Assembly (NCBI GenBank): GCA_017541205.1
Contig: JAFXZO010000110.1
Coordinates: forward strand, 1 to 50,870
DNA from: Clostridia bacterium
GTDB taxonomy: Bacteria > Bacillota > Clostridia > Christensenellales > Aristaeellaceae
Reading direction: 5' to 3'
Length of the DNA: 50,870 bases
Part shown: positions 1 to 50,870 of the stretch, piece by piece
Layout of the letters: each line of letters starts with the position of its first letter
Position numbering within the stretch: the first letter of the stretch is position 1
The notes under the pieces: model-generated
Databases searched by the model: none
What the model was told of the DNA's origin: nothing
The model's input: only the letters and a program-made list of their open reading frames with translations
Translations under genes and position numbers: made by a program

Positions 1-14
1 ATATCCCGCCCTCC

Positions 15-398
15 TTATATCACGGCGAGCACGTCGTCGGTATTCACGGTCGCGCCCTTGGCCACCAGCACCTGCTTCACCGTGCCGTCGTGGGGGGCGA
101 CGATCTCGTTTTCCATCTTCATGGCTTCCAGAATAAGCAGCACGTCGCCGGTCTTCACGCTCTGCCCTTCGACGGCCTTGACCGCGAGGATATTGCCGGG
201 CATGGGGCTGATGATCTTTTCGCCTGCCACCGCGGTCGGCGCGGCTGCGGCGATCGGCGCGGCGGCGGGGGCCGCGGCCTTGGGGGCGGCAGCGGGGACG
301 GGGGCGGCAGCCTTGGGCGCGGCGCTCTGGCCGGCGGCTACTTCTTCCACTTCGACTTCATAGGCGACGCCGTTGACGGTGATATTGAATTTACGCAT
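15..398 (-). CDS. Biotin carboxyl carrier subunit of a Na+-pumping decarboxylase
   Basis: This 127-residue protein carries the biotin that shuttles CO2 from the carboxyltransferase to the membrane decarboxylase subunit. Residues 1-20 form a short start domain. Residues 25-60 are a flexible Ala/Pro linker, typical of GcdC/MmdC/OadA carriers. The last 70 residues are a biotinyl domain with the EAMKMEN motif, whose second Lys is the biotinylation site. It lies downstream of an OadG-like subunit and a carboxyltransferase on the same strand. A Shine-Dalgarno for a further gene (likely the beta membrane subunit) sits at positions 5-14, at the left edge. The substrate of the complex (methylmalonyl-CoA, glutaconyl-CoA or another) cannot be told from this subunit. 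Confidence 0.9.
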   Translation of the reverse strand: MRKFNITVNGVAYEVEVEEVAAGQSAAPKAAAPVPAAAPKAAAPAAAPIAAAAPTAVAGEKIISPMPGNILAVKAVEGQSVKTGDVLLILEAMKMENEIVAPHDGTVKQVLVAKGATVNTDDVLAVI

Positions 399-475
399 GA
401 TCGATTCTCCTCCTTATGGATAACCGGCATGGCCGGTTCAAGCGCTGTACGTTTTATTGATGGAACACAGAGCAA

Positions 476-841
476 TCAGAGCCTGCTGTAAATCTGCTCG
501 TCCCGCGCGGCGCGGGCGCGGGCGGTGCTGCTCTGCACGCGGCGGACACGGCGCACGATAAAGCCCGTGTCCTTTCCTTCATCCTGCCATACGGCGGCGA
601 TCGCCGCGGTGATGGCCGCGATCACGGAAAGGTCGTCCTCCTGCTCGGGTTCGGGCTCCGCGGCGGGGGCCTTCACGGCCGGGGCGGGGACGGCGGCGGG
701 GGAGGGCTGTTCTTTCTGCTTCTTTTTCCTGCCGGTGACGGATGTCATGCCGTAAATGCAGGCAATCAGGATCACCAGCCCGGAAAAGACCACCAGCATG
801 CCAACGCCTGTGGTGGACAGGCCCAGCAACAATCTATCCAT
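476..841 (-). CDS. OadG-family gamma subunit of a Na+-pumping decarboxylase
   Basis: This small membrane subunit has 121 residues. One transmembrane helix at about residues 8-32 (GMLVVFSGLVILIACIYGM) is followed by a Lys-rich stretch, a Pro/Ala/Glu linker and a basic C-terminus. Known OadG/MmdD subunits hold the carboxyltransferase to the membrane beta subunit and stabilise the pump. It starts 12 bases after the carboxyltransferase stop, with an AAGGAGGGCG-type ribosome site, so the two are co-transcribed. The C-terminal segment (residues 85-121) looks well ordered and basic, unlike the His-rich end of enterobacterial OadG. Family assignment is firm and substrate is unknown. Confidence 0.82.
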   Translation of the reverse strand: MDRLLLGLSTTGVGMLVVFSGLVILIACIYGMTSVTGRKKKQKEQPSPAAVPAPAVKAPAAEPEPEQEDDLSVIAAITAAIAAVWQDEGKDTGFIVRRVRRVQSSTARARAARDEQIYSRL

Positions 842-853
842 GGAACGCCCTCC

Positions 854-2308
854 TTACAGCGGCAGGTTGCCGTGCTTCTTGGGCAGGTTGACGTCCCGCT
901 TGGTGGCCAATACTTCCAGCGCGGCAATGATGTATTTGCGGGTCTCGCGCGGCTCGATCACATCATCCACGACGCCCGCCTTGGCGGCGGCCAGCGCGCC
1001 GTACTGCTCGGCGTAATCGCCCTCCAGGACGGCGCGGCTTTCGCCGGCGTTCAGCTTATCGCCGTCCAGGGTCTGCACCGCGGCCTCGCGGGTCAGCGGC
1101 GCGATCATGGCGGCGGGCCAGGCATAGCTGACATCCGCGATGGAGCGGCCGCCCATGGCCACGTAAGCCGCGCCGACAGCGTTGCCGGTGATAACGGCGA
1201 TCTTGGGAGCGGTCGCTTCGGCGTACGCGTAAAGCAGATCCGCCGCGCCGCGCAGCAGCGCGCCCTGATGGCCGGAAAGCGGAACGGCCAGCCCGTCGGT
1301 ATTCACCAGGGACACCACGGGGATCTGATAGCAGTCGCACAGGCGCACAAAGCGCGCGGCCTTGCGGCTGTCCTGGCTGGCCAGGCGCCCGCCGTCCTTG
1401 GCGTAGTCATTGGCGACCACGCCCACCGTACGCCCGCCGACGCGGCAAAACGCCGTACGGATCGCGGGGCCGTAGCCCTTGTACAGCTCCAATACCTGGC
1501 CGCCGTCGGCAAGGTCCGCCAAAAGGCTGCCCACGTCGTTCGCGTCCTGCACGGTGAGGAGGCGGTTCAGGTCCTCGCTGTCCGAAAGCGGGGCGTCCTC
1601 CATATTGCAGGCGGGCAGCAGATCGATCAAAGCGCCGATCAGCGACAGCGCCGCATCCTCGTTCTCCGCGGTAAAGGCGCAGGCGCCTTGGGCGTCCATG
1701 GTCTCCGCGCCGAAGAGCTGTTCGTCCGTCTTGGCGCGGCCCTTTTCGCTGTTCATCACCTGCGCGGTGTGCAGGGCGAGCAGGCCGTTCTTTTTCACCT
1801 GGATGTTGATATCGGACAGCTGGGTGATCATCGCGGCGAGACCGCGGCAGGGCCCCATCACGCAGCTGATGATCGGGCACACGCCGGACAGGCGCGCCAT
1901 GGCGGACAGGATCCGCGCGTAAACGGGCATGGCGTCCATGCCGTCCTGGAGCTTGATGCCGGCGCTGTCCAGCAGGGCCACGACCGGCGCGCCGTTCATC
2001 CGCGCCATGCCCAGCACCTTGAGGATCTTCTTGGACTGGTCCTTGGTCATCGCGCCGCCGCAGGACGCGAAATCCTGGGCAAAGCAATAGACCGCCTGGC
2101 CGTTCACCGTGCCGCAGCCGGCCACCAGGTTTGCGTTCTCGCGCAGGGCGTCGATTTCCATAAAGCTGCCCGCGTCAAAAAGCTTGAGCGCTCTTTCCCG
2201 GGCGGTGCACTTTCCGTCCGCATGCTGCTTGGACACGCGTTCGGCATCGCCGTGCAGGATAGCCGCTTTTTCCTTGGCCAGGGCCTGCAGTCTTTCAGAG
2301 ATTTCCAT
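854..2308 (-). CDS. Carboxyltransferase (alpha) subunit, methylmalonyl-CoA decarboxylase-like
   Basis: The predicted protein is 484 residues with two crotonase-fold carboxyltransferase halves, and it would transfer the carboxyl group of an acyl-CoA to biotin on the carrier protein. The ending PKKHGNLPL matches the MmdA/PccB family, and the second half keeps LLYAYAEATAPKIAVITGNAVGAAYVAM-like features. The start ATG at 2308 was chosen because AAGGAG lies just upstream and family alignment begins at MEISERL; the frame stays open 19 codons further. Two normally conserved stretches have changed: the Gly-rich GPCAGG-type loop reads GPCRGLAAM, and the C-terminal MGPEGA-type loop reads PLTREAA. It is also slightly shorter than usual MmdA (about 510). 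It may be a divergent decarboxylase with altered substrate. Confidence 0.85.
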   Translation of the reverse strand: MEISERLQALAKEKAAILHGDAERVSKQHADGKCTARERALKLFDAGSFMEIDALRENANLVAGCGTVNGQAVYCFAQDFASCGGAMTKDQSKKILKVLGMARMNGAPVVALLDSAGIKLQDGMDAMPVYARILSAMARLSGVCPIISCVMGPCRGLAAMITQLSDINIQVKKNGLLALHTAQVMNSEKGRAKTDEQLFGAETMDAQGACAFTAENEDAALSLIGALIDLLPACNMEDAPLSDSEDLNRLLTVQDANDVGSLLADLADGGQVLELYKGYGPAIRTAFCRVGGRTVGVVANDYAKDGGRLASQDSRKAARFVRLCDCYQIPVVSLVNTDGLAVPLSGHQGALLRGAADLLYAYAEATAPKIAVITGNAVGAAYVAMGGRSIADVSYAWPAAMIAPLTREAAVQTLDGDKLNAGESRAVLEGDYAEQYGALAAAKAGVVDDVIEPRETRKYIIAALEVLATKRDVNLPKKHGNLPL

Positions 2309-2609
2309 TCCTTTTCCCCCATTCTCCTTAAATTCCGGTGATGAAGGGTTTGAAACATATACCACGACTTTCCTTTTTTCCTCCGTTTTCGCCGCTTTTC
2401 GGCGGTTTCCGAGCGCAAAAAGAAAGCCTCATCCTAACCCAAGTTGAACTATTCCACGCCTGCTGCCTTTTTCCTGCCGCAAATGCAACAAAATTTCTAA
2501 ACCATGGGAAGAAATAAGCCATATTTTCCGTTTTTTGGATAGAAAGACAAAAAAGTGCATCTTTCTAAACAATTTCGTAATTTTTTTGTAAAATAAATGA
2601 AAAAAGTTA

Positions 2610-2638
2610 TTGCCAAATCCGCCTCGTTTTGGTAGAAT
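2610..2638 (+). promoter_or_regulatory. SigA-type promoter for the SH3-repeat gene
   Basis: A -35 TTGCCA (2610-2615) and a -10 TAGAAT (2633-2638) are separated by 17 bases, about 75 bases before the ATG at 2714. The surrounding 2400-2710 stretch is AT-rich, contains no gene, and must also hold the divergent promoter of the decarboxylase operon, which I could not place. Confidence 0.7.
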
Positions 2639-2713
2639 ATAAAATGAAATAAAAAAGCGGATGAAGAAAAAGAGGATCGGGTTTTCGCTTAGGAGAGAGA
2701 GGAGCGCTATCTC

Positions 2714-3874
2714 ATGAAAAAACGTTTGATCTGCCTGGCCCTGGCGTGCGTGCTGCTTGTGTCGCTCGCGCCCTCAGCTTTCGCCGGCGCGACGCTGGAT
2801 TCCTACGCGACGGGTTCGTTCAGCAGGAATTACGCGGTGTATACCGGCCCGGGCGAATACTATTACCGCGCCGCGAACGGCAAGGCATCCTACGGCGGCG
2901 GCACCGCGCGCATATACGGCGTGGACGGAGATTGGATGCTGATCGGCTATATGGTCAACAGCTCCGATTTCCGCATCGGCTATATCCCCAGGGACGCGCT
3001 GTCCGTATCGGGCAAAATCACCGGCTCGATCAACTATAACCTCAACTTTGATTATACCATCGCCTATGCGGACGATTACTGCCGGGTGACGGATGATCCG
3101 GTGATGAACCAGAAAATGTTCTATACCATCCCCGAAGGCACGCCCGTGACCGTTCTTGCCACCATGGGACGGCCCTGGACGTATATCGAGGTGGATTCGC
3201 CGAACGGGCCGATCCGCGGCTTCGTGTGGAGCATTCATCTGCGGGCGACGCCCAGGGCCAACACCAACGGCGGCGGAAACTTCCGTGCGGGCACGCCCGC
3301 GCCGACGGCCAATCGGCAGAACAACTATACCATCAACAACATCACGCCTGCCCCGACCGCAAGGCCCACCGCCGTTCCTTCCTATTCAATCAATTTCTAT
3401 CACGATACCACCAAAGGCGATTGGCTGCCCAGATATCAGGAAAACCAGATCACCGGCAGCTGGCCCGTTTATTCCGGCCCGGGCGAATACTATTACCGCG
3501 CCAATAACAGCAAAGCGACCATGGGCGGCGGATACTGCCGCATCTACGGCGTGGAAAACGGCTGGGTGATGATCGGGTACGGGCTGAGCAACGGAAAATA
3601 CCGCTTCGGGTATGTCAAGCAGGACGCCCTGCCGCGCGCAAACCTGAACATCCCCTACCTGGATCTGAAATATACCACGCGCCAGCTGAGGGCCGAGGCC
3701 AAGCTCACCGACGATATCGCCAAAACGCGCACGACCCTGGTCACCCTGCCCGCCGGCACGTATGTGCTCTTCCTCGGCTATGTAAGCGAAGCAAATATTA
3801 CCTGGGCCTATATCGAGGTGATGGCCAACAACAGCATCATGCGCGGCTTCATCCACGCGTCAGCCCTGCAATAA
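2714..3874 (+). CDS. Secreted protein with two tandem SH3-like modules
   Basis: This 386-residue protein begins with a signal peptide (basic KKR, hydrophobic core, cleavage near SAFA-GA at residue 24-25). Residues about 30-175 and 245-386 are two copies of one module. Each copy holds an SH3b-like half starting with Y-x-G-P-G-E-Y-Y-Y-R and a second half ending in Y-I-E-V...RGF. A Thr/Pro/Asn-rich linker at about 180-225 joins them. Bacterial SH3 domains usually bind peptidoglycan or other surface polymers, so a role at the cell wall is inferred. No catalytic domain is visible. The ATG follows a GGAGAGAGAGGAG ribosome site and a clear promoter. Confidence 0.8.
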   Translation: MKKRLICLALACVLLVSLAPSAFAGATLDSYATGSFSRNYAVYTGPGEYYYRAANGKASYGGGTARIYGVDGDWMLIGYMVNSSDFRIGYIPRDALSVSGKITGSINYNLNFDYTIAYADDYCRVTDDPVMNQKMFYTIPEGTPVTVLATMGRPWTYIEVDSPNGPIRGFVWSIHLRATPRANTNGGGNFRAGTPAPTANRQNNYTINNITPAPTARPTAVPSYSINFYHDTTKGDWLPRYQENQITGSWPVYSGPGEYYYRANNSKATMGGGYCRIYGVENGWVMIGYGLSNGKYRFGYVKQDALPRANLNIPYLDLKYTTRQLRAEAKLTDDIAKTRTTLVTLPAGTYVLFLGYVSEANITWAYIEVMANNSIMRGFIHASALQ

Positions 3875-3896
3875 ACAGCGTCGGGAGGGACAAGCG

Positions 3897-4757
3897 ATGA
3901 AAACGCCCCGGATATTCGCCTTTGCGGATGAAGCGAGCCCGATGATCGACGGGCAAATCGCCGCCCTGCTGCGCAACGGGATGCAGGGGCTGGAGATCCG
4001 CAATGTGGACGGCGAAAACATTTCCTCGATCTCCTTGGAAAAGGCCAAGGAAGTCCGCGCAAAGCTGGACGGCCATGGGCTGATCGTCTGGTCGCTCGGC
4101 AGCCCGATCGGGAAAACGGACATTGAACAGGAGAATATGGACGCCGTACTTCACAGCCTGCGCCATAGCCTGGACATCGCGCGCATCCTCGGCGCCGGAA
4201 ACATCCGCATGTTTTCCTTTTATATACCCGCCGGGAAAGACCCGGCAGATTACCGCGGAAAGGTCATCGACCGGCTCGGCCGGATGACGGAGGCGGCCAG
4301 GGACAGCGGCGTTGCCCTCTGCCATGAAAACGAAAAAGGCATTTACGGCGATAACGCCGCGCGATGCCTTGATCTGCTGAGCGAAGTAAAAGAGCTTTGC
4401 GGAGTCTTCGATCCCGCGAATTTCATCCAGTGCGGCCAGGACACCTGGGAAGCCTGGGAGCTTCTGCACGGGAGGATCAAGTATCTGCACGTCAAGGACG
4501 CCCTGTTTGCGGATGGAAGCGTGGTGCCGGCGGGAAAGGGCGAGGGCCAGGTCGGAAAGATCCTGGACGCCTTCCTGCGGCAGGGCGGAAGCGAAATGAC
4601 GGTTGAGCCGCACCTTCAAGTCTTCGACGGGCTCAAACAGCTCGAACGCAAGGGCGAAGAAAGCCTGATCGGCGGACATTACGCCTATCCGAACAGCGAC
4701 GCCGCCTTCGACGCCGCCGGCAGCGCGCTGAAAGAGCTGCTTTCCAAGATTCAGTAA
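3897..4757 (+). CDS. Sugar phosphate isomerase/epimerase (xylose isomerase-like TIM barrel)
   Basis: The 286-residue protein belongs to the AP-endonuclease-2/xylose isomerase TIM-barrel family, which includes tagatose/psicose epimerases, inosose dehydratases and hydroxypyruvate isomerases. Conserved family pieces are visible: LCHENEKGIYG (metal-ligand Glu), FDPANFIQCG (Asp/Asn) and IKYLHVKDA (His and Asp). A second metal-binding Glu is near TVEPHLQVFDG. It starts 22 bases after the SH3 gene stop with GGGAGGG upstream, so the two may be co-transcribed. It is followed directly by a strong terminator. The exact substrate cannot be read from the sequence. Confidence 0.82.
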   Translation: MKTPRIFAFADEASPMIDGQIAALLRNGMQGLEIRNVDGENISSISLEKAKEVRAKLDGHGLIVWSLGSPIGKTDIEQENMDAVLHSLRHSLDIARILGAGNIRMFSFYIPAGKDPADYRGKVIDRLGRMTEAARDSGVALCHENEKGIYGDNAARCLDLLSEVKELCGVFDPANFIQCGQDTWEAWELLHGRIKYLHVKDALFADGSVVPAGKGEGQVGKILDAFLRQGGSEMTVEPHLQVFDGLKQLERKGEESLIGGHYAYPNSDAAFDAAGSALKELLSKIQ

Positions 4758-4771
4758 CAGTATAAAATGCA

Positions 4772-4810
4772 ACCGCCTTCCGAAAAAAATGTCGGAGGGC
4801 GGTGTTTTTT
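4772..4810 (+). terminator. Rho-independent terminator after the isomerase gene
   Basis: An 11-12 bp stem (ACCGCCTTCCGA paired with TCGGAGGGCGGT) has an A-rich loop and is followed by TGTTTTTT. Confidence 0.9.
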
Positions 4811-4910
4811 CGCGCAGCAGACAAAACGAAAGCCAATCTTCCTCGTTCCTTCCAGCAACAGCGGGAGCCAGCATTGGTTTCCTCTCTCAACTGTTTTCCG
4901 CATAAAGAGG

Positions 4911-4966
4911 TCCAGGAGATGAAATCTCCTGGCGCAGGGTACAGGGGCCGCGGAGGCCCCTGCCCC
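4911..4966. repeat. Pair of perfect hairpins at the 3' end of recF
   Basis: Two adjacent perfect inverted repeats are present: CCAGGAGAT-GAA-ATCTCCTGG (about 4912-4932), then CAGGGGCC-GCGGA-GGCCCCTG (about 4942-4962). There is no U-tract, so this is not a classical terminator. The layout resembles the dispersed intergenic palindromes common in Clostridiales genomes; that it is repeated elsewhere in this genome is inference. It could stabilise or end the recF transcript. Confidence 0.6.
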
Positions 4967-4973
4967 GTCCTCC

Positions 4974-6059
4974 CTAACTCATCAGTATTTCCCCCTGCCT
5001 GACACGCAGGACGCAGGCGGGGCGCGCGCCGATGAAGTCCGCCTGGTCCGTACAGGTAAGCAGGGCCTGGGCGCGGCCAATGCGGGAGATCAAGCGGCGC
5101 CGGCGGTCTGGGTCAAGCTCGCTGAGCACGTCGTCGAGCAGCAAAAGCGGCGGCTCGCCCTGCAAGGCTTCCAGCAGGTCAAAAGCCGCAAGCTTCAGCG
5201 AAAGGGCCGCGGTGCGCATCTGCCCCTGCGAGCCGTACGCTTTGAGGAGCTGCCCGCTTAACGTCAGCTCCAATTCATCCCGATGCGGGCCAAACGAAGT
5301 CGTCTGGCGGCGCTGGTCCTCCTCGCGGGAATCATGAAGGCCCCTGAGCATATCCTGCGCCGGGTCCGTGCTGGTCGCGAGCGCACCGACGTATTTGAGC
5401 GAAAACACTTCCTCCTCGCGGCCGCCGATATAATGATAATGGGTCTGCGCGCGCTTTTGCAGCTGCATGCACGCCTCCCGGCGCAAGCGGATCACGGGCG
5501 CGGCGGCGGAAGCGAGCTGTTCATCCCACGCGGACAAAGCGCGCAAGTCGCCGTTTTTGAGCAGCGCGTTGCGCTGCTTCAGCGCGCTCATATATGTTTG
5601 CAAAGCATAGAAATACGCGGTTTGCTGCTGTGAAAGCAGCATATCCAGAAAGCGGCGGCGCGCCTGCGGCCCATCCTTCACCAGCGAGAGATCCTCCGGC
5701 GAAAAGATCACGCAGGTCGCGTGGCCCATCAAATCGCCCATTCGGGACGCGGTTTTGCCGTTGACATACACGATTTTTCTGCGGCGCGCGTTCTCAAACA
5801 GGCGGACCCCCACTTCATGCTTTCCGTCATTCCGCTGCACCGTCAGCTGCACCGCCGCCGTTTCCGTACCCTGACGGATCATGTCCTTATCGTTTGCGGT
5901 CCGATGGCTGCGGCCCAGGCAGCAAAGATGAACCGCTTCCAGCAGATTCGTTTTGCCCGCGCCGTTTTCGCCCACCAGCATGGTCACGCCTTCCGGCGGG
6001 GTCAGCGTCACCTGCTTATACCCGCGGAAATCGCGCAGCCTCAATCCCGTCATGCGCAT
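4974..6059 (-). CDS. recF: DNA replication and repair protein RecF
   Basis: This 361-residue ABC/SMC-type ATPase loads RecA at gaps and helps restart forks. The Walker A motif GENGAGKTNLLEAV lies at about residues 31-44. The signature region is near the conserved TAALSLKLA, and the Walker B is LLLLDDVLSELD. The C-terminal GQILMS-type end is intact (RQGEILMS). The start at 6059 was chosen because GGAGGGAAGG lies just upstream; the frame is open for 17 more codons. In most Bacillota recF sits in the dnaA-dnaN-recF cluster. Here it stands alone, about 36 kb from dnaN, with parS sites directly upstream of its start. Downstream are two hairpins rather than gyrB. Confidence 0.95.
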   Translation of the reverse strand: MRMTGLRLRDFRGYKQVTLTPPEGVTMLVGENGAGKTNLLEAVHLCCLGRSHRTANDKDMIRQGTETAAVQLTVQRNDGKHEVGVRLFENARRRKIVYVNGKTASRMGDLMGHATCVIFSPEDLSLVKDGPQARRRFLDMLLSQQQTAYFYALQTYMSALKQRNALLKNGDLRALSAWDEQLASAAAPVIRLRREACMQLQKRAQTHYHYIGGREEEVFSLKYVGALATSTDPAQDMLRGLHDSREEDQRRQTTSFGPHRDELELTLSGQLLKAYGSQGQMRTAALSLKLAAFDLLEALQGEPPLLLLDDVLSELDPDRRRRLISRIGRAQALLTCTDQADFIGARPACVLRVRQGEILMS

Positions 6060-6124
6060 AGCCTTCCCTCCATACACGCACAGTTTGCCATATAACCGAA
6101 TGAATGTCAATCGCTTCCCTTTTT

Positions 6125-6140
6125 TGTTTCACGTGAAACA
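6125..6140. promoter_or_regulatory. parS: parS site 1 (ParB-binding centromere)
   Basis: The 16-base palindrome TGTTTCACGTGAAACA is an exact match to the bacterial parS consensus. It lies between recF and the divergent AI-2E permease gene. ParB/Spo0J loads here and recruits SMC to organise the origin region; parB itself is not in this window. Confidence 0.95.
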
Positions 6141-6171
6141 TTACCGGATAAATCCGCCACGGAAATTCCAT

Positions 6172-6187
6172 TGTTTCACGTGAAACA
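6172..6187. promoter_or_regulatory. parS: parS site 2
   Basis: This is a second exact TGTTTCACGTGAAACA palindrome, 47 bases from the first measured start to start. Two perfect sites this close and in a gene-free gap are very unlikely by chance. Confidence 0.95.
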
Positions 6188-6209
6188 TTCCGTTTGCGCC
6201 ATTTTTTCA

Positions 6210-6238
6210 TGGACGGAATGGAAAAACTATGATATAAT
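6210..6238 (+). promoter_or_regulatory. Extended -10 promoter for the AI-2E permease gene
   Basis: A perfect TATAAT (6233-6238) is preceded by TGA, giving an extended -10 element. A weak -35 TGGACG (6210-6215) sits 17 bases upstream. It starts 23 bases after parS site 2, so ParB spreading could affect it. Confidence 0.75.
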
Positions 6239-6312
6239 CGTATTTGATATTGAAATGCTGAATACGTTTTCCGGAAACGGTTCGTTTTTCTATTGAAAAA
6301 GGAGGGACGCGG

Positions 6313-7530
6313 ATGAGCGATCGCGAACACCCCTTGAGCAGATGGTTTGGCGAAAGAAAGATCGTGCGCCTGATGCTGCTGGCCGCGCTGCTTGCGCTGG
6401 GCGTGATTCATTTTCAGTGGCTGATCGAAGGAGTCGCCGTGCTTTGGCGGATCGCCCGGCCGATCATCGTCGGCGGCTGCATCGCGTATATCCTGGAGAT
6501 CGTCGTCAAGCGTCTGGAAAAATACTTTGCTCCAAATTCTAAGAACAAATGGATCCTGAAAAGCAGAAGATGTATCTGTATCCTGCTTGCATCCGTTCTT
6601 GTGCTTGGCATTATCGTCCTGCTCATTTTTACCGTTATTCCCGGCTTGAAGGACGCGTTCAAGGTGCTGAGCAGAGAATTGCCGAATTACTTTACGCAGT
6701 TAAAAACGTGGGCGCTGGAAAAAACGGAAACCATCCAGCCCGTGCATGATTATGTGTTGGAGCTGGAGCTTGACTGGACGTCCGTCCAGGACCGCGTCAT
6801 CAATTGGGCCATGAACGGCGTCGTCAACGGCGGGTTGTTATCCTCCACGGTTTCCGTCATCAGCGCTGTCACGGGCCAGGTCGCCAATTTCCTGATTTCG
6901 GTGATCTTCGCGATCTTCCTTTTGGTCAGCAAGGCGGAGCTTCAATCCCAGTTTCTTCATGTGCTGCAAGCGTCGGTCGAGCAAAAAAAGCGTTCGATCA
7001 TCCAACACGTCCTGGAAACGTCGAACCGCTGCTTCTCCGGCTTCATCGTAGGCCAGACGCTCAACGGCCTGATCCTGGGCATCCTTACCTGGCTGGGCAT
7101 GCGCATCTTCGGGATGCCGTACGCGCTGATGGTCGGCGTGCTGAGCGGCACCGCCTCCCTGATCCCCATTATCGGCGGATATATCGGCGCAGCGCTGGGC
7201 ACCTTCCTGGTGTTCACCCAGAACCCGTCGCTGGCGCTTTGGTTCCTGCTTTTCATTGTCGTATTGCAGAATATCCAGGGGAACCTTTTGTATCCGCGCC
7301 TGGTCGGCAATTCCGTGGGCCTGCCCGGCATCTGGGTGCTGGCCGCGGTTTCCGTCGGCGGCGGCCTCGGCGGTATCGGCGGCATGCTGATTGCCGTTCC
7401 GATGACGGCGACCGGCTACGCCCTGCTGAAAGAATGGGTGCAAAAAAGAAACGCTTCCGAGCCGGACGGGGAATTGCCCGCGCCGCAGGAAGCGTCCAAA
7501 GCGCCGCCCACCAAAGCGGCAAAGAAATAA
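6313..7530 (+). CDS. AI-2E family permease
   Basis: This 405-residue polytopic membrane protein belongs to the TqsA/PerM/YtvI superfamily. Hydrophobic segments at about residues 20-45, 50-65 and 85-105 precede a large soluble stretch (105-195). A membrane-rich C-terminal half follows, with the family signature region GTASLIPIIGGYIGAALGTF and NIQGNLLYPRLVGNSVGLPG. Members export diverse solutes or work as Na+/H+ antiporters, and the name AI-2E does not establish signal export. The tail is Lys/Pro/Ala-rich. It has its own promoter, a strong AAAAGGAGG ribosome site and its own terminator. It differs in length and sequence from the second AI-2E protein at 48.8-49.8 kb. Confidence 0.85.
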   Translation: MSDREHPLSRWFGERKIVRLMLLAALLALGVIHFQWLIEGVAVLWRIARPIIVGGCIAYILEIVVKRLEKYFAPNSKNKWILKSRRCICILLASVLVLGIIVLLIFTVIPGLKDAFKVLSRELPNYFTQLKTWALEKTETIQPVHDYVLELELDWTSVQDRVINWAMNGVVNGGLLSSTVSVISAVTGQVANFLISVIFAIFLLVSKAELQSQFLHVLQASVEQKKRSIIQHVLETSNRCFSGFIVGQTLNGLILGILTWLGMRIFGMPYALMVGVLSGTASLIPIIGGYIGAALGTFLVFTQNPSLALWFLLFIVVLQNIQGNLLYPRLVGNSVGLPGIWVLAAVSVGGGLGGIGGMLIAVPMTATGYALLKEWVQKRNASEPDGELPAPQEASKAPPTKAAKK

Positions 7531-7561
7531 CGATGTGGTCCGGATCTACGGAAACCCTTCT

Positions 7562-7587
7562 GCCCCCGCAGCCCGGGGGCGATTTTT
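7562..7587 (+). terminator. Rho-independent terminator after the AI-2E permease
   Basis: A seven-base-pair GC stem (GCCCCCG/CGGGGGC, loop CAGCC) is followed by GATTTTT. It overlaps the end of the convergent gene. Confidence 0.8.
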
Positions 7588-8308
7588 ATGGCTGATAGCC
7601 TCGGGGATACACGCCGTCCAGGTTATCGGGCGAGCGATAAATACGAAGGCCGGGGGATTTGGAGATCTTGCTCAGGTTGGTGGTGTTCAGCCCGGCGCCG
7701 TAAAACCCGTGACGGATCGAAAGCTTGTTATAATTCGCGCCGCACACCTGAATGAAGATCACCTGGTCGTCCAGCACTTCGTACACCACGGCGCTGTGCT
7801 GCCGCGTGCCCTCCGCGGTCTCATAGCAGATCCGGATGATGTCGCCAGGCTTTAAGCCTTTCGCCTCGTATACCGAGGAAAAAACCGGCCAATGCCCGTG
7901 CGGATTCCGATCGCCGGAGAGAAGATAGCCGATGAACTGCGCGAAGCCGAAGCATTCGCCCCATCCATCGGAATTGGGGATCGGCGCGTAAACCTTGTCC
8001 AGGTTCCATCGGCAGCCGTACCAGCCAACGCTTGGCCTGAAGGCGCTGCCCAGTATACGCTTCGTGGTCTCCGTCCAGCCGGGAACGTTTTCATGCCCCC
8101 GATAATCCTGCGTTACATCCGCCCGCGTCACCCAGAACCAGCCGTCGTTCAGGTCGTATTCCTCTAAGATGGCCTGCAGGTTTTCCGTGGTGTATTCGCC
8201 CTGAAAACGCGTATCCTCGAACGTGCCGACCGATGCGAGCGCCGCAGGACAGCACGTCGTCAGCAGATAAACGCACGCCAAAAACAAAAAAAAGAAGCTC
8301 TTTTTCAT
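7586..8308 (-). CDS. Secreted NlpC/P60- or CHAP-like cysteine hydrolase
   Basis: The protein has 240 residues, with a signal peptide (KK, then a hydrophobic run ending PAALA near residue 25). The C-terminal half contains GWGECFGFAQF, a likely catalytic Cys at the start of a helix. It then has LKPGDIIRICYE and RQHSAVVYEV, a likely catalytic His on a strand. This spacing is the papain-like NlpC/P60-CHAP layout, often used to cut peptidoglycan or amide bonds. The third polar residue is not certain. The N-terminal half (about 30-110) is not recognised. The gene stands alone with a structured upstream region (see the hairpin at 8397-8437). Catalytic activity is inferred from motif order only. Confidence 0.65.
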   Translation of the reverse strand: MKKSFFFLFLACVYLLTTCCPAALASVGTFEDTRFQGEYTTENLQAILEEYDLNDGWFWVTRADVTQDYRGHENVPGWTETTKRILGSAFRPSVGWYGCRWNLDKVYAPIPNSDGWGECFGFAQFIGYLLSGDRNPHGHWPVFSSVYEAKGLKPGDIIRICYETAEGTRQHSAVVYEVLDDQVIFIQVCGANYNKLSIRHGFYGAGLNTTNLSKISKSPGLRIYRSPDNLDGVYPRGYQP

Positions 8309-8396
8309 TGCCGCTTTCCCGCATGCTCCTTTTGATGAGAGCCGCGTTCCTTCCGCCCCTCGATTGTTTCCTCAATATCCCTGAATATACTTAAGC

Positions 8397-8437
8397 TCCC
8401 TTTGGCGTCCCTCCCGAAAGAGGAACGCGCAAAGGGA
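8397..8437. other. Long hairpin in the gene-free stretch 8309-8956
   Basis: CCCTTTG-GCGT pairs with ACGC-G-CAAAGGG around an inner CCTC/GAGG helix. It lies 90-130 bases upstream of the secreted hydrolase start and would be in its 5' leader if transcription starts near 8470. The rest of 8309-8870 is AT-rich; short open frames there have no ribosome site or recognisable product. Confidence 0.45.
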
Positions 8438-8877
8438 ACTTTCGCAGCAAATTGAGAGGAATATCAAAATGCAACTATATTGTAGCACAAGCGGTCTATA
8501 ATAGAAATAGAAAGAATGTGAACAATTTATAAAATAAGAGATCAAGCCTTGTAACATCATCTTTCAATATTGACTTGAAAAATTAAGAAATATTCCGTTT
8601 GGCCATTTTACCCGTCTTTTCTGGCATTTTTCTCTCAAAAAACAGACAGGCGAACCGCGCGGTGCGTCTTTTTCTGTCCCCTATGCGTTTTTCGCAGAAG
8701 AGAGAAATAGTATTCGCGATGTTTTCGGAACAAATGTTCTCTGCTATATTGGTATATATCTATTCATGCATAAACATATACAATGAGCTCCAGAGAACGC
8801 CTTGTGTTCCGTTTCTTCCGCCATGATTCATAACAGAATACAGATCGTCTTTTTTCCGTTTTACCGCGTGGGCGCTG

Positions 8878-8906
8878 TTGTAAATCGGGCCCGGATATGG
8901 TATGAT
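8878..8906 (+). promoter_or_regulatory. SigA-type promoter for argS
   Basis: A -35 TTGTAA (8878-8883), a 17-base spacer and a -10 TATGAT (8901-8906) end 50 bases before the argS start. Confidence 0.75.
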
Positions 8907-8956
8907 AAGACGTATTTTTTTCGAGCATTCAACGCGAATGGGGGGACGAAGGATTT

Positions 8957-10669
8957 ATGGACATGAAACAGCGCATTGCTGATCTGGCGGGAGAGATGAT
9001 TTCAGGCGCGTTCCCGGATGCACAGGGCCTGCCGGAGGATCTTGCTTCCTTATTGGAGGTGCCGCCCGACCCCGCGATGGGGGATTACGCGTTCCCCTGC
9101 TTTAAGCTGAGCAAAGCGCTGCGCATGGGCCCGCCCATGATCGCCAAGAAGCTGTCCGAATCCGTGCAGCGGCCCGAGATCGCCCGGGTTGAATGCGTGG
9201 GCGGCTATCTGAACTTCTTTTTCAACCGGGAAAACTTCGCCCGGGAAATGCTTTCCGCCATCATGAAGGCCCCGGAAAAATGGGGAAGCAGCGAGGATGG
9301 GAAGGGCAAGACCGCGTGCGTGGAGTATTCCAGCATCAACATTGCCAAGCGCTTCCATCTGGGCCACCTTTCCACCACCGTGATCGGCAACAGCTTAAAG
9401 CGCATCTATGATTTCCAGGGCTGGAAGACCGTGTCCATCAACCATCTGGGCGACTGGGGCACGCAGTTCGGCAAAATGATCTGCGCCTACAAGCGCTGGG
9501 GCGATAAGGAAACCGTGGAGGCGGGCGGCGTGGACGAAATGACGCGCCTTTACGTCCGCTTTGGGGTCGAGGCCAAGCAAAACCCCGCGCTCGAGGACGA
9601 GGCCCGCGCCTGGTTCAAAAAGATCGAGGACGGCGACGAGGAAGCGCTGGAAATCTTCCATTGGTTCAAGGATGTGACGCTGCGCGACGCCATGAAGGTG
9701 TACGATACCCTGGACGTGCATTTTGACAGCTACGCCGGCGAAAGCTTTTACAACGATAAAATGGGCCGGATCATCGACGAGCTTAACGAAAAAGGGCTGC
9801 TCAAGGACTCCGACGGCGCCAAGATCGTCGATCTGGAAGAATACGGCATGCCGCCCTGCCTGATCCTGAAATCCGACGGCGCCACCCTCTACGCCACCCG
9901 CGATCTGGCCGCGGCCGTTTACCGCAAGGAAACCTACCATTTCGATACCAGCCTGTACGTGGTGGCCTATCAGCAGGATCTGCACTTCAAGCAGATTTTC
10001 AAGGTGCTGGAGCTGATGGGCTATGATTGGGCCAAGGACCAGTGCAAGCACGTGGCCTTCGGCATGGTGTCCTATGAAGGCACGGCCATGGCGACGCGGG
10101 CCGGGCACGTGGTGCTGCTGGACGAGCTGCTCTCCCGCGCGCAGGAAAAGGCCCTGGCCATCATCAACGAGAAATCCCCCAACCTGCAAAATAAAGAAGA
10201 GGTGGCGCGGCAGGTCGGCGTCGGCGCGGTGGTATACGCGACGCTGCAAAACAACCGCATCAAGGACATCGATTTCTGGTGGGATCGGGCGCTGAATTTT
10301 GACGGCGAAACCGGGCCGTACGTGCAGTACACGTTCGCGCGCTGCTGCTCGGTGCTGCGCAAGGCCCCGGCAATCACCGCCGCGCCGGCTTATTCCGCGC
10401 TGACCGACGACGAAGCCCAGGCGCTGCTGCGGCTCCTTTCCCGGTTCCCGGAGGCGGTCGCGGAAGCGTGCCTGCGCAACGAGCCTTCCATGGTCACCCG
10501 CGCCACCACGGAAATCGCCAAGGCGTACAACAAATATTATTACGAGCACCGCATTTTGGACGAGGATGAAAGCGCCGCCGCCGCGCGCCTGCTTCTGACC
10601 GACGCGGCACGAAACGTCATCAAAACGGGGCTGTACCTGATCGGCCTTTCCGCGCCGGAGCGTATGTAA
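8957..10669 (+). CDS. argS: Arginyl-tRNA synthetase
   Basis: This class I aminoacyl-tRNA synthetase of 570 residues charges tRNA-Arg in the cytoplasm. The N-terminal Add-1 domain is followed by the HIGH-like motif HLGHLST near residue 134. As in many ArgS proteins, the canonical KMSKS is replaced, here by the GTAMATRAG segment near residue 375. The C-terminal DALR anticodon-binding domain ends in LIGLSAPERM, typical of the family. It has a clear promoter and no T-box, unlike metG in the same window. The ATG at 8957 follows GAAGGA with suitable spacing. Confidence 0.97.
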   Translation: MDMKQRIADLAGEMISGAFPDAQGLPEDLASLLEVPPDPAMGDYAFPCFKLSKALRMGPPMIAKKLSESVQRPEIARVECVGGYLNFFFNRENFAREMLSAIMKAPEKWGSSEDGKGKTACVEYSSINIAKRFHLGHLSTTVIGNSLKRIYDFQGWKTVSINHLGDWGTQFGKMICAYKRWGDKETVEAGGVDEMTRLYVRFGVEAKQNPALEDEARAWFKKIEDGDEEALEIFHWFKDVTLRDAMKVYDTLDVHFDSYAGESFYNDKMGRIIDELNEKGLLKDSDGAKIVDLEEYGMPPCLILKSDGATLYATRDLAAAVYRKETYHFDTSLYVVAYQQDLHFKQIFKVLELMGYDWAKDQCKHVAFGMVSYEGTAMATRAGHVVLLDELLSRAQEKALAIINEKSPNLQNKEEVARQVGVGAVVYATLQNNRIKDIDFWWDRALNFDGETGPYVQYTFARCCSVLRKAPAITAAPAYSALTDDEAQALLRLLSRFPEAVAEACLRNEPSMVTRATTEIAKAYNKYYYEHRILDEDESAAAARLLLTDAARNVIKTGLYLIGLSAPERM

Positions 10670-10766
10670 CCCTTTGTCCGGGCGCAACATATACCGAGGA
10701 TAGGCATCTTTCGGAAAGAACGGATTTTTTCTTTGATCCCTGACCATCCGATAAGGAGGAAGCGGC

Positions 10767-11603
10767 ATGAAATTTACGAAAATGCATGGCATCGGCAACG
10801 ATTATATCTACGTGAACTGCTTTGAAGAGGTGGTCACGGAGCCGGAAAGGCTCGCCCTGGTGATGTCCAAGCCGCATTTCGGCTGCGGCGCGGATGGGCT
10901 GATCCTGATCGAGCCCAGCGATTCCGCGGATTTCGGCATGCGCATCTTCAATTCCGACGGCAGCGAGGCCGGCATGTGCGGCAACGGCATCCGCTGCGTG
11001 GGCAAATATGTTTACGAGCGCGGCATGACCGACAAAACCGAGCTCACCATCGCCACCAAGGGCGGCTTTAAGCGGATCAGCCTGCAATTGGAGGATAACA
11101 AGGTGAGCCGCGTCAAGGTCGATATGGGCACGCCGGAGCTCAACCCCAAGCTGATCCCCGTCGATCTGCCCGGCGAGATCGTGCTGCGGCACCGCCTGCA
11201 GATCATGGGCCAAACCTGGTTCATCACCTGCGTCAATATGGGCAACCCGCACGCCGTCCTGTTCGTGCGCGATCCCGAGGTGATCGATCTGCCCACCATC
11301 GGCTCCATGATCGAGCATCATCCCCTGTTCCCGCGCCGTACGAATGTGGAATTCGTGCGGGTGATCGACCGGGGCATCCTGCAAATGCGCGTGTGGGAAC
11401 GCGGCGCCGGCGAAACGCTGGCCTGCGGCACCGGGGCCTGCGCGTCTTTGGTTGCCGCCGTGCTCGCGGGCCTGAGCGACCGGACCGTGCAGATGAAGCT
11501 CTCCGGCGGCAACCTGCAGCTGCATTGGGACGCCGAGGATAACCACGTGTACCAGACCGGCCCCGCCGCGTTCGTATACGACGGCGAATGGCTGGGAGAC
11601 TGA
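10767..11603 (+). CDS. dapF: Diaminopimelate epimerase
   Basis: The 278-residue enzyme interconverts LL- and meso-diaminopimelate, the last step before lysine and the cross-linking residue of peptidoglycan. Both active-site Cys are present: C71 in GMCGNGIRC and C220 in ACGTGAC. The start MKFTKMHGIGNDY is the usual family N-terminus and follows GATAAGGAGGAAG. It sits 97 bases after argS and 103 bases before dapL, which makes its substrate; together they form a DAP aminotransferase pathway unit. Confidence 0.97.
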   Translation: MKFTKMHGIGNDYIYVNCFEEVVTEPERLALVMSKPHFGCGADGLILIEPSDSADFGMRIFNSDGSEAGMCGNGIRCVGKYVYERGMTDKTELTIATKGGFKRISLQLEDNKVSRVKVDMGTPELNPKLIPVDLPGEIVLRHRLQIMGQTWFITCVNMGNPHAVLFVRDPEVIDLPTIGSMIEHHPLFPRRTNVEFVRVIDRGILQMRVWERGAGETLACGTGACASLVAAVLAGLSDRTVQMKLSGGNLQLHWDAEDNHVYQTGPAAFVYDGEWLGD

Positions 11604-11705
11604 TCCTATTCTTCAGCCTGCGCTGCATGGTACGAATGAAGGGCCGATGCACCATCCTTTCCTCATTATAACGATTTCCAAGAGAAACGGGATCTGGAGG
11701 TTTAC

Positions 11706-12914
11706 ATGAAGATCAACACGTCCCTCGCGTCGCTGCCTGCCGGTTATTTGTTTGCCGAAGTCGCCAAGCGCGTCAAAACGTTTTCCGAAAACAACCCGGA
11801 CGCGGACATCCTGCGCCTGGGCATCGGGGATGTGACGCGCCCCCTGGTTCCCGCGGTGGTGGAAGCGCTGAAGGCCGCCGCCGAAGAAATGGGCACCCCC
11901 GAGGGCTTTCACGGCTACGGCCCGGATTTCGGGTATGATTTCCTGATCGACGCCATCATCGCCGGCGATTATCGCTCCCGGGGCGTGGACGTCGGCCGGG
12001 ACGAGGTCTTCATTTCGGACGGCGCGAAATCCGACGTCGGCAACCTGCAGGAGCTGTTCGGCCCGGACGCCCTGATCGCGGTGACCGATCCGGTGTATCC
12101 GGTCTACGTGGATTCCAACGCGATGGCGGGCCGCCTGGGTGCGTACGAAAACGGCAAATGGACGAACCTGACGTATCTGCCCTGCAACCGGGAAAACGGC
12201 TTCATGCCGCCGCTTCCGGATAAAAAGGCGGACGTCCTTTATCTGTGCTATCCCAACAACCCGACCGGCACGGTATTGACCAAGGATCAATTGCGCGTGT
12301 TCGTGGACTGGGCGCTCAAAAACAGCGCGCTGATCGTATACGACGCGGCGTACAAGGCCTTTATCTCCGATCCCGCGATCCCGCGCAGTATTTACGAGAT
12401 CCCCGGCGCGAAGGAATGCGCGATCGAATGCTGCTCCTTCTCCAAGACCGCCGGCTTTACCGGCACCCGCTGCGCCTACACCGTCGTGCCCAAGGCCGTC
12501 GTTTATGACGGCGTGCCGCTGAACCGCATCTGGGGCCGCCGGCAGGCCACCAAATTCAACGGCGTTTCCTATATCACCCAGCGCGCCGCCGCGGCGGTTT
12601 ATACCGAAGCGGGCCGGCGGCAGACCCAGGAAACCATTGCCTATTACCGGGAAAACGCCCGCGTGATCCGCGAGGGCCTGCAAAGCGCGGGCGTGGCCGT
12701 CTTCGGCGGCGTGCACGCGCCGTATATCTGGATGAAGACGCCAAGCGATATGAAAAGCTGGGATTTCTTCGATCTCCTGCTCACGAAGGCGCACGTCGTT
12801 GGCACCCCGGGCGAGGGCTTCGGCCCCAGCGGCGAGGGCTATTTCCGGTTAACCGCCTTCAATACGCATGAAAAGACGAAGGAAGCGGTGCAGCGGATCA
12901 TCCGCGCATTGTAA
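11706..12914 (+). CDS. dapL: LL-diaminopimelate aminotransferase
   Basis: This 402-residue fold-type I PLP enzyme converts tetrahydrodipicolinate and glutamate directly to LL-diaminopimelate, bypassing the succinylase and acetylase routes. The PLP Lys is K247 in SFSKTAGFTGTRC. The N-terminus INTSLASLPAGYLFAEV and LGIGDVTRPL are diagnostic of DapL rather than generic aspartate aminotransferases. Other conserved parts are CYPNNPTGT and YDAAYKAF. It lies downstream of dapF on the same strand, with GATCTGGAGG upstream of the ATG. Confidence 0.96.
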   Translation: MKINTSLASLPAGYLFAEVAKRVKTFSENNPDADILRLGIGDVTRPLVPAVVEALKAAAEEMGTPEGFHGYGPDFGYDFLIDAIIAGDYRSRGVDVGRDEVFISDGAKSDVGNLQELFGPDALIAVTDPVYPVYVDSNAMAGRLGAYENGKWTNLTYLPCNRENGFMPPLPDKKADVLYLCYPNNPTGTVLTKDQLRVFVDWALKNSALIVYDAAYKAFISDPAIPRSIYEIPGAKECAIECCSFSKTAGFTGTRCAYTVVPKAVVYDGVPLNRIWGRRQATKFNGVSYITQRAAAAVYTEAGRRQTQETIAYYRENARVIREGLQSAGVAVFGGVHAPYIWMKTPSDMKSWDFFDLLLTKAHVVGTPGEGFGPSGEGYFRLTAFNTHEKTKEAVQRIIRAL

Positions 12915-12993
12915 TATATTGTAGATTCTCCCTGTCATTCCTGTCGTCCATCAACCGCTGTTCCCTATAAGGAGAAATATACAGACGAAAAAA

Positions 12994-13308
12994 ATGTTTG
13001 TACTTCTTTTGTGTGTCCTGCTGCTGACGTGTATGAGCGCCGTTGGGGAAACAGATCCGCAGTCGCTCTATGATCAGGGCAAGGAAGCGTATGAGCAGGA
13101 GGATGATGCCGCGGCCTACGAGAGCTTTCTTTCCGCGGCCGAAGGCGGGCTGGCACAGGCGCAGCAAATGCTCGGCGAATTATACTTCAATGACAACGGC
13201 ACAGCGCAGTCCTTAGAAAAAGCCGCGGAATGTTTACGTCTCGCGGCGGACCAGGGTAATCCCGATGCCCAAATCGTCCTGGAAGAGCTGGGGCTCGGCA
13301 TAGAATAA
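12994..13308 (+). CDS. Small secreted TPR/Sel1-like repeat protein with an odd start
   Basis: From the first ATG the product is 104 residues: a hydrophobic leader (FVLLLCVLLLTCMSA), then two Sel1/TPR-like helical repeats (YDQGKEAYEQEDDAAAYESF and AQAQQMLGELYFND...AAECLRLAADQG). Sel1-like proteins act as protein-interaction scaffolds. The start is unusual. The Shine-Dalgarno AAGGAG (12969-12974) lies 19 bases before the ATG, but only 4 bases before an in-frame ATA at 12979. Starting there would add I-Q-T-K-K, which supplies the positive n-region the signal peptide otherwise lacks. The partner is unknown. It is followed closely by purA. Confidence 0.65.
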   Translation: MFVLLLCVLLLTCMSAVGETDPQSLYDQGKEAYEQEDDAAAYESFLSAAEGGLAQAQQMLGELYFNDNGTAQSLEKAAECLRLAADQGNPDAQIVLEELGLGIE

Positions 13309-13366
13309 TCAGGGCAGAACAATCAAACGCACAAATACAATGCTCATTGAAAGAGAGGACTTCCAT

Positions 13367-14641
13367 ATGGTACGCGCAATCGTGGGCGCCAATTGGGGCG
13401 ACGAAGGCAAGGGCAAGATCACGGACATGCTGGCGGAAAACAGCGATATCGTCATCCGTTTTCAGGGCGGGGCCAACGCGGGCCACACCATCATCAACAA
13501 TTATGGGAAGTTTGCCCTGCATCTTTTGCCCTCCGGCGCCTGTCACGGCCACGTGACCAATGTGATCGGCCCGGGCGTGGCGCTGGATATCGAAGCGCTG
13601 CTGGCCGAGATCCAGCAGCTGACGGACCGGGGCGTGCCCGCGCCGAAGCTTTTGATTTCGGACCGCGCGCAGGTCTTGATGCAGTATCATGTGGATTTTG
13701 ACTGCTACGAGGAAGAGCGCCTGGGCAAAAAGTCCTTTGGCTCCACCAAGAGCGGCATCGCGCCGTTCTATGGCGATAAGTACATGAAGATCGGCGTGCA
13801 GCTGTGCCAGATGATGGACAGGGACATCCTGCGCGCGCGCCTGGAAAACGCGGCCAAGCTCAAAAACGCGATGCTCGAAAACTTGTATCATAAGCCGCTT
13901 TTGAACGTGGACGAGCTGACCGAAAAATACTGGGCGCTGGCCCAAAGGATCAGCCCCATGGTGGGCGACGTCGCGCAGTTTTTGCATCAGGCGGTCAAGG
14001 ACGGCAAGCGTATCCTGCTGGAAGGCCAGCTGGGCACCCTGCGCGATCCCGACCACGGCATTTTCCCGTTCACCACTTCCTCCTCGCCCCTGGCGGGCTT
14101 CGGCGCGGTGGGCGCCGGCCTTCCGCTGACCGCGTTTGAGCAGGTGATCGCCGTGACGAAGGCGTATTCCTCCTGCGTGGGCGCGGGCCCCTTCGCCACG
14201 GAGCTGTTCGGCGACGAAGCCGAGGAGCTGCGCCGCCGCGGCGGCGACGCGGGCGAATACGGCGCGAAAACGGGCCGGCCCCGGCGCGTGGGCTGGTTTG
14301 ACGCGGTGGCCACCCGCTACGGCTGCATGGTGCAGGGCGCGACCGACTGCGTCATGACCAACCTGGATGTGCTCAGCTATCTGGACGAGATCCAGGTGTG
14401 CGTGGCGTATGAGATCGACGGCAAGGAAGTGAAAAACTTCCCCGTCACCCCCCTTGTCGAAAAGGCCAGGCCCGTTTATGTGACCCTGCCCGGCTGGAAA
14501 ACCGATATCCGCGGCATCACCAAATATGAAGATCTTCCGGATAATTGCCGGAAATATGTGGAATTCATCGAAAAGGAAATCGACTGCCCCCTGACCATGC
14601 TTTCCAACGGCCCCAAACGCGAGGAAATCATTTACCGGTAA
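13367..14641 (+). CDS. purA: Adenylosuccinate synthetase
   Basis: The 424-residue enzyme uses GTP, IMP and aspartate to make adenylosuccinate, the first committed step to AMP. The start MVRAIVGANWGDEGKGK carries the family P-loop with the catalytic Asp. Also visible are FQGGANAGHTI (catalytic His), LLEGQLGTLRDPDHG and the switch region with GVGAGPFAT-like CVGAGPFATE. The ATG at 13367 was preferred to an ATG nine codons upstream because AAGAGAGG lies just before it and the family N-terminus aligns there. A hairpin follows the stop. Confidence 0.96.
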   Translation: MVRAIVGANWGDEGKGKITDMLAENSDIVIRFQGGANAGHTIINNYGKFALHLLPSGACHGHVTNVIGPGVALDIEALLAEIQQLTDRGVPAPKLLISDRAQVLMQYHVDFDCYEEERLGKKSFGSTKSGIAPFYGDKYMKIGVQLCQMMDRDILRARLENAAKLKNAMLENLYHKPLLNVDELTEKYWALAQRISPMVGDVAQFLHQAVKDGKRILLEGQLGTLRDPDHGIFPFTTSSSPLAGFGAVGAGLPLTAFEQVIAVTKAYSSCVGAGPFATELFGDEAEELRRRGGDAGEYGAKTGRPRRVGWFDAVATRYGCMVQGATDCVMTNLDVLSYLDEIQVCVAYEIDGKEVKNFPVTPLVEKARPVYVTLPGWKTDIRGITKYEDLPDNCRKYVEFIEKEIDCPLTMLSNGPKREEIIYR

Positions 14642-14648
14642 AGCTTTT

Positions 14649-14674
14649 CCGGAGGGTCCGCCCTCCGGTTTCTT
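14649..14674 (+). terminator. Hairpin between purA and the M18 peptidase
   Basis: A perfect eight-base stem CCGGAGGG-TCCG-CCCTCCGG is followed by TTTCTT. The short, interrupted T-run suggests a weak or partial terminator. Confidence 0.6.
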
Positions 14675-14700
14675 GACGAACAAGCAAAGGAGATAGAAAC

Positions 14701-16089
14701 ATGGAACGTCCCAATGCGTGGAAGCAGTATGACGAAACAGCCCTTGCCCGGGTGGAGGCCGCGGCGGAGCGGTACAAGAAATACCTGGACGCGGGCAAGA
14801 CCGAGCGCGAATGCGCCGAGGAAGCGGTGCGCATCGCGGAGGCTGCCGGTTACCGGAGCCTGGAGGAAGCGGTCAGGGAGGGCAGGCGGCTAAAGCCCGG
14901 CGACAGGCTCTATCAGGTGCAGATGAATAAGGCCGTGATGCTGTTCCATCTGGGGAAAGCGCCGCTGGAAGACGGCATGAACATCGTCGGCGCGCACATC
15001 GATTCCCCGCGCATCGATATCAAGCAGAATCCCTTCTATGAAGAGGCCGATTTCGCCTACGCGGATACGCACTATTACGGCGGCATCAAAAAATACCAGT
15101 GGGTGGCCCGCGCGCTGGCCCTGCACGGCGTGGTGATGAAGAAGGACGGCGCCAAGGTCACGATCGTGATCGGCGAGGACGACAGTGATCCGGTGGTCGG
15201 CATTTCCGATCTGCTGATCCATCTGAGCCAGGAACAGATGGGCAAAAAGATGTCCGAAGGTATCACCGGTGAAGGGCTGGATATCATGCTGGCGGGCATG
15301 CCCTTAAAAGACGCGGAAAACGACGCGGTGCTCGGAACGCTGCTTAAGATCCTCAAGGAGAAGTACGGCCTGGAGGAGGAAGACCTGCTTTCCGCCGAGA
15401 TCGAGGCCGTGCCCGCGGGCCGCGCCCGGGATTACGGGCTGGACCGCAGCATGATCCTCGGCTATGGCCACGACGATCGCGTTTGCGCTTATGCGGAACT
15501 GGAAGCCATGCTGCAGTTGCCGGATATTCCGGAATATACCTGCTGCTGCCTGCTGGCGGATAAAGAGGAAATCGGCTCCGTCGGCGCGACAGGCATGCGC
15601 GCGCGGTATTTTGAAAACACGGTGGCGGAGCTTTTGGCCCTTTTAACCGGCAAGGAAAGCGATCTGGCCCTGCGCCGCGCCCTGTCCCGCAGCCGGATGC
15701 TCTCCTGTGACGTGAGCGCGGGGTTCGATCCGCTCTACGCCTCCGCCTTTGAAAAGAAGAATTCCGCCTTCCTGGGCCGCGGCGTGTGCTATAACAAATT
15801 CACCGGCTCCCGCGGAAAAAGCGGCTCTAACGATGCGAACGCCGAATTCCTGGGCCGCGTGCGCAAGGTGATGGACGAACATCAGATTTGCTGGCAGACG
15901 GCGGAGCTGGGCAAGGTGGACGTGGGCGGCGGAGGCACCATCGCCTATATCTGCGCGCTCTATGGCATGGAAGTCGTCGACAGCGGCGTGCCCGTCCTCT
16001 CCATGCACGCTCCGCAGGAAATCATCAGCAAGGCCGATCTTTACGAAGCCATCCGCGCCTACGCCGCGTTCCTGCAGGATATGAAATGA
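14701..16089 (+). CDS. M18 family zinc aminopeptidase
   Basis: This 462-residue cytosolic metallopeptidase removes N-terminal residues (aspartyl aminopeptidase/yeast aminopeptidase I family). Zinc-ligand motifs of the family are present in order: GAHIDSPR (His), GYGHDDRVCAY (Asp), DKEEIGSVGATG (Glu-Glu, with catalytic base) and SMHAPQE (C-terminal His). The middle holds the dodecamer-forming dimerisation domain expected at about 100-240. The start has AAAGGAG eight bases upstream. The substrate preference (acidic or neutral residues) is not determined by the motifs. It is separated from purA by a weak hairpin. Confidence 0.92.
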   Translation: MERPNAWKQYDETALARVEAAAERYKKYLDAGKTERECAEEAVRIAEAAGYRSLEEAVREGRRLKPGDRLYQVQMNKAVMLFHLGKAPLEDGMNIVGAHIDSPRIDIKQNPFYEEADFAYADTHYYGGIKKYQWVARALALHGVVMKKDGAKVTIVIGEDDSDPVVGISDLLIHLSQEQMGKKMSEGITGEGLDIMLAGMPLKDAENDAVLGTLLKILKEKYGLEEEDLLSAEIEAVPAGRARDYGLDRSMILGYGHDDRVCAYAELEAMLQLPDIPEYTCCCLLADKEEIGSVGATGMRARYFENTVAELLALLTGKESDLALRRALSRSRMLSCDVSAGFDPLYASAFEKKNSAFLGRGVCYNKFTGSRGKSGSNDANAEFLGRVRKVMDEHQICWQTAELGKVDVGGGGTIAYICALYGMEVVDSGVPVLSMHAPQEIISKADLYEAIRAYAAFLQDMK

Positions 16090-16143
16090 ATTCCGGATAC
16101 GGCCCGCCCTCCTGGAATTTTCTTGAAAATTTGGGCTTGAACA

Positions 16144-16172
16144 TTGATTTATGTTGACAGATATGCTATAAT
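16144..16172 (+). promoter_or_regulatory. SigA-type promoter for the nucleotide-sugar dehydratase gene
   Basis: A -35 TTGATT (16144-16149), a 17-base spacer and a perfect TATAAT (16167-16172) leave a 5' UTR of about 165 bases before the start at 16343. No known riboswitch fold was recognised in that leader. Confidence 0.75.
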
Positions 16173-16342
16173 TATGGAGAGCCTGGAGAAGCACTTTTTT
16201 GAGTTTGCCATTTTACACCGGCTTGGATTTGGGAGAAGAGGCTCGGCCGCCATCGCAGCGGACGCTTTCGGACGCCGTAAAAATTTTACGCGCGGGGTCG
16301 GACGCGGACGAAAGCGGATAGAAGAAGAGGGATGAAATATAC

Positions 16343-18286
16343 ATGTCCAATCATAAGATCCGGTGGACGCTGGTATTCTATGATCTGCTGCTTTATTTGT
16401 TCAGCGCGTTTTTTATCATGGTTATTTATCCCAGCTCCATCGATCACCTGACCACGGAAATGGTGATCTATTATATTGCGGCTGGCTGTGTCTGCCTGTT
16501 CATTCCCCGTTTCATCCTAAAAATATACGAGCAGATCTGGCGTTACGCGGGACCGTCGAACTATATGCGTTTGCTGCTGTCGGACGCGGCGGCCGGCCTC
16601 CTGTTTCTCATTTCCCGCCGTATTCTGCCCGGCAACGTCACGTTTGTCCGTTCCGTCTCTTTGTTCTGTCTCAACCTTCTTTTGTGCATCGCCGTGCGTT
16701 TGCTGTACCAGTGGGTCTATCAGCACAGGATGAGCGCAAAGCCGATCGCAAAAAGCCTGTCCAAAGTATTGGGGCTCGTAGCCGGCGTTTCCTTCGGGAC
16801 AGACGAGATCAAAAAAGAAAACCGGATCAGGATCGCCATCGTGGGCGCGGGCAGCGTCGGCGCGATGCTGGCCGAAGAACTGCAGCAAAACCCCAAAGCA
16901 ACGTACGATCCCGTCTGCTTTGTGGATATCGATAAGGAAAAGGTGGGCCGCACGCTCTTTAACGTGCCGGTCCTGGCAAACGATGAAAACTTGAATAATA
17001 AGCTCCACGCCCTGTCGGTGCAGGAAGTGGTGTTCGCCCTGCCCAACGCGGACGGCGAGCGCCGGGCGGAGCTATATCAAAAATACAAGGCGTTCGGCTT
17101 CAAGATCAAGGTTTACGATTTCCCCACGCTCAATACCGACGAGGGCGGCAAGCGCCAAATCCACGATTTCAATATCGAGGATCTGCTGTTCCGCAGCGCC
17201 GCCAGCTTCCTGAGCGAGGAAACCAAAAGCTGGTACGAGGGAAAGAGCGTGCTCATCACCGGCGGCGGCGGCTCCATCGGATCGGAGCTGGCGCGCCAGG
17301 TCGCCCGGTGCAGGCCCTCCCGGCTGGTGCTCCTGGACGTGTATGAAAACGGGGCGTACGATATCCAGCAGGAACTGCATATGCGCTACGGCGACGGGCT
17401 TAACCTCCGCGTGGAGATTGCCAGCGCGTGCGATCAAGACATGATGGAAAAGATTTTCCGCGACCATACCCCCGATATCGTGTTCCATGCCGCCGCGCAT
17501 AAGCATGTGCCGCTGATGGAGCGCAACGTGTGCGAAGCGATCAGCAACAACGTGTTCGGCACGCTCAACGTGGTGGAGGCCTGCGAAAAATACAAGGTGA
17601 AGCGCTTCATCATGATCAGCACCGATAAGGCCGTGAACCCCACCAACGTCATGGGCGCGACCAAGCGTATGTGCGAAATGATCGTGCAGAGCAAAAACGG
17701 CTCCTCAACCTCCTTTTCCGCCACCCGGTTTGGCAATGTGCTGGGAAGCAACGGCTCCGTGATCCCCCTGTTCAAACGCCAGATCGCCAACGGCGGCCCT
17801 GTAACTTTGACGGATAAACGCATCATCCGCTACTTTATGACCATTCCCGAGGCCAGCCAGCTGGTGATGACGAGCGGGGCCATGGCCGGCAACGGCGAAT
17901 TGTACGTGCTGGATATGGGAAAGCCCGTCAAGATCCTGGAGCTGGCGGAAAACATGATCCGCCTGAGCGGCCTGGAGCCCTATAAGGATATCCAGATCAT
18001 CGAAACCGGCCTGCGCCCCGGCGAAAAGCTGTATGAGGAATTGCTCATCAAATCCGAGGAGCTGGGCAAGACCGCGAACAAGATGATTTTTGTGGAAAAG
18101 GACCACCCCCTGAGCGAGCAGGAGATCAACGAAAAGCTGGATATCCTCCGGCAGGCCCTCCTGACCCAGAGCAACCGCGCAGCGAAAAAAGCGCTCATGC
18201 AGGTGGTGCCCACCTTCCATACCCCGCAGGAAGTCAACGAAAAAGCGCTCGATGCGGAGGAAATGCGCATCGCCGTCGGCGAATAA
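16343..18286 (+). CDS. Membrane nucleoside-diphosphate-sugar 4,6-dehydratase (CapD/PglF/WbpM family)
   Basis: This 647-residue enzyme has an N-terminal membrane domain (four helices within about residues 10-130). A CoA-binding-like Rossmann region follows (about 165-270, IAIVGAGSVGAML). The last part is the catalytic SDR domain, with the NAD motif VLITGGGGSIGSEL near residue 306. Members convert UDP-GlcNAc to a 4-keto-6-deoxy sugar, the first step to bacillosamine, QuiNAc or FucNAc in glycans. The family active-site replacement of Tyr by Met appears as NPTNVMGATKR. The gene stands alone with its own promoter and terminator, so the downstream sugar pathway is not visible here. It may supply surface polysaccharide or glycoprotein synthesis. 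Confidence 0.9.
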   Translation: MSNHKIRWTLVFYDLLLYLFSAFFIMVIYPSSIDHLTTEMVIYYIAAGCVCLFIPRFILKIYEQIWRYAGPSNYMRLLLSDAAAGLLFLISRRILPGNVTFVRSVSLFCLNLLLCIAVRLLYQWVYQHRMSAKPIAKSLSKVLGLVAGVSFGTDEIKKENRIRIAIVGAGSVGAMLAEELQQNPKATYDPVCFVDIDKEKVGRTLFNVPVLANDENLNNKLHALSVQEVVFALPNADGERRAELYQKYKAFGFKIKVYDFPTLNTDEGGKRQIHDFNIEDLLFRSAASFLSEETKSWYEGKSVLITGGGGSIGSELARQVARCRPSRLVLLDVYENGAYDIQQELHMRYGDGLNLRVEIASACDQDMMEKIFRDHTPDIVFHAAAHKHVPLMERNVCEAISNNVFGTLNVVEACEKYKVKRFIMISTDKAVNPTNVMGATKRMCEMIVQSKNGSSTSFSATRFGNVLGSNGSVIPLFKRQIANGGPVTLTDKRIIRYFMTIPEASQLVMTSGAMAGNGELYVLDMGKPVKILELAENMIRLSGLEPYKDIQIIETGLRPGEKLYEELLIKSEELGKTANKMIFVEKDHPLSEQEINEKLDILRQALLTQSNRAAKKALMQVVPTFHTPQEVNEKALDAEEMRIAVGE

Positions 18287-18302
18287 TCCGTGTATTTCCT
18301 CC

Positions 18303-18330
18303 CCGCCGGCCGTCGGCGCCGGCGGCTGTT
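18303..18330 (+). terminator. GC hairpin after the dehydratase gene
   Basis: An eight-base stem CCGCCGGC/GCCGGCGG with a seven-base loop is followed by CTGTTT. The T-run is poor; the element at 18353-18394 probably completes termination. Confidence 0.5.
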
Positions 18331-18352
18331 TCCGTGAAAAGGCAGATAAGCA

Positions 18353-18394
18353 AAAGGAACCCGCCTGTTCATCAAGCGAGGTCCCTTTTTTTGT
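18353..18394. terminator. Bidirectional terminator between the dehydratase and LytTR genes
   Basis: AAAAGGAACCCGC pairs, with two mismatches, with GCGAGGTCCCTTTTTTT. The A-run on one side and the T-run on the other let it serve both convergent transcripts. Confidence 0.7.
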
Positions 18395-18405
18395 TTTCCC
18401 CGCGG

Positions 18406-19167
18406 TTATCCGAATTTCTTCTCCAGTTCCTCGTATTTCTCGTGGGTGATCAGCGCGTCGTGATCCGTGCCCTCCAGCTGCACCACGTAGGTCCAGCGGC
18501 CATAGGGCGTGATGTTGCGGATATGGCGCAGGTTGATGATGTAGCTTTTATGGCAACGGAAGAAGATTTCCGGATCGAGGCGCGCTTCGGTTTCGGACAG
18601 GTTTTCGCTCAGCACGTAACGGCCGCCGTTTTCGGTGTAGATCACGGTGGCGCGCTCCTCGCGCTGCACCAAGAGGATATCCTCCACGCTGACGAAGGTA
18701 ACGCCCTCCTTATGCCGCAGCATGAGACGTCCGGCGCTGCTGGCGGAGGCGGGCTTGGGCGAAGGGGTCAGGGGCGAGAGGCGCACGCGGTGCAGCCGAT
18801 CGTAAATGCGGGAAAGCGTCTGCTCCAGCCGGTCCAGCTTGAAGGGCTTCACCAGGTAGTCAAAGGCGTACACCTCAAAGGCCTCGCCCATGTACTCCTC
18901 GTGGCCGGTGGCGAAGATCAGGATGCAGGCGGGGTTTTGATCCTGAATCAAATGGGCGCATTCCACGCCGGTCTTGCCCGGCATATCCACGTCCAGAAAC
19001 ACCACCTGCGGGTTCAGTTTATCGTACAGGGTCATGGTCTCGTCGCCGGTGACGGCTTCCCCGATCACGAAGAAGCCGTCTGTGCCCTGTATTTTTTTGC
19101 GCAGGATCAGGCGCATGCCGGGATCGTCATCGGCGATCAGGACGGAAATCAGATCCCTGTCATTCAT
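18406..19167 (-). CDS. LytTR-family response regulator
   Basis: The protein has 253 residues. An N-terminal receiver domain (about 8-125) has the phospho-acceptor Asp in VVFLDVDMPGKTG and the acidic pair IADDD. A proline-rich linker (SPLTPSPKP) leads to a LytTR DNA-binding domain (about 150-250, EDILLVQREERATVIYT and FFRCHKSYIINLRHI). Such regulators usually control cell-surface or autolysin genes together with an AgrC/LytS-type kinase, but no kinase is encoded nearby. Its ATG overlaps the stop of the upstream unknown gene by four bases, so it is translationally coupled to the nfeD-floA unit. That link suggests a role in envelope stress or membrane-domain regulation. Confidence 0.88.
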   Translation of the reverse strand: MNDRDLISVLIADDDPGMRLILRKKIQGTDGFFVIGEAVTGDETMTLYDKLNPQVVFLDVDMPGKTGVECAHLIQDQNPACILIFATGHEEYMGEAFEVYAFDYLVKPFKLDRLEQTLSRIYDRLHRVRLSPLTPSPKPASASSAGRLMLRHKEGVTFVSVEDILLVQREERATVIYTENGGRYVLSENLSETEARLDPEIFFRCHKSYIINLRHIRNITPYGRWTYVVQLEGTDHDALITHEKYEELEKKFG

Positions 19168-19634
19168 GCGTGCTTTCCTCCAAAGCGGCGGACCGGACGG
19201 CGGCCCAGCACCTCGCTGAAGATGACGCCCTGCAAAAGCATCCGGGCCCTTTCCGCATCCTCCGCATTCCCTGCGGGCAGCAATTCTTCGTCAGGCGTTT
19301 CCTTCGGGCCTTCCAGCATATAATCGTGGCAGCAATCCATGCCCTCGGTGCCCATGCCCTCCAGGCCCATGACAGGCTCGTGCATGTGCGCTTCAAAGGG
19401 CTTGGCTTCGTGCTCCGCGGCGGTATTGCGCGGCGCGGGGGAGGAAGCCTTTTGCTTCGGGGCAGCCTGAACGGGGGCAGGGGCCTTCGTCCGCTGCTGC
19501 GCGGCGTTCGCCTTCATCTGGGCAGCGTTCGCCTGCTGGCTGTTTTGCTGCTTCCTTTTCTTCGCGTTCTTGGAGAGAGAGCCGATGAAGGCAGCGATTA
19601 TCCAGAAAATCAGGAGCGGCAGAAAACCTTCCAT
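19164..19634 (-). CDS. Unknown membrane-anchored protein in the flotillin operon
   Basis: I do not recognise this 156-residue protein. Residues 4-19 form one N-terminal transmembrane helix (LPLLIFWIIAAFIG) followed by a very basic stretch. Residues 30-75 are a low-complexity Ala/Gln/Lys/Pro linker. Residues about 80-110 are rich in Met, His and Cys (HMHEPVMGLEGMGTEGM, then CCHDYM), which could bind a metal. The C-terminal helix contains LLQGVIFSEVLGRRPVRR. It lies between floA and a LytTR regulator and overlaps the regulator start by four bases. A signalling or scaffold role between membrane and regulator is only an inference. Confidence 0.7.
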   Translation of the reverse strand: MEGFLPLLIFWIIAAFIGSLSKNAKKRKQQNSQQANAAQMKANAAQQRTKAPAPVQAAPKQKASSPAPRNTAAEHEAKPFEAHMHEPVMGLEGMGTEGMDCCHDYMLEGPKETPDEELLPAGNAEDAERARMLLQGVIFSEVLGRRPVRRFGGKHA

Positions 19635-19702
19635 GGGACTCCTCCTTTCCGATCAGATCGGGAAGGGAACGCGCCCTGCGTTCCCTTCCCGGGATAAGAG
19701 AA

Positions 19703-20749
19703 TCACTTCTTCCCGTCCAGGGGCTTTGCGATGTCCTGGTTGGGCGTGGCGGCCTTGGCGATGCCGGAACGCATTTCGGTATCGGCGATGGTGTTCTGCA
19801 TCTGGTAGTAATCCATCACGCCCAGCTTGCCTTCGCGCAGGGCTTCGGCCATCGCCAGGGGCACCTTGGCCTCGGCTTCGACCACCTTGGCGCGCATTTC
19901 CTGAACGGCGGCTTTCATTTCCTGCTCGTGGGCGACGGCCATGGCGCGGCGCTCTTCGGCCTTGGCCTGGGCGATGCGGCGGTCGGCCTCGGCCTGGTCC
20001 ATCTGCAGCTGCGCGCCGATGTTGCGGCCGACGTCGATATCCGCGATATCGATGGAGAGGATCTCATACGCGGTGCCCTTGTCCAGGCCCTTTTCCAGCA
20101 CGGTCTGGGAGATGGAATCGGGGTTTTCGAGCACGGCCTTGTGGGTGGTGGAGGAACCGATGGTGGTTACGATGCCTTCGCCGACGCGGGCGATGATGGT
20201 TTCTTCGCCGGCGCCGCCGACCAGGCGTTCAATGTTCGTGCGCACGGTGACCCGCGCCTTGGCGCGCAGCTCGATGCCGTCCTGGGCGATGGCGGCCACG
20301 GGCGGGGTCTCAATGACCTTGGGCAGAACGCTCATCTGCACGGCCTGGAGCACGTCGCGGCCGGCCAGGTCGATGGCGCAGGCGGTGGTGAAGGAGAGGT
20401 TGATGCTGGCCTGCTTGGCGGAAATCAGGGCGTTGATGACGCGCTCCACATTACCGCCGGCCAGGAAGTGGGTTTCCAGCATGTCCGTGGTCACGTCCAG
20501 GCCGGCCTTGCGGGCCTTGATGTACGCGTTCACGATCTTCTGGGGAGAAATGCGGCGGAACCGCATGCCGACCAGGGAGCTGATCTTGACCGGCGCGCCG
20601 CTGGCCCGGGCGTTGATCCACAGCCCCAGGGGCACATAGCGGAAGAACACGATCGCCAGGATCAGCACGACCGCGGCGATGACGATCGCCAGAACGAAAG
20701 AACCGTTAGCATAGTACGACGCTGCCGCGCCAAGCATAATGCTGTTCAT
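19703..20749 (-). CDS. floA: Flotillin-like protein FloA
   Basis: This 348-residue protein of functional membrane microdomains has an N-terminal membrane-inserted hydrophobic segment (about residues 14-38, [18 protein letters not shown]). A PHB/SPFH domain follows (about 40-230), then a Glu/Ala-rich coiled coil (about 235-300, [16 protein letters not shown]). Known FloA is about 331 residues. The start at 20749 was chosen because AAAGGAGG lies just upstream and known FloA proteins begin with a short N-terminus before the hydrophobic segment. It follows nfeD in the standard order (yqeZ-yqfA). The ends are intact. Confidence 0.93.
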
Positions 20750-20792
20750 GAAAAAGCCTCCTTTTGCTTGTCGATGGGAATGATCGTGTGAA

Positions 20793-21293
20793 TCAGCCTT
20801 TGATTTCCCGGACGATGAGTTTGGTGCCGTCCACCTTTTCCACCCGGACATGAACGCCCTTGGGCATATACCCGCCTTCGGTGATGACGTTCAACCGGAC
20901 GCCGTCAAATTCCGCGAACCCCACGGGGTTGAGCACCGTGGTGGTCTCGCCTTCCTTGCCCAGCAGCGCGTCCGTTTCCTCATGCTCCACGGGAGCCACC
21001 GTGTCCCTGAGGAACAGCGCAGACCGGGAAAGCTTGCCGTTGGCGGCGGATTTGATGGATACCGAGATGGATATCCCCGCCAGTGCCAGGGCGATCAGGG
21101 TGACCGCCAGGCCCGCTACCGCGCCGTAGGTGGTCCAGGTAATGATCACGCCTGTGACGATGAGCACCAGGCCCGAAATGCCCGGCAGCCCGAACCCGGG
21201 CATGAATACCTCAACCACCAGCAGGGCGATACCGGAAATCAGGCACAGTATCAGCGGAAGATTCGTGATAATGGCTTGCAATACTGTTTCCAT
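20793..21293 (-). CDS. NfeD-family membrane protein
   Basis: This short-form NfeD has 166 residues. Three or four hydrophobic helices lie in the first 85 residues (including [23 protein letters not shown], the family signature). A C-terminal OB-fold domain (about 100-166) ends [19 protein letters not shown]. NfeD proteins partner with flotillins/stomatins, and this gene sits 43 bases upstream of floA. The serine-protease domain of long NfeD is absent. GAAAGGAGCGCGGAGAA precedes the ATG. A -10-like TAAAAT is present about 40 bases further upstream, but its -35 is unclear. Confidence 0.9.
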
Positions 21294-21440
21294 TTCTCCG
21301 CGCTCCTTTCCTGCTTCGTTGTGCGCTTATTTTACCATGCCCCGCCAAAGGAAAAAAGGGCTTTTGCCTGAAAACATCATTTTCGCGTCTCAAATGTCAC
21401 GGCATGAAAATGTTTTTCTCCTGTTTTTTTGCGCCCCCGC

Positions 21441-21469
21441 TTGACAAACGGAAGGGTCGATGATAAACT
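21441..21469 (+). promoter_or_regulatory. SigA-type promoter of the first T-box leader
   Basis: A perfect -35 TTGACA (21441-21446), a 17-base spacer and a -10 TAAACT (21464-21469). It drives the T-box leader and the ligase fusion. Confidence 0.8.
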
Positions 21470-21475
21470 TTCGTT

Positions 21476-21763
21476 AATTTCATAGCAAAGGCAATGACGA
21501 AGACGGCGGGGAAAACGCGGCTTTCAGAGAGCCGGGGCAGCTGAAAACCGGCAGCAGGCGCTTCCCAATCGCCCATCCCTTCCGAGCCGAAGCGGTGAAC
21601 CCCCGCCGGGCAGTAATCGTCTTCCGTGAGGCCGCGTCAGGGCACGGGGTTTGGAACACGAACCCAACGAGCGGCGCGATATACGCGCAATTTGAGTGGT
21701 ACCGCGAGCTGAACGCATCATCAGCCCGTCTCAAAGCAAAAACGACTTTGGGACGGGTTTTTC
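21476..21763 (+). promoter_or_regulatory. T-box leader upstream of the XRE-cupin-ligase gene
   Basis: The T-box core TGAGTGGTACCGCG lies at 21693-21706. The terminator that competes with the antiterminator is CCCGTCTCAAAG/CTTTGGGACGGG (21725-21757), followed by TTTTTC. A Stem I base is visible as GAAGAC with GGCGGGG pairing to CCCCGCC and GTCTTC near 21601-21622. By position, the best specifier triplet is ATC (Ile) at 21616-21618, but GTA at 21613 is possible and the usual AGTA on the 5' side is missing. Uncharged cognate tRNA would therefore switch on the downstream gene. Confidence 0.85.
21725..21763 (+). terminator. T-box attenuator hairpin (ligase leader)
   Basis: A twelve-base-pair stem with one G-U pair is followed by a T-run. 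It is mutually exclusive with the T-box antiterminator. Confidence 0.85.
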
Positions 21764-21804
21764 TTTCGCGGCAGCCGTCCCCAAAAGAAACGGAGGAAAC
21801 GCCC

Positions 21805-24078
21805 ATGGATGTAACCCAGGCCCAGCACATCCCCGATCAGGTACGCGAGGTTGCGGCCCGTATCCGCGATCTGAGGGAAATCAGCGGCTATTCCGTTGCG
21901 GAAATGGCCCGGATGACCGATGTGACGGAGGAGATGTATCTGGCGTACGAAAACGCGCGGATGGATCTGCCCTTTACGTTCCTGCACAAGTGCGCCATGA
22001 CCTTCAAGGTGGACATGATCGACCTGATGGAAGGCCGCAGCGCCTCCCTGTCCTCCTACAACATCACGCGCAAGGGCGCGGCGGAAGTGACGGCGCAGGA
22101 AGACGGCATCGATATCCGCAACCTGGCCCCCATGTTCCGCAAAAAGATTTCGGAGCCGTATTTCGTCCGCTATACCTACGATCCCGCCCTGCAGGACAAG
22201 CCCATCCACACCACCACGCACTCCGGCCAGGAATTTGACTATATCCTCTCCGGCGCGCTCAAGATCCAGGTGGGCCACAACATCGAGCTTTTGCGCGAGG
22301 GCGATTCCATTTATTATGATTCGTCCACGCCGCACGGCATGATCGCCGCCGAGGGCGGGGACTGCGTGTTCCTGGCCGTGGTGCTGCCCGGCGAAGAGGC
22401 CGAGGAGCGCCAGGTGATGCAGACCATCAAGGCCAACCGCCAGTCCGCCCAGGAGCATTTCATTTACGAAAAATTCGCCAGGCCCGTGGAGGACGAAACC
22501 GGCGCTTTGCAGTCCATTTCCTTCCAGAACCTGGATACCTTCAATTTCGCCTTCGACGTGGTGGACGCCCTGGCCGATACCAAGCCCGAAGCCCTGGCCA
22601 TGCTGCACCTGGACGAAAACAGGCGGGAGCGCCGCTTCACCTTCCTGGACATGAAAAAGCAGTCCAACCGCGCGGCGAATTATTTCCGCTCCCTGGGCAT
22701 CAAGAAGGGCGACAAGGTGCTGGTGGTGCTGCGCCGGCAATACCATTTCTGGCTTTCGATGATGGCGCTTTGCAAGATCGGGGCCATCGCCATCCCGGCG
22801 ACCGACCAGCTCCTGGCCCACGATTACGAATACCGCTTCAACAAGGCGGAGGTCACCGCCATCCTGTGCACGGCGCACGGCAAGGCCGCCGAGCACGTGG
22901 AGGAGGCCCTGCCCGTGAGCCCCACGGTGCGGCTAAAGATCCTGTGCGGGGCCGCCCGCGAGGGCTGGCACGATTTTGACGCCGAGTACGCGCGTTTCTC
23001 CTCCCGTTTCCCGCGGGAAAAGGACGCGGCCTGCGGCAAGGATCCCATGGTCATGTTCTTCACCTCCGGCACCACCGGCTATCCCAAGCTGGTGGCCCAC
23101 GCCCACACCTATCCCATGGGCCACTTCATCACCGCCAAATACTGGCACTGCGTGGAGCCGGGCCGCCTGCACCTGACCATTTCCGATACCGGCTGGGGCA
23201 AGGCGCTGTGGGGCAAGCTGTACGGCCAATGGCTGTGCGAGGCGGCGGTATTCGCCTACGATTTCGACCGCTTCCATGCCGAAGACATCCTGCCCCTGTT
23301 CAAGCAGTACCAAATCGCCACCTTCTGCGCGCCGCCCACCATGCTGCGCATGCTCATCAAGGAGGACCTGGGCAAGTACGATCTTTCCTCCATCCATCAT
23401 GCCACCGTGGCCGGCGAAGCGCTCAACCCGGAGGTGTTCTATCAGTTTCAGAAGGCCACGGGCCTGTCCCTCATGGAGGGCTTCGGCCAGACCGAAACCA
23501 CCCTGTCCATCGGCAACCTCGTGGGCATGACGCCGAAGGTCGGCTCCATGGGCAAGCCCAGCCCGCTCTTTGACGTGGACCTGGTCGACCCGAACGGCAA
23601 CCCCGTCCCCGTCGGCGAAACGGGCGAGATCGTCATCCGCCTGGGCGAAGGCAAGCCCGCCTGCGGATTGTACCTGGGCTACGTCGGCATCGAGGACGAC
23701 CATCCCGACGGCCTTTACCACACCGGCGACACCGCCTGGCGCGATGAGGACGGCTTCTTCTGGTATGTGGGCCGCGTGGACGACCTCATCAAATCCTCCG
23801 GCTACCGCATCGGCCCGTTCGAGATCGAGTCCGTCATCATGGAGCTGCCCTTCGTGCTGGAGTGCGGCGTTTCCGCGGCGCCCGATCCCGTGCGCGGCCA
23901 GGTCGTCAAGGCCAGCATCGTGCTCGTCAAGGGCAAGGAACCCACCGAAGAACTCAAAAAAGAAATCCAGAACTACGTCAAGCAGCGCACCGCGCCCTAT
24001 AAATACCCCCGCATCGTGGTCTTCCGCGACGAGCTGCCCAAGACCATCAGCGGCAAGATCCAGAGGAATCTGCTGTAA
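21805..24078 (+). CDS. XRE HTH-cupin-AMP-forming acyl-CoA ligase fusion
   Basis: This 757-residue protein has three parts. Residues about 8-70 are an XRE-type HTH (IRDLREISGYSVAEMARMTD). Residues about 125-200 are a cupin (TTHSGQEFDYILSGALKIQVG, DSSTPHGM). Residues about 260-757 are an ANL-superfamily ligase. The ligase keeps the P-loop TSGTTGYPK (about 420-428), GFGQTET, YHTGDTAWRDEDGFFWYVGR and the C-terminal catalytic Lys in ISGKIQR. It should adenylate a carboxylic acid and form its CoA thioester. The HTH-cupin pair is the common layout of small-ligand regulators, so the polypeptide may both sense and activate the acid. CGGAGG precedes the ATG. A T-box leader implies control by amino-acid starvation, so a keto- or branched acid derived from an amino acid is a plausible substrate; this is inference. 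Confidence 0.9.
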   Translation: MDVTQAQHIPDQVREVAARIRDLREISGYSVAEMARMTDVTEEMYLAYENARMDLPFTFLHKCAMTFKVDMIDLMEGRSASLSSYNITRKGAAEVTAQEDGIDIRNLAPMFRKKISEPYFVRYTYDPALQDKPIHTTTHSGQEFDYILSGALKIQVGHNIELLREGDSIYYDSSTPHGMIAAEGGDCVFLAVVLPGEEAEERQVMQTIKANRQSAQEHFIYEKFARPVEDETGALQSISFQNLDTFNFAFDVVDALADTKPEALAMLHLDENRRERRFTFLDMKKQSNRAANYFRSLGIKKGDKVLVVLRRQYHFWLSMMALCKIGAIAIPATDQLLAHDYEYRFNKAEVTAILCTAHGKAAEHVEEALPVSPTVRLKILCGAAREGWHDFDAEYARFSSRFPREKDAACGKDPMVMFFTSGTTGYPKLVAHAHTYPMGHFITAKYWHCVEPGRLHLTISDTGWGKALWGKLYGQWLCEAAVFAYDFDRFHAEDILPLFKQYQIATFCAPPTMLRMLIKEDLGKYDLSSIHHATVAGEALNPEVFYQFQKATGLSLMEGFGQTETTLSIGNLVGMTPKVGSMGKPSPLFDVDLVDPNGNPVPVGETGEIVIRLGEGKPACGLYLGYVGIEDDHPDGLYHTGDTAWRDEDGFFWYVGRVDDLIKSSGYRIGPFEIESVIMELPFVLECGVSAAPDPVRGQVVKASIVLVKGKEPTEELKKEIQNYVKQRTAPYKYPRIVVFRDELPKTISGKIQRNLL

Positions 24079-24126
24079 CGAACGAAGTCATTGAATGATC
24101 TGTCGATTTTGTCCGATTTCTACCCC

Positions 24127-24155
24127 TTGACAACCCGGCCTGAAACCGTTAAGAT
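24127..24155 (+). promoter_or_regulatory. SigA-type promoter of the metG T-box leader
   Basis: A perfect -35 TTGACA (24127-24132), a 17-base spacer and a -10 TAAGAT (24150-24155). metG is therefore transcribed separately from the ligase fusion. Confidence 0.8.
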
Positions 24156-24161
24156 AAAAGG

Positions 24162-24414
24162 CACATGCCGGGAAAGGGAGAGTACCGCTTTGGAACGCCC
24201 AAAGAGAGCCGCGGAAGGTGAAAGGCGGCGGCGGAAAGAAGCGGGAACATGGCCCTGGAGCATGCGCGGGCAAGCACGTTCAGCCCGCGCCGGGCAGCGC
24301 CGATATCCGCCGCAATGAAGGCGCGTTTTAGAGCCATCCTAAAGCGCGTGAAACCAGGGTGGTACCGCGTAGATGATTACGCCCCTGCATCGACCGTCGA
24401 TGCGGGGGCTTTTC
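24162..24414 (+). promoter_or_regulatory. Methionine-specific T-box leader of metG
   Basis: In the Stem I specifier loop the 5' side reads AGAGTA (to 24184) and CCGCTT pairs with AAGCGG. On the 3' side GAAC-ATG-G presents the codon ATG at 24249-24251, and AGGG/CCCT closes the loop. This is a textbook Met specifier. The T-box core AGGGTGGTACCGCG is at 24356-24369. The terminator GCCCCTGCATCGA/TCGATGCGGGGGC (24381-24409) ends in TTTT. Uncharged tRNA-Met would allow read-through into metG. Confidence 0.93.
24381..24414 (+). terminator. T-box attenuator hairpin (metG leader)
   Basis: A near-perfect thirteen-base-pair stem with a CCG loop is followed by TTTTCC. Confidence 0.88.
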
Positions 24415-24450
24415 CTTGCCGCCGCATCTGTAAGAAAGGAGCTGATCCCT

Positions 24451-26466
24451 TTGAGCGAACAGAAAAAAACCTACTACATCACCACGCCCATCTACTACCC
24501 CTCGGGCAACATGCACATCGGCCACACCTACACCACCGTGGCCGCCGATACCATGACCCGCTTCAAGCGCCTCACCGGCTATGACGCTTACTTCCTCACC
24601 GGCACGGACGAGCACGGCCAGAAGATCGAGCGCAAGGCCACCGAAAAGGGCGTCACGCCCCAGGCCTATGTGGATGAGATCGTGGCGAACACGAAGGAAT
24701 TGTGGAAGCTGATGGAAATCGAGTATGACGATTTCATCCGCACCACGGACGAAAGGCACATCAAGATCGTGCAGAAGATCTTCCGCAAATTCTACGAGCA
24801 GGGAGACATCTACAAGAGCGCCTATGAAGGCCTGTACTGTACGCCCTGCGAATCCTTCTGGACGCCCACGCAGGTGGTGGAGAAGGACGGGGTCAAGTGC
24901 TGCCCGGACTGCGGCCGTCCTGTGGAAGCGATGCAGGAGGAAAGCTATTTCTTCCGGATGAGCAAATACCAGGATTGGCTGATCGATTATATCGAGACCC
25001 ACCCCGATTTCATCCAGCCCCCCAAGCGCGCCAATGAAATGCTGAACAACTTCCTGCGCCCCGGCCTGCAGGACCTGTGCGTTTCCCGCACCAGCTTCAA
25101 ATGGGGCGTGCCCGTGGATTTTGACGATAAGCACGTGGTCTATGTATGGATCGACGCGCTGTCCAATTACATTTCCGCCCTGGGCTACTTGACCGATCAC
25201 GACGAACTGTTCCGGAAATACTGGCCCGCCGACGTGCATCTGGTGGGCAAGGAGATCGTGCGCTTCCACACCATCTATTGGCCCATCATGCTCCACGCCC
25301 TGGGCCTGCCCCTGCCCAAGCAGGTGTTCGCGCACGGCTGGCTGCTGTTCGGTAACGACAAGATGAGCAAGTCCAAGGGCAACACGGTCTATCCCCAGCC
25401 CATCGTGGCCCGTTACGGCGCGGACGCCCTGCGCTATTACCTGCTGCGCGAAATGCCCTTCGGCGCGGACGGCAACTACACCAACGAAGCCTTCCTCACC
25501 CGCATGAACGCGGACCTGGCCAACGACCTGGGCAACCTGGTCAGCCGCACGGTCGCCATGATCGAAAAATACTTCGACGGCGTGATCCCCGCCTGGACGA
25601 ACGTGGTCGACGAAGCCACCGATAAGCCCCTGTGGCAGGACTGCGCCAATCTGCCCAAGGCCGTGGAGGAGCAGATGAACAAGCTGCAGTACTCCCAGGC
25701 CCTGGCCGAGATCTGGAAGGTCATCGGCGAATGCAATAAGTACATCGATCTGACCCAGCCCTGGGTGCTGGGCAAGGACCCGGAAAAGAAGAACCGCCTG
25801 GCCACGGTGCTCCTCACCCTGGCCGAGTGCGTGCGCTTCGTCGCCGTGCTGATCCGCCCCTTCATGCCCGCCACGCCCGATCGCATCTTCCGGCAGCTGG
25901 GCATCACGGATGAAAAGTACAAGACCTGGGAATCCCTGGCCTGCTTCGGTTCCCTGCCCAGCGGCATCAAGGTCTGCAAGGGCGAGGCGCTCTTCCCCCG
26001 CATCGATATCAAAAAAGAGCTGGAAGCCCTGAGCGGCGCCGACGGGAAGAAGGAAGCGAAGCCCGAGGAAAAAAAGGAAGAAAAAAAGCCCGAAAAGAAG
26101 GAAAAAAAGAAGGCCGAGATCCCCGAGGGCTGCATCGGCTTCGCCGATTTTGAGAAGATCAAGCTGCGGGTCGCGCGCGTGGTGGCATGCGAGCGCGTGG
26201 AAAAGAGCGAAAAGCTGCTCAAATTCCGTTTGTCGCTGGGCAATGAGGAGCGCACCGTGCTCTCCGGCATCGCCAAGTTCCATACGCCGGAAGAGCTGGT
26301 CGGGAAAAAGCTGATCCTGCTGGCCAACCTGGCTCCCCGCAAGATCATGGGCATCGAAAGCCAGGGCATGCTGCTCTCCGCCGTCAAGGTGAACGACGAC
26401 GGCAGCGAGACCCTCCGCCTCCTCACCGCCGATCCCATCATGCCCGACGGCGCGGAAATCGGCTGA
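24451..26466 (+). CDS. metG: Methionyl-tRNA synthetase
   Basis: This 671-residue class I synthetase has the HIGH motif MHIGH near residue 21. The zinc knuckle is CTPC...CCPDC (about 130-153), and KMSKS is at about residue 304. The C-terminal Trbp111/EMAP-type tRNA-binding domain covers about 560-671. The initiation codon is TTG at 24451, behind AAGGAG with 10-base spacing. An in-frame ATG upstream lies inside the T-box and is not used. Between the anticodon-binding and C-terminal domains lies an unusual Lys/Glu run of about 35 residues (roughly 525-560), likely a flexible charged linker. It is controlled by the Met T-box. Confidence 0.96.
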   Translation: MSEQKKTYYITTPIYYPSGNMHIGHTYTTVAADTMTRFKRLTGYDAYFLTGTDEHGQKIERKATEKGVTPQAYVDEIVANTKELWKLMEIEYDDFIRTTDERHIKIVQKIFRKFYEQGDIYKSAYEGLYCTPCESFWTPTQVVEKDGVKCCPDCGRPVEAMQEESYFFRMSKYQDWLIDYIETHPDFIQPPKRANEMLNNFLRPGLQDLCVSRTSFKWGVPVDFDDKHVVYVWIDALSNYISALGYLTDHDELFRKYWPADVHLVGKEIVRFHTIYWPIMLHALGLPLPKQVFAHGWLLFGNDKMSKSKGNTVYPQPIVARYGADALRYYLLREMPFGADGNYTNEAFLTRMNADLANDLGNLVSRTVAMIEKYFDGVIPAWTNVVDEATDKPLWQDCANLPKAVEEQMNKLQYSQALAEIWKVIGECNKYIDLTQPWVLGKDPEKKNRLATVLLTLAECVRFVAVLIRPFMPATPDRIFRQLGITDEKYKTWESLACFGSLPSGIKVCKGEALFPRIDIKKELEALSGADGKKEAKPEEKKEEKKPEKKEKKKAEIPEGCIGFADFEKIKLRVARVVACERVEKSEKLLKFRLSLGNEERTVLSGIAKFHTPEELVGKKLILLANLAPRKIMGIESQGMLLSAVKVNDDGSETLRLLTADPIMPDGAEIG

Positions 26467-26503
26467 TCCCAACCATCCTTGCGGCAATAACCGTATAACA
26501 AAA

Positions 26504-26540
26504 GACGGACGCGGGCGCTGATCCCGGGTCCGTCCTTTTT
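26504..26540 (+). terminator. Rho-independent terminator after metG
   Basis: The stem GACGGAC-GCGGG/CCCGG-GTCCGTC is followed by CTTTTT. The upstream A-run also allows partial use by the convergent epimerase transcript. Confidence 0.85.
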
Positions 26541-26558
26541 GACGTATCATCAGGAAAA

Positions 26559-27623
26559 TTATGAATAGTACTCTTTATACCATGCCGCGAACGCGCGCAG
26601 GCCTTCCCGGATGCCGATCGTGGGGCGGAAGCCGTAATCTTCTTCCAGGGCGCGGCTGTCGGCGTAGGTAACGGGCACGTCGCCCGGCTGCATGCCGACC
26701 AGCTTCCGGTGCTTTTCAAAATCGTAATCCGGGGGCAGCACCTTCGCGCGGACCAATTCCTCCTGCAGGGTGGAAATATAGTCGAGCAGGTTTTCCGGGG
26801 TGCCGCCGCCGATGTTGTAGACGGCGTAGGGCGGCAGGGGCAGGCCGTCCTCGCCCGTTTTCTTTTCCGGCGCGCCCTGCATCACGCGCAGCACGCCCTC
26901 CACGATGTCGTCCACATAGGTGAAATCGCGCTTGCAGTTGCCGTAATTGAAGATGGAAATGGTTTCGCCCTTCACCAGCTTCTGCGTGGCGCTGAAATAG
27001 AACATATCCGGCCGCCCGGCGGGGCCGTATACGGTGAAGAACCTCAGCCCCGTGCACGGGATATCGTACAGCTTGGCATAGCTGTGGGCCAGCAGCTCAT
27101 TGCTCTTTTTGGTGGCTGCGTAAAGGCTCACCGGGTTATCCACCTTGTCGTCCGTTGAGAAGGGCACCTTTTTGTTGCCGCCGTACACGGAGGAGGACGA
27201 AGCGTAGACCAGGTGCTCCACGGGATGATGGCGGCAGGCCTCCAGGATGTTGTAAAAGCCGATCAGGTTGCTTTCGATGTACACGTCCGGATGGTCGATG
27301 GAATAGCGCACCCCCGCCTGCGCCGCCAGGTTCACCGCCACGGCGGGCTTGTATTCGTCGAACACGCGGTCGATCAGCGCCTGATCCGCGATGCTGCCCT
27401 TGATGAACACGTGCCCGACCCCGGACGTTTTCGCGGCGTCTTCGATCAGGGAGAGCCGGTATTCCTTGAGCTTGGGATCGTAATAATCGTTCATGTTATC
27501 CAGGCTGACCACCGTGCCGGAGGTCATTTCCTTAAGGAGCCGCAGCACCAGGTTCGCCCCGATGAACCCGGGCGAGCCGGTCACCAGGATCGTTTTTCCG
27601 TTCAGATCCACGCGCTGTTTCAT
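26559..27623 (-). CDS. UDP-glucuronate 4-epimerase-like NAD-dependent epimerase
   Basis: The 354-residue extended SDR enzyme begins with ILVTGSPGFIGANL (NAD-binding Gly motif, residues 12-25). It then has the catalytic Ser region YASSSSVYG and Y-x3-K in SLYAATKKS. The stretch LDNMNDYYDPKLKEYRL and the region AAQAGVRYSIDHPDVY match UDP-GlcA 4-epimerases (LpsL/Cap1J/GAE), which interconvert UDP-glucuronate and UDP-galacturonate. It is the last gene of a UDP-uronate operon and its ATG overlaps the stop of the nucleotidyltransferase gene by four bases. Another UDP-sugar epimerase specificity is possible but less likely. Confidence 0.87.
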   Translation of the reverse strand: MKQRVDLNGKTILVTGSPGFIGANLVLRLLKEMTSGTVVSLDNMNDYYDPKLKEYRLSLIEDAAKTSGVGHVFIKGSIADQALIDRVFDEYKPAVAVNLAAQAGVRYSIDHPDVYIESNLIGFYNILEACRHHPVEHLVYASSSSVYGGNKKVPFSTDDKVDNPVSLYAATKKSNELLAHSYAKLYDIPCTGLRFFTVYGPAGRPDMFYFSATQKLVKGETISIFNYGNCKRDFTYVDDIVEGVLRVMQGAPEKKTGEDGLPLPPYAVYNIGGGTPENLLDYISTLQEELVRAKVLPPDYDFEKHRKLVGMQPGDVPVTYADSRALEEDYGFRPTIGIREGLRAFAAWYKEYYS

Positions 27624-28357
27624 TTTTCGATCCCCCTGTACGATTCCTGAACCTTTTGGTAGCTTTCCAGGTTCCCGATGTCATAGCGGCTTCCGGGCAT
27701 TTCCATGCTATGCAGGACGGCGTGCCCGCACATCCAGGCGACCAGGCTGCCCGGCGCGTCGGTGCCGCAGCCGTCGGCGATGGCCGTTTTGATTTTTTTC
27801 GCGTCCTCGGCCCTGTAGAAATAGAAGGGCGGCGTGCACCAGTGGGACTTGGGCTGCGCGGGCTTTTCCTCCAGCGACAAAAGCACTTCGTTTTCGTCGA
27901 TTTCGGAAACGCCGCTCTTGGAAAGCCGCTTTTCGTCCGCCTCATAATAGCGCATCACGCAGGAGGTGCCCTTTTCCTGCGCGTAGCGGATGAAGCGCAC
28001 CAGCGAAAAATCAAGCACGTTGTCCCCGGCGATGATGAGCAGATCATCGTCCAATCGCTTTTGCTCGATGGCGAACTGGATATCGCACACCGCGCCGAGC
28101 CGCGTTTCGTTTGTGCTCGTCCCGTCGTCCACCACCGCGATGGGCAGCGTATGCTGATCCGCCCAGGCCCGGAAATGATGCGCGAATTTGTGGTTGGAGA
28201 TCACGATGTATTCGTCCACCAGGCCGGAGGTATGGATGTCCTCCACCAGCCAGTCCAGGATCGTCTTTTCGCCCACCTTGAGCAGGGGCTTGGGAAAATT
28301 CTCCGTCAGCGGATACAGCCGCGTGGCGTATCCGGCGGCGAGGATCAGGCATTTCAT
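27620..28357 (-). CDS. Sugar-1-phosphate nucleotidyltransferase
   Basis: This 245-residue GT-A-like nucleotidyltransferase has the signature LILAAGYATRLYPLT (G-x-G-T-R-type NTP loop; Gly-Tyr-Ala-Thr-Arg here), PKPLLKVG and the metal-binding Asp in IAGDNVLDF. These enzymes join NTP and a sugar 1-phosphate. Its position after a galacturonokinase-like gene and before a UDP-GlcA/GalA epimerase suggests it makes UDP-galacturonate or UDP-glucuronate from the 1-phosphate; the nucleotide and sugar are inferred from context. Compared with RmlA (about 290 residues) it is shorter and lacks the C-terminal allosteric domain. Confidence 0.82.
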   Translation of the reverse strand: MKCLILAAGYATRLYPLTENFPKPLLKVGEKTILDWLVEDIHTSGLVDEYIVISNHKFAHHFRAWADQHTLPIAVVDDGTSTNETRLGAVCDIQFAIEQKRLDDDLLIIAGDNVLDFSLVRFIRYAQEKGTSCVMRYYEADEKRLSKSGVSEIDENEVLLSLEEKPAQPKSHWCTPPFYFYRAEDAKKIKTAIADGCGTDAPGSLVAWMCGHAVLHSMEMPGSRYDIGNLESYQKVQESYRGIEK

Positions 28358-28384
28358 GGCGTTTCAGTCCTTTCATTGTTTCTT

Positions 28385-28500
28385 GCGCGAAGCGCATATC
28401 GAGGCGAAGCCATATCGAATCCGAAGGATATATCGACAATCATATCAATGTACGCTTGTGCGTTCGATATACCCTTCGGGTTCGATATGCGCTTCGCGCG
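28385..28500. repeat. Inverted array of small CGAAG-loop hairpins
   Basis: The left arm has three mini-palindromes, GCGCGAAGCGC, GGCGAAGCC and ATCCGAAGGAT, each separated by CATATCGA-type words. The right arm carries the same kind of units on the other strand (ACCCTTCGGGT, GCGCTTCGCGC) separated by TTCGATAT. The outer arms match as a perfect 18-base inverted repeat. It lies in the 223-base gap between the kinase and nucleotidyltransferase genes of one operon. It looks like a dispersed intergenic repeat; copies elsewhere cannot be checked here. Confidence 0.75.
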
Positions 28501-28580
28501 AGGAAAGTTTGTGCATGCTTTTTCTTCCTGGTTGAACATGCCGTTTCACCATCGACTGAAAAAATATGATTCCTGTATTT

Positions 28581-29756
28581 TTATTTCTGATTCGCGATCC
28601 CGTCCGCGCTCTCGCACAGATGGAAGCTGTACTTGCCCTTCATTTCGGGGAACGCGGTCAGGTATTCGCGTTCCACGCGCTCCCGGATGGCATCGGCCTT
28701 CTTCGGGTCGATCAAGCCCATGCAGCAGCCCTTGAACCCCGCGCCGCTGAACCGGCCGCCATAGATGCCGTCGGTTTCGCGCATGATCTCGTACAGCCGG
28801 ATCTGTTCGGGCGCGCCGCTTTCCCAATTATGGATGCTGCTCCAGCCGGATTCAAAGCTGAGCCTGCCGTAAGCCTCCAGATCGCCGCGCCGCCAGGCTT
28901 CCGCGCCCGCTTCCACGCGTTCAAATTCGGTGAACCAGTGCTCGCACCGTTTGGCCCAGGGCGCGGGCAGCCGATCCTTGAACTTTTGGTAGTTTTCCAT
29001 GCCCACGTCGCGGGCGTTCGCCTGGTTGAATTTGCCGTAATCCATGCCCGCGAACGCCTGCAGGGCGTACACCCCGGCGCGCAGCTCGTCCACGCGCATG
29101 TTGTATTTGCTCCCGGCCAGGGAATGCTCCAGGCCCGAAAAGAAAATGGCGATCTTGTAGGGCTTCATGGCCGGGCTGGTCGGGATCAGCTCATAATGGC
29201 TGTCCCTGCAATCGAGGTACAAGAGGTGGTCCTTTTTGCTGAGCACCTCGCAGCTCTGGTCCAGCGTGCCCACGTTCACGCCCACGTAATTCTTTTCCGC
29301 GTCATAGGCAACCTGGATCAATTCGAGCGGCGAAAGCCGGATGCCGTTCACCCGGCACAGCGCGTCCAGGAACGAGAGGATCACCGCGGCGGAGGAGGAC
29401 AGCCCGCCGATGGGCAGCGAGCCCTCGATGACCCCGCACAGGCCCACGGTGAGGGCGTGCTCCTTCGCCAGCGCCCAGGTGGCCCCGCGCAGATAATCCG
29501 CCCAGTCGCCGGTCTTTTCGCCGATCTCCCGGATGTGCCACTGCGCCCGCTTGGAAAATTGCAGGCTGGACATTTCGATGACGCCGTTGTGCTTCACGCT
29601 GTACGCGACGTGGATGCCCTTGTCGATCGCCAGGCCCGTGATCTTGCCCAGGTTATGGTCGCTGTGCGCGCCGATGGGGCAGATCCGGTACGGGCTGAAC
29701 GACAGCCCTTCCGCGTCCCGGCCGTAGATTTCATGGAATCTTTCTTCGCAACGCAT
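28581..29756 (-). CDS. Galacturonokinase/galactokinase-like GHMP sugar kinase
   Basis: This 391-residue GHMP kinase phosphorylates a hexose or hexuronic acid at C1. Motif 1 at residues 21-35 reads SPYRICPIGAHSDHN, in place of galactokinase PGRVNLIGEHTDYN, and from memory closely resembles plant galacturonokinase. Motif 2 is PIGGLSSSAAV (115-125) and motif 3 is FSGAGFKGCCMGL (about 335-347). The neighbours are a UDP-glucose dehydrogenase fusion, a nucleotidyltransferase and a UDP-uronate epimerase. A galacturonate (or glucuronate) salvage role fits better than the Leloir pathway; no galT or galE is nearby. AAGGAG precedes the ATG. Substrate needs a direct test. Confidence 0.83.
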   Translation of the reverse strand: MRCEERFHEIYGRDAEGLSFSPYRICPIGAHSDHNLGKITGLAIDKGIHVAYSVKHNGVIEMSSLQFSKRAQWHIREIGEKTGDWADYLRGATWALAKEHALTVGLCGVIEGSLPIGGLSSSAAVILSFLDALCRVNGIRLSPLELIQVAYDAEKNYVGVNVGTLDQSCEVLSKKDHLLYLDCRDSHYELIPTSPAMKPYKIAIFFSGLEHSLAGSKYNMRVDELRAGVYALQAFAGMDYGKFNQANARDVGMENYQKFKDRLPAPWAKRCEHWFTEFERVEAGAEAWRRGDLEAYGRLSFESGWSSIHNWESGAPEQIRLYEIMRETDGIYGGRFSGAGFKGCCMGLIDPKKADAIRERVEREYLTAFPEMKGKYSFHLCESADGIANQK

Positions 29757-29776
29757 GGTTTTATTCTCCTTTTTTA

Positions 29777-31279
29777 TCAGTCCCTGCGGAACAGGTCGCG
29801 CGTGTATACCTTTTCCTCCACGTCGTCCAATGCCTTATCGTACCGGTTGGCGATGATGCAGCCGCACATTTTCTTGAACTTTTTCAGGTCGTTCACCACG
29901 CGGGAGCCAAAAAACGTGGAGCCGTTTTCGAGCGTCGGCTCATAGATCACCACGGTGGCGCCCTTGGCCTTGATGCGCTTCATCACGCCCTGGATGCTGC
30001 TCTGCCGGAAGTTGTCGCTGTTGGCCTTCATGGTCAGCCGGTACACGCCGACGACGGTTTCCTTCTGCCGTTTTTCCTGCTTGGAGGAATAGTCCGCGGA
30101 GGCGGTGTACATGCCCGCGATCTCCATCACGCGGTCGGCGATGAAATCCTTGCGGGTGCGGTTGCTTTCCACGATGGCGGTCATCATGTTCTGGGGCACG
30201 TCCAGATAATTGGCCAGCAGCTGCTTGGTATCCTTGGGCAGGCAGTAGCCGCCGTAGCCGAAGGAGGGGTTGTTGTAATAATCGCCCACGCGGGGATCAA
30301 GGCACACGCCCTTGATGATCGGCGCGGTCTTGAGGCCCTTGACCTCGGCGTAGGTGTCCAGCTCATTGAAATAGGAGACGCGAAGCGCCAGGTAGGTATT
30401 GACGAACAGCTTCGTTGCCTCGGCCTCGGTATAGCCCATGAACAGTTTGGGAATATCCTCCTTGATCGCCCCCCGCTCCAGCAGCGCGGCGAAAATTTCC
30501 GCCTGGGGCCGGGTCTTTTCATCGCAGCCGACAATGATGCGGCTGGGGTACAGGTTGTCGTACAGGGCCTTGGATTCGCGCAGGAATTCCGGCGAAAAGA
30601 GGATGTTGTCGGCGGAAAGCTTTTGGCGGATGTGCTCCGTATAGCCCACCGGGATGGTGGATTTGATGACGATCGCGGGCTTTTCCTTCCGGTCCGCCGT
30701 GCAGGATAGCACCAGATCGATCACCTTTTCCACCGCGGAGCAGTCGAAATAATTCAGCTTGGGATCATAGTTGGTCGGCGCGGCGATGATCACATAGTCC
30801 GCGTCCGCATAGGCGGAGGCGGCGTCCAGCGTGGCGCGAAGGTTCAATTCGCGCGTTCCGGCCTTTGCCTCGTCCAGGAATTTTTCGATATATTCATCCT
30901 GGATGGGGGATTCCATGCGGTTCAGCTTTTCCACTTTTTCCGGCACGATGTCCACGGCGGCGACCTGATTGTGCTGGGAGAGAAGCACGGCGAGGGAAAG
31001 GCCCACGTATCCCGTGCCCGCCACGGCGATCTTGTACGCCCCGAGCGCCCGGCCGGGCTTTTGCTCCCCCGATACGAACAGCTGCGCGGGATCAAACTCC
31101 AGCGCTTCCGACAGCGCCTGCAATTGATCCACCGACGGCATGTAGTCCCCGGCCTCCAGCCGGGACAGGATCGAGCGGTTGATCCCCGTCATTTCCGCAA
31201 GCTTTGCCTGCGAAAGCTTTTTCTTTTTTCGCGCTGCCGCCGCCGTTTCGGAAAGCAGCTTCAGAGACAATTTTTTCAT
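29777..31279 (-). CDS. XRE HTH fused to UDP-glucose 6-dehydrogenase
   Basis: In this 500-residue protein residues 11-67 are an XRE HTH ([20 protein letters not shown], then [14 protein letters not shown]). After a short linker, residues 82-500 form a complete UDP-glucose/GDP-mannose dehydrogenase. The NAD motif is GTGYVG (88-93), followed by STIPVGYTE and SPEFLRE. The catalytic Cys is in [10 protein letters not shown] near residue 345. It would oxidise UDP-glucose to UDP-glucuronate, feeding the epimerase in the same operon. The HTH could let the enzyme regulate its own operon according to substrate or cofactor. A perfect 17-base palindrome lies between its promoter and start codon. Confidence 0.93.
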
Positions 31280-31300
31280 TCTGATCGCACCCCGTTAAAC

Positions 31301-31317
31301 TGTTGCTGACAGCAACA
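31301..31317. promoter_or_regulatory. Perfect palindrome, candidate autoregulatory operator
   Basis: TGTTGCTGACAGCAACA is a 17-base perfect palindrome with a single central base. It sits 22 bases before the start codon of the XRE-dehydrogenase fusion and just downstream of its promoter, where a bound repressor would block elongation or initiation. Confidence 0.65.
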
Positions 31318-31339
31318 AATTTCATCATTTCTGATTCTT

Positions 31340-31368
31340 ATTATACCAGATTCAGTCGTTTCTGTCAA
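31340..31368 (-). promoter_or_regulatory. Consensus SigA promoter of the UDP-uronate operon
   Basis: On the minus strand TTGACA (31363-31368) and TATAAT (31340-31345) are both perfect, with a 17-base spacer. An unregulated promoter of this quality would be very strong, in line with repression at the adjacent palindrome. Confidence 0.92.
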
Positions 31369-31486
31369 TTCTTTCCGCGCGGCACGGATTTTTTCCCTTT
31401 TTCACCCGGGGCTGTTCCCTTTCCTTCTTTTCTCCGCATGGCGCCCTCTTTTTTTCATCCCGCCGCGTTTTTCGTGCGGATGTCGG

Positions 31487-31515
31487 TTGACGGCTTGGAT
31501 TCATTTTGTTATAAT
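31487..31515 (+). promoter_or_regulatory. SigA-type promoter of the sugar ABC transporter operon
   Basis: A -35 TTGACG (31487-31492), a 17-base spacer and a perfect TATAAT (31510-31515) lie 52 bases before the binding-protein start. Confidence 0.88.
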
Positions 31516-31526
31516 TATACAAAATG
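31502..31526. promoter_or_regulatory. Inverted repeat over the -10 of the ABC operon promoter
   Basis: Perfect eight-base arms CATTTTGT and ACAAAATG flank a nine-base centre that contains the -10 element. A repressor bound here would block the promoter. No regulator gene adjoins the operon. Confidence 0.55.
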
Positions 31527-31567
31527 ATGCCTGAACGCACCAAATAATAGGAAAGGACGTAAAAACC

Positions 31568-32806
31568 ATGAAACGTTTGCTGGCTGTGCTGCTGTGCTGC
31601 GCGCTGCTCATCTCCTGCATGAGCGTCGCCGCGGCGGACGAAAAAAAGACCCTGACCGTGTGGATCCCCCAATACCAGTTTACCGGCGGCATTCCGGACC
31701 AGGAATTCTGGGACGGCGTGTTCGATCCCTTCGAGGAAGAGAACAACTGCGAAGTCAAGGTGGAGATCCTCCCCTGGAGCGATTACAACACCACCGTGTA
31801 CACCGGCCTGCTCAACAATGACGGCCCGGACGTCGTGTACGTGACGGACAACTATGACCTGGTTACCAACGGCCTGCTCCTTGGCCTGGACGGCTACCTG
31901 ACCGACGCGGAAAAGGATAACTACCTGCTGTGGAGCACCGGCCCCGTGGACGCGAACGGCGAGCATGTGATCGTTCCCATGGACGACGGCGTGGCCATGG
32001 GCTTCTACAACAAGGACATTCTTGCCGAAGCGGGCATCGACACCTTCCCCGAGGAGTGGGACGCCTTCATCGAAGCCTGCAAGACCATCCCGGAAAAGAC
32101 CGGCAAGCAGGGCTTCCTGCAGAACTGGGGCGCCACCACCGGCACCAGCGCCTTGATGCTGGCCTTCTGGCCCTACTACTTCCAGGCGGGCGGCGTGATG
32201 CTGGACGAAAACGGGCAGATCGCCATCAACAACGAAGCGGGCCTCAAGACCCTGGAATTCTTAAAGAAGTTCTACGACGAGGGCATCTTTGACGAGACCA
32301 TCGTTTCCGAATCCGAATCCATCGAAAAGTTCGCCGCTGGCGAGCTGGCCTTCGTGGTGGCTGACCTGAACAAGGGCAAGACCTTCACCAACAACGGCGT
32401 CAACTGGGAATACTTCTTCTCCCTGAAGGGCCCCGCCGGCTATGGCGCCCGCACCGCCACCGACTCCTTCGCCGTCGCCGCCAAGGCCAAGGAACGCGGC
32501 AATGACGAATTGGCCGTGAAAGCCCTCGTGCTCATCACCTCCGGCGCCGTCATGGACCGCTTCCACAGCGAAGTGTTCTATCTGCCCCCCTTCACCAAGG
32601 ACTCCTCCTACACCCAGAACGAAGCCTATACCACCCTGACCGGCGCGCATACCGCGGATATTTACGTGGTTAGCGAATTCGAGGGCAAGGCTTCCTTTGA
32701 AAAGGAGCTGCAGGCCAATATCCAGATGATGTTCATGGGCGATCTGACGCCCCAGGAAGTGCTGGACAACACCATGGCCTACTATACGGACCAGATCAAG
32801 CAATAA
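31568..32806 (+). CDS. Sugar ABC transporter substrate-binding lipoprotein
   Basis: This 412-residue extracellular solute-binding protein (family 1) has a signal peptide with basic KR, a hydrophobic core and LISC at residues 14-17, a lipobox that would anchor it in the membrane. A following AAA-DE could also be a type I cleavage site. The mature part has the two-lobed fold pieces expected for carbohydrate binders (GPDVVYVTDNYDLV, PEEWDAFIEACKTI). It heads an operon with two permease genes, anmK and an M29 aminopeptidase. The anmK link suggests an amino-sugar or anhydromuramic ligand, by inference. Confidence 0.9.
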   Translation: MKRLLAVLLCCALLISCMSVAAADEKKTLTVWIPQYQFTGGIPDQEFWDGVFDPFEEENNCEVKVEILPWSDYNTTVYTGLLNNDGPDVVYVTDNYDLVTNGLLLGLDGYLTDAEKDNYLLWSTGPVDANGEHVIVPMDDGVAMGFYNKDILAEAGIDTFPEEWDAFIEACKTIPEKTGKQGFLQNWGATTGTSALMLAFWPYYFQAGGVMLDENGQIAINNEAGLKTLEFLKKFYDEGIFDETIVSESESIEKFAAGELAFVVADLNKGKTFTNNGVNWEYFFSLKGPAGYGARTATDSFAVAAKAKERGNDELAVKALVLITSGAVMDRFHSEVFYLPPFTKDSSYTQNEAYTTLTGAHTADIYVVSEFEGKASFEKELQANIQMMFMGDLTPQEVLDNTMAYYTDQIKQ

Positions 32807-32886
32807 AATCCTCCCGGGGCTCCGGCGGCATCGCCGCCGGGGCCCTTTCAAAAGCCTTGCAAAAAACATGAATGAGGGATCCTCTG

Positions 32887-33795
32887 ATGCCAACCGCCGT
32901 TTCTCTCAAAAAAGGAAAAAGCCCCCGGACACGCCGGCAGGCGCTGATCGGCGCGGCGTACATTGCCCCGAGCTTCATCCTGATGATGATCTTCAACGTG
33001 ACGCCGATCTTCCTGTCCGCCTTTTATTCCTTCACGAAATACAACATGACGGCCGCGCCGGTTTGGATCGGGCTGGACAACTATGCCAGGCTGTTCAATA
33101 ACAAGGTGCTGACGGAATCGCTCAGCAACACGGTGCGCTATGTGCTCATCACCGTGCCGAGCCAGACGGTGCTTTCGCTCCTGATCGCCGTCTTTATCGC
33201 CGAGCACATGAAGAACCGTTACGGCTCCTTCCTGCGCAGCGTGATCTTCATCCCCGTGATCGTGTCTCTGATCGCGTCCGCCACGGTCTGGAACATCATG
33301 TACCAGCCCAAGGGCGGGCTCATCAATCAATTTCTGGAATTTCTGGGCGCAAAGCCCGTCAACTTCCTGGGCAAAAAGTCCTCGGCCCTGCCCAGCGTTG
33401 CCGCGGTGGCGATCTGGAAAGCGTCCGGCTATTACATGGTGATCTATTACGCCGGCGTCATGAACGTGCCCTCCGACGTGCGCGAGGCCGCCATCGTGGA
33501 CGGGGCCTCCTCCGTGCAGCGCTTCTGGCACATCACGCTTCCGATCCTCAAGCCCATTACCTATATGATCGTGACCCTCGGCATTATCGGCTCCTTCCAG
33601 GTGTTCGACCTGGTGTACAAAATGACCGGCGGCGGCCCGGGCCGCTCCACCTACACGGTGGCCTACGTGATCTACGCCTTCGCGTTCCAGGATAAAAACT
33701 ACGGGTACGCGAGCGCCGTCGCCATCTGCCTGCTGATCGTCATTTTGATGATCCACCTCATCCAATCGCTGTTTTTCAAGGAGAAGGACGCCTGA
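32887..33795 (+). CDS. Sugar ABC transporter permease (MalF/UgpA type)
   Basis: This 302-residue membrane protein has six helices, the first at about residues 25-45 (IAPSFILMMIFNVTPIFLSAF). The EAA loop that contacts the ATPase reads EAAIVDGASSVQRFWHITLP. The start at 32887 is preferred over an ATG five codons upstream because GAGGG lies at proper spacing before it. The stop overlaps the next permease start by one base (TGATG). Confidence 0.93.
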   Translation: MPTAVSLKKGKSPRTRRQALIGAAYIAPSFILMMIFNVTPIFLSAFYSFTKYNMTAAPVWIGLDNYARLFNNKVLTESLSNTVRYVLITVPSQTVLSLLIAVFIAEHMKNRYGSFLRSVIFIPVIVSLIASATVWNIMYQPKGGLINQFLEFLGAKPVNFLGKKSSALPSVAAVAIWKASGYYMVIYYAGVMNVPSDVREAAIVDGASSVQRFWHITLPILKPITYMIVTLGIIGSFQVFDLVYKMTGGGPGRSTYTVAYVIYAFAFQDKNYGYASAVAICLLIVILMIHLIQSLFFKEKDA

Positions 33796-34613
33796 TGAAA
33801 AAGAAGCATGTAAGCCCGTGGGTGGCCGTCGGCGTCGTACTGGTCACGGTTTTCGCCGTGCTCTGCCTGCTGCCGCTGATCTACATGGTCGCGGTATCCT
33901 TTACGGATTCCGAAACGCTGTACATCAAACTGAAAGACCTGCGGCCGAGCCTCTATAACTACTGGTACGCCATCGTCAAGCGCGATTTCGGCACCGCGCT
34001 CAAAAACAGCATCATCGTGGTCGTTGGCTCCTGCCTGCTGGTGAACGTCGCCTCCTCCATGGCGGCCTATGGGTTCGAGAAAAAGCCTGTGCCCGGCAAG
34101 GAAGCGCTGTTTCAGGGCTATCTTGCCACCATGATGATCCCCGGCCAGGTGATCCTGATCCCCATGTTCGTGATGATCAACCGGGCGGGGCTGACGAACA
34201 CCTATTCCGCGCTGATCCTGCCCATGGTTGGCGCGTTCGGCATTTTCCTGATGCGGCAGTTCATGGTCGCGGTGCCCAACGAGCTCCTGGAGGCCGCGGA
34301 GATCGACGGCTGCGGGGAAATGCGCAGGTTCACCACCATCGTCATTCCGCTGGTTCAGCCCGCGCTGATCACCCTCACCATCTTTACGTTCAACGCGGCC
34401 TGGAACAATTTCCTCTGGCCCCTCATCATCAACACGCGTTCTGAAATGCGCGTGCTGCCCGTCGCCATGAGCACCCTGGCCAGCAATTCCACCACCAATT
34501 ACGGCATGGTGATGGCCGGGGCCACGCTCACGTTCCTCTTTCCCTTCATCCTCTATATCTTTTTGCAGCGCCAGTTCGTGGAGGGCATTGCCCTGGGCGG
34601 CGTGAAAGGGTAA
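33795..34613 (+). CDS. Sugar ABC transporter permease (MalG/UgpE type)
   Basis: The 272-residue second permease has six helices and an EAA loop, EAAEIDGCGEMRRFTTIVIP. It pairs with the upstream permease. No ABC ATPase gene is in the operon. As in many Bacillota, an MsmX-like shared ATPase encoded elsewhere probably powers it. anmK begins three bases after its stop. Confidence 0.93.
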   Translation: MKKKHVSPWVAVGVVLVTVFAVLCLLPLIYMVAVSFTDSETLYIKLKDLRPSLYNYWYAIVKRDFGTALKNSIIVVVGSCLLVNVASSMAAYGFEKKPVPGKEALFQGYLATMMIPGQVILIPMFVMINRAGLTNTYSALILPMVGAFGIFLMRQFMVAVPNELLEAAEIDGCGEMRRFTTIVIPLVQPALITLTIFTFNAAWNNFLWPLIINTRSEMRVLPVAMSTLASNSTTNYGMVMAGATLTFLFPFILYIFLQRQFVEGIALGGVKG

Positions 34614-34616
34614 GCG

Positions 34617-35801
34617 ATGGAGCAGATCAGGCGTTTGTGGGAAAAAGAGACGCTCCGGGTGATCGGACTGATGAGCGGCACGTCCGCCGACGGCATGGAC
34701 GCGGCCCTGGTCGAGATCAGCGGCTTTGGCCTTCGGACAAAAGTGAAAACCCTCGGCTTCGTTTCCCTGCCATACCCGGAAGCGGTACGGCAGGAAATTT
34801 TGCGCCTGTGCGCCGGGGATCAGGGCGGAAGCCGGGACCTGTGCCTGTTCAGCTTCCTGCTCGGCCGGCTTTCCCTGGACGCGTGCAAAGCCGTCTGCGC
34901 GCAGGCGGGCGTCCCCTGGGAAAAAACCGATCTGGTGGGCAGTCATGGGCAGACGCTGTACCACATCCCCGCCCCGGTTTCCTACCTCGGCCATACGGTC
35001 ACAGCCACCCTGCAGCTTGGCGAAGCCTCGGTGATCGCGGAAGGCCTGCATTGCCCCGTGGTCAGCGATTTTCGGGTGCGGGATATGGCGGCGGGCGGCC
35101 AGGGCGCGCCGCTGGTGCCCTATGCGGAATACCTGCTTTATCGGCGGGAGGACCAAACCGTGGGGCTCCAGAATATCGGCGGCATCGGCAATCTGACCGT
35201 GCTGCCCCGCGGCGGCAGGCCCGAGGACACCTTCGCCTTCGATACCGGCCCGGGCAACATGGTCATGGACGCGGTGGCCGAAAAGATCTCGGGCGGGAAG
35301 CTCCGCTGCGATCTGAACGGCGAAATCGCGGCGAAGGGCCGCTGCGCCCCGGCGCTGCTTTCCTGGATGCTGCAGGATCCTTATCTGAGCAAAAAACCGC
35401 CCAAGACCACCGGGCGGGAAGCATACGGAAAGCCCTACGTGGACGCCATGATGGCAAAGGCCCGGGAGATGGGCCTTTTGGGCCCGGACATCCTGCGCAC
35501 GGCCACGCAGTTCACCGCCGAATGCATCCGCATCGCGGTGGAGCGCTTCTGCCCCGCGCGGCCGGATTATCTGGTGGTCGGCGGCGGCGGCGGCAGGAAC
35601 CCGACCCTGCTTTCCTGCCTGCGAAGCGCTCTCCCCATGCCTATAAAGCGCAACGAGGATCTGGGCTTTGACAGCGACGCCAAGGAGGCCGTCGCCTTCG
35701 CCGTGCTCGCCAACGAATGCGTGCACGGGAGCGCAAACAATATGCCCTCCGTCACCGGCGCGCGCCATCCCGTGGTGATGGGCAAAATCAGCCTGGGATA
35801 A
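34617..35801 (+). CDS. anmK: Anhydro-N-acetylmuramic acid kinase
   Basis: The 394-residue ASKHA-fold kinase cleaves the 1,6-anhydro ring of anhydroMurNAc and phosphorylates it to MurNAc-6-P during peptidoglycan recycling. Family motifs are clear: GLMSGTSADGMDAALVEI near the N-terminus (phosphate loop), SHGQTLYH, FDTGPGNMVMDA (the catalytic Asp is expected here) and VVGGGGGRNPTLL. It is co-transcribed with a sugar importer, so its substrate is probably imported. A MurQ etherase, the usual next step, is not in this window. Confidence 0.95.
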   Translation: MEQIRRLWEKETLRVIGLMSGTSADGMDAALVEISGFGLRTKVKTLGFVSLPYPEAVRQEILRLCAGDQGGSRDLCLFSFLLGRLSLDACKAVCAQAGVPWEKTDLVGSHGQTLYHIPAPVSYLGHTVTATLQLGEASVIAEGLHCPVVSDFRVRDMAAGGQGAPLVPYAEYLLYRREDQTVGLQNIGGIGNLTVLPRGGRPEDTFAFDTGPGNMVMDAVAEKISGGKLRCDLNGEIAAKGRCAPALLSWMLQDPYLSKKPPKTTGREAYGKPYVDAMMAKAREMGLLGPDILRTATQFTAECIRIAVERFCPARPDYLVVGGGGGRNPTLLSCLRSALPMPIKRNEDLGFDSDAKEAVAFAVLANECVHGSANNMPSVTGARHPVVMGKISLG

Positions 35802-35827
35802 AAAACCATTTTCAGGAGGTTCAAACC

Positions 35828-37063
35828 ATGTCCGTATCCAGCCAACTGCTCCAAAAATACGCCCGGCTGATCGTCCGCACAGGGGGCAGCGTGCAGCCCG
35901 GCCAGGTGGTTCAGCTGACCATCTCCGTGGAGCTGCATGAATTTGCCGCCCTGCTGATCGAGGAATGCTATCAGGCCGGCGCGAAAAAGGTGAATGTCGA
36001 TTGGCAGTATGATCTGCAAAACCGGCTGAATTTCCTGTACGCGGAGCAGGACGTCCTCTCCGGCGTGCTGCCATGGGAAGAAGAAAAGATCAAACAAATG
36101 ACGGTGGACCTGCCCTGCCGCATCTACATCGCCTCGGAGGACCCGGACGCCATGAACGGCATCGACGCGGAAAAGCTCTCCGCCGTCATGCAGAGCCGTT
36201 CCAAGGTCTTCAAGCCCTATCGGAACATGATCGACGGAAAGCACCAGTGGGTCATCGCGGCCTATCCCTCCGTCAAATGGGCAAAAAAATGCTTCCCGGC
36301 GCTTGACGCGGAGGAAGCCGTGGATAGGCTGTGGGACGCGATCCTCAAAACCGTCTACGTCCGTGAGGATACCGATCCCGTGGAAGCTTGGAAAGCGCAT
36401 ACCGATTTTATCAAAAAGAAGGCCGACTGGATCAACGCGCAGGGCTTTTCTTCCCTGCGCTACAAAAGCGCAAACGGAACGGATTTCACCGTGGGCCTGA
36501 TCCCCGGCGCGAAATGGGAAGGCGCGGGAGCGGTCAACGCCTTAAACGGCGTCTTTTATATCTGCAACATGCCCACGGAAGAAATCTTTACCTCGCCCAT
36601 GGCCGGGCAGTGCGAAGGCACGCTGGTCGCCGTGAAGCCGCTTTCCTGGAACAGCCAGCTGATTGAAAACTTTTCCATCACCTTTGCGGGCGGCAGGGCC
36701 GTTTCCTGCCGCGCAGAAAAAGGGCAGGCGCTGCTGGAGCAAATGATCCATATGGACGAAGGCGCCTGCATGCTGGGCGAAGTGGCCCTGGTACCCAAGG
36801 AGAGCCCGGTCAACCAGTGCGGCTTTCTGTTCTATGAGACGCTGTTTGATGAAAACGCATGCTGCCATTGCGCCCTCGGCATGGGCTTTAAGGAGGTCCT
36901 GCCCGGCGGCGACAAGCTGACCGTGGCCCAGGCCCAGGCGCAGGGCGTCAACGATTCCATCATCCACGTGGATTTCATGATCGGCGCGGACGACCTTTCC
37001 ATCGACGGCCTCCGCCCGGACGGCGCCGAAACGCCCATCTTCCGCAACGGCACCTGGGCCTGA
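35828..37063 (+). CDS. M29 family metallo-aminopeptidase
   Basis: The 411-residue protein belongs to the AmpS/PepS/aminopeptidase T family, which needs two metal ions and has broad specificity. Visible family regions are MPTEEIFTSP (metal-ligand Glu), a Glu near EVALVPKESPV, and the C-terminal SIIHVDFMIGADDLSIDG (His and Asp ligands). AGGAGGTTCAAACC precedes the ATG at 35828, and an upstream in-frame start is ignored. It is the last gene of the ABC-anmK operon and may trim the peptide part of recovered muropeptides (inference). Confidence 0.92.
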   Translation: MSVSSQLLQKYARLIVRTGGSVQPGQVVQLTISVELHEFAALLIEECYQAGAKKVNVDWQYDLQNRLNFLYAEQDVLSGVLPWEEEKIKQMTVDLPCRIYIASEDPDAMNGIDAEKLSAVMQSRSKVFKPYRNMIDGKHQWVIAAYPSVKWAKKCFPALDAEEAVDRLWDAILKTVYVREDTDPVEAWKAHTDFIKKKADWINAQGFSSLRYKSANGTDFTVGLIPGAKWEGAGAVNALNGVFYICNMPTEEIFTSPMAGQCEGTLVAVKPLSWNSQLIENFSITFAGGRAVSCRAEKGQALLEQMIHMDEGACMLGEVALVPKESPVNQCGFLFYETLFDENACCHCALGMGFKEVLPGGDKLTVAQAQAQGVNDSIIHVDFMIGADDLSIDGLRPDGAETPIFRNGTWA

Positions 37064-37157
37064 GCGGGCATAGGAACCGTATAGGTAGGCGTCGGAAACA
37101 GGGAGGATTTCAGAGCATCCCTTCACAGCCTGTTCAAGAATCACCAGCGCTTCTGCT

Positions 37158-38606
37158 CTATTCCTTTCCTTTGTATCCGTGCTTTTCCGCATTTCCCAGC
37201 AGATAGAGAAAAGCGAAAGCGGGAATGCGGATGAGCTGCCGACCGTCGGGGGTATCATGAACGCCGTAATCATCGGCCCGCTTGGTGATGATGATGGCCG
37301 CGCTGGCTTCCCTGCTCAGTTCGATGATCGCGTCGTCGTTGGGGATCGGCGCTTGCTCCCGGTATTTTACTTCGATCAGGATGTTTTTGATATTGGGATA
37401 ATCCACCACGATATCCACTTCTTTATCCTTGGGGCCGCCGCGGGAATAGCCCACCCGGGTCGCCTGCTGGTAATAGAAAGCCGCAACATGTTTATAGACG
37501 GCCGTTTCCACTATCTTTCCCAATTCCGTGGGATCGGTCAGCATATCATTGTCCATCAATACGGCGTTGCGGATGGCCGCGTCGGCAATATAGATTTTAG
37601 GCTGCGCCTTCAGCGCTTTTCGGCCGCCCATGTCCACCGGCCAGCTCAGATAAATCAGGTTGGCGTTCTCCAAATATTTGATATAGTTTTCCACGGTCGC
37701 CCGACTGACGCCATCCAGTTCCTTGGCAATCGCGGTAAAGGAAACAATATTGGAGGACACGCTGCACAGGTACAGGAAAATCCTTTCCAGTTCCGTTGCG
37801 CTGCGGATGCTGTACAGGGATGGCAGATCCCGTTTCAGCACTTTATCCACTACGTCTTCCCGCATGATCTGCTGTGCCATCAGGTCGCTGCTTGCCAAGG
37901 CAAGCTCGGGAAACCCGCCGACCTGCAAGTATCGGTTAAAATGATTTTGAACGGCAGACAGCTTCAGCATGATCTGCGTCCGCTGACGCTGAGACAGCGC
38001 TAAAAAAGCGGTAGGCTTGATTTCCGGGCCAAGATCAGGCGCATCCACGCCGATCAGCGCGCAGTATTCATAGAAAGACAGCGTCGGCACCTGGATCACG
38101 CTCCAACGGCCCGCGCCGCTTTCTGTGTTTCCTTTGATCAAGGCCGGGCTGGCGGAACCGGTAGCCACGCATTTTGTGTCCGGCTGCATGTCATAGATGG
38201 TTTTCAGCCACTTGTCCCAGCCGCTGGCATACTGGATTTCGTCAAAAAAGTAGTAAACATCCTGCGTAGGCCAGACGTTTTCGTGATAGCAATCCAATAT
38301 ATCGCTGAAATTGCTGAGCTTCAGCATCGGATGATCCAGAGAAATAAAAACGATTTGGTTGGGGGATATGCCCCGCCGCAGCAGCGTATCGATCATCTGA
38401 TATTCAATGGTGGTTTTCCCGACGCGCCGCGTCCCCGTCAGCACCACCGTTCTGCGGATATCCGTTTGATCCAGCCGCTTGATCGCTTCATAGTACGCAA
38501 ACCGCCGGTACGCTTTCAAAAACCCCTGCGGCACCTGCCCGCTCATCCACCAGGGATTAAAAGCCCGCAGCACTTTCAAAATCTGCTCTGGCGTGGTAAT
38601 GGCCAT
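37158..38606 (-). CDS. AAA ATPase with DUF4143/PD-(D/E)XK-like C-terminus
   Basis: The protein has 482 residues. The N-terminal ATPase carries Walker A GTRRVGKTT (about residues 57-65) and Walker B YYFFDEIQYASGWDKWL. A winged-helix segment follows (about 270-330). The C-terminal DUF4143 region has KEVDIVVDYPNIKNILIEVKY, the D...E-x-K pattern of restriction-like nuclease folds. The biological role of this family is not settled. The start at 38606 (second ATG) is preferred because AGGAGG lies eight bases upstream. The gene appears richer in AT and in rare codons than its neighbours and is bordered by AT-rich DNA, which hints at horizontal gain. Confidence 0.85.
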   Translation of the reverse strand: MAITTPEQILKVLRAFNPWWMSGQVPQGFLKAYRRFAYYEAIKRLDQTDIRRTVVLTGTRRVGKTTIEYQMIDTLLRRGISPNQIVFISLDHPMLKLSNFSDILDCYHENVWPTQDVYYFFDEIQYASGWDKWLKTIYDMQPDTKCVATGSASPALIKGNTESGAGRWSVIQVPTLSFYEYCALIGVDAPDLGPEIKPTAFLALSQRQRTQIMLKLSAVQNHFNRYLQVGGFPELALASSDLMAQQIMREDVVDKVLKRDLPSLYSIRSATELERIFLYLCSVSSNIVSFTAIAKELDGVSRATVENYIKYLENANLIYLSWPVDMGGRKALKAQPKIYIADAAIRNAVLMDNDMLTDPTELGKIVETAVYKHVAAFYYQQATRVGYSRGGPKDKEVDIVVDYPNIKNILIEVKYREQAPIPNDDAIIELSREASAAIIITKRADDYGVHDTPDGRQLIRIPAFAFLYLLGNAEKHGYKGKE

Positions 38607-38843
38607 TATCATCGCCTCCTGGTGCTATTGTACCCAAAAACGAACGAAAAGTCAACATTTCGTAGAAGTATATTTATATGAAATTATATTGTTATATAAA
38701 AGTATACTTAAATATATATAATTTCGGATGTGTTTTTCCTTATTTAGGTTCATTTTTATCATTGTGTTTTCCGGCGCTATCTGGTAATCAGACGGGTTGA
38801 ACCCTGAAAGGCGCGCCGCCGTCCTATCGCGCGCCGCCAAGCG

Positions 38844-38851
38844 CATATAAT
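38844..38851 (+). promoter_or_regulatory. Possible sporulation-type -10 before sigK
   Basis: CATATAAT fits the CATAnnnT -10 shared by SigE and SigK promoters. It lies only 18 bases from the start codon, so the 5' UTR would be very short. The -35 is not convincing. The upstream gap (38607-38843) is AT-rich with no gene. Confidence 0.35.
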
Positions 38852-38868
38852 GGCCCGGGGGTGAAAAC

Positions 38869-39552
38869 ATGCTTTCGTTTTTGTTTTGGCTTTTCCGGGA
38901 CGCTTTGTTTTTCTTCGGCATGGTTGCCGGCAGGGGCAGCTTTCCTCGGCCGCTCTCCCGGGAGGAGGAAAGACAGGCCATCGAACGGATGCGGACGGGC
39001 GATGAGGACGCGCGGCGAAGGCTGATCGAGCACAACCTGCGCCTGGTTTCGCACATCGCGCGGAAATACACCGTACCGGGTTTTTCCTCCGAGGATCTGG
39101 TTTCCGTCGGCTCGCTCGGCCTGGTCAAGGCGGTGAACACCTTCCGCCCCGATACCGGCGCTCACTTTTCTTCCTACGCCGCGCGGTGCATCGAAAATGA
39201 GATTCTGATGCTGCTTCGGGCGTCCAAGAAGCGGCGGGGGGAAGTGAGTCTGCAGGATCCTGTGGGGACGGACGGCGAAGGGAACGACATCTCGTTCATG
39301 GATATTTTGGGGACGGACGCGGGATATGTGGAGGACGAGGCGGTGCGCCGGGTGCTGTCGCAGCGGGCGAAGGCGCTGACGAAAGCGCTGCCCAAAAAGG
39401 AACGGCTGGTGATCGAAATGCGCTATGGCCTCCTTGACGGCGCGATGCATCCGCAGCACGAGGTCGCGCAGGTGCTGGGCATTTCCCGGAGCTATGTATC
39501 CCGGATGGAAAAGCGCGCGCTCCAGATCCTGCGGGACGGGCTGGAAAAATAA
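38869..39552 (+). CDS. sigK: Sporulation sigma factor SigK
   Basis: This 227-residue sigma-70 factor directs late mother-cell transcription during sporulation. Region 2 is visible as RRLIEHNLRLVSHIARKY and SSEDLVSVGSLGLVKAV. Region 3/4 follows, with ERLVIEMRYGLLDG and an HTH at HEVAQVLGISRSYVSRMEKRAL. A hydrophobic N-terminal extension (MLSFLFWLFRDALFFFGMVAG) before SFPRPLSREEE looks like the pro-sequence removed by SpoIVFB. The coding sequence is continuous, with no skin-type insertion. GGGGGTG precedes the ATG. It ends in a shared bidirectional terminator. Confidence 0.92.
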   Translation: MLSFLFWLFRDALFFFGMVAGRGSFPRPLSREEERQAIERMRTGDEDARRRLIEHNLRLVSHIARKYTVPGFSSEDLVSVGSLGLVKAVNTFRPDTGAHFSSYAARCIENEILMLLRASKKRRGEVSLQDPVGTDGEGNDISFMDILGTDAGYVEDEAVRRVLSQRAKALTKALPKKERLVIEMRYGLLDGAMHPQHEVAQVLGISRSYVSRMEKRALQILRDGLEK

Positions 39553-39554
39553 AA

Positions 39555-39620
39555 GAAAAAACCGCTCCGGCCACACCCGCAGCGCCGCAAGGCGTCGCGG
39601 GGCCATCGAGCGGTTTTTTC
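39555..39620. terminator. Bidirectional terminator between sigK and the serine hydrolase
   Basis: AAAAAACCGCTC pairs perfectly with GAGCGGTTTTTT around a GC-rich 40-base loop. A-runs and T-runs on both sides serve both convergent genes. Confidence 0.85.
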
Positions 39621-39632
39621 GCGTTTTTGCCG

Positions 39633-40682
39633 TCATTCTCCCGCCAGGGCGTACGCCGCTTCATGGAGGACGCGGCGGAATTCCCAGGTGGCGTTTGGAT
39701 TCTCGCGCGGATAAAAGAGGCGATTGGTAAACGATATGACGCCGATGTTGGCGGAGCGGGAAAAATATATGCCGGTGCCGGTAAAGCCGGTATGGCCGCA
39801 GCCGTGCGGATAGGGGATGCCGGTCTGGAAGCCGAGGCCGCGGGTGGGCGTATCGGGCTGCTCCCGCTGGGCCAATACCAAAAGCGGGTCGTCCGTGTTC
39901 ATGAAGAAGCGGCACAGGCGTTCATACGCTTCGGCATTCGCGAAAATGCCCGCGTGGCCGGAAACGCCGCGGAAAAAATAATGCGCGTTTCCGTCGTTCA
40001 CTTCCCCGATCACGGGCCGGTCCTTGGGCCGAAACTGATCGAAGACCAATCCGCGCTCGCGGCACATGTTTTCCTCGATCGGGTTTCCATAGCTGGAGGG
40101 GATCAGGGGCAGCGTTTTTTCGGGCAGATACGTGATTTCGCCCAGGTCCAGGGCCTCTCGCAGGTCTTCCTTCAGGCATTGTTCGAGCGGCTTATGCTGA
40201 ACCGCCTCCAAGGCCTTGCCAAGCAGCATGAAGTTCAGATCGGAGTATTCCACGCCTTGGGATGACTCCGTGTGCGACAGCGCGTATTTGAGCGCCGCGT
40301 AAAAATCCTCCCCCTGCCGGGTGTAAAAGGGATACCACGCGGGAAGGGACGAAGCGTGGGTGAGCAGCCGCCGAAGCGTGATCCCCTTCGTGCGGCCGCG
40401 CAGATACTCATCCGCCGAAAGCGCGGGAAGCAACGCCGCGATTTCCTCGTCCAGCGCGAGCTTTCCCGCGGAAATCAGCAAAAGCACCTGCGCCGCCGTC
40501 GCGATCTTGGTCAGGCTCGCCGCGTCAAAAAGCGATTGCTCCTTCGCTTCGCCGACGCACGCGCAAGCCAGGGTCTCCCGGCCATTGAACACGCGGACAC
40601 AGGCGGAAGGAAAATATCCCGCCGCCTGATACCGCGCCATGACGTCCTCCATTTCCCTTTGCAGCCGCCTGCGGTCGATCAC
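39633..40682 (-). CDS. Class C beta-lactamase-fold serine hydrolase
   Basis: The 349-residue protein has the S-x-x-K motif SLTK (S56-K59), a Y-S-D motif (VEYSDLNFM) in the Tyr position, and HTGFTG as the third motif. This family includes D-aminopeptidases, esterases and AmpC. No signal peptide is visible, so it is probably cytoplasmic, unlike classic beta-lactamases. It lies 15 bases downstream of the secreted nagZ-like gene on the same strand. That linkage suggests wall-turnover work, such as cleaving D-amino-acid peptides or esters, rather than antibiotic resistance. Confidence 0.85.
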   Translation of the reverse strand: MIDRRRLQREMEDVMARYQAAGYFPSACVRVFNGRETLACACVGEAKEQSLFDAASLTKIATAAQVLLLISAGKLALDEEIAALLPALSADEYLRGRTKGITLRRLLTHASSLPAWYPFYTRQGEDFYAALKYALSHTESSQGVEYSDLNFMLLGKALEAVQHKPLEQCLKEDLREALDLGEITYLPEKTLPLIPSSYGNPIEENMCRERGLVFDQFRPKDRPVIGEVNDGNAHYFFRGVSGHAGIFANAEAYERLCRFFMNTDDPLLVLAQREQPDTPTRGLGFQTGIPYPHGCGHTGFTGTGIYFSRSANIGVISFTNRLFYPRENPNATWEFRRVLHEAAYALAGE

Positions 40683-40697
40683 GCCGACATTCCTCCC

Positions 40698-41858
40698 TTA
40701 CAGGCCCAGATATTGCCGCTTGAATTGCAGCACCCGGTACACGCTTTCGTTGATCCTCTCTTCGGAGATTTCGCCTATCTCCACCGCGCGCAGCACGCCG
40801 TCGAACGCCTCAAAATAATCATAGGGCATCAGCAGCAGATCGACCCCCGCCTTCAGGCAAGCGATGCACGCCTGGGAAGAAGTATACTTTTCCCTGATCG
40901 CGCCCATGCTCAGGGCGTCCGTGATGATAAGGCCCTGATACCCCATTTCCATGCGCAGCTTTTCGGTCAGGACGGTGTAGGACATGGTGGACGGTTCGTC
41001 CGTTCCGGTCACGTTCGGCGCGGCGATATGCGCGGTCATGACCAGATCGCAGCCCGCGTCCATGCCCGCCTGGAAGGGGATCATTTCACAATTCTTGATT
41101 TCTTCCCAGGTCTTTTTGGTTTCCGCGTAGCCTGTATGCGTGTCCGTTCCGGTATCGCCGTGGCCGGGGAAATGCTTGACGCAGGCGGCGACGCCGCTTT
41201 CATGCAGGCCGCGGATCACAGCCTGCACCATGCCCGCCGCGACGGCGGGATCATCGCCGAAGGCGCGGTCCCCGATCACGGGATTATCGGGATTGGTGTT
41301 CACATCCGCCACCGGCGCAAAATCGATCGTCAGCCCGAACCCGTTCAGGTACGCGCCGATCGTCCTGCCCGCTTCAAATGCCTGGGTCACGTCGCCCGCC
41401 GCCGCGATCTTGCCCATGGCCGGAAACTTGGGCACATCGAACGCCGGATGATTCGCGATGCGCGCGATGCGGCCGCCCTCTTCGTCGATCCCCGTCAGCA
41501 ACGGAAGATTGCCCAGCCCGCGCAGCCCTTCCACCAGCGCCGTCAGCTGATCCGGCGAAGTGATGTTTTTCCGAAAAATCGCAAACCCGCCGCACGGATA
41601 CTGCGCGTACATCGCCCGCAGCCCTTCCGTCACTTCTGTCGTTCCGGTGATGCTGTTATCCTCCAGCTCCGCCAAATCAAACCGTCCGTCCAGGGCGTCC
41701 GGCCGGATCACAAACAGCTGCCCTACCTTTTCCCGCAGCGTCATCTGATCGATCATCATTTGAATCCTGTCCTCCTCTGCCCGCGCAGACACGCAGTTCA
41801 TCAGCAAAAAAAGCGAAAACAGCAATGAAATGAGCCTGATCGGTCTTGTTTTCTTCAT
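40698..41858 (-). CDS. Secreted beta-N-acetylhexosaminidase, GH3 (NagZ-like)
   Basis: The 386-residue glycoside hydrolase family 3 enzyme has a signal peptide (KKTRPIR, hydrophobic core, cleavage near SARA-EE at residue 27). The NagZ catalytic loop KHFPGHGDTGTDTH is present, with its His-Asp acid/base pair. The nucleophile Asp is in the expected ITDALSMGAI. It removes GlcNAc from muropeptides outside the cell. No C-terminal extra domain is present. The gene is transcribed away from oriC, with the serine hydrolase downstream. Together with anmK and the importer it outlines a wall-recycling set. Confidence 0.92.
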   Translation of the reverse strand: MKKTRPIRLISLLFSLFLLMNCVSARAEEDRIQMMIDQMTLREKVGQLFVIRPDALDGRFDLAELEDNSITGTTEVTEGLRAMYAQYPCGGFAIFRKNITSPDQLTALVEGLRGLGNLPLLTGIDEEGGRIARIANHPAFDVPKFPAMGKIAAAGDVTQAFEAGRTIGAYLNGFGLTIDFAPVADVNTNPDNPVIGDRAFGDDPAVAAGMVQAVIRGLHESGVAACVKHFPGHGDTGTDTHTGYAETKKTWEEIKNCEMIPFQAGMDAGCDLVMTAHIAAPNVTGTDEPSTMSYTVLTEKLRMEMGYQGLIITDALSMGAIREKYTSSQACIACLKAGVDLLLMPYDYFEAFDGVLRAVEIGEISEERINESVYRVLQFKRQYLGL

Positions 41859-41984
41859 TTATATATCCTCCCTCTTTCCGCCAGTCTGTCCTTCCCTATT
41901 TTATCATAGTCCTTTCGCTTTGAGAAGCCACCGCCTGCCGCTGTTACAAAAAGACTTTTTCGGGTCCGAAAACGCGGTTTTCCG

Positions 41985-42440
41985 TGTGGATAACCGCCCG
42001 GTTTTTGTGGAAAACCCGGTATAACTTTTTTCCCCGCCGCATAGAATGCTTTTGCCGCCTGGTTTTTCTTTTCCACAGGCTGTGGAAAGCGGGTTTCCGG
42101 GAAATTGTGGATAACCCAAAAACGCGGAAAATGAAGCGTTACAAGGGGATTTCATTTTGATAACAAGCTGTTCATACTTGATTTTTTGGGGAAATTATGC
42201 GACAATATCTTCAGGATTGATTTTTCCTTCTTTTTGGGCTGTCTTCAGCCTGGGAAGGAAAAACGCCGGGAAGAGGAAAAACGAACCCTGCAAAAAAGAT
42301 TTTTCCACAGGTTATCCCGGCTTATCCCAAAAACAATCCACAGCGGAAACTCAGGTATTTCGGGCCCTGCGCCCACTTATCCACGTTTCCACAGCCCCTA
42401 CTACTACTACTGAATATATATTACTACTACAACTGTAAGA
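41985..42440 (+). other. oriC: Chromosomal replication origin (oriC) with DnaA-trios
   Basis: DnaA boxes fall in two groups. The upstream group holds TTATCCACA at 41985-41993 and 42106-42114 (both minus), TTTTCCACA at 42006-42014 (minus) and 42069-42077 (plus), and CTTTCCACA at 42081-42089 (minus). The downstream group, all plus, holds TTTTCCACA at 42301, CAATCCACA at 42334, TTATCCACG at 42377 and GTTTCCACA at 42385. The last box is followed by GCCCC and two DnaA-trio runs, TACTACTACTACTG (42399-42412) and TACTACTAC (42422-42430), around AATATATATT. This is the B. subtilis unwinding architecture. dnaN starts 70 bases further on; dnaA is absent. Confidence 0.92.
42178..42206 (+). promoter_or_regulatory. 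Candidate dnaN promoter inside oriC
   Basis: TTGATT (42178-42183), a 17-base spacer and GACAAT (42201-42206), preceded by TGC for an extended -10. The transcript would cross the downstream DnaA boxes and the unwinding region. The -10 is only a fair match. Confidence 0.4.
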
Positions 42441-42506
42441 AAAGGCGGCCGAAGAAGCGGCCAACCCGCCGGGAAATTTTTTTTGTGAAGAAGGAAGGAA
42501 ACAAGC

Positions 42507-43634
42507 ATGTATTTTCGGGTACAGACCGACGAAATGAACTATGGCTTAGGAATGGTGACGCGGGCGATCTCTCCGCGCCCGGTCAAGCAGGTCTATGAAG
42601 GCGTGCTGATCGAGACGGTGGAGGACGGGCTGATCCTCACCTGCACGGACGGCGAAATGTCCATCAAGGCGCGCGTCAGCGCCATGGTGGAGGAAGACGG
42701 CTGCGCGCTGCTGCCCGCCAAGCTGTTTGCCGAAATGATGCGCAAGCAGCCGGTCGGCGAAGTGGAAGTGAAGGTGGATGCGAAGATGCGCGCCGCCATC
42801 CGCAGCCGCGGGAGCAATACGTCCATGGCCTGCATGGCCGCCGAGGATTTTCCGGATATCCGCGACGTTGCGGGCGACCATACCGTGACCCTGCCCTGCA
42901 ATCGCCTGCGCGACGCGGTCAGCCGGGTGATGTTCGCCGTATCAACGGATGAGAGCCGCAAGATCCTGACCGGCATCCTGATGGAGGTGTACGCGGATAA
43001 GACGCTGCTGGTGGGTCTGGACGGGTTCAGGCTTTCGCTGCAAAAGATCGAAGCCGAAAACGAAGTGCCGGACAATCTGCCCAAGGGCAATCTGCACGCG
43101 GTGGCGCCGGGCCGGATCCTGGGCGAGGTCAGCAAAATGCTGCCCGACAGCGCCGATCCCGCGCTGATCACCTTCAACGCTTCGCACATCATGTATTCGT
43201 TTGGCGGCGTGCGGGTGTACGCGGCGCTTTTGACCGGTGAATTTATCGACTACCAGAAAATTTTGCCGTCCGCCTGGACCACAGAGGTCATGGTGATGCG
43301 CTCCGCGTTCTCCGACGCCATCGAGCGCTGCAGCCTGATGGCGCGCGAGGGCAAAAACAACCTGATTTATCTGCACCTGCTGCCCGACGCAAAAATGGAA
43401 ATGACCGCCAACGCCGAGCGCGGCGACGTGCATGAGGAATTGGATATCGGGTTTACGGGCAACGAGCTCAACATCGCGTTCAACTCCCGGTATCTGATGG
43501 ACATTATTCACAACGTGGACGGCGAACGCGTGCGCATGTGCTTTAATTCCAACGTATCCCCCTGCATGATGCTGCCCATCGAGGGCGATGATTTTACGTT
43601 CCTGGTGCTGCCGGTGCGCATCTTCAACCGATAA
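42507..43634 (+). CDS. dnaN: DNA polymerase III beta sliding clamp
   Basis: The 375-residue ring-shaped processivity factor has three repeated clamp domains (about 1-120, 130-250 and 255-375). Visible signatures are ILMEVYADKTLLVGLDGFRLS in domain 2 and the ending DDFTFLVLPVRIF, a variant of the usual YLVLPVR-type clamp C-terminus that forms the peptide-binding pocket. It lies immediately after oriC, the normal place, but without dnaA before it or recF after it. GAAGGAAGGAAACAAGC precedes the ATG. Confidence 0.96.
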   Translation: MYFRVQTDEMNYGLGMVTRAISPRPVKQVYEGVLIETVEDGLILTCTDGEMSIKARVSAMVEEDGCALLPAKLFAEMMRKQPVGEVEVKVDAKMRAAIRSRGSNTSMACMAAEDFPDIRDVAGDHTVTLPCNRLRDAVSRVMFAVSTDESRKILTGILMEVYADKTLLVGLDGFRLSLQKIEAENEVPDNLPKGNLHAVAPGRILGEVSKMLPDSADPALITFNASHIMYSFGGVRVYAALLTGEFIDYQKILPSAWTTEVMVMRSAFSDAIERCSLMAREGKNNLIYLHLLPDAKMEMTANAERGDVHEELDIGFTGNELNIAFNSRYLMDIIHNVDGERVRMCFNSNVSPCMMLPIEGDDFTFLVLPVRIFNR

Positions 43635-43653
43635 TCTGTTTTCATCCCTGTAA

Positions 43654-43682
43654 GACGGAGTTTGCCGCTCCGTCTTTTTTGT
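43654..43682 (+). terminator. Rho-independent terminator after dnaN
   Basis: The stem GACGGAG/CTCCGTC with loop TTTGCCG is followed by TTTTTT, so dnaN is monocistronic. Confidence 0.9.
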
Positions 43683-43771
43683 CGGACGGAAGAAACAGAG
43701 CAAATACAGATAAAAAGGTGTAAAATATTAAAATTTCTTCGCAAAAATATAAAGAAAATATGTCAAAAGAC

Positions 43772-43801
43772 TTGATTTTTAGTGTCATTTTCGTGTAAAA
43801 T
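43772..43801 (+). promoter_or_regulatory. Promoter of the two-component operon
   Basis: TTGATT (43772-43777), an 18-base spacer and TAAAAT (43796-43801), about 60 bases before the GTG start. Confidence 0.6.
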
Positions 43802-43862
43802 AGGGAAAGACAGGCGAAATGCATTTTTTTTGCCTGCGATCATCGAGGAAGGATGAAATAAA

Positions 43863-44555
43863 GTGGCAAAGCGTATTCTGTTGGTTGATGACGAGCCTCT
43901 CATTCTCAAAGGGCTTCGATTTACCCTGGAGCAGGAAGGATATGAGATTCTCACGGCTGCGGACGGCGAAGAAGCCCTGCAGGTGTTTTTTGATGAACCG
44001 GTGGATCTGGTCCTGCTGGACGTGATGCTGCCCAAGCTGGACGGTATTCAGGTATGCCAGCGCATCCGGGAAAGCAGCAATGTTCCGATCCTGATGCTGA
44101 CCGCAAAGGGAGAGGATATGGATAAGATCCTGGGCCTGGAATACGGCGCGGACGATTATATGACCAAGCCCTTCAACATCCTGGAGGTCAAGGCCAGGAT
44201 CAAGACGGTGCTTCGCCGCGCGGCCCAGCCCGCCGCCAACGAGGAAAAGAAGATCATCCGGGTGCACGATATGGAAGTGAATATCGTGAACCGGTCTGTG
44301 ACCCTGGGCGGTAAGGAAGTGCGCCTCACTGCCAAGGAATTTGATCTGCTGCAGCTGTTTATCACCAACCGGGGCAAGGTGTTCAGCCGCGAAACCATGC
44401 TGGAAACCGTCTGGAAATACGATTACATGGGCGATGCCCGCACGGTGGACGTGCATATCCGCCGCCTGAGGGAGAAGATCGAAAGGAACACCGCCCAGCC
44501 GGAGTTCATCTTCACCAAGTGGGGAGTGGGCTACTATTTCACCGATAAGGATTAA
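43863..44555 (+). CDS. OmpR-family response regulator (WalR-like)
   Basis: The 230-residue regulator has a receiver domain (3-118) with D53 in LVLLDVMLPKLDG and the conserved Lys in YMTKPFN. A winged-helix DNA-binding domain (about 130-228) ends KIERNTAQPEFIFTKWGVGYYF. The start codon is GTG at 43863 behind AGGAAGG. It is directly followed, with overlap, by its kinase. The origin-proximal place and the sequence type resemble WalRK/PhoPR, essential or phosphate-related systems, but I cannot separate these. Confidence 0.93.
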   Translation: MAKRILLVDDEPLILKGLRFTLEQEGYEILTAADGEEALQVFFDEPVDLVLLDVMLPKLDGIQVCQRIRESSNVPILMLTAKGEDMDKILGLEYGADDYMTKPFNILEVKARIKTVLRRAAQPAANEEKKIIRVHDMEVNIVNRSVTLGGKEVRLTAKEFDLLQLFITNRGKVFSRETMLETVWKYDYMGDARTVDVHIRRLREKIERNTAQPEFIFTKWGVGYYFTDKD

Positions 44556-44607
44556 AAATCCATTCGCCAGCATCCGCTGGCAGATCCTGCTCGCCTTTCT
44601 GCTGATC

Positions 44608-46011
44608 GTGGGGCTGTCCTTCTTTGTGATGGCCAGCTGGATCGGCAGCATGGTGGGCGGTTCTTTATTTGAACAGCGCATCCGCACCGACCGCGCCAGC
44701 CTGGAAACCCTGGCTACCCGGATTGCCCCTCTGATGGCGGAAAGCGACGCGCAGGCGCTCCACACCCAGCTGCTGGCCGCGGGCGGCGAAATGGGGGGGC
44801 GCGTTTTGCTGTTGGATAAAAACGGCAAGGTGCAGATGGATTCCTATGGCGAGATCCAGGGCGAACGCCTGGAATACCCCGAGATCGCAAACATCCTGGT
44901 CAAGGGCCAGCAGGTGGATTACGGGGTGCATGAATTGGAGTCCGGCCGCGAATTGAATACCGAGCGGCTGCTCTTTACCCGGAGTGCCAGCGCGGCCTGG
45001 GTCGGATACTGTACGGCGGGCGTGGTGGACGCGTCGGATATCATCGGCGTGCTGCTTTTGGTGAGTCCCGTGCAGGAAATCATGCAGAACCTGTACCAAT
45101 TGCAGGATCAGATGATCCTGATCTTCGCGGCCATCGCCGTCTCCGCCCTCGTGTGCTCCTGGATCTTTTCCCGGGTCATCACCCGGCCCATCGCCGGCCT
45201 CAACCGCGGCATCCAGCGTATGTCCAAGGGCGATTTTTCCTCCCGCGTCAAGATCCGCGGCTCAGGCGAAATGAAGCAGCTGGCCCGCGCTTTCAACTCC
45301 ATGAGCGAAAAGCTCGAAACGCTCGACGAATCCAGAAACCAGTTCGTATCCAACGCCAGCCATGAGCTGAAAACCCCGCTGGCCACCATGAAAATCATGA
45401 TCGAATCCCTCATCTATCAGCCGGACATGGATAAAAATCTGCGCACCGAATTCATGACGGATATCAATAACGAGATCGACCGCCTGAGCGCCGTCGTTTC
45501 CGACCTGCTTACCCTCGTGCAGATGGATTCGCAGAACGTCAAGCTCTCCCGCGAAAACCTCTCCATCGCCCAGCTGATCAAGGAAAACGCGCACCGCCTT
45601 CAGCCCATCGCCGATCAGAAAAAACAAAAGATCGCGCTTTCGCTTTCCGATCCCTGCGATATCTACGCGGATAAATCCAAGCTCAATCAGGTGATTTACA
45701 ACCTGATGGAAAACGCTGTAAAATATACCCAAAACGGCGGCACCATCCGGGTCAGCCTTCAGCGCCAGGGCCGCGACGCGCGCTTTACCGTGTCCGATAA
45801 CGGCCCGGGCATCCCCAAGGAGAACCTTCCCCATATCTTTGACCGCTTCTATCGCGTGGATAAGGCCCGCAGCCGTGAAAAGGGCGGCACCGGATTGGGC
45901 CTTTCCATCGTGCATCAGCTGGTGCTGCTCCACGGCGGCGCGATCAGCGTCGAAAGCGAAGAAGGCAAGGGCGCCACGTTCATCGTGGAGCTGCCGCTGC
46001 ATCAGGGGTGA
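44608..46011 (+). CDS. Membrane sensor histidine kinase (WalK/PhoR-like)
   Basis: From the GTG at 44608 the product is 467 residues: a first helix (VGLSFFVMASWIGSMVGGS), an extracellular sensor part and a second helix (about 170-192). HAMP follows (ITRPIAGLNRGIQRMSKGDF), then a dimerisation domain with H252 (NASHELKTP). The HATPase contains NLMENAVKYT, DNGPGIPKENLPHIFDRFYR and GGTGLGLSIV. No ATG, GTG or TTG exists in frame between 44470 and 44608, yet the frame upstream encodes RIKNPFASIRWQILLAFLLI, the normal basic N-terminus and first half of helix 1. Initiation at ATT (44551) or ATA (44545), coupled to the regulator stop at 44553-44555, is likely. Confidence 0.9.
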   Translation: MGLSFFVMASWIGSMVGGSLFEQRIRTDRASLETLATRIAPLMAESDAQALHTQLLAAGGEMGGRVLLLDKNGKVQMDSYGEIQGERLEYPEIANILVKGQQVDYGVHELESGRELNTERLLFTRSASAAWVGYCTAGVVDASDIIGVLLLVSPVQEIMQNLYQLQDQMILIFAAIAVSALVCSWIFSRVITRPIAGLNRGIQRMSKGDFSSRVKIRGSGEMKQLARAFNSMSEKLETLDESRNQFVSNASHELKTPLATMKIMIESLIYQPDMDKNLRTEFMTDINNEIDRLSAVVSDLLTLVQMDSQNVKLSRENLSIAQLIKENAHRLQPIADQKKQKIALSLSDPCDIYADKSKLNQVIYNLMENAVKYTQNGGTIRVSLQRQGRDARFTVSDNGPGIPKENLPHIFDRFYRVDKARSREKGGTGLGLSIVHQLVLLHGGAISVESEEGKGATFIVELPLHQG

Positions 46012-46079
46012 GGGGCCGTCGTGTCAAGAGCCCTTACGCGATGAAATCACAGAACGACGAAAACACGGAGGATTCACGA

Positions 46080-47405
46080 ATGAAGCGATGGCGGGCGTTA
46101 TGCCTTGCGCTGCTTTGCCTTTTGCCGGCGCTTGCGCGGGCGGAAAAGGCGGATCATTTTCCGGCTTGCTTCAAGGTGACCTATTCCCTTAAGGAGCAGG
46201 AAATCAGCGGCGGGCGTGCCTTTCTTTCCAAGGATTATATTCAGACGGTGCTGCCCGCGGTCGACGACGAGATCAACGGCCTGGTGGACGCCTTTGAAGC
46301 GGCGATGTCCGGGGAAATGCTTTTGTCCACGAATCCCCGGCGCAACAGCCGCCTGGATATCCATGTGGTGAACACCCGAAGCGGCGAAAGCTGCTTAAGC
46401 TTCCTGGTGCTGGCCCGCGAAAGCTATTATCGAACGCAGAAGCGTTCCCCGATCGAAGGCCGGGTCTACGATATGGAAACGGGCAGCCGGGTTTTTTTGA
46501 CCGATCTGTTCGAGGAGGACAGCGAAGCCTGGGCTTTCCTTTCCGAAATGATCTATGAGGAATTGAGCGCTTATTTTCCCAAGGAAAAAGCGGATGAAGA
46601 AGCGCTCAAAACGCTGTGCGAAAAAGAAACGATCCTGAAAACGCCGTTCATGCTCGGGCCTGTCAGCCTGAGCCTGCATTACGAGGCCAGCGTGCTCTAT
46701 CCCGATCATCCCACGCTGATGCGCGTCACCATCCCCTATAACGCGCTGGACGGCATGATGACCGATTACGGCAAGCGGCAGACCGATAATTCCAATTATA
46801 AGATGGTCGCCCTGACCTTTGACGACGGCCCGGCGTACACCACCACGGCGAACCTGCTCAACAACCTGCGCCAGAACGGCGCGCAGGCTACGTTTTTCCT
46901 GGTGGGCAACCGCATCGAGGAATTTGCCGATATCGTGATGCGCGAAAACGACGAAAACCATTCCCTGCAAAGCCATCATTTCGTGCATACGGACACCAGC
47001 AAATCCACCATCCCGCGCATCCAGGCCTATACCGAAAAAATGTACAACGTCATGACCAAGACCTTTGGCCTGGCTCCCTGGATGCTGCGCGCGCCCTACG
47101 GCGTGTTCGATTATTTCATCAAGGCGAAGGTGAACCTGCCCCTTATCGAATGGGACGTGGATACCAAGGATTGGACGGGAAAAACCTCCGCCGCCGTCAT
47201 GAGCGTCATCCGCAGCGAAACCAAGGACGGCTCCATCATCCTCATGCACGATATCAAGGATAACACCCCCGAATCCGCCCGCCAGGCCGCCCAGTGGCTG
47301 TACGAGCATGGCTATATGTGCGTCACGGTGGAGGAACTGTTCATCCACAATAAGCGGGAAATGGTGCCCAATAAAATCTATTACCGGGTGGACCCGGTGG
47401 AATAA
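46080..47405 (+). CDS. Secreted polysaccharide deacetylase (NodB, CE4)
   Basis: The 441-residue protein has a signal peptide (KRWRALCLALLCLLPALARA). An N-terminal RsiV/DUF3298-like region follows (about 25-235), then a NodB domain (about 250-425). The NodB metal and catalytic motifs are LTFDDGPAY (Asp-Asp), SHHFVHTD in place of the usual N-H-T-x-x-H, LRAPYG, and LMHDIK with the catalytic His. It likely removes acetyl groups from peptidoglycan or another surface glycan. The ATG at 46080 follows GGAGG. It lies 68 bases after the kinase stop and is probably co-transcribed with it, so it may belong to the regulon. Confidence 0.9.
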   Translation: MKRWRALCLALLCLLPALARAEKADHFPACFKVTYSLKEQEISGGRAFLSKDYIQTVLPAVDDEINGLVDAFEAAMSGEMLLSTNPRRNSRLDIHVVNTRSGESCLSFLVLARESYYRTQKRSPIEGRVYDMETGSRVFLTDLFEEDSEAWAFLSEMIYEELSAYFPKEKADEEALKTLCEKETILKTPFMLGPVSLSLHYEASVLYPDHPTLMRVTIPYNALDGMMTDYGKRQTDNSNYKMVALTFDDGPAYTTTANLLNNLRQNGAQATFFLVGNRIEEFADIVMRENDENHSLQSHHFVHTDTSKSTIPRIQAYTEKMYNVMTKTFGLAPWMLRAPYGVFDYFIKAKVNLPLIEWDVDTKDWTGKTSAAVMSVIRSETKDGSIILMHDIKDNTPESARQAAQWLYEHGYMCVTVEELFIHNKREMVPNKIYYRVDPVE

Positions 47406-47458
47406 AAAAATGAAAAACGGCCTTGCCGACACGCCGGAAGAGCCGTTTTTTCATTTTG
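47404..47458. terminator. Terminator after the deacetylase, likely bidirectional
   Basis: AAAATGAAAAACGGC pairs with GCCGTTTTTTCATTTT. The A/T-rich flanks serve the convergent DUF1292 gene as well. Confidence 0.82.
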
Positions 47459-47509
47459 AAGCCGCCGTCCGGAAAGGAAGCGGCGGATCATGAGGCAAAG
47501 CAAACAGGG

Positions 47510-47821
47510 TTATTCTTCTTCCTCGTCCATCATGGCCAGGAACTTGTCAAACACGGCCTGGGACACTTCCTCATCATCGACGGACACATAGATGTCTTCG
47601 TCGGTTTCGGGGTCTTTTTCGATTTTGAGGATGAGCACTTCGCCTTCCTCGTCGTCGGTTTCCTCGTCGTCCAGCAGCATGAGGACCACGTAGAGCTCGC
47701 CGTTATGGTCGATGGTGGTGAGGTATTCAAATTGGCTGGTCACGCCGTCTTCGTCGGTCAGCTCAATGATGCCCTCGGGCAGTTCTTCTTCGGGAATTTC
47801 GTTTTTGAAATCGTCAGCCAT
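47510..47821 (-). CDS. DUF1292 family protein (YrzB-like)
   Basis: The 103-residue, very acidic cytosolic protein has about a third Asp/Glu, with a Glu run at the C-terminus. The DUF1292 core is ELTDEDGVTSQFEYLTTIDHNGELYVVL. The function of the family is not known. The gene nearly always follows ireB and ruvX, as it does here. The ATG at 47821 was chosen for the strong AGGAGGAAAA before it. Confidence 0.88.
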   Translation of the reverse strand: MADDFKNEIPEEELPEGIIELTDEDGVTSQFEYLTTIDHNGELYVVLMLLDDEETDDEEGEVLILKIEKDPETDEDIYVSVDDEEVSQAVFDKFLAMMDEEEE

Positions 47822-47877
47822 GGGTTTTTCCTCCAAATATATTCTTCACGCTGCATGCAGCGGGAGAAGCAAATCAA

Positions 47878-48291
47878 TCACGCGTTTCTATCCAGCCAGC
47901 TTTGCAGGATCACCGCCGCGGCCACCTTATCCACCGTGCCCTTGCGGTCCTCCCTGCGCATTCCGCCCTCGATCAGCGCCTGATGCGCGGAGACGGTGGA
48001 GAGCCTTTCATCCTGGTATTCCACGGGCAGGCCCGCTTCCATGAGCTTTTCGCCCAGGGCCATCACCTTTTCGGCCTGGAAGCCCACGGAGCCGTCCATG
48101 TTCCTGGGCAGGCCGCACACGATCAGGGTGCACTGGTTTTCGTCATAAATCTGTCGGATACGCTTCACATCCGGGCCGTACCCCACCCGCGTATACACGC
48201 TGTGGGGCGAAGCGATCATGCGGAGCGCGTCGCTCAGCGCAATACCGATGCGCTTGTCCCCCACATCCAGGGCCAATACTCTTCCCATCAT
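47878..48291 (-). CDS. ruvX: RuvX/YqgF putative Holliday junction resolvase
   Basis: The 137-residue RNase H-fold protein is implicated in Holliday junction resolution and in pre-16S rRNA 5' end processing. The catalytic acidic residues are visible in [16 protein letters not shown] (first Asp), YQDERLST (Glu) and [10 protein letters not shown] (Asp). Its start overlaps the ireB stop by four bases (ATGA), so the two are translationally coupled. The pre-rRNA role may be relevant since an rRNA leader seems to lie 2.5 kb away. Confidence 0.92.
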
Positions 48292-48551
48292 TTGTCCAGC
48301 TTGTTTTCTACGTAATAGCGCACCAGCTCTTCCAATATTTCATCCCGCTCCAGCCGGCAGATCAGGCTGCGCGCGCCCTGGAAGCTGGTAATATAGGTCG
48401 GATCGCCCGTCAGCACAAAGCCCACCAGCTGCGTGATAGGGTCATAGCCCTTGCCCTGCAGGGCGCGATAAACATGCTCGAGAATATCGGAAGCGGTTTC
48501 GCTTCCTTCCGGCAGCGGGCGCAGCTTCATGGTTTCAAATTTTTCAGACAT
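48288..48551 (-). CDS. ireB: IreB family regulatory phosphoprotein (UPF0297)
   Basis: The 87-residue protein matches IreB/YrzL, in Enterococcus a substrate of the PASTA kinase IreK that tunes cephalosporin resistance. Core motifs are [23 protein letters not shown] and [13 protein letters not shown]. The start at 48551 is set by GGGAGGG. It heads the ireB-ruvX-DUF1292 operon with its own promoter. alaS, which often precedes it, is absent here. Confidence 0.92.
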
Positions 48552-48577
48552 GGCGTTCCCTCCCATCCTCCTTGATT

Positions 48578-48606
48578 ATTATACACCATCTTGCCCGTTC
48601 CCGCAA
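48578..48606 (-). promoter_or_regulatory. SigA-type promoter of the ireB operon
   Basis: On the minus strand -35 TTGCGG (48601-48606), a 17-base spacer and a perfect TATAAT (48578-48583). Confidence 0.82.
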
Positions 48607-48710
48607 GGCGCAAAAACGCACGTTTTCGGCGAAACTTGTATTTTTCAGCAATTTCGTTACCAGATCATTCAAAAAAAGAAAACAGACTGTGAAATTTTTT
48701 GATTTTACCG

Positions 48711-48731
48711 CCGGCCCTGGCCGGGTTTTTT
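48711..48731 (+). terminator. Orphan plus-strand terminator-like hairpin
   Basis: CCGGC-CCTG-GCCGG is followed by GTTTTTT in the gap between ireB and the AI-2E gene. Both neighbours are on the minus strand, so no known transcript uses it. Confidence 0.4.
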
Positions 48732-48796
48732 CGCAGCCATTGCGGATCCGCAAAAAGAGATATCTTGCGATAGGAAAGAAAATATTTCCAAAAAGA

Positions 48797-49840
48797 CTAA
48801 TTCTCCTCTTTTTTCGCCGCGTAAAGCACGCGCGCGGCGCCGCGGACGCACACGAACGCGGGCACGGCGGCCACCATTCCGAATAGACCGCCCAGCGTAC
48901 CGCCGATCGAAAGGAGGATCAGCACATACACCGGATGCAGCCCGGTGGCGTCGGCCATCAAGCGCGGGGAAAGGACGGAGCCCTCAATCTGCTGGACCAG
49001 AACGGTCACGCCCAGCGCCCACAGCATTTTCCCCCATCCCAGCGAGAGCGAGGCGAGGGCGATGGGGATGCCGCCGATCAGCGGGCCAAGGTAGGGGATG
49101 AACTCGCAGACCCCCATCAGGATCCCCAGCGCCAGCCACGCGGGAACGCCCACGAGTAAAAGCCCGACGGTGGTGAGGGCGGCCACCAGGCCTGCGATCA
49201 GCAGCTGTCCGCGCACGTATCCCCCGGCCTCGCGCCGCATTTCGCTGAGGGCGGTCAGGGCGCGCTTTCGGTAGGGAAGCGGTATCCAAAGCGACAGCTG
49301 ATAGCAGAACGCTTCCCGATCCCGCACGAAATAATAGGCCAGCACCGGCGAAAGGAACGCGCGCGACATCGCGTCGATCCCAGCGCCGATGCCCTGGACC
49401 AGGCCCGGCAGGCTGCTGCCCGCCCATTGCGCCGCGTTCGCCAGCGCTTGCCGGAGCGCATTTTCGCTCAGGCCGAGGGCCCGGGCCCATTCCCGCTCGG
49501 TCAGGCCGCGCACGATGCGCTGCAAATCGTCCAGCAATTGCGGGGCCTGGACGATCAATAAGGAAATCTGGCTGATCAGCGGCGGCGTCAGCAGCCCCAC
49601 CAGCCCCAGCGAACCGGCCACCACCGCGCTCACCGCCGCTGCCGCAGAAAACGCCCGCCCGCGCCGCTTTTCGATGCGCTTGGCCAAGGGGACGGAAAGC
49701 GCAGCGAGCAGCAGCGCCAAAAGAAACTGGCTGGCCAGGCGTTTCATCGCCCCAAAGGCCAGGATGGCTCCCAGCGCGAGCCCCGCCATGATCGCGTATC
49801 TGGCCCGCCGCCGATTGACAGCCGCAGGAATCGAAAGCAC
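48797..49840 (-). CDS. AI-2E family permease (YtvI-like)
   Basis: The membrane protein has about 347 residues and the AI-2E/PerM fold. Early helices (about 20-55, 60-80) are followed by a soluble middle part. The C-terminal signature GVCEFIPYLGPLIGGIPIAL and VLVQQIEGSVLSPRLMADATGLHP is intact. Sporulating Bacillota carry a related protein called YtvI, but a sporulation role is not shown here. The start is uncertain: GTG at 49840 has GAGGGGG upstream, while TTG at 49867 has no ribosome site. The protein ends in a basic-acidic tail AAKKEEN. Confidence 0.85.
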   Translation of the reverse strand: MLSIPAAVNRRRARYAIMAGLALGAILAFGAMKRLASQFLLALLLAALSVPLAKRIEKRRGRAFSAAAAVSAVVAGSLGLVGLLTPPLISQISLLIVQAPQLLDDLQRIVRGLTEREWARALGLSENALRQALANAAQWAGSSLPGLVQGIGAGIDAMSRAFLSPVLAYYFVRDREAFCYQLSLWIPLPYRKRALTALSEMRREAGGYVRGQLLIAGLVAALTTVGLLLVGVPAWLALGILMGVCEFIPYLGPLIGGIPIALASLSLGWGKMLWALGVTVLVQQIEGSVLSPRLMADATGLHPVYVLILLSIGGTLGGLFGMVAAVPAFVCVRGAARVLYAAKKEEN

Positions 49841-49916
49841 CGGCGTCCACCCCCTCAGGTTTTCCAATAGAATACCACATCCGGCGGCATCCCCGGATAC
49901 ACCTACTATATATAGG

Positions 49917-49941
49917 AAGAAACCGGGGCAGAAACCCCGGC
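49917..49941 (-). terminator. Terminator after the 41-residue peptide gene
   Basis: On the minus strand CCGGGG-TTTCTG-CCCCGG is followed by TTTCTTCC. The stem is short and the T-run interrupted, so termination may be partial. Confidence 0.6.
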
Positions 49942-49945
49942 AAAT

Positions 49946-50071
49946 TCAGATCATTTTCAGCAGGTTTTTCGCGTGCTTGTGCCATGGGATCAGGCAGAAG
50001 CGGCGGCTGAGCTGCTTGTGCTTGACGCCCATCAAATAACCCGCGAGCGCGATGAGCAAATAGGTGCTCAT
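49946..50071 (-). CDS. 41-residue membrane peptide
   Basis: This short open frame has strong support. Its ATG overlaps the stop of the PRC-barrel gene (ATGA) and is preceded by AAAGGAGGTGATGGAGGA, which contains a full match to the anti-Shine-Dalgarno. The peptide starts MSTYLLIALAGYLMGVKHKQ: one short helix followed by a strongly basic tail with several Lys, Arg and His. A terminator follows. I do not recognise it. It might be a small membrane protein partnered with the PRC-barrel protein. Confidence 0.65.
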   Translation of the reverse strand: MSTYLLIALAGYLMGVKHKQLSRRFCLIPWHKHAKNLLKMI

Positions 50072-50523
50072 TCCTCCATCACCTCCTTTGGCTGGGTCGT
50101 AACGGTCACATGGCCGGTCGCGCCCCGGGGCTGCACATGAAAGACGGTGGCGTACCAGCGTCCGTCGGTCAGGTCGTCCACGGGCCCGAAGGAAATCTCC
50201 AGCGCGGCTACCCGCAGCGTTTCCTCATGGAGAAGCGCGTCGGTCACCACCCCGAGCCGCGCGCCTTCCGCGTCCGAGACACGAAACAGACGGTACTCCG
50301 CATCGCGGGGAACACGGGAGGGCTTTCCATCCGCCAGCAGGCTCAATTGGCCGACCAGCGAAATCTGATCCCGCCGGATCCACCTTGGCATCTTCAGCCC
50401 GCCCCGGATCACCACGCCCCGAAGCGCGCGCCCATCCTCCGTCAGCACGCCGCGCACCACCCGGCCCGCGTTCTTCCCGTCGATCACCACCGGCATCCCG
50501 ATCATTTTTTTGAGCCCCGTCAA
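50068..50523 (-). CDS. PRC-barrel domain protein
   Basis: The 151-residue protein has two PRC-barrel-like beta units. Residues about 5-65 contain MIGMPVVIDGKNAGRVVRGVLTEDG. Residues about 75-140 contain YRLFRVSDAEGARLGVVTDALLHEE. PRC barrels bind RNA, proteins or photosystem parts and in Bacillota occur in small sporulation or RNA-related proteins. No catalytic residues are visible. The start is either TTG at 50523 (GGTGATC just upstream) or ATG at 50505 (GGGG upstream). It is coupled to a 41-residue membrane peptide at its 3' end. Confidence 0.75.
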   Translation of the reverse strand: MTGLKKMIGMPVVIDGKNAGRVVRGVLTEDGRALRGVVIRGGLKMPRWIRRDQISLVGQLSLLADGKPSRVPRDAEYRLFRVSDAEGARLGVVTDALLHEETLRVAALEISFGPVDDLTDGRWYATVFHVQPRGATGHVTVTTQPKEVMEE

Positions 50524-50715
50524 TTTCGATCACCCGGTTTCTATTGTTTCCGGATCGGTTTCGTTCATGCTGGCAATCCTTTCTTTGCACGAACGATGAG
50601 CCGCGCTCACAGGGTAAATTTGCAGGTAATGGCGAATGCTCAACAGCGATTGAATATGGAATGTTCGGATTTGTGAAAAAGCAAAAAAAATTATGAAAAA
50701 ATCGAAAAAAAAGTG

Positions 50716-50745
50716 TTGACAAAGGGAGATGGTTTGTGGTAATCT
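50716..50745 (+). promoter_or_regulatory. Strong promoter at the right edge, likely of an rRNA operon
   Basis: A perfect -35 TTGACA (50716-50721), an 18-base spacer and TAATCT (50740-50745). It is preceded by A-tracts (50680-50712) like an UP element. About 30 bases downstream AATCTTGAAAACGATA resembles the boxA-like words in Bacillota 16S leaders. No open frame or 16S sequence begins before the window ends. Confidence 0.5.
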
Positions 50746-50870
50746 ATCCAAGCGCTCAAACGAGGGCGCGAGAATCTTGAAAACGATACAGAGAGATTGG
50801 AAGAGAAACGACAGTTAATTCTGAGATGAGTTTTACTTGAGACTGTGGGGCTTCCGCGGAGGAAACGAAG

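Follow-up and report, generated by a model that had tools for sequence, protein, structure and literature searches.

Does a UDP-glucose 6-dehydrogenase (UGDH) that carries a DNA-binding domain at its own N-terminus govern the expression of its own gene? The question is raised by a 500-residue protein, recognized from its open reading frame and profile matches at 29777..31279 (minus strand) of a 50,870-bp stretch of clostridial DNA (the window), in which an XRE-type helix-turn-helix (HTH) is fused to the dehydrogenase. From comparison of the sequences, we consider it highly likely that this protein is both an active enzyme and an autogenous repressor of its own gene, a claim that leaves control by ligands aside.

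Architecture of the fusion protein and its operon

The N-terminal XRE HTH region occupies residues 1–75 (31055..31279, minus strand). It matches the Pfam profile HTH_3 over residues 15–65 (E 5.6e-14, 52.4 bits against a cut-off of 23), its recognition helix contains the residues N34, R35, S36, and I37, and its best solved relative is the P22 C2 repressor (2r1j). Profile and structure-sequence matches place complete UGDH domains at residues 83–500 (29780..31033, minus strand), with the three UDPG_MGDP_dh domains of Pfam at 83–257, 285–374, and 411–489, so that the preliminary description of an intact HTH on a complete dehydrogenase is borne out. The fusion scores above the cut-off of TIGR03026 and reaches 529.8 bits with NF011631, under the cut-off of 757. 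The best solved relatives of the enzyme part are 3PHL (7e-144) and 1DLI/1DLJ (E 1.1e-136 for 1DLI), which we take to be the UGDHs of Klebsiella and Streptococcus pyogenes, respectively. These are homologous to the fusion across its whole enzyme part but, unlike it, are without an HTH domain.

Catalytic residues were mapped onto the 1DLI/1DLJ enzyme, in which T118, E141, E145, K204, N208, C260, K263, and D264 presumably have the catalytic roles. The corresponding residues of the window fusion (T208, E231, E235, K290, N294, C346, K349, and D350) are intact, and all eight are identical in 90/90 aligned fusions. With the catalytic Cys, Lys, Asp, and Asn and all three UGDH domains present, the protein is a UDP-glucose 6-dehydrogenase of the PRK15057/TIGR03026 type, and we infer that it is catalytically competent. 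Three further cysteines, C180, C472, and C474, are found in 89, 87, and 87 of the 90 fusions, respectively, and in 2, 5, and 3 of 28 HTH-less orthologues. The idea that these fusion-specific cysteines are needed for the operator described below was rejected, as L115, L153, and L156 have operator sites but none of the three.

Ten loci (L037, L042, L048, L050, L051, L052, L061, L080, L106, and L108) carry an HTH-less UGDH directly after the fusion. The eight of these tandem enzymes that were aligned have a threonine in place of D110, an aspartate that we take to be an NAD-binding residue, and their cofactor preference may therefore differ. In the L093 and L110 fusions, a cysteine replaces the aspartate at the same position.

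The gene is preceded by a sigma-70-type promoter (31340..31368, minus strand) that matches TTGACA-17-TATAAT at 12/12 positions. At a threshold of ≥9/12, three promoter-like sites occur within 3.5 kb, against 1.1 in shuffles. Transcription is estimated from the −10 box to start near 31333. Between promoter and start codon, at 31301..31317, lies the palindrome TGTTGCTGTCAGCAACA, designated operator O1 on the strength of its symmetry and its conservation among relatives. Its arms, TGTTGCTG-T-CAGCAACA, are perfect over 8+1+8 positions, and its center would fall at about +24. The perfect consensus promoter and the perfect 17-base palindrome of the preliminary description are thus both confirmed.

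The window contains six perfect palindromes (arms ≥8, loop 0–1) in its 50,870 bp, two of them parS-like, and a matrix scan finds a single operator in it, O1. The sequence TGTTTCACGTGAAACA, which we take to be the parS consensus bound by ParB/Noc, has two perfect copies, at 6125–6140 and 6172–6187, and the window may accordingly lie near a replication origin. A perfect 19-bp palindrome, TTTCCACAGGCTGTGGAAA, is found at 42070–42088.

Profile matches identify the genes that follow the fusion on the minus strand. A galactokinase-like GHMP sugar kinase (28581..29756) begins 20 bp downstream and is followed, after a 223-bp gap, by a sugar-1-phosphate nucleotidyltransferase (27620..28357) and an NAD-dependent epimerase (26559..27623). 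The last is probably a UDP-glucuronate 4-epimerase, its substrate being judged from context. No promoter-like site was found in the 223-bp gap, and a long imperfect inverted repeat can be seen there by eye at about 28370–28510. Among 61 fusion loci with at least 3 kb of downstream sequence, relatives of the epimerase are present in 44, of the nucleotidyltransferase in 22, and of the kinase in 21, counted anywhere in the locus and with weak matches included. Gene-neighbor chains were built by mechanical ORF picking in which shadow ORFs are present, and only named clusters were used. The recurrence of these three partners indicates that a UDP-uronate operon is common among fusion loci; the operon may have a role in surface polysaccharide. 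The window encodes a second regulator-enzyme protein, an HTH_19-cupin-AMP-binding acyl-CoA synthetase (21595–24078, plus strand), whose HTH_19 match scores under the Pfam cut-offs.

Distribution and origin of the fusion

Relatives were collected by a scan of genome contigs, from which the best 80 of 571 loci were taken. Of these 80, 79 are titled as Clostridia, as other Bacillota, or as subordinate taxa, the remaining one being a Hydrogenedentes, and in many titles the source is the rumen or the gut. The comparison set, enlarged by loci from further genome surveys, consisted of 90 fusions and 28 HTH-less orthologues, the latter drawn mostly from the best-scoring matches because loci were ordered best first. 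Five fragmentary loci (L012, L018, L020, L021, and L131) were left out before operators were counted, as were the duplicates L005, L006, L007, L010, and L074; near-identical loci were kept and counted separately. L016, L127, and L132 were all classed as HTH-less by rule, and L016 and L127 were also shown to be so.

The enzyme was found in at least 84 of 391 genomes of the class and the fusion, defined there as a match beginning at residue 1–3, in at least five of these. In the family, at least 52 of 120 genomes have the enzyme and at least 18 the fusion; in the phylum, under a stricter cut-off, the enzyme was found in at least 11 of 398 genomes and the fusion in at least one, that of the window itself. 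These counts are lower bounds because scoring was confined to the top few candidates of each genome.

Most fusions group together. A first tree placed 77/80 fusions in one well-supported clade; it lacks ten fusions missed by a motif cut (L008, L009, L013, L042, L052, L077, L093, L097, L100, and L110) as well as L129, which was too short. A second tree, built from 37/90 of the older fusions, 5/7 new ones (the cut did not capture L153 and L156), and 40 HTH-less rows, placed 39/42 in one such clade. L014, L115, and L116 fall outside the main fusion clade, and an HTH-less clade lies beside it. A single origin was not favored, since the tree requires three changes and recovers one origin in 0% of 200 bootstrap trees; yet the AU test does not reject a tree constrained to unite the fusions (p-AU 0.109), which would permit it. 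One to three origins of the fusion are therefore possible.

Conservation of the operator and its probable recognition by the fused HTH

Regions of 300 bp upstream were scanned with a symmetric matrix in a leave-one-out design, with the line set at the 99% level of shuffles. The preliminary description had looked to homologous fusions for a conserved palindrome, and one is present there: TGTYRYTNNNARYRACA lies upstream of 82/90 fusions and of 0/28 HTH-less orthologues. In controls, a site was found in 1/118 coding stretches and 5/90 reversed upstream regions. With matrix and threshold fixed, a held-out set gave sites before 7/7 new distinct fusions and 0/12 new HTH-less orthologues. A strong site (score ≥17) occurs 88 times at up to 320 bp from a fusion start and once in the other 1,030,229 bp of the loci and the window; of these two figures only the latter is independent, because the matrix was trained on sites before fusions.

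Eight fusions fall under the line (L004, L035, L044, L051, L058, L084, L103, and L116). L084 has merely 117 bp of upstream sequence, and in our reading the sites of L044 and L051 are of a TGTTAT type, to which the common matrix gives low scores. Three close relatives of the window, L004, L034, and L035, are without a good O1. L034 and L035 have kept R17 and R35 despite this. L004, a close sister, is the sole fusion of the 90 with an altered R35 (R35P); it also carries R17K and has no operator upstream, and is thus an apparent case of natural loss of DNA-binding function, judging from its sequence.

The consensus is permissive enough for chance occurrences, and exact matches across whole genomes have to be read against a control. 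In the window's own genome (3.0 Mb, 84.86% complete), the one exact match to TGTYRYTNNNARYRACA is O1 itself. The 25 fusion genomes searched contain 21 exact matches, of which 11, from nine genomes, precede the fusion and 10 lie elsewhere; the reversed pattern gives 11 matches. Exact matches also turn up in 11 genomes without the fusion, 19 compared with 10 for the reversed pattern, and not one of the 19 shares a contig with the listed UGDH of its genome. A wider regulon was considered and set aside: the loci and the window's own genome give no sign of it, nor do the 25 fusion genomes, where matches elsewhere do not exceed the reversed-pattern control. Comparison thus shows the predicted operator to be nearly restricted to the fusion's own promoter. 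We also considered whether the palindrome serves the divergent ABC-transporter gene that starts at 31568. This reading was rejected because the operator keeps company with the fusion in relatives and because that gene has a promoter-like site of its own (31487–31515), which the palindrome does not overlap.

If the fused HTH reads this operator, its recognition helix should bear the marks. Covariation was calculated for the 82 fusions with sites, and the variable enzyme columns served as background for shared ancestry. Among 259 variable protein columns, residues 34 and 36 are the two that covary most strongly with operator base 4, and residues 36 and 37 the two that covary most strongly with base 5. 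This ranking survives identity weighting at 85% and 90% and restriction to one site per locus, but for base 4 it is lost at 80% or 75%, where the effective n falls to 6 or 2. For half-site bases 6 and 8 no recognition-helix signal was found, the residues listed ranking 40th or lower of the 259. In the alignment with the P22 C2 repressor (2r1j), S36 falls at chain position 33, presumably a base-contacting position.

The pairing of residues 34 and 36 with bases 4–5 reads as a rough code. Namely, the commonest half-site has TG in 32/41 loci with N34 S36, CG in 8/9 with N34 G36, CA in 9/10 with H34 G36, and TA in 8/10 with N34 A36; other residue pairs account for 12 loci. In several pairs of close sisters, a change at these residues is accompanied by a change in the operator. 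At 92% identity, L037 (H34 G36) has CA in 4/6 half-sites and L067 (N34 G36) has CG in 4/6, and at 86% identity, L093 (N34 S36) has TG and L110 (S34 S36) has CG. There are exceptions: L045/L047 and L090/L098 differ at residues 34/36 and have a half-site in common, and L013, L056, L059, and L112 deviate from the code. Contacts between a regulator and its operator can be predicted from correlated residues and bases, an established approach, as described for GntR regulators (PMC4494728). Taken together, the conservation of the operator, its absence before HTH-less orthologues, its near-absence elsewhere, and its covariation with the recognition helix argue that the fused HTH very probably reads its own promoter.

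The relatives of the window often have more than one site. With the full matrix at the 99% line, two sites are found in 32 of the 90 loci and three in 19, so that 51/90 have two or three operators; a single site is found in 32 and no site in 7. With the line 2 bits lower, which 29/900 shuffles reach, the numbers are 33, 23, 28, and 6. A site lies within 75 bp of the start in 64/90 loci, further up in 63/90, and in both places in 44/90. A promoter-like pattern (≥9/12) was found in 76/90 loci. Relative to it, the center of O1 falls at +17 to +44 in 54/58 loci that have both a near site and a scored promoter, and O2 lies entirely upstream of the −35 box in 49/52. In 42 loci, 81–163 bp separate the near and far operators, and 16 loci have a third one 30–36 bp further up. 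Phasing of O1 and O2 is weak (Rayleigh p ~0.02 at 10.5 bp, n=42, uncorrected for kinship). This layout would be that of two-operator loop repressors.

Proposed autogenous control and its precedents

How might such a protein control its own production, as it probably does by the evidence of its operator? Bacterial UGDHs of known structure are dimers, and a dimer of the fusion would present two HTHs, which could grip both halves of the 17-bp palindrome. Bound at about +24, the fusion would block transcription and so repress its own gene, probably together with the genes that follow. Release would follow when the enzyme is occupied by its substrate, its product, or NAD(H). The preliminary description had the enzyme repress its own UDP-uronate operon. 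Of this, the assignment of O1 as the operator of the fused HTH is well supported, the site being conserved, absent before HTH-less orthologues, and covarying with the protein; the downstream genes fit UDP-uronate supply; and the position of O1 just past the start point fits repression, which is likely, rather than activation. In relatives, a second or third operator above the −35 box may let bound dimers interact across the promoter, as in the loops of the gal and lac repressors, which are formed between two operators. The likeness to gal and lac lies in operators that flank the promoter, as in the 42 loci above; the difference is that the window carries O1 alone and has no flanking pair, so that looping cannot be claimed for the window.

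The main alternative is an autogenous repressor without ligand control, which would hold its own level steady whatever its substrates do. It has a good chance of being correct, though one short of even, and it shares its DNA-binding part with the best explanation, the signal alone being in dispute. All the evidence presented here concerns DNA binding and its target, which suits this simpler repressor; however, an intact active site in a protein that heads genes of the same pathway indirectly suggests sensing, and the precedent BirA is ligand-gated (PMC4016012). An activator or dual regulator, with O2/O3 activating from upstream and O1 repressing at high protein level, is unlikely. Such a role would suit the center of O2, which lies at −52 to −135 in 49/52 scored loci, a range open to activators, and 19/90 loci have a site more than 75 bp from the start and none closer. 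However, the near site that 64/90 loci possess is the window's sole one, and the perfect consensus promoter there would make an activator superfluous.

It is more doubtful still that the UGDH part has become a non-catalyzing ligand sensor, an enzyme turned regulator. In the ten loci with a tandem HTH-less UGDH, the second enzyme is a possible catalytic replacement, but the eight catalytic residues are intact in every fusion, and no other UGDH was found in the window's own genome (84.86% complete). BzdR, which such a sensor would resemble, likewise joins an N-terminal DNA-binding domain to an enzyme (shikimate kinase-like) domain (PMC3602430), but its enzyme part is inactive, in contrast to the intact active-site residues of the fusion. 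An mRNA hairpin acting in translation or attenuation control, with the HTH unrelated, was rejected as very improbable: O1 does lie in the 5′ UTR near the start codon and could pair, but the folding of the window's leader is no stronger than that of shuffled sequences (z −0.15), the O2/O3 copies sit upstream of the promoter, and neither the recognition-helix covariation nor the lack of sites before HTH-less orthologues agrees with it.

By analogy, the autogenous repressor is best read as working like PutA or BirA, yet as a separate family. PutA is an enzyme whose polypeptide also represses its own operon, with a ribbon-helix-helix domain and proline and redox as its signals. The fusion would resemble PutA and other trigger enzymes in uniting enzyme and own-operon repressor, with an XRE HTH instead. 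BirA forms a dimer only with ligand, whereas UGDH does so by itself, and BirA differs further in its enzyme and its class of HTH. Group II BirA is similar in having an N-terminal HTH on a working enzyme and inverted-repeat operators at pathway genes, and HTH-bearing and HTH-less forms of biotin protein ligase coexist among bacteria (PMC4016012); in the fusion family, too, both forms of one enzyme coexist. Among the open-licence papers listed for this fusion, no title or abstract deals with an HTH-UGDH fusion, and none names a UGDH that controls its own transcription. The one paper to name all three features sought, PMC3832669, does so for separate genes.

For the clostridial family as a whole, we tentatively suggest, as a possibility and at less than even likelihood, that these active UGDHs are ligand-gated looping repressors private to their own promoters, with a code that links residues 34/36 to bases 4/5 and possibly a redox tie through cysteines. 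If this is true, the ligands of the family would be UDP-sugar, NAD(H), or redox, and C180 and C472/C474, near-invariant in the main clade and mostly missing from HTH-less orthologues, could couple the switch to redox. Because the family includes diverged sisters that have or lack the HTH, or that differ in their recognition residues, direct tests are possible both of the recognition code and of how a trigger enzyme arose. The supply of UDP-glucuronate is a branch point on the way to uronic-acid polysaccharides. Among the best 80 of 571 loci, the fusion is present in many genomes whose titles name rumen or gut Clostridia.
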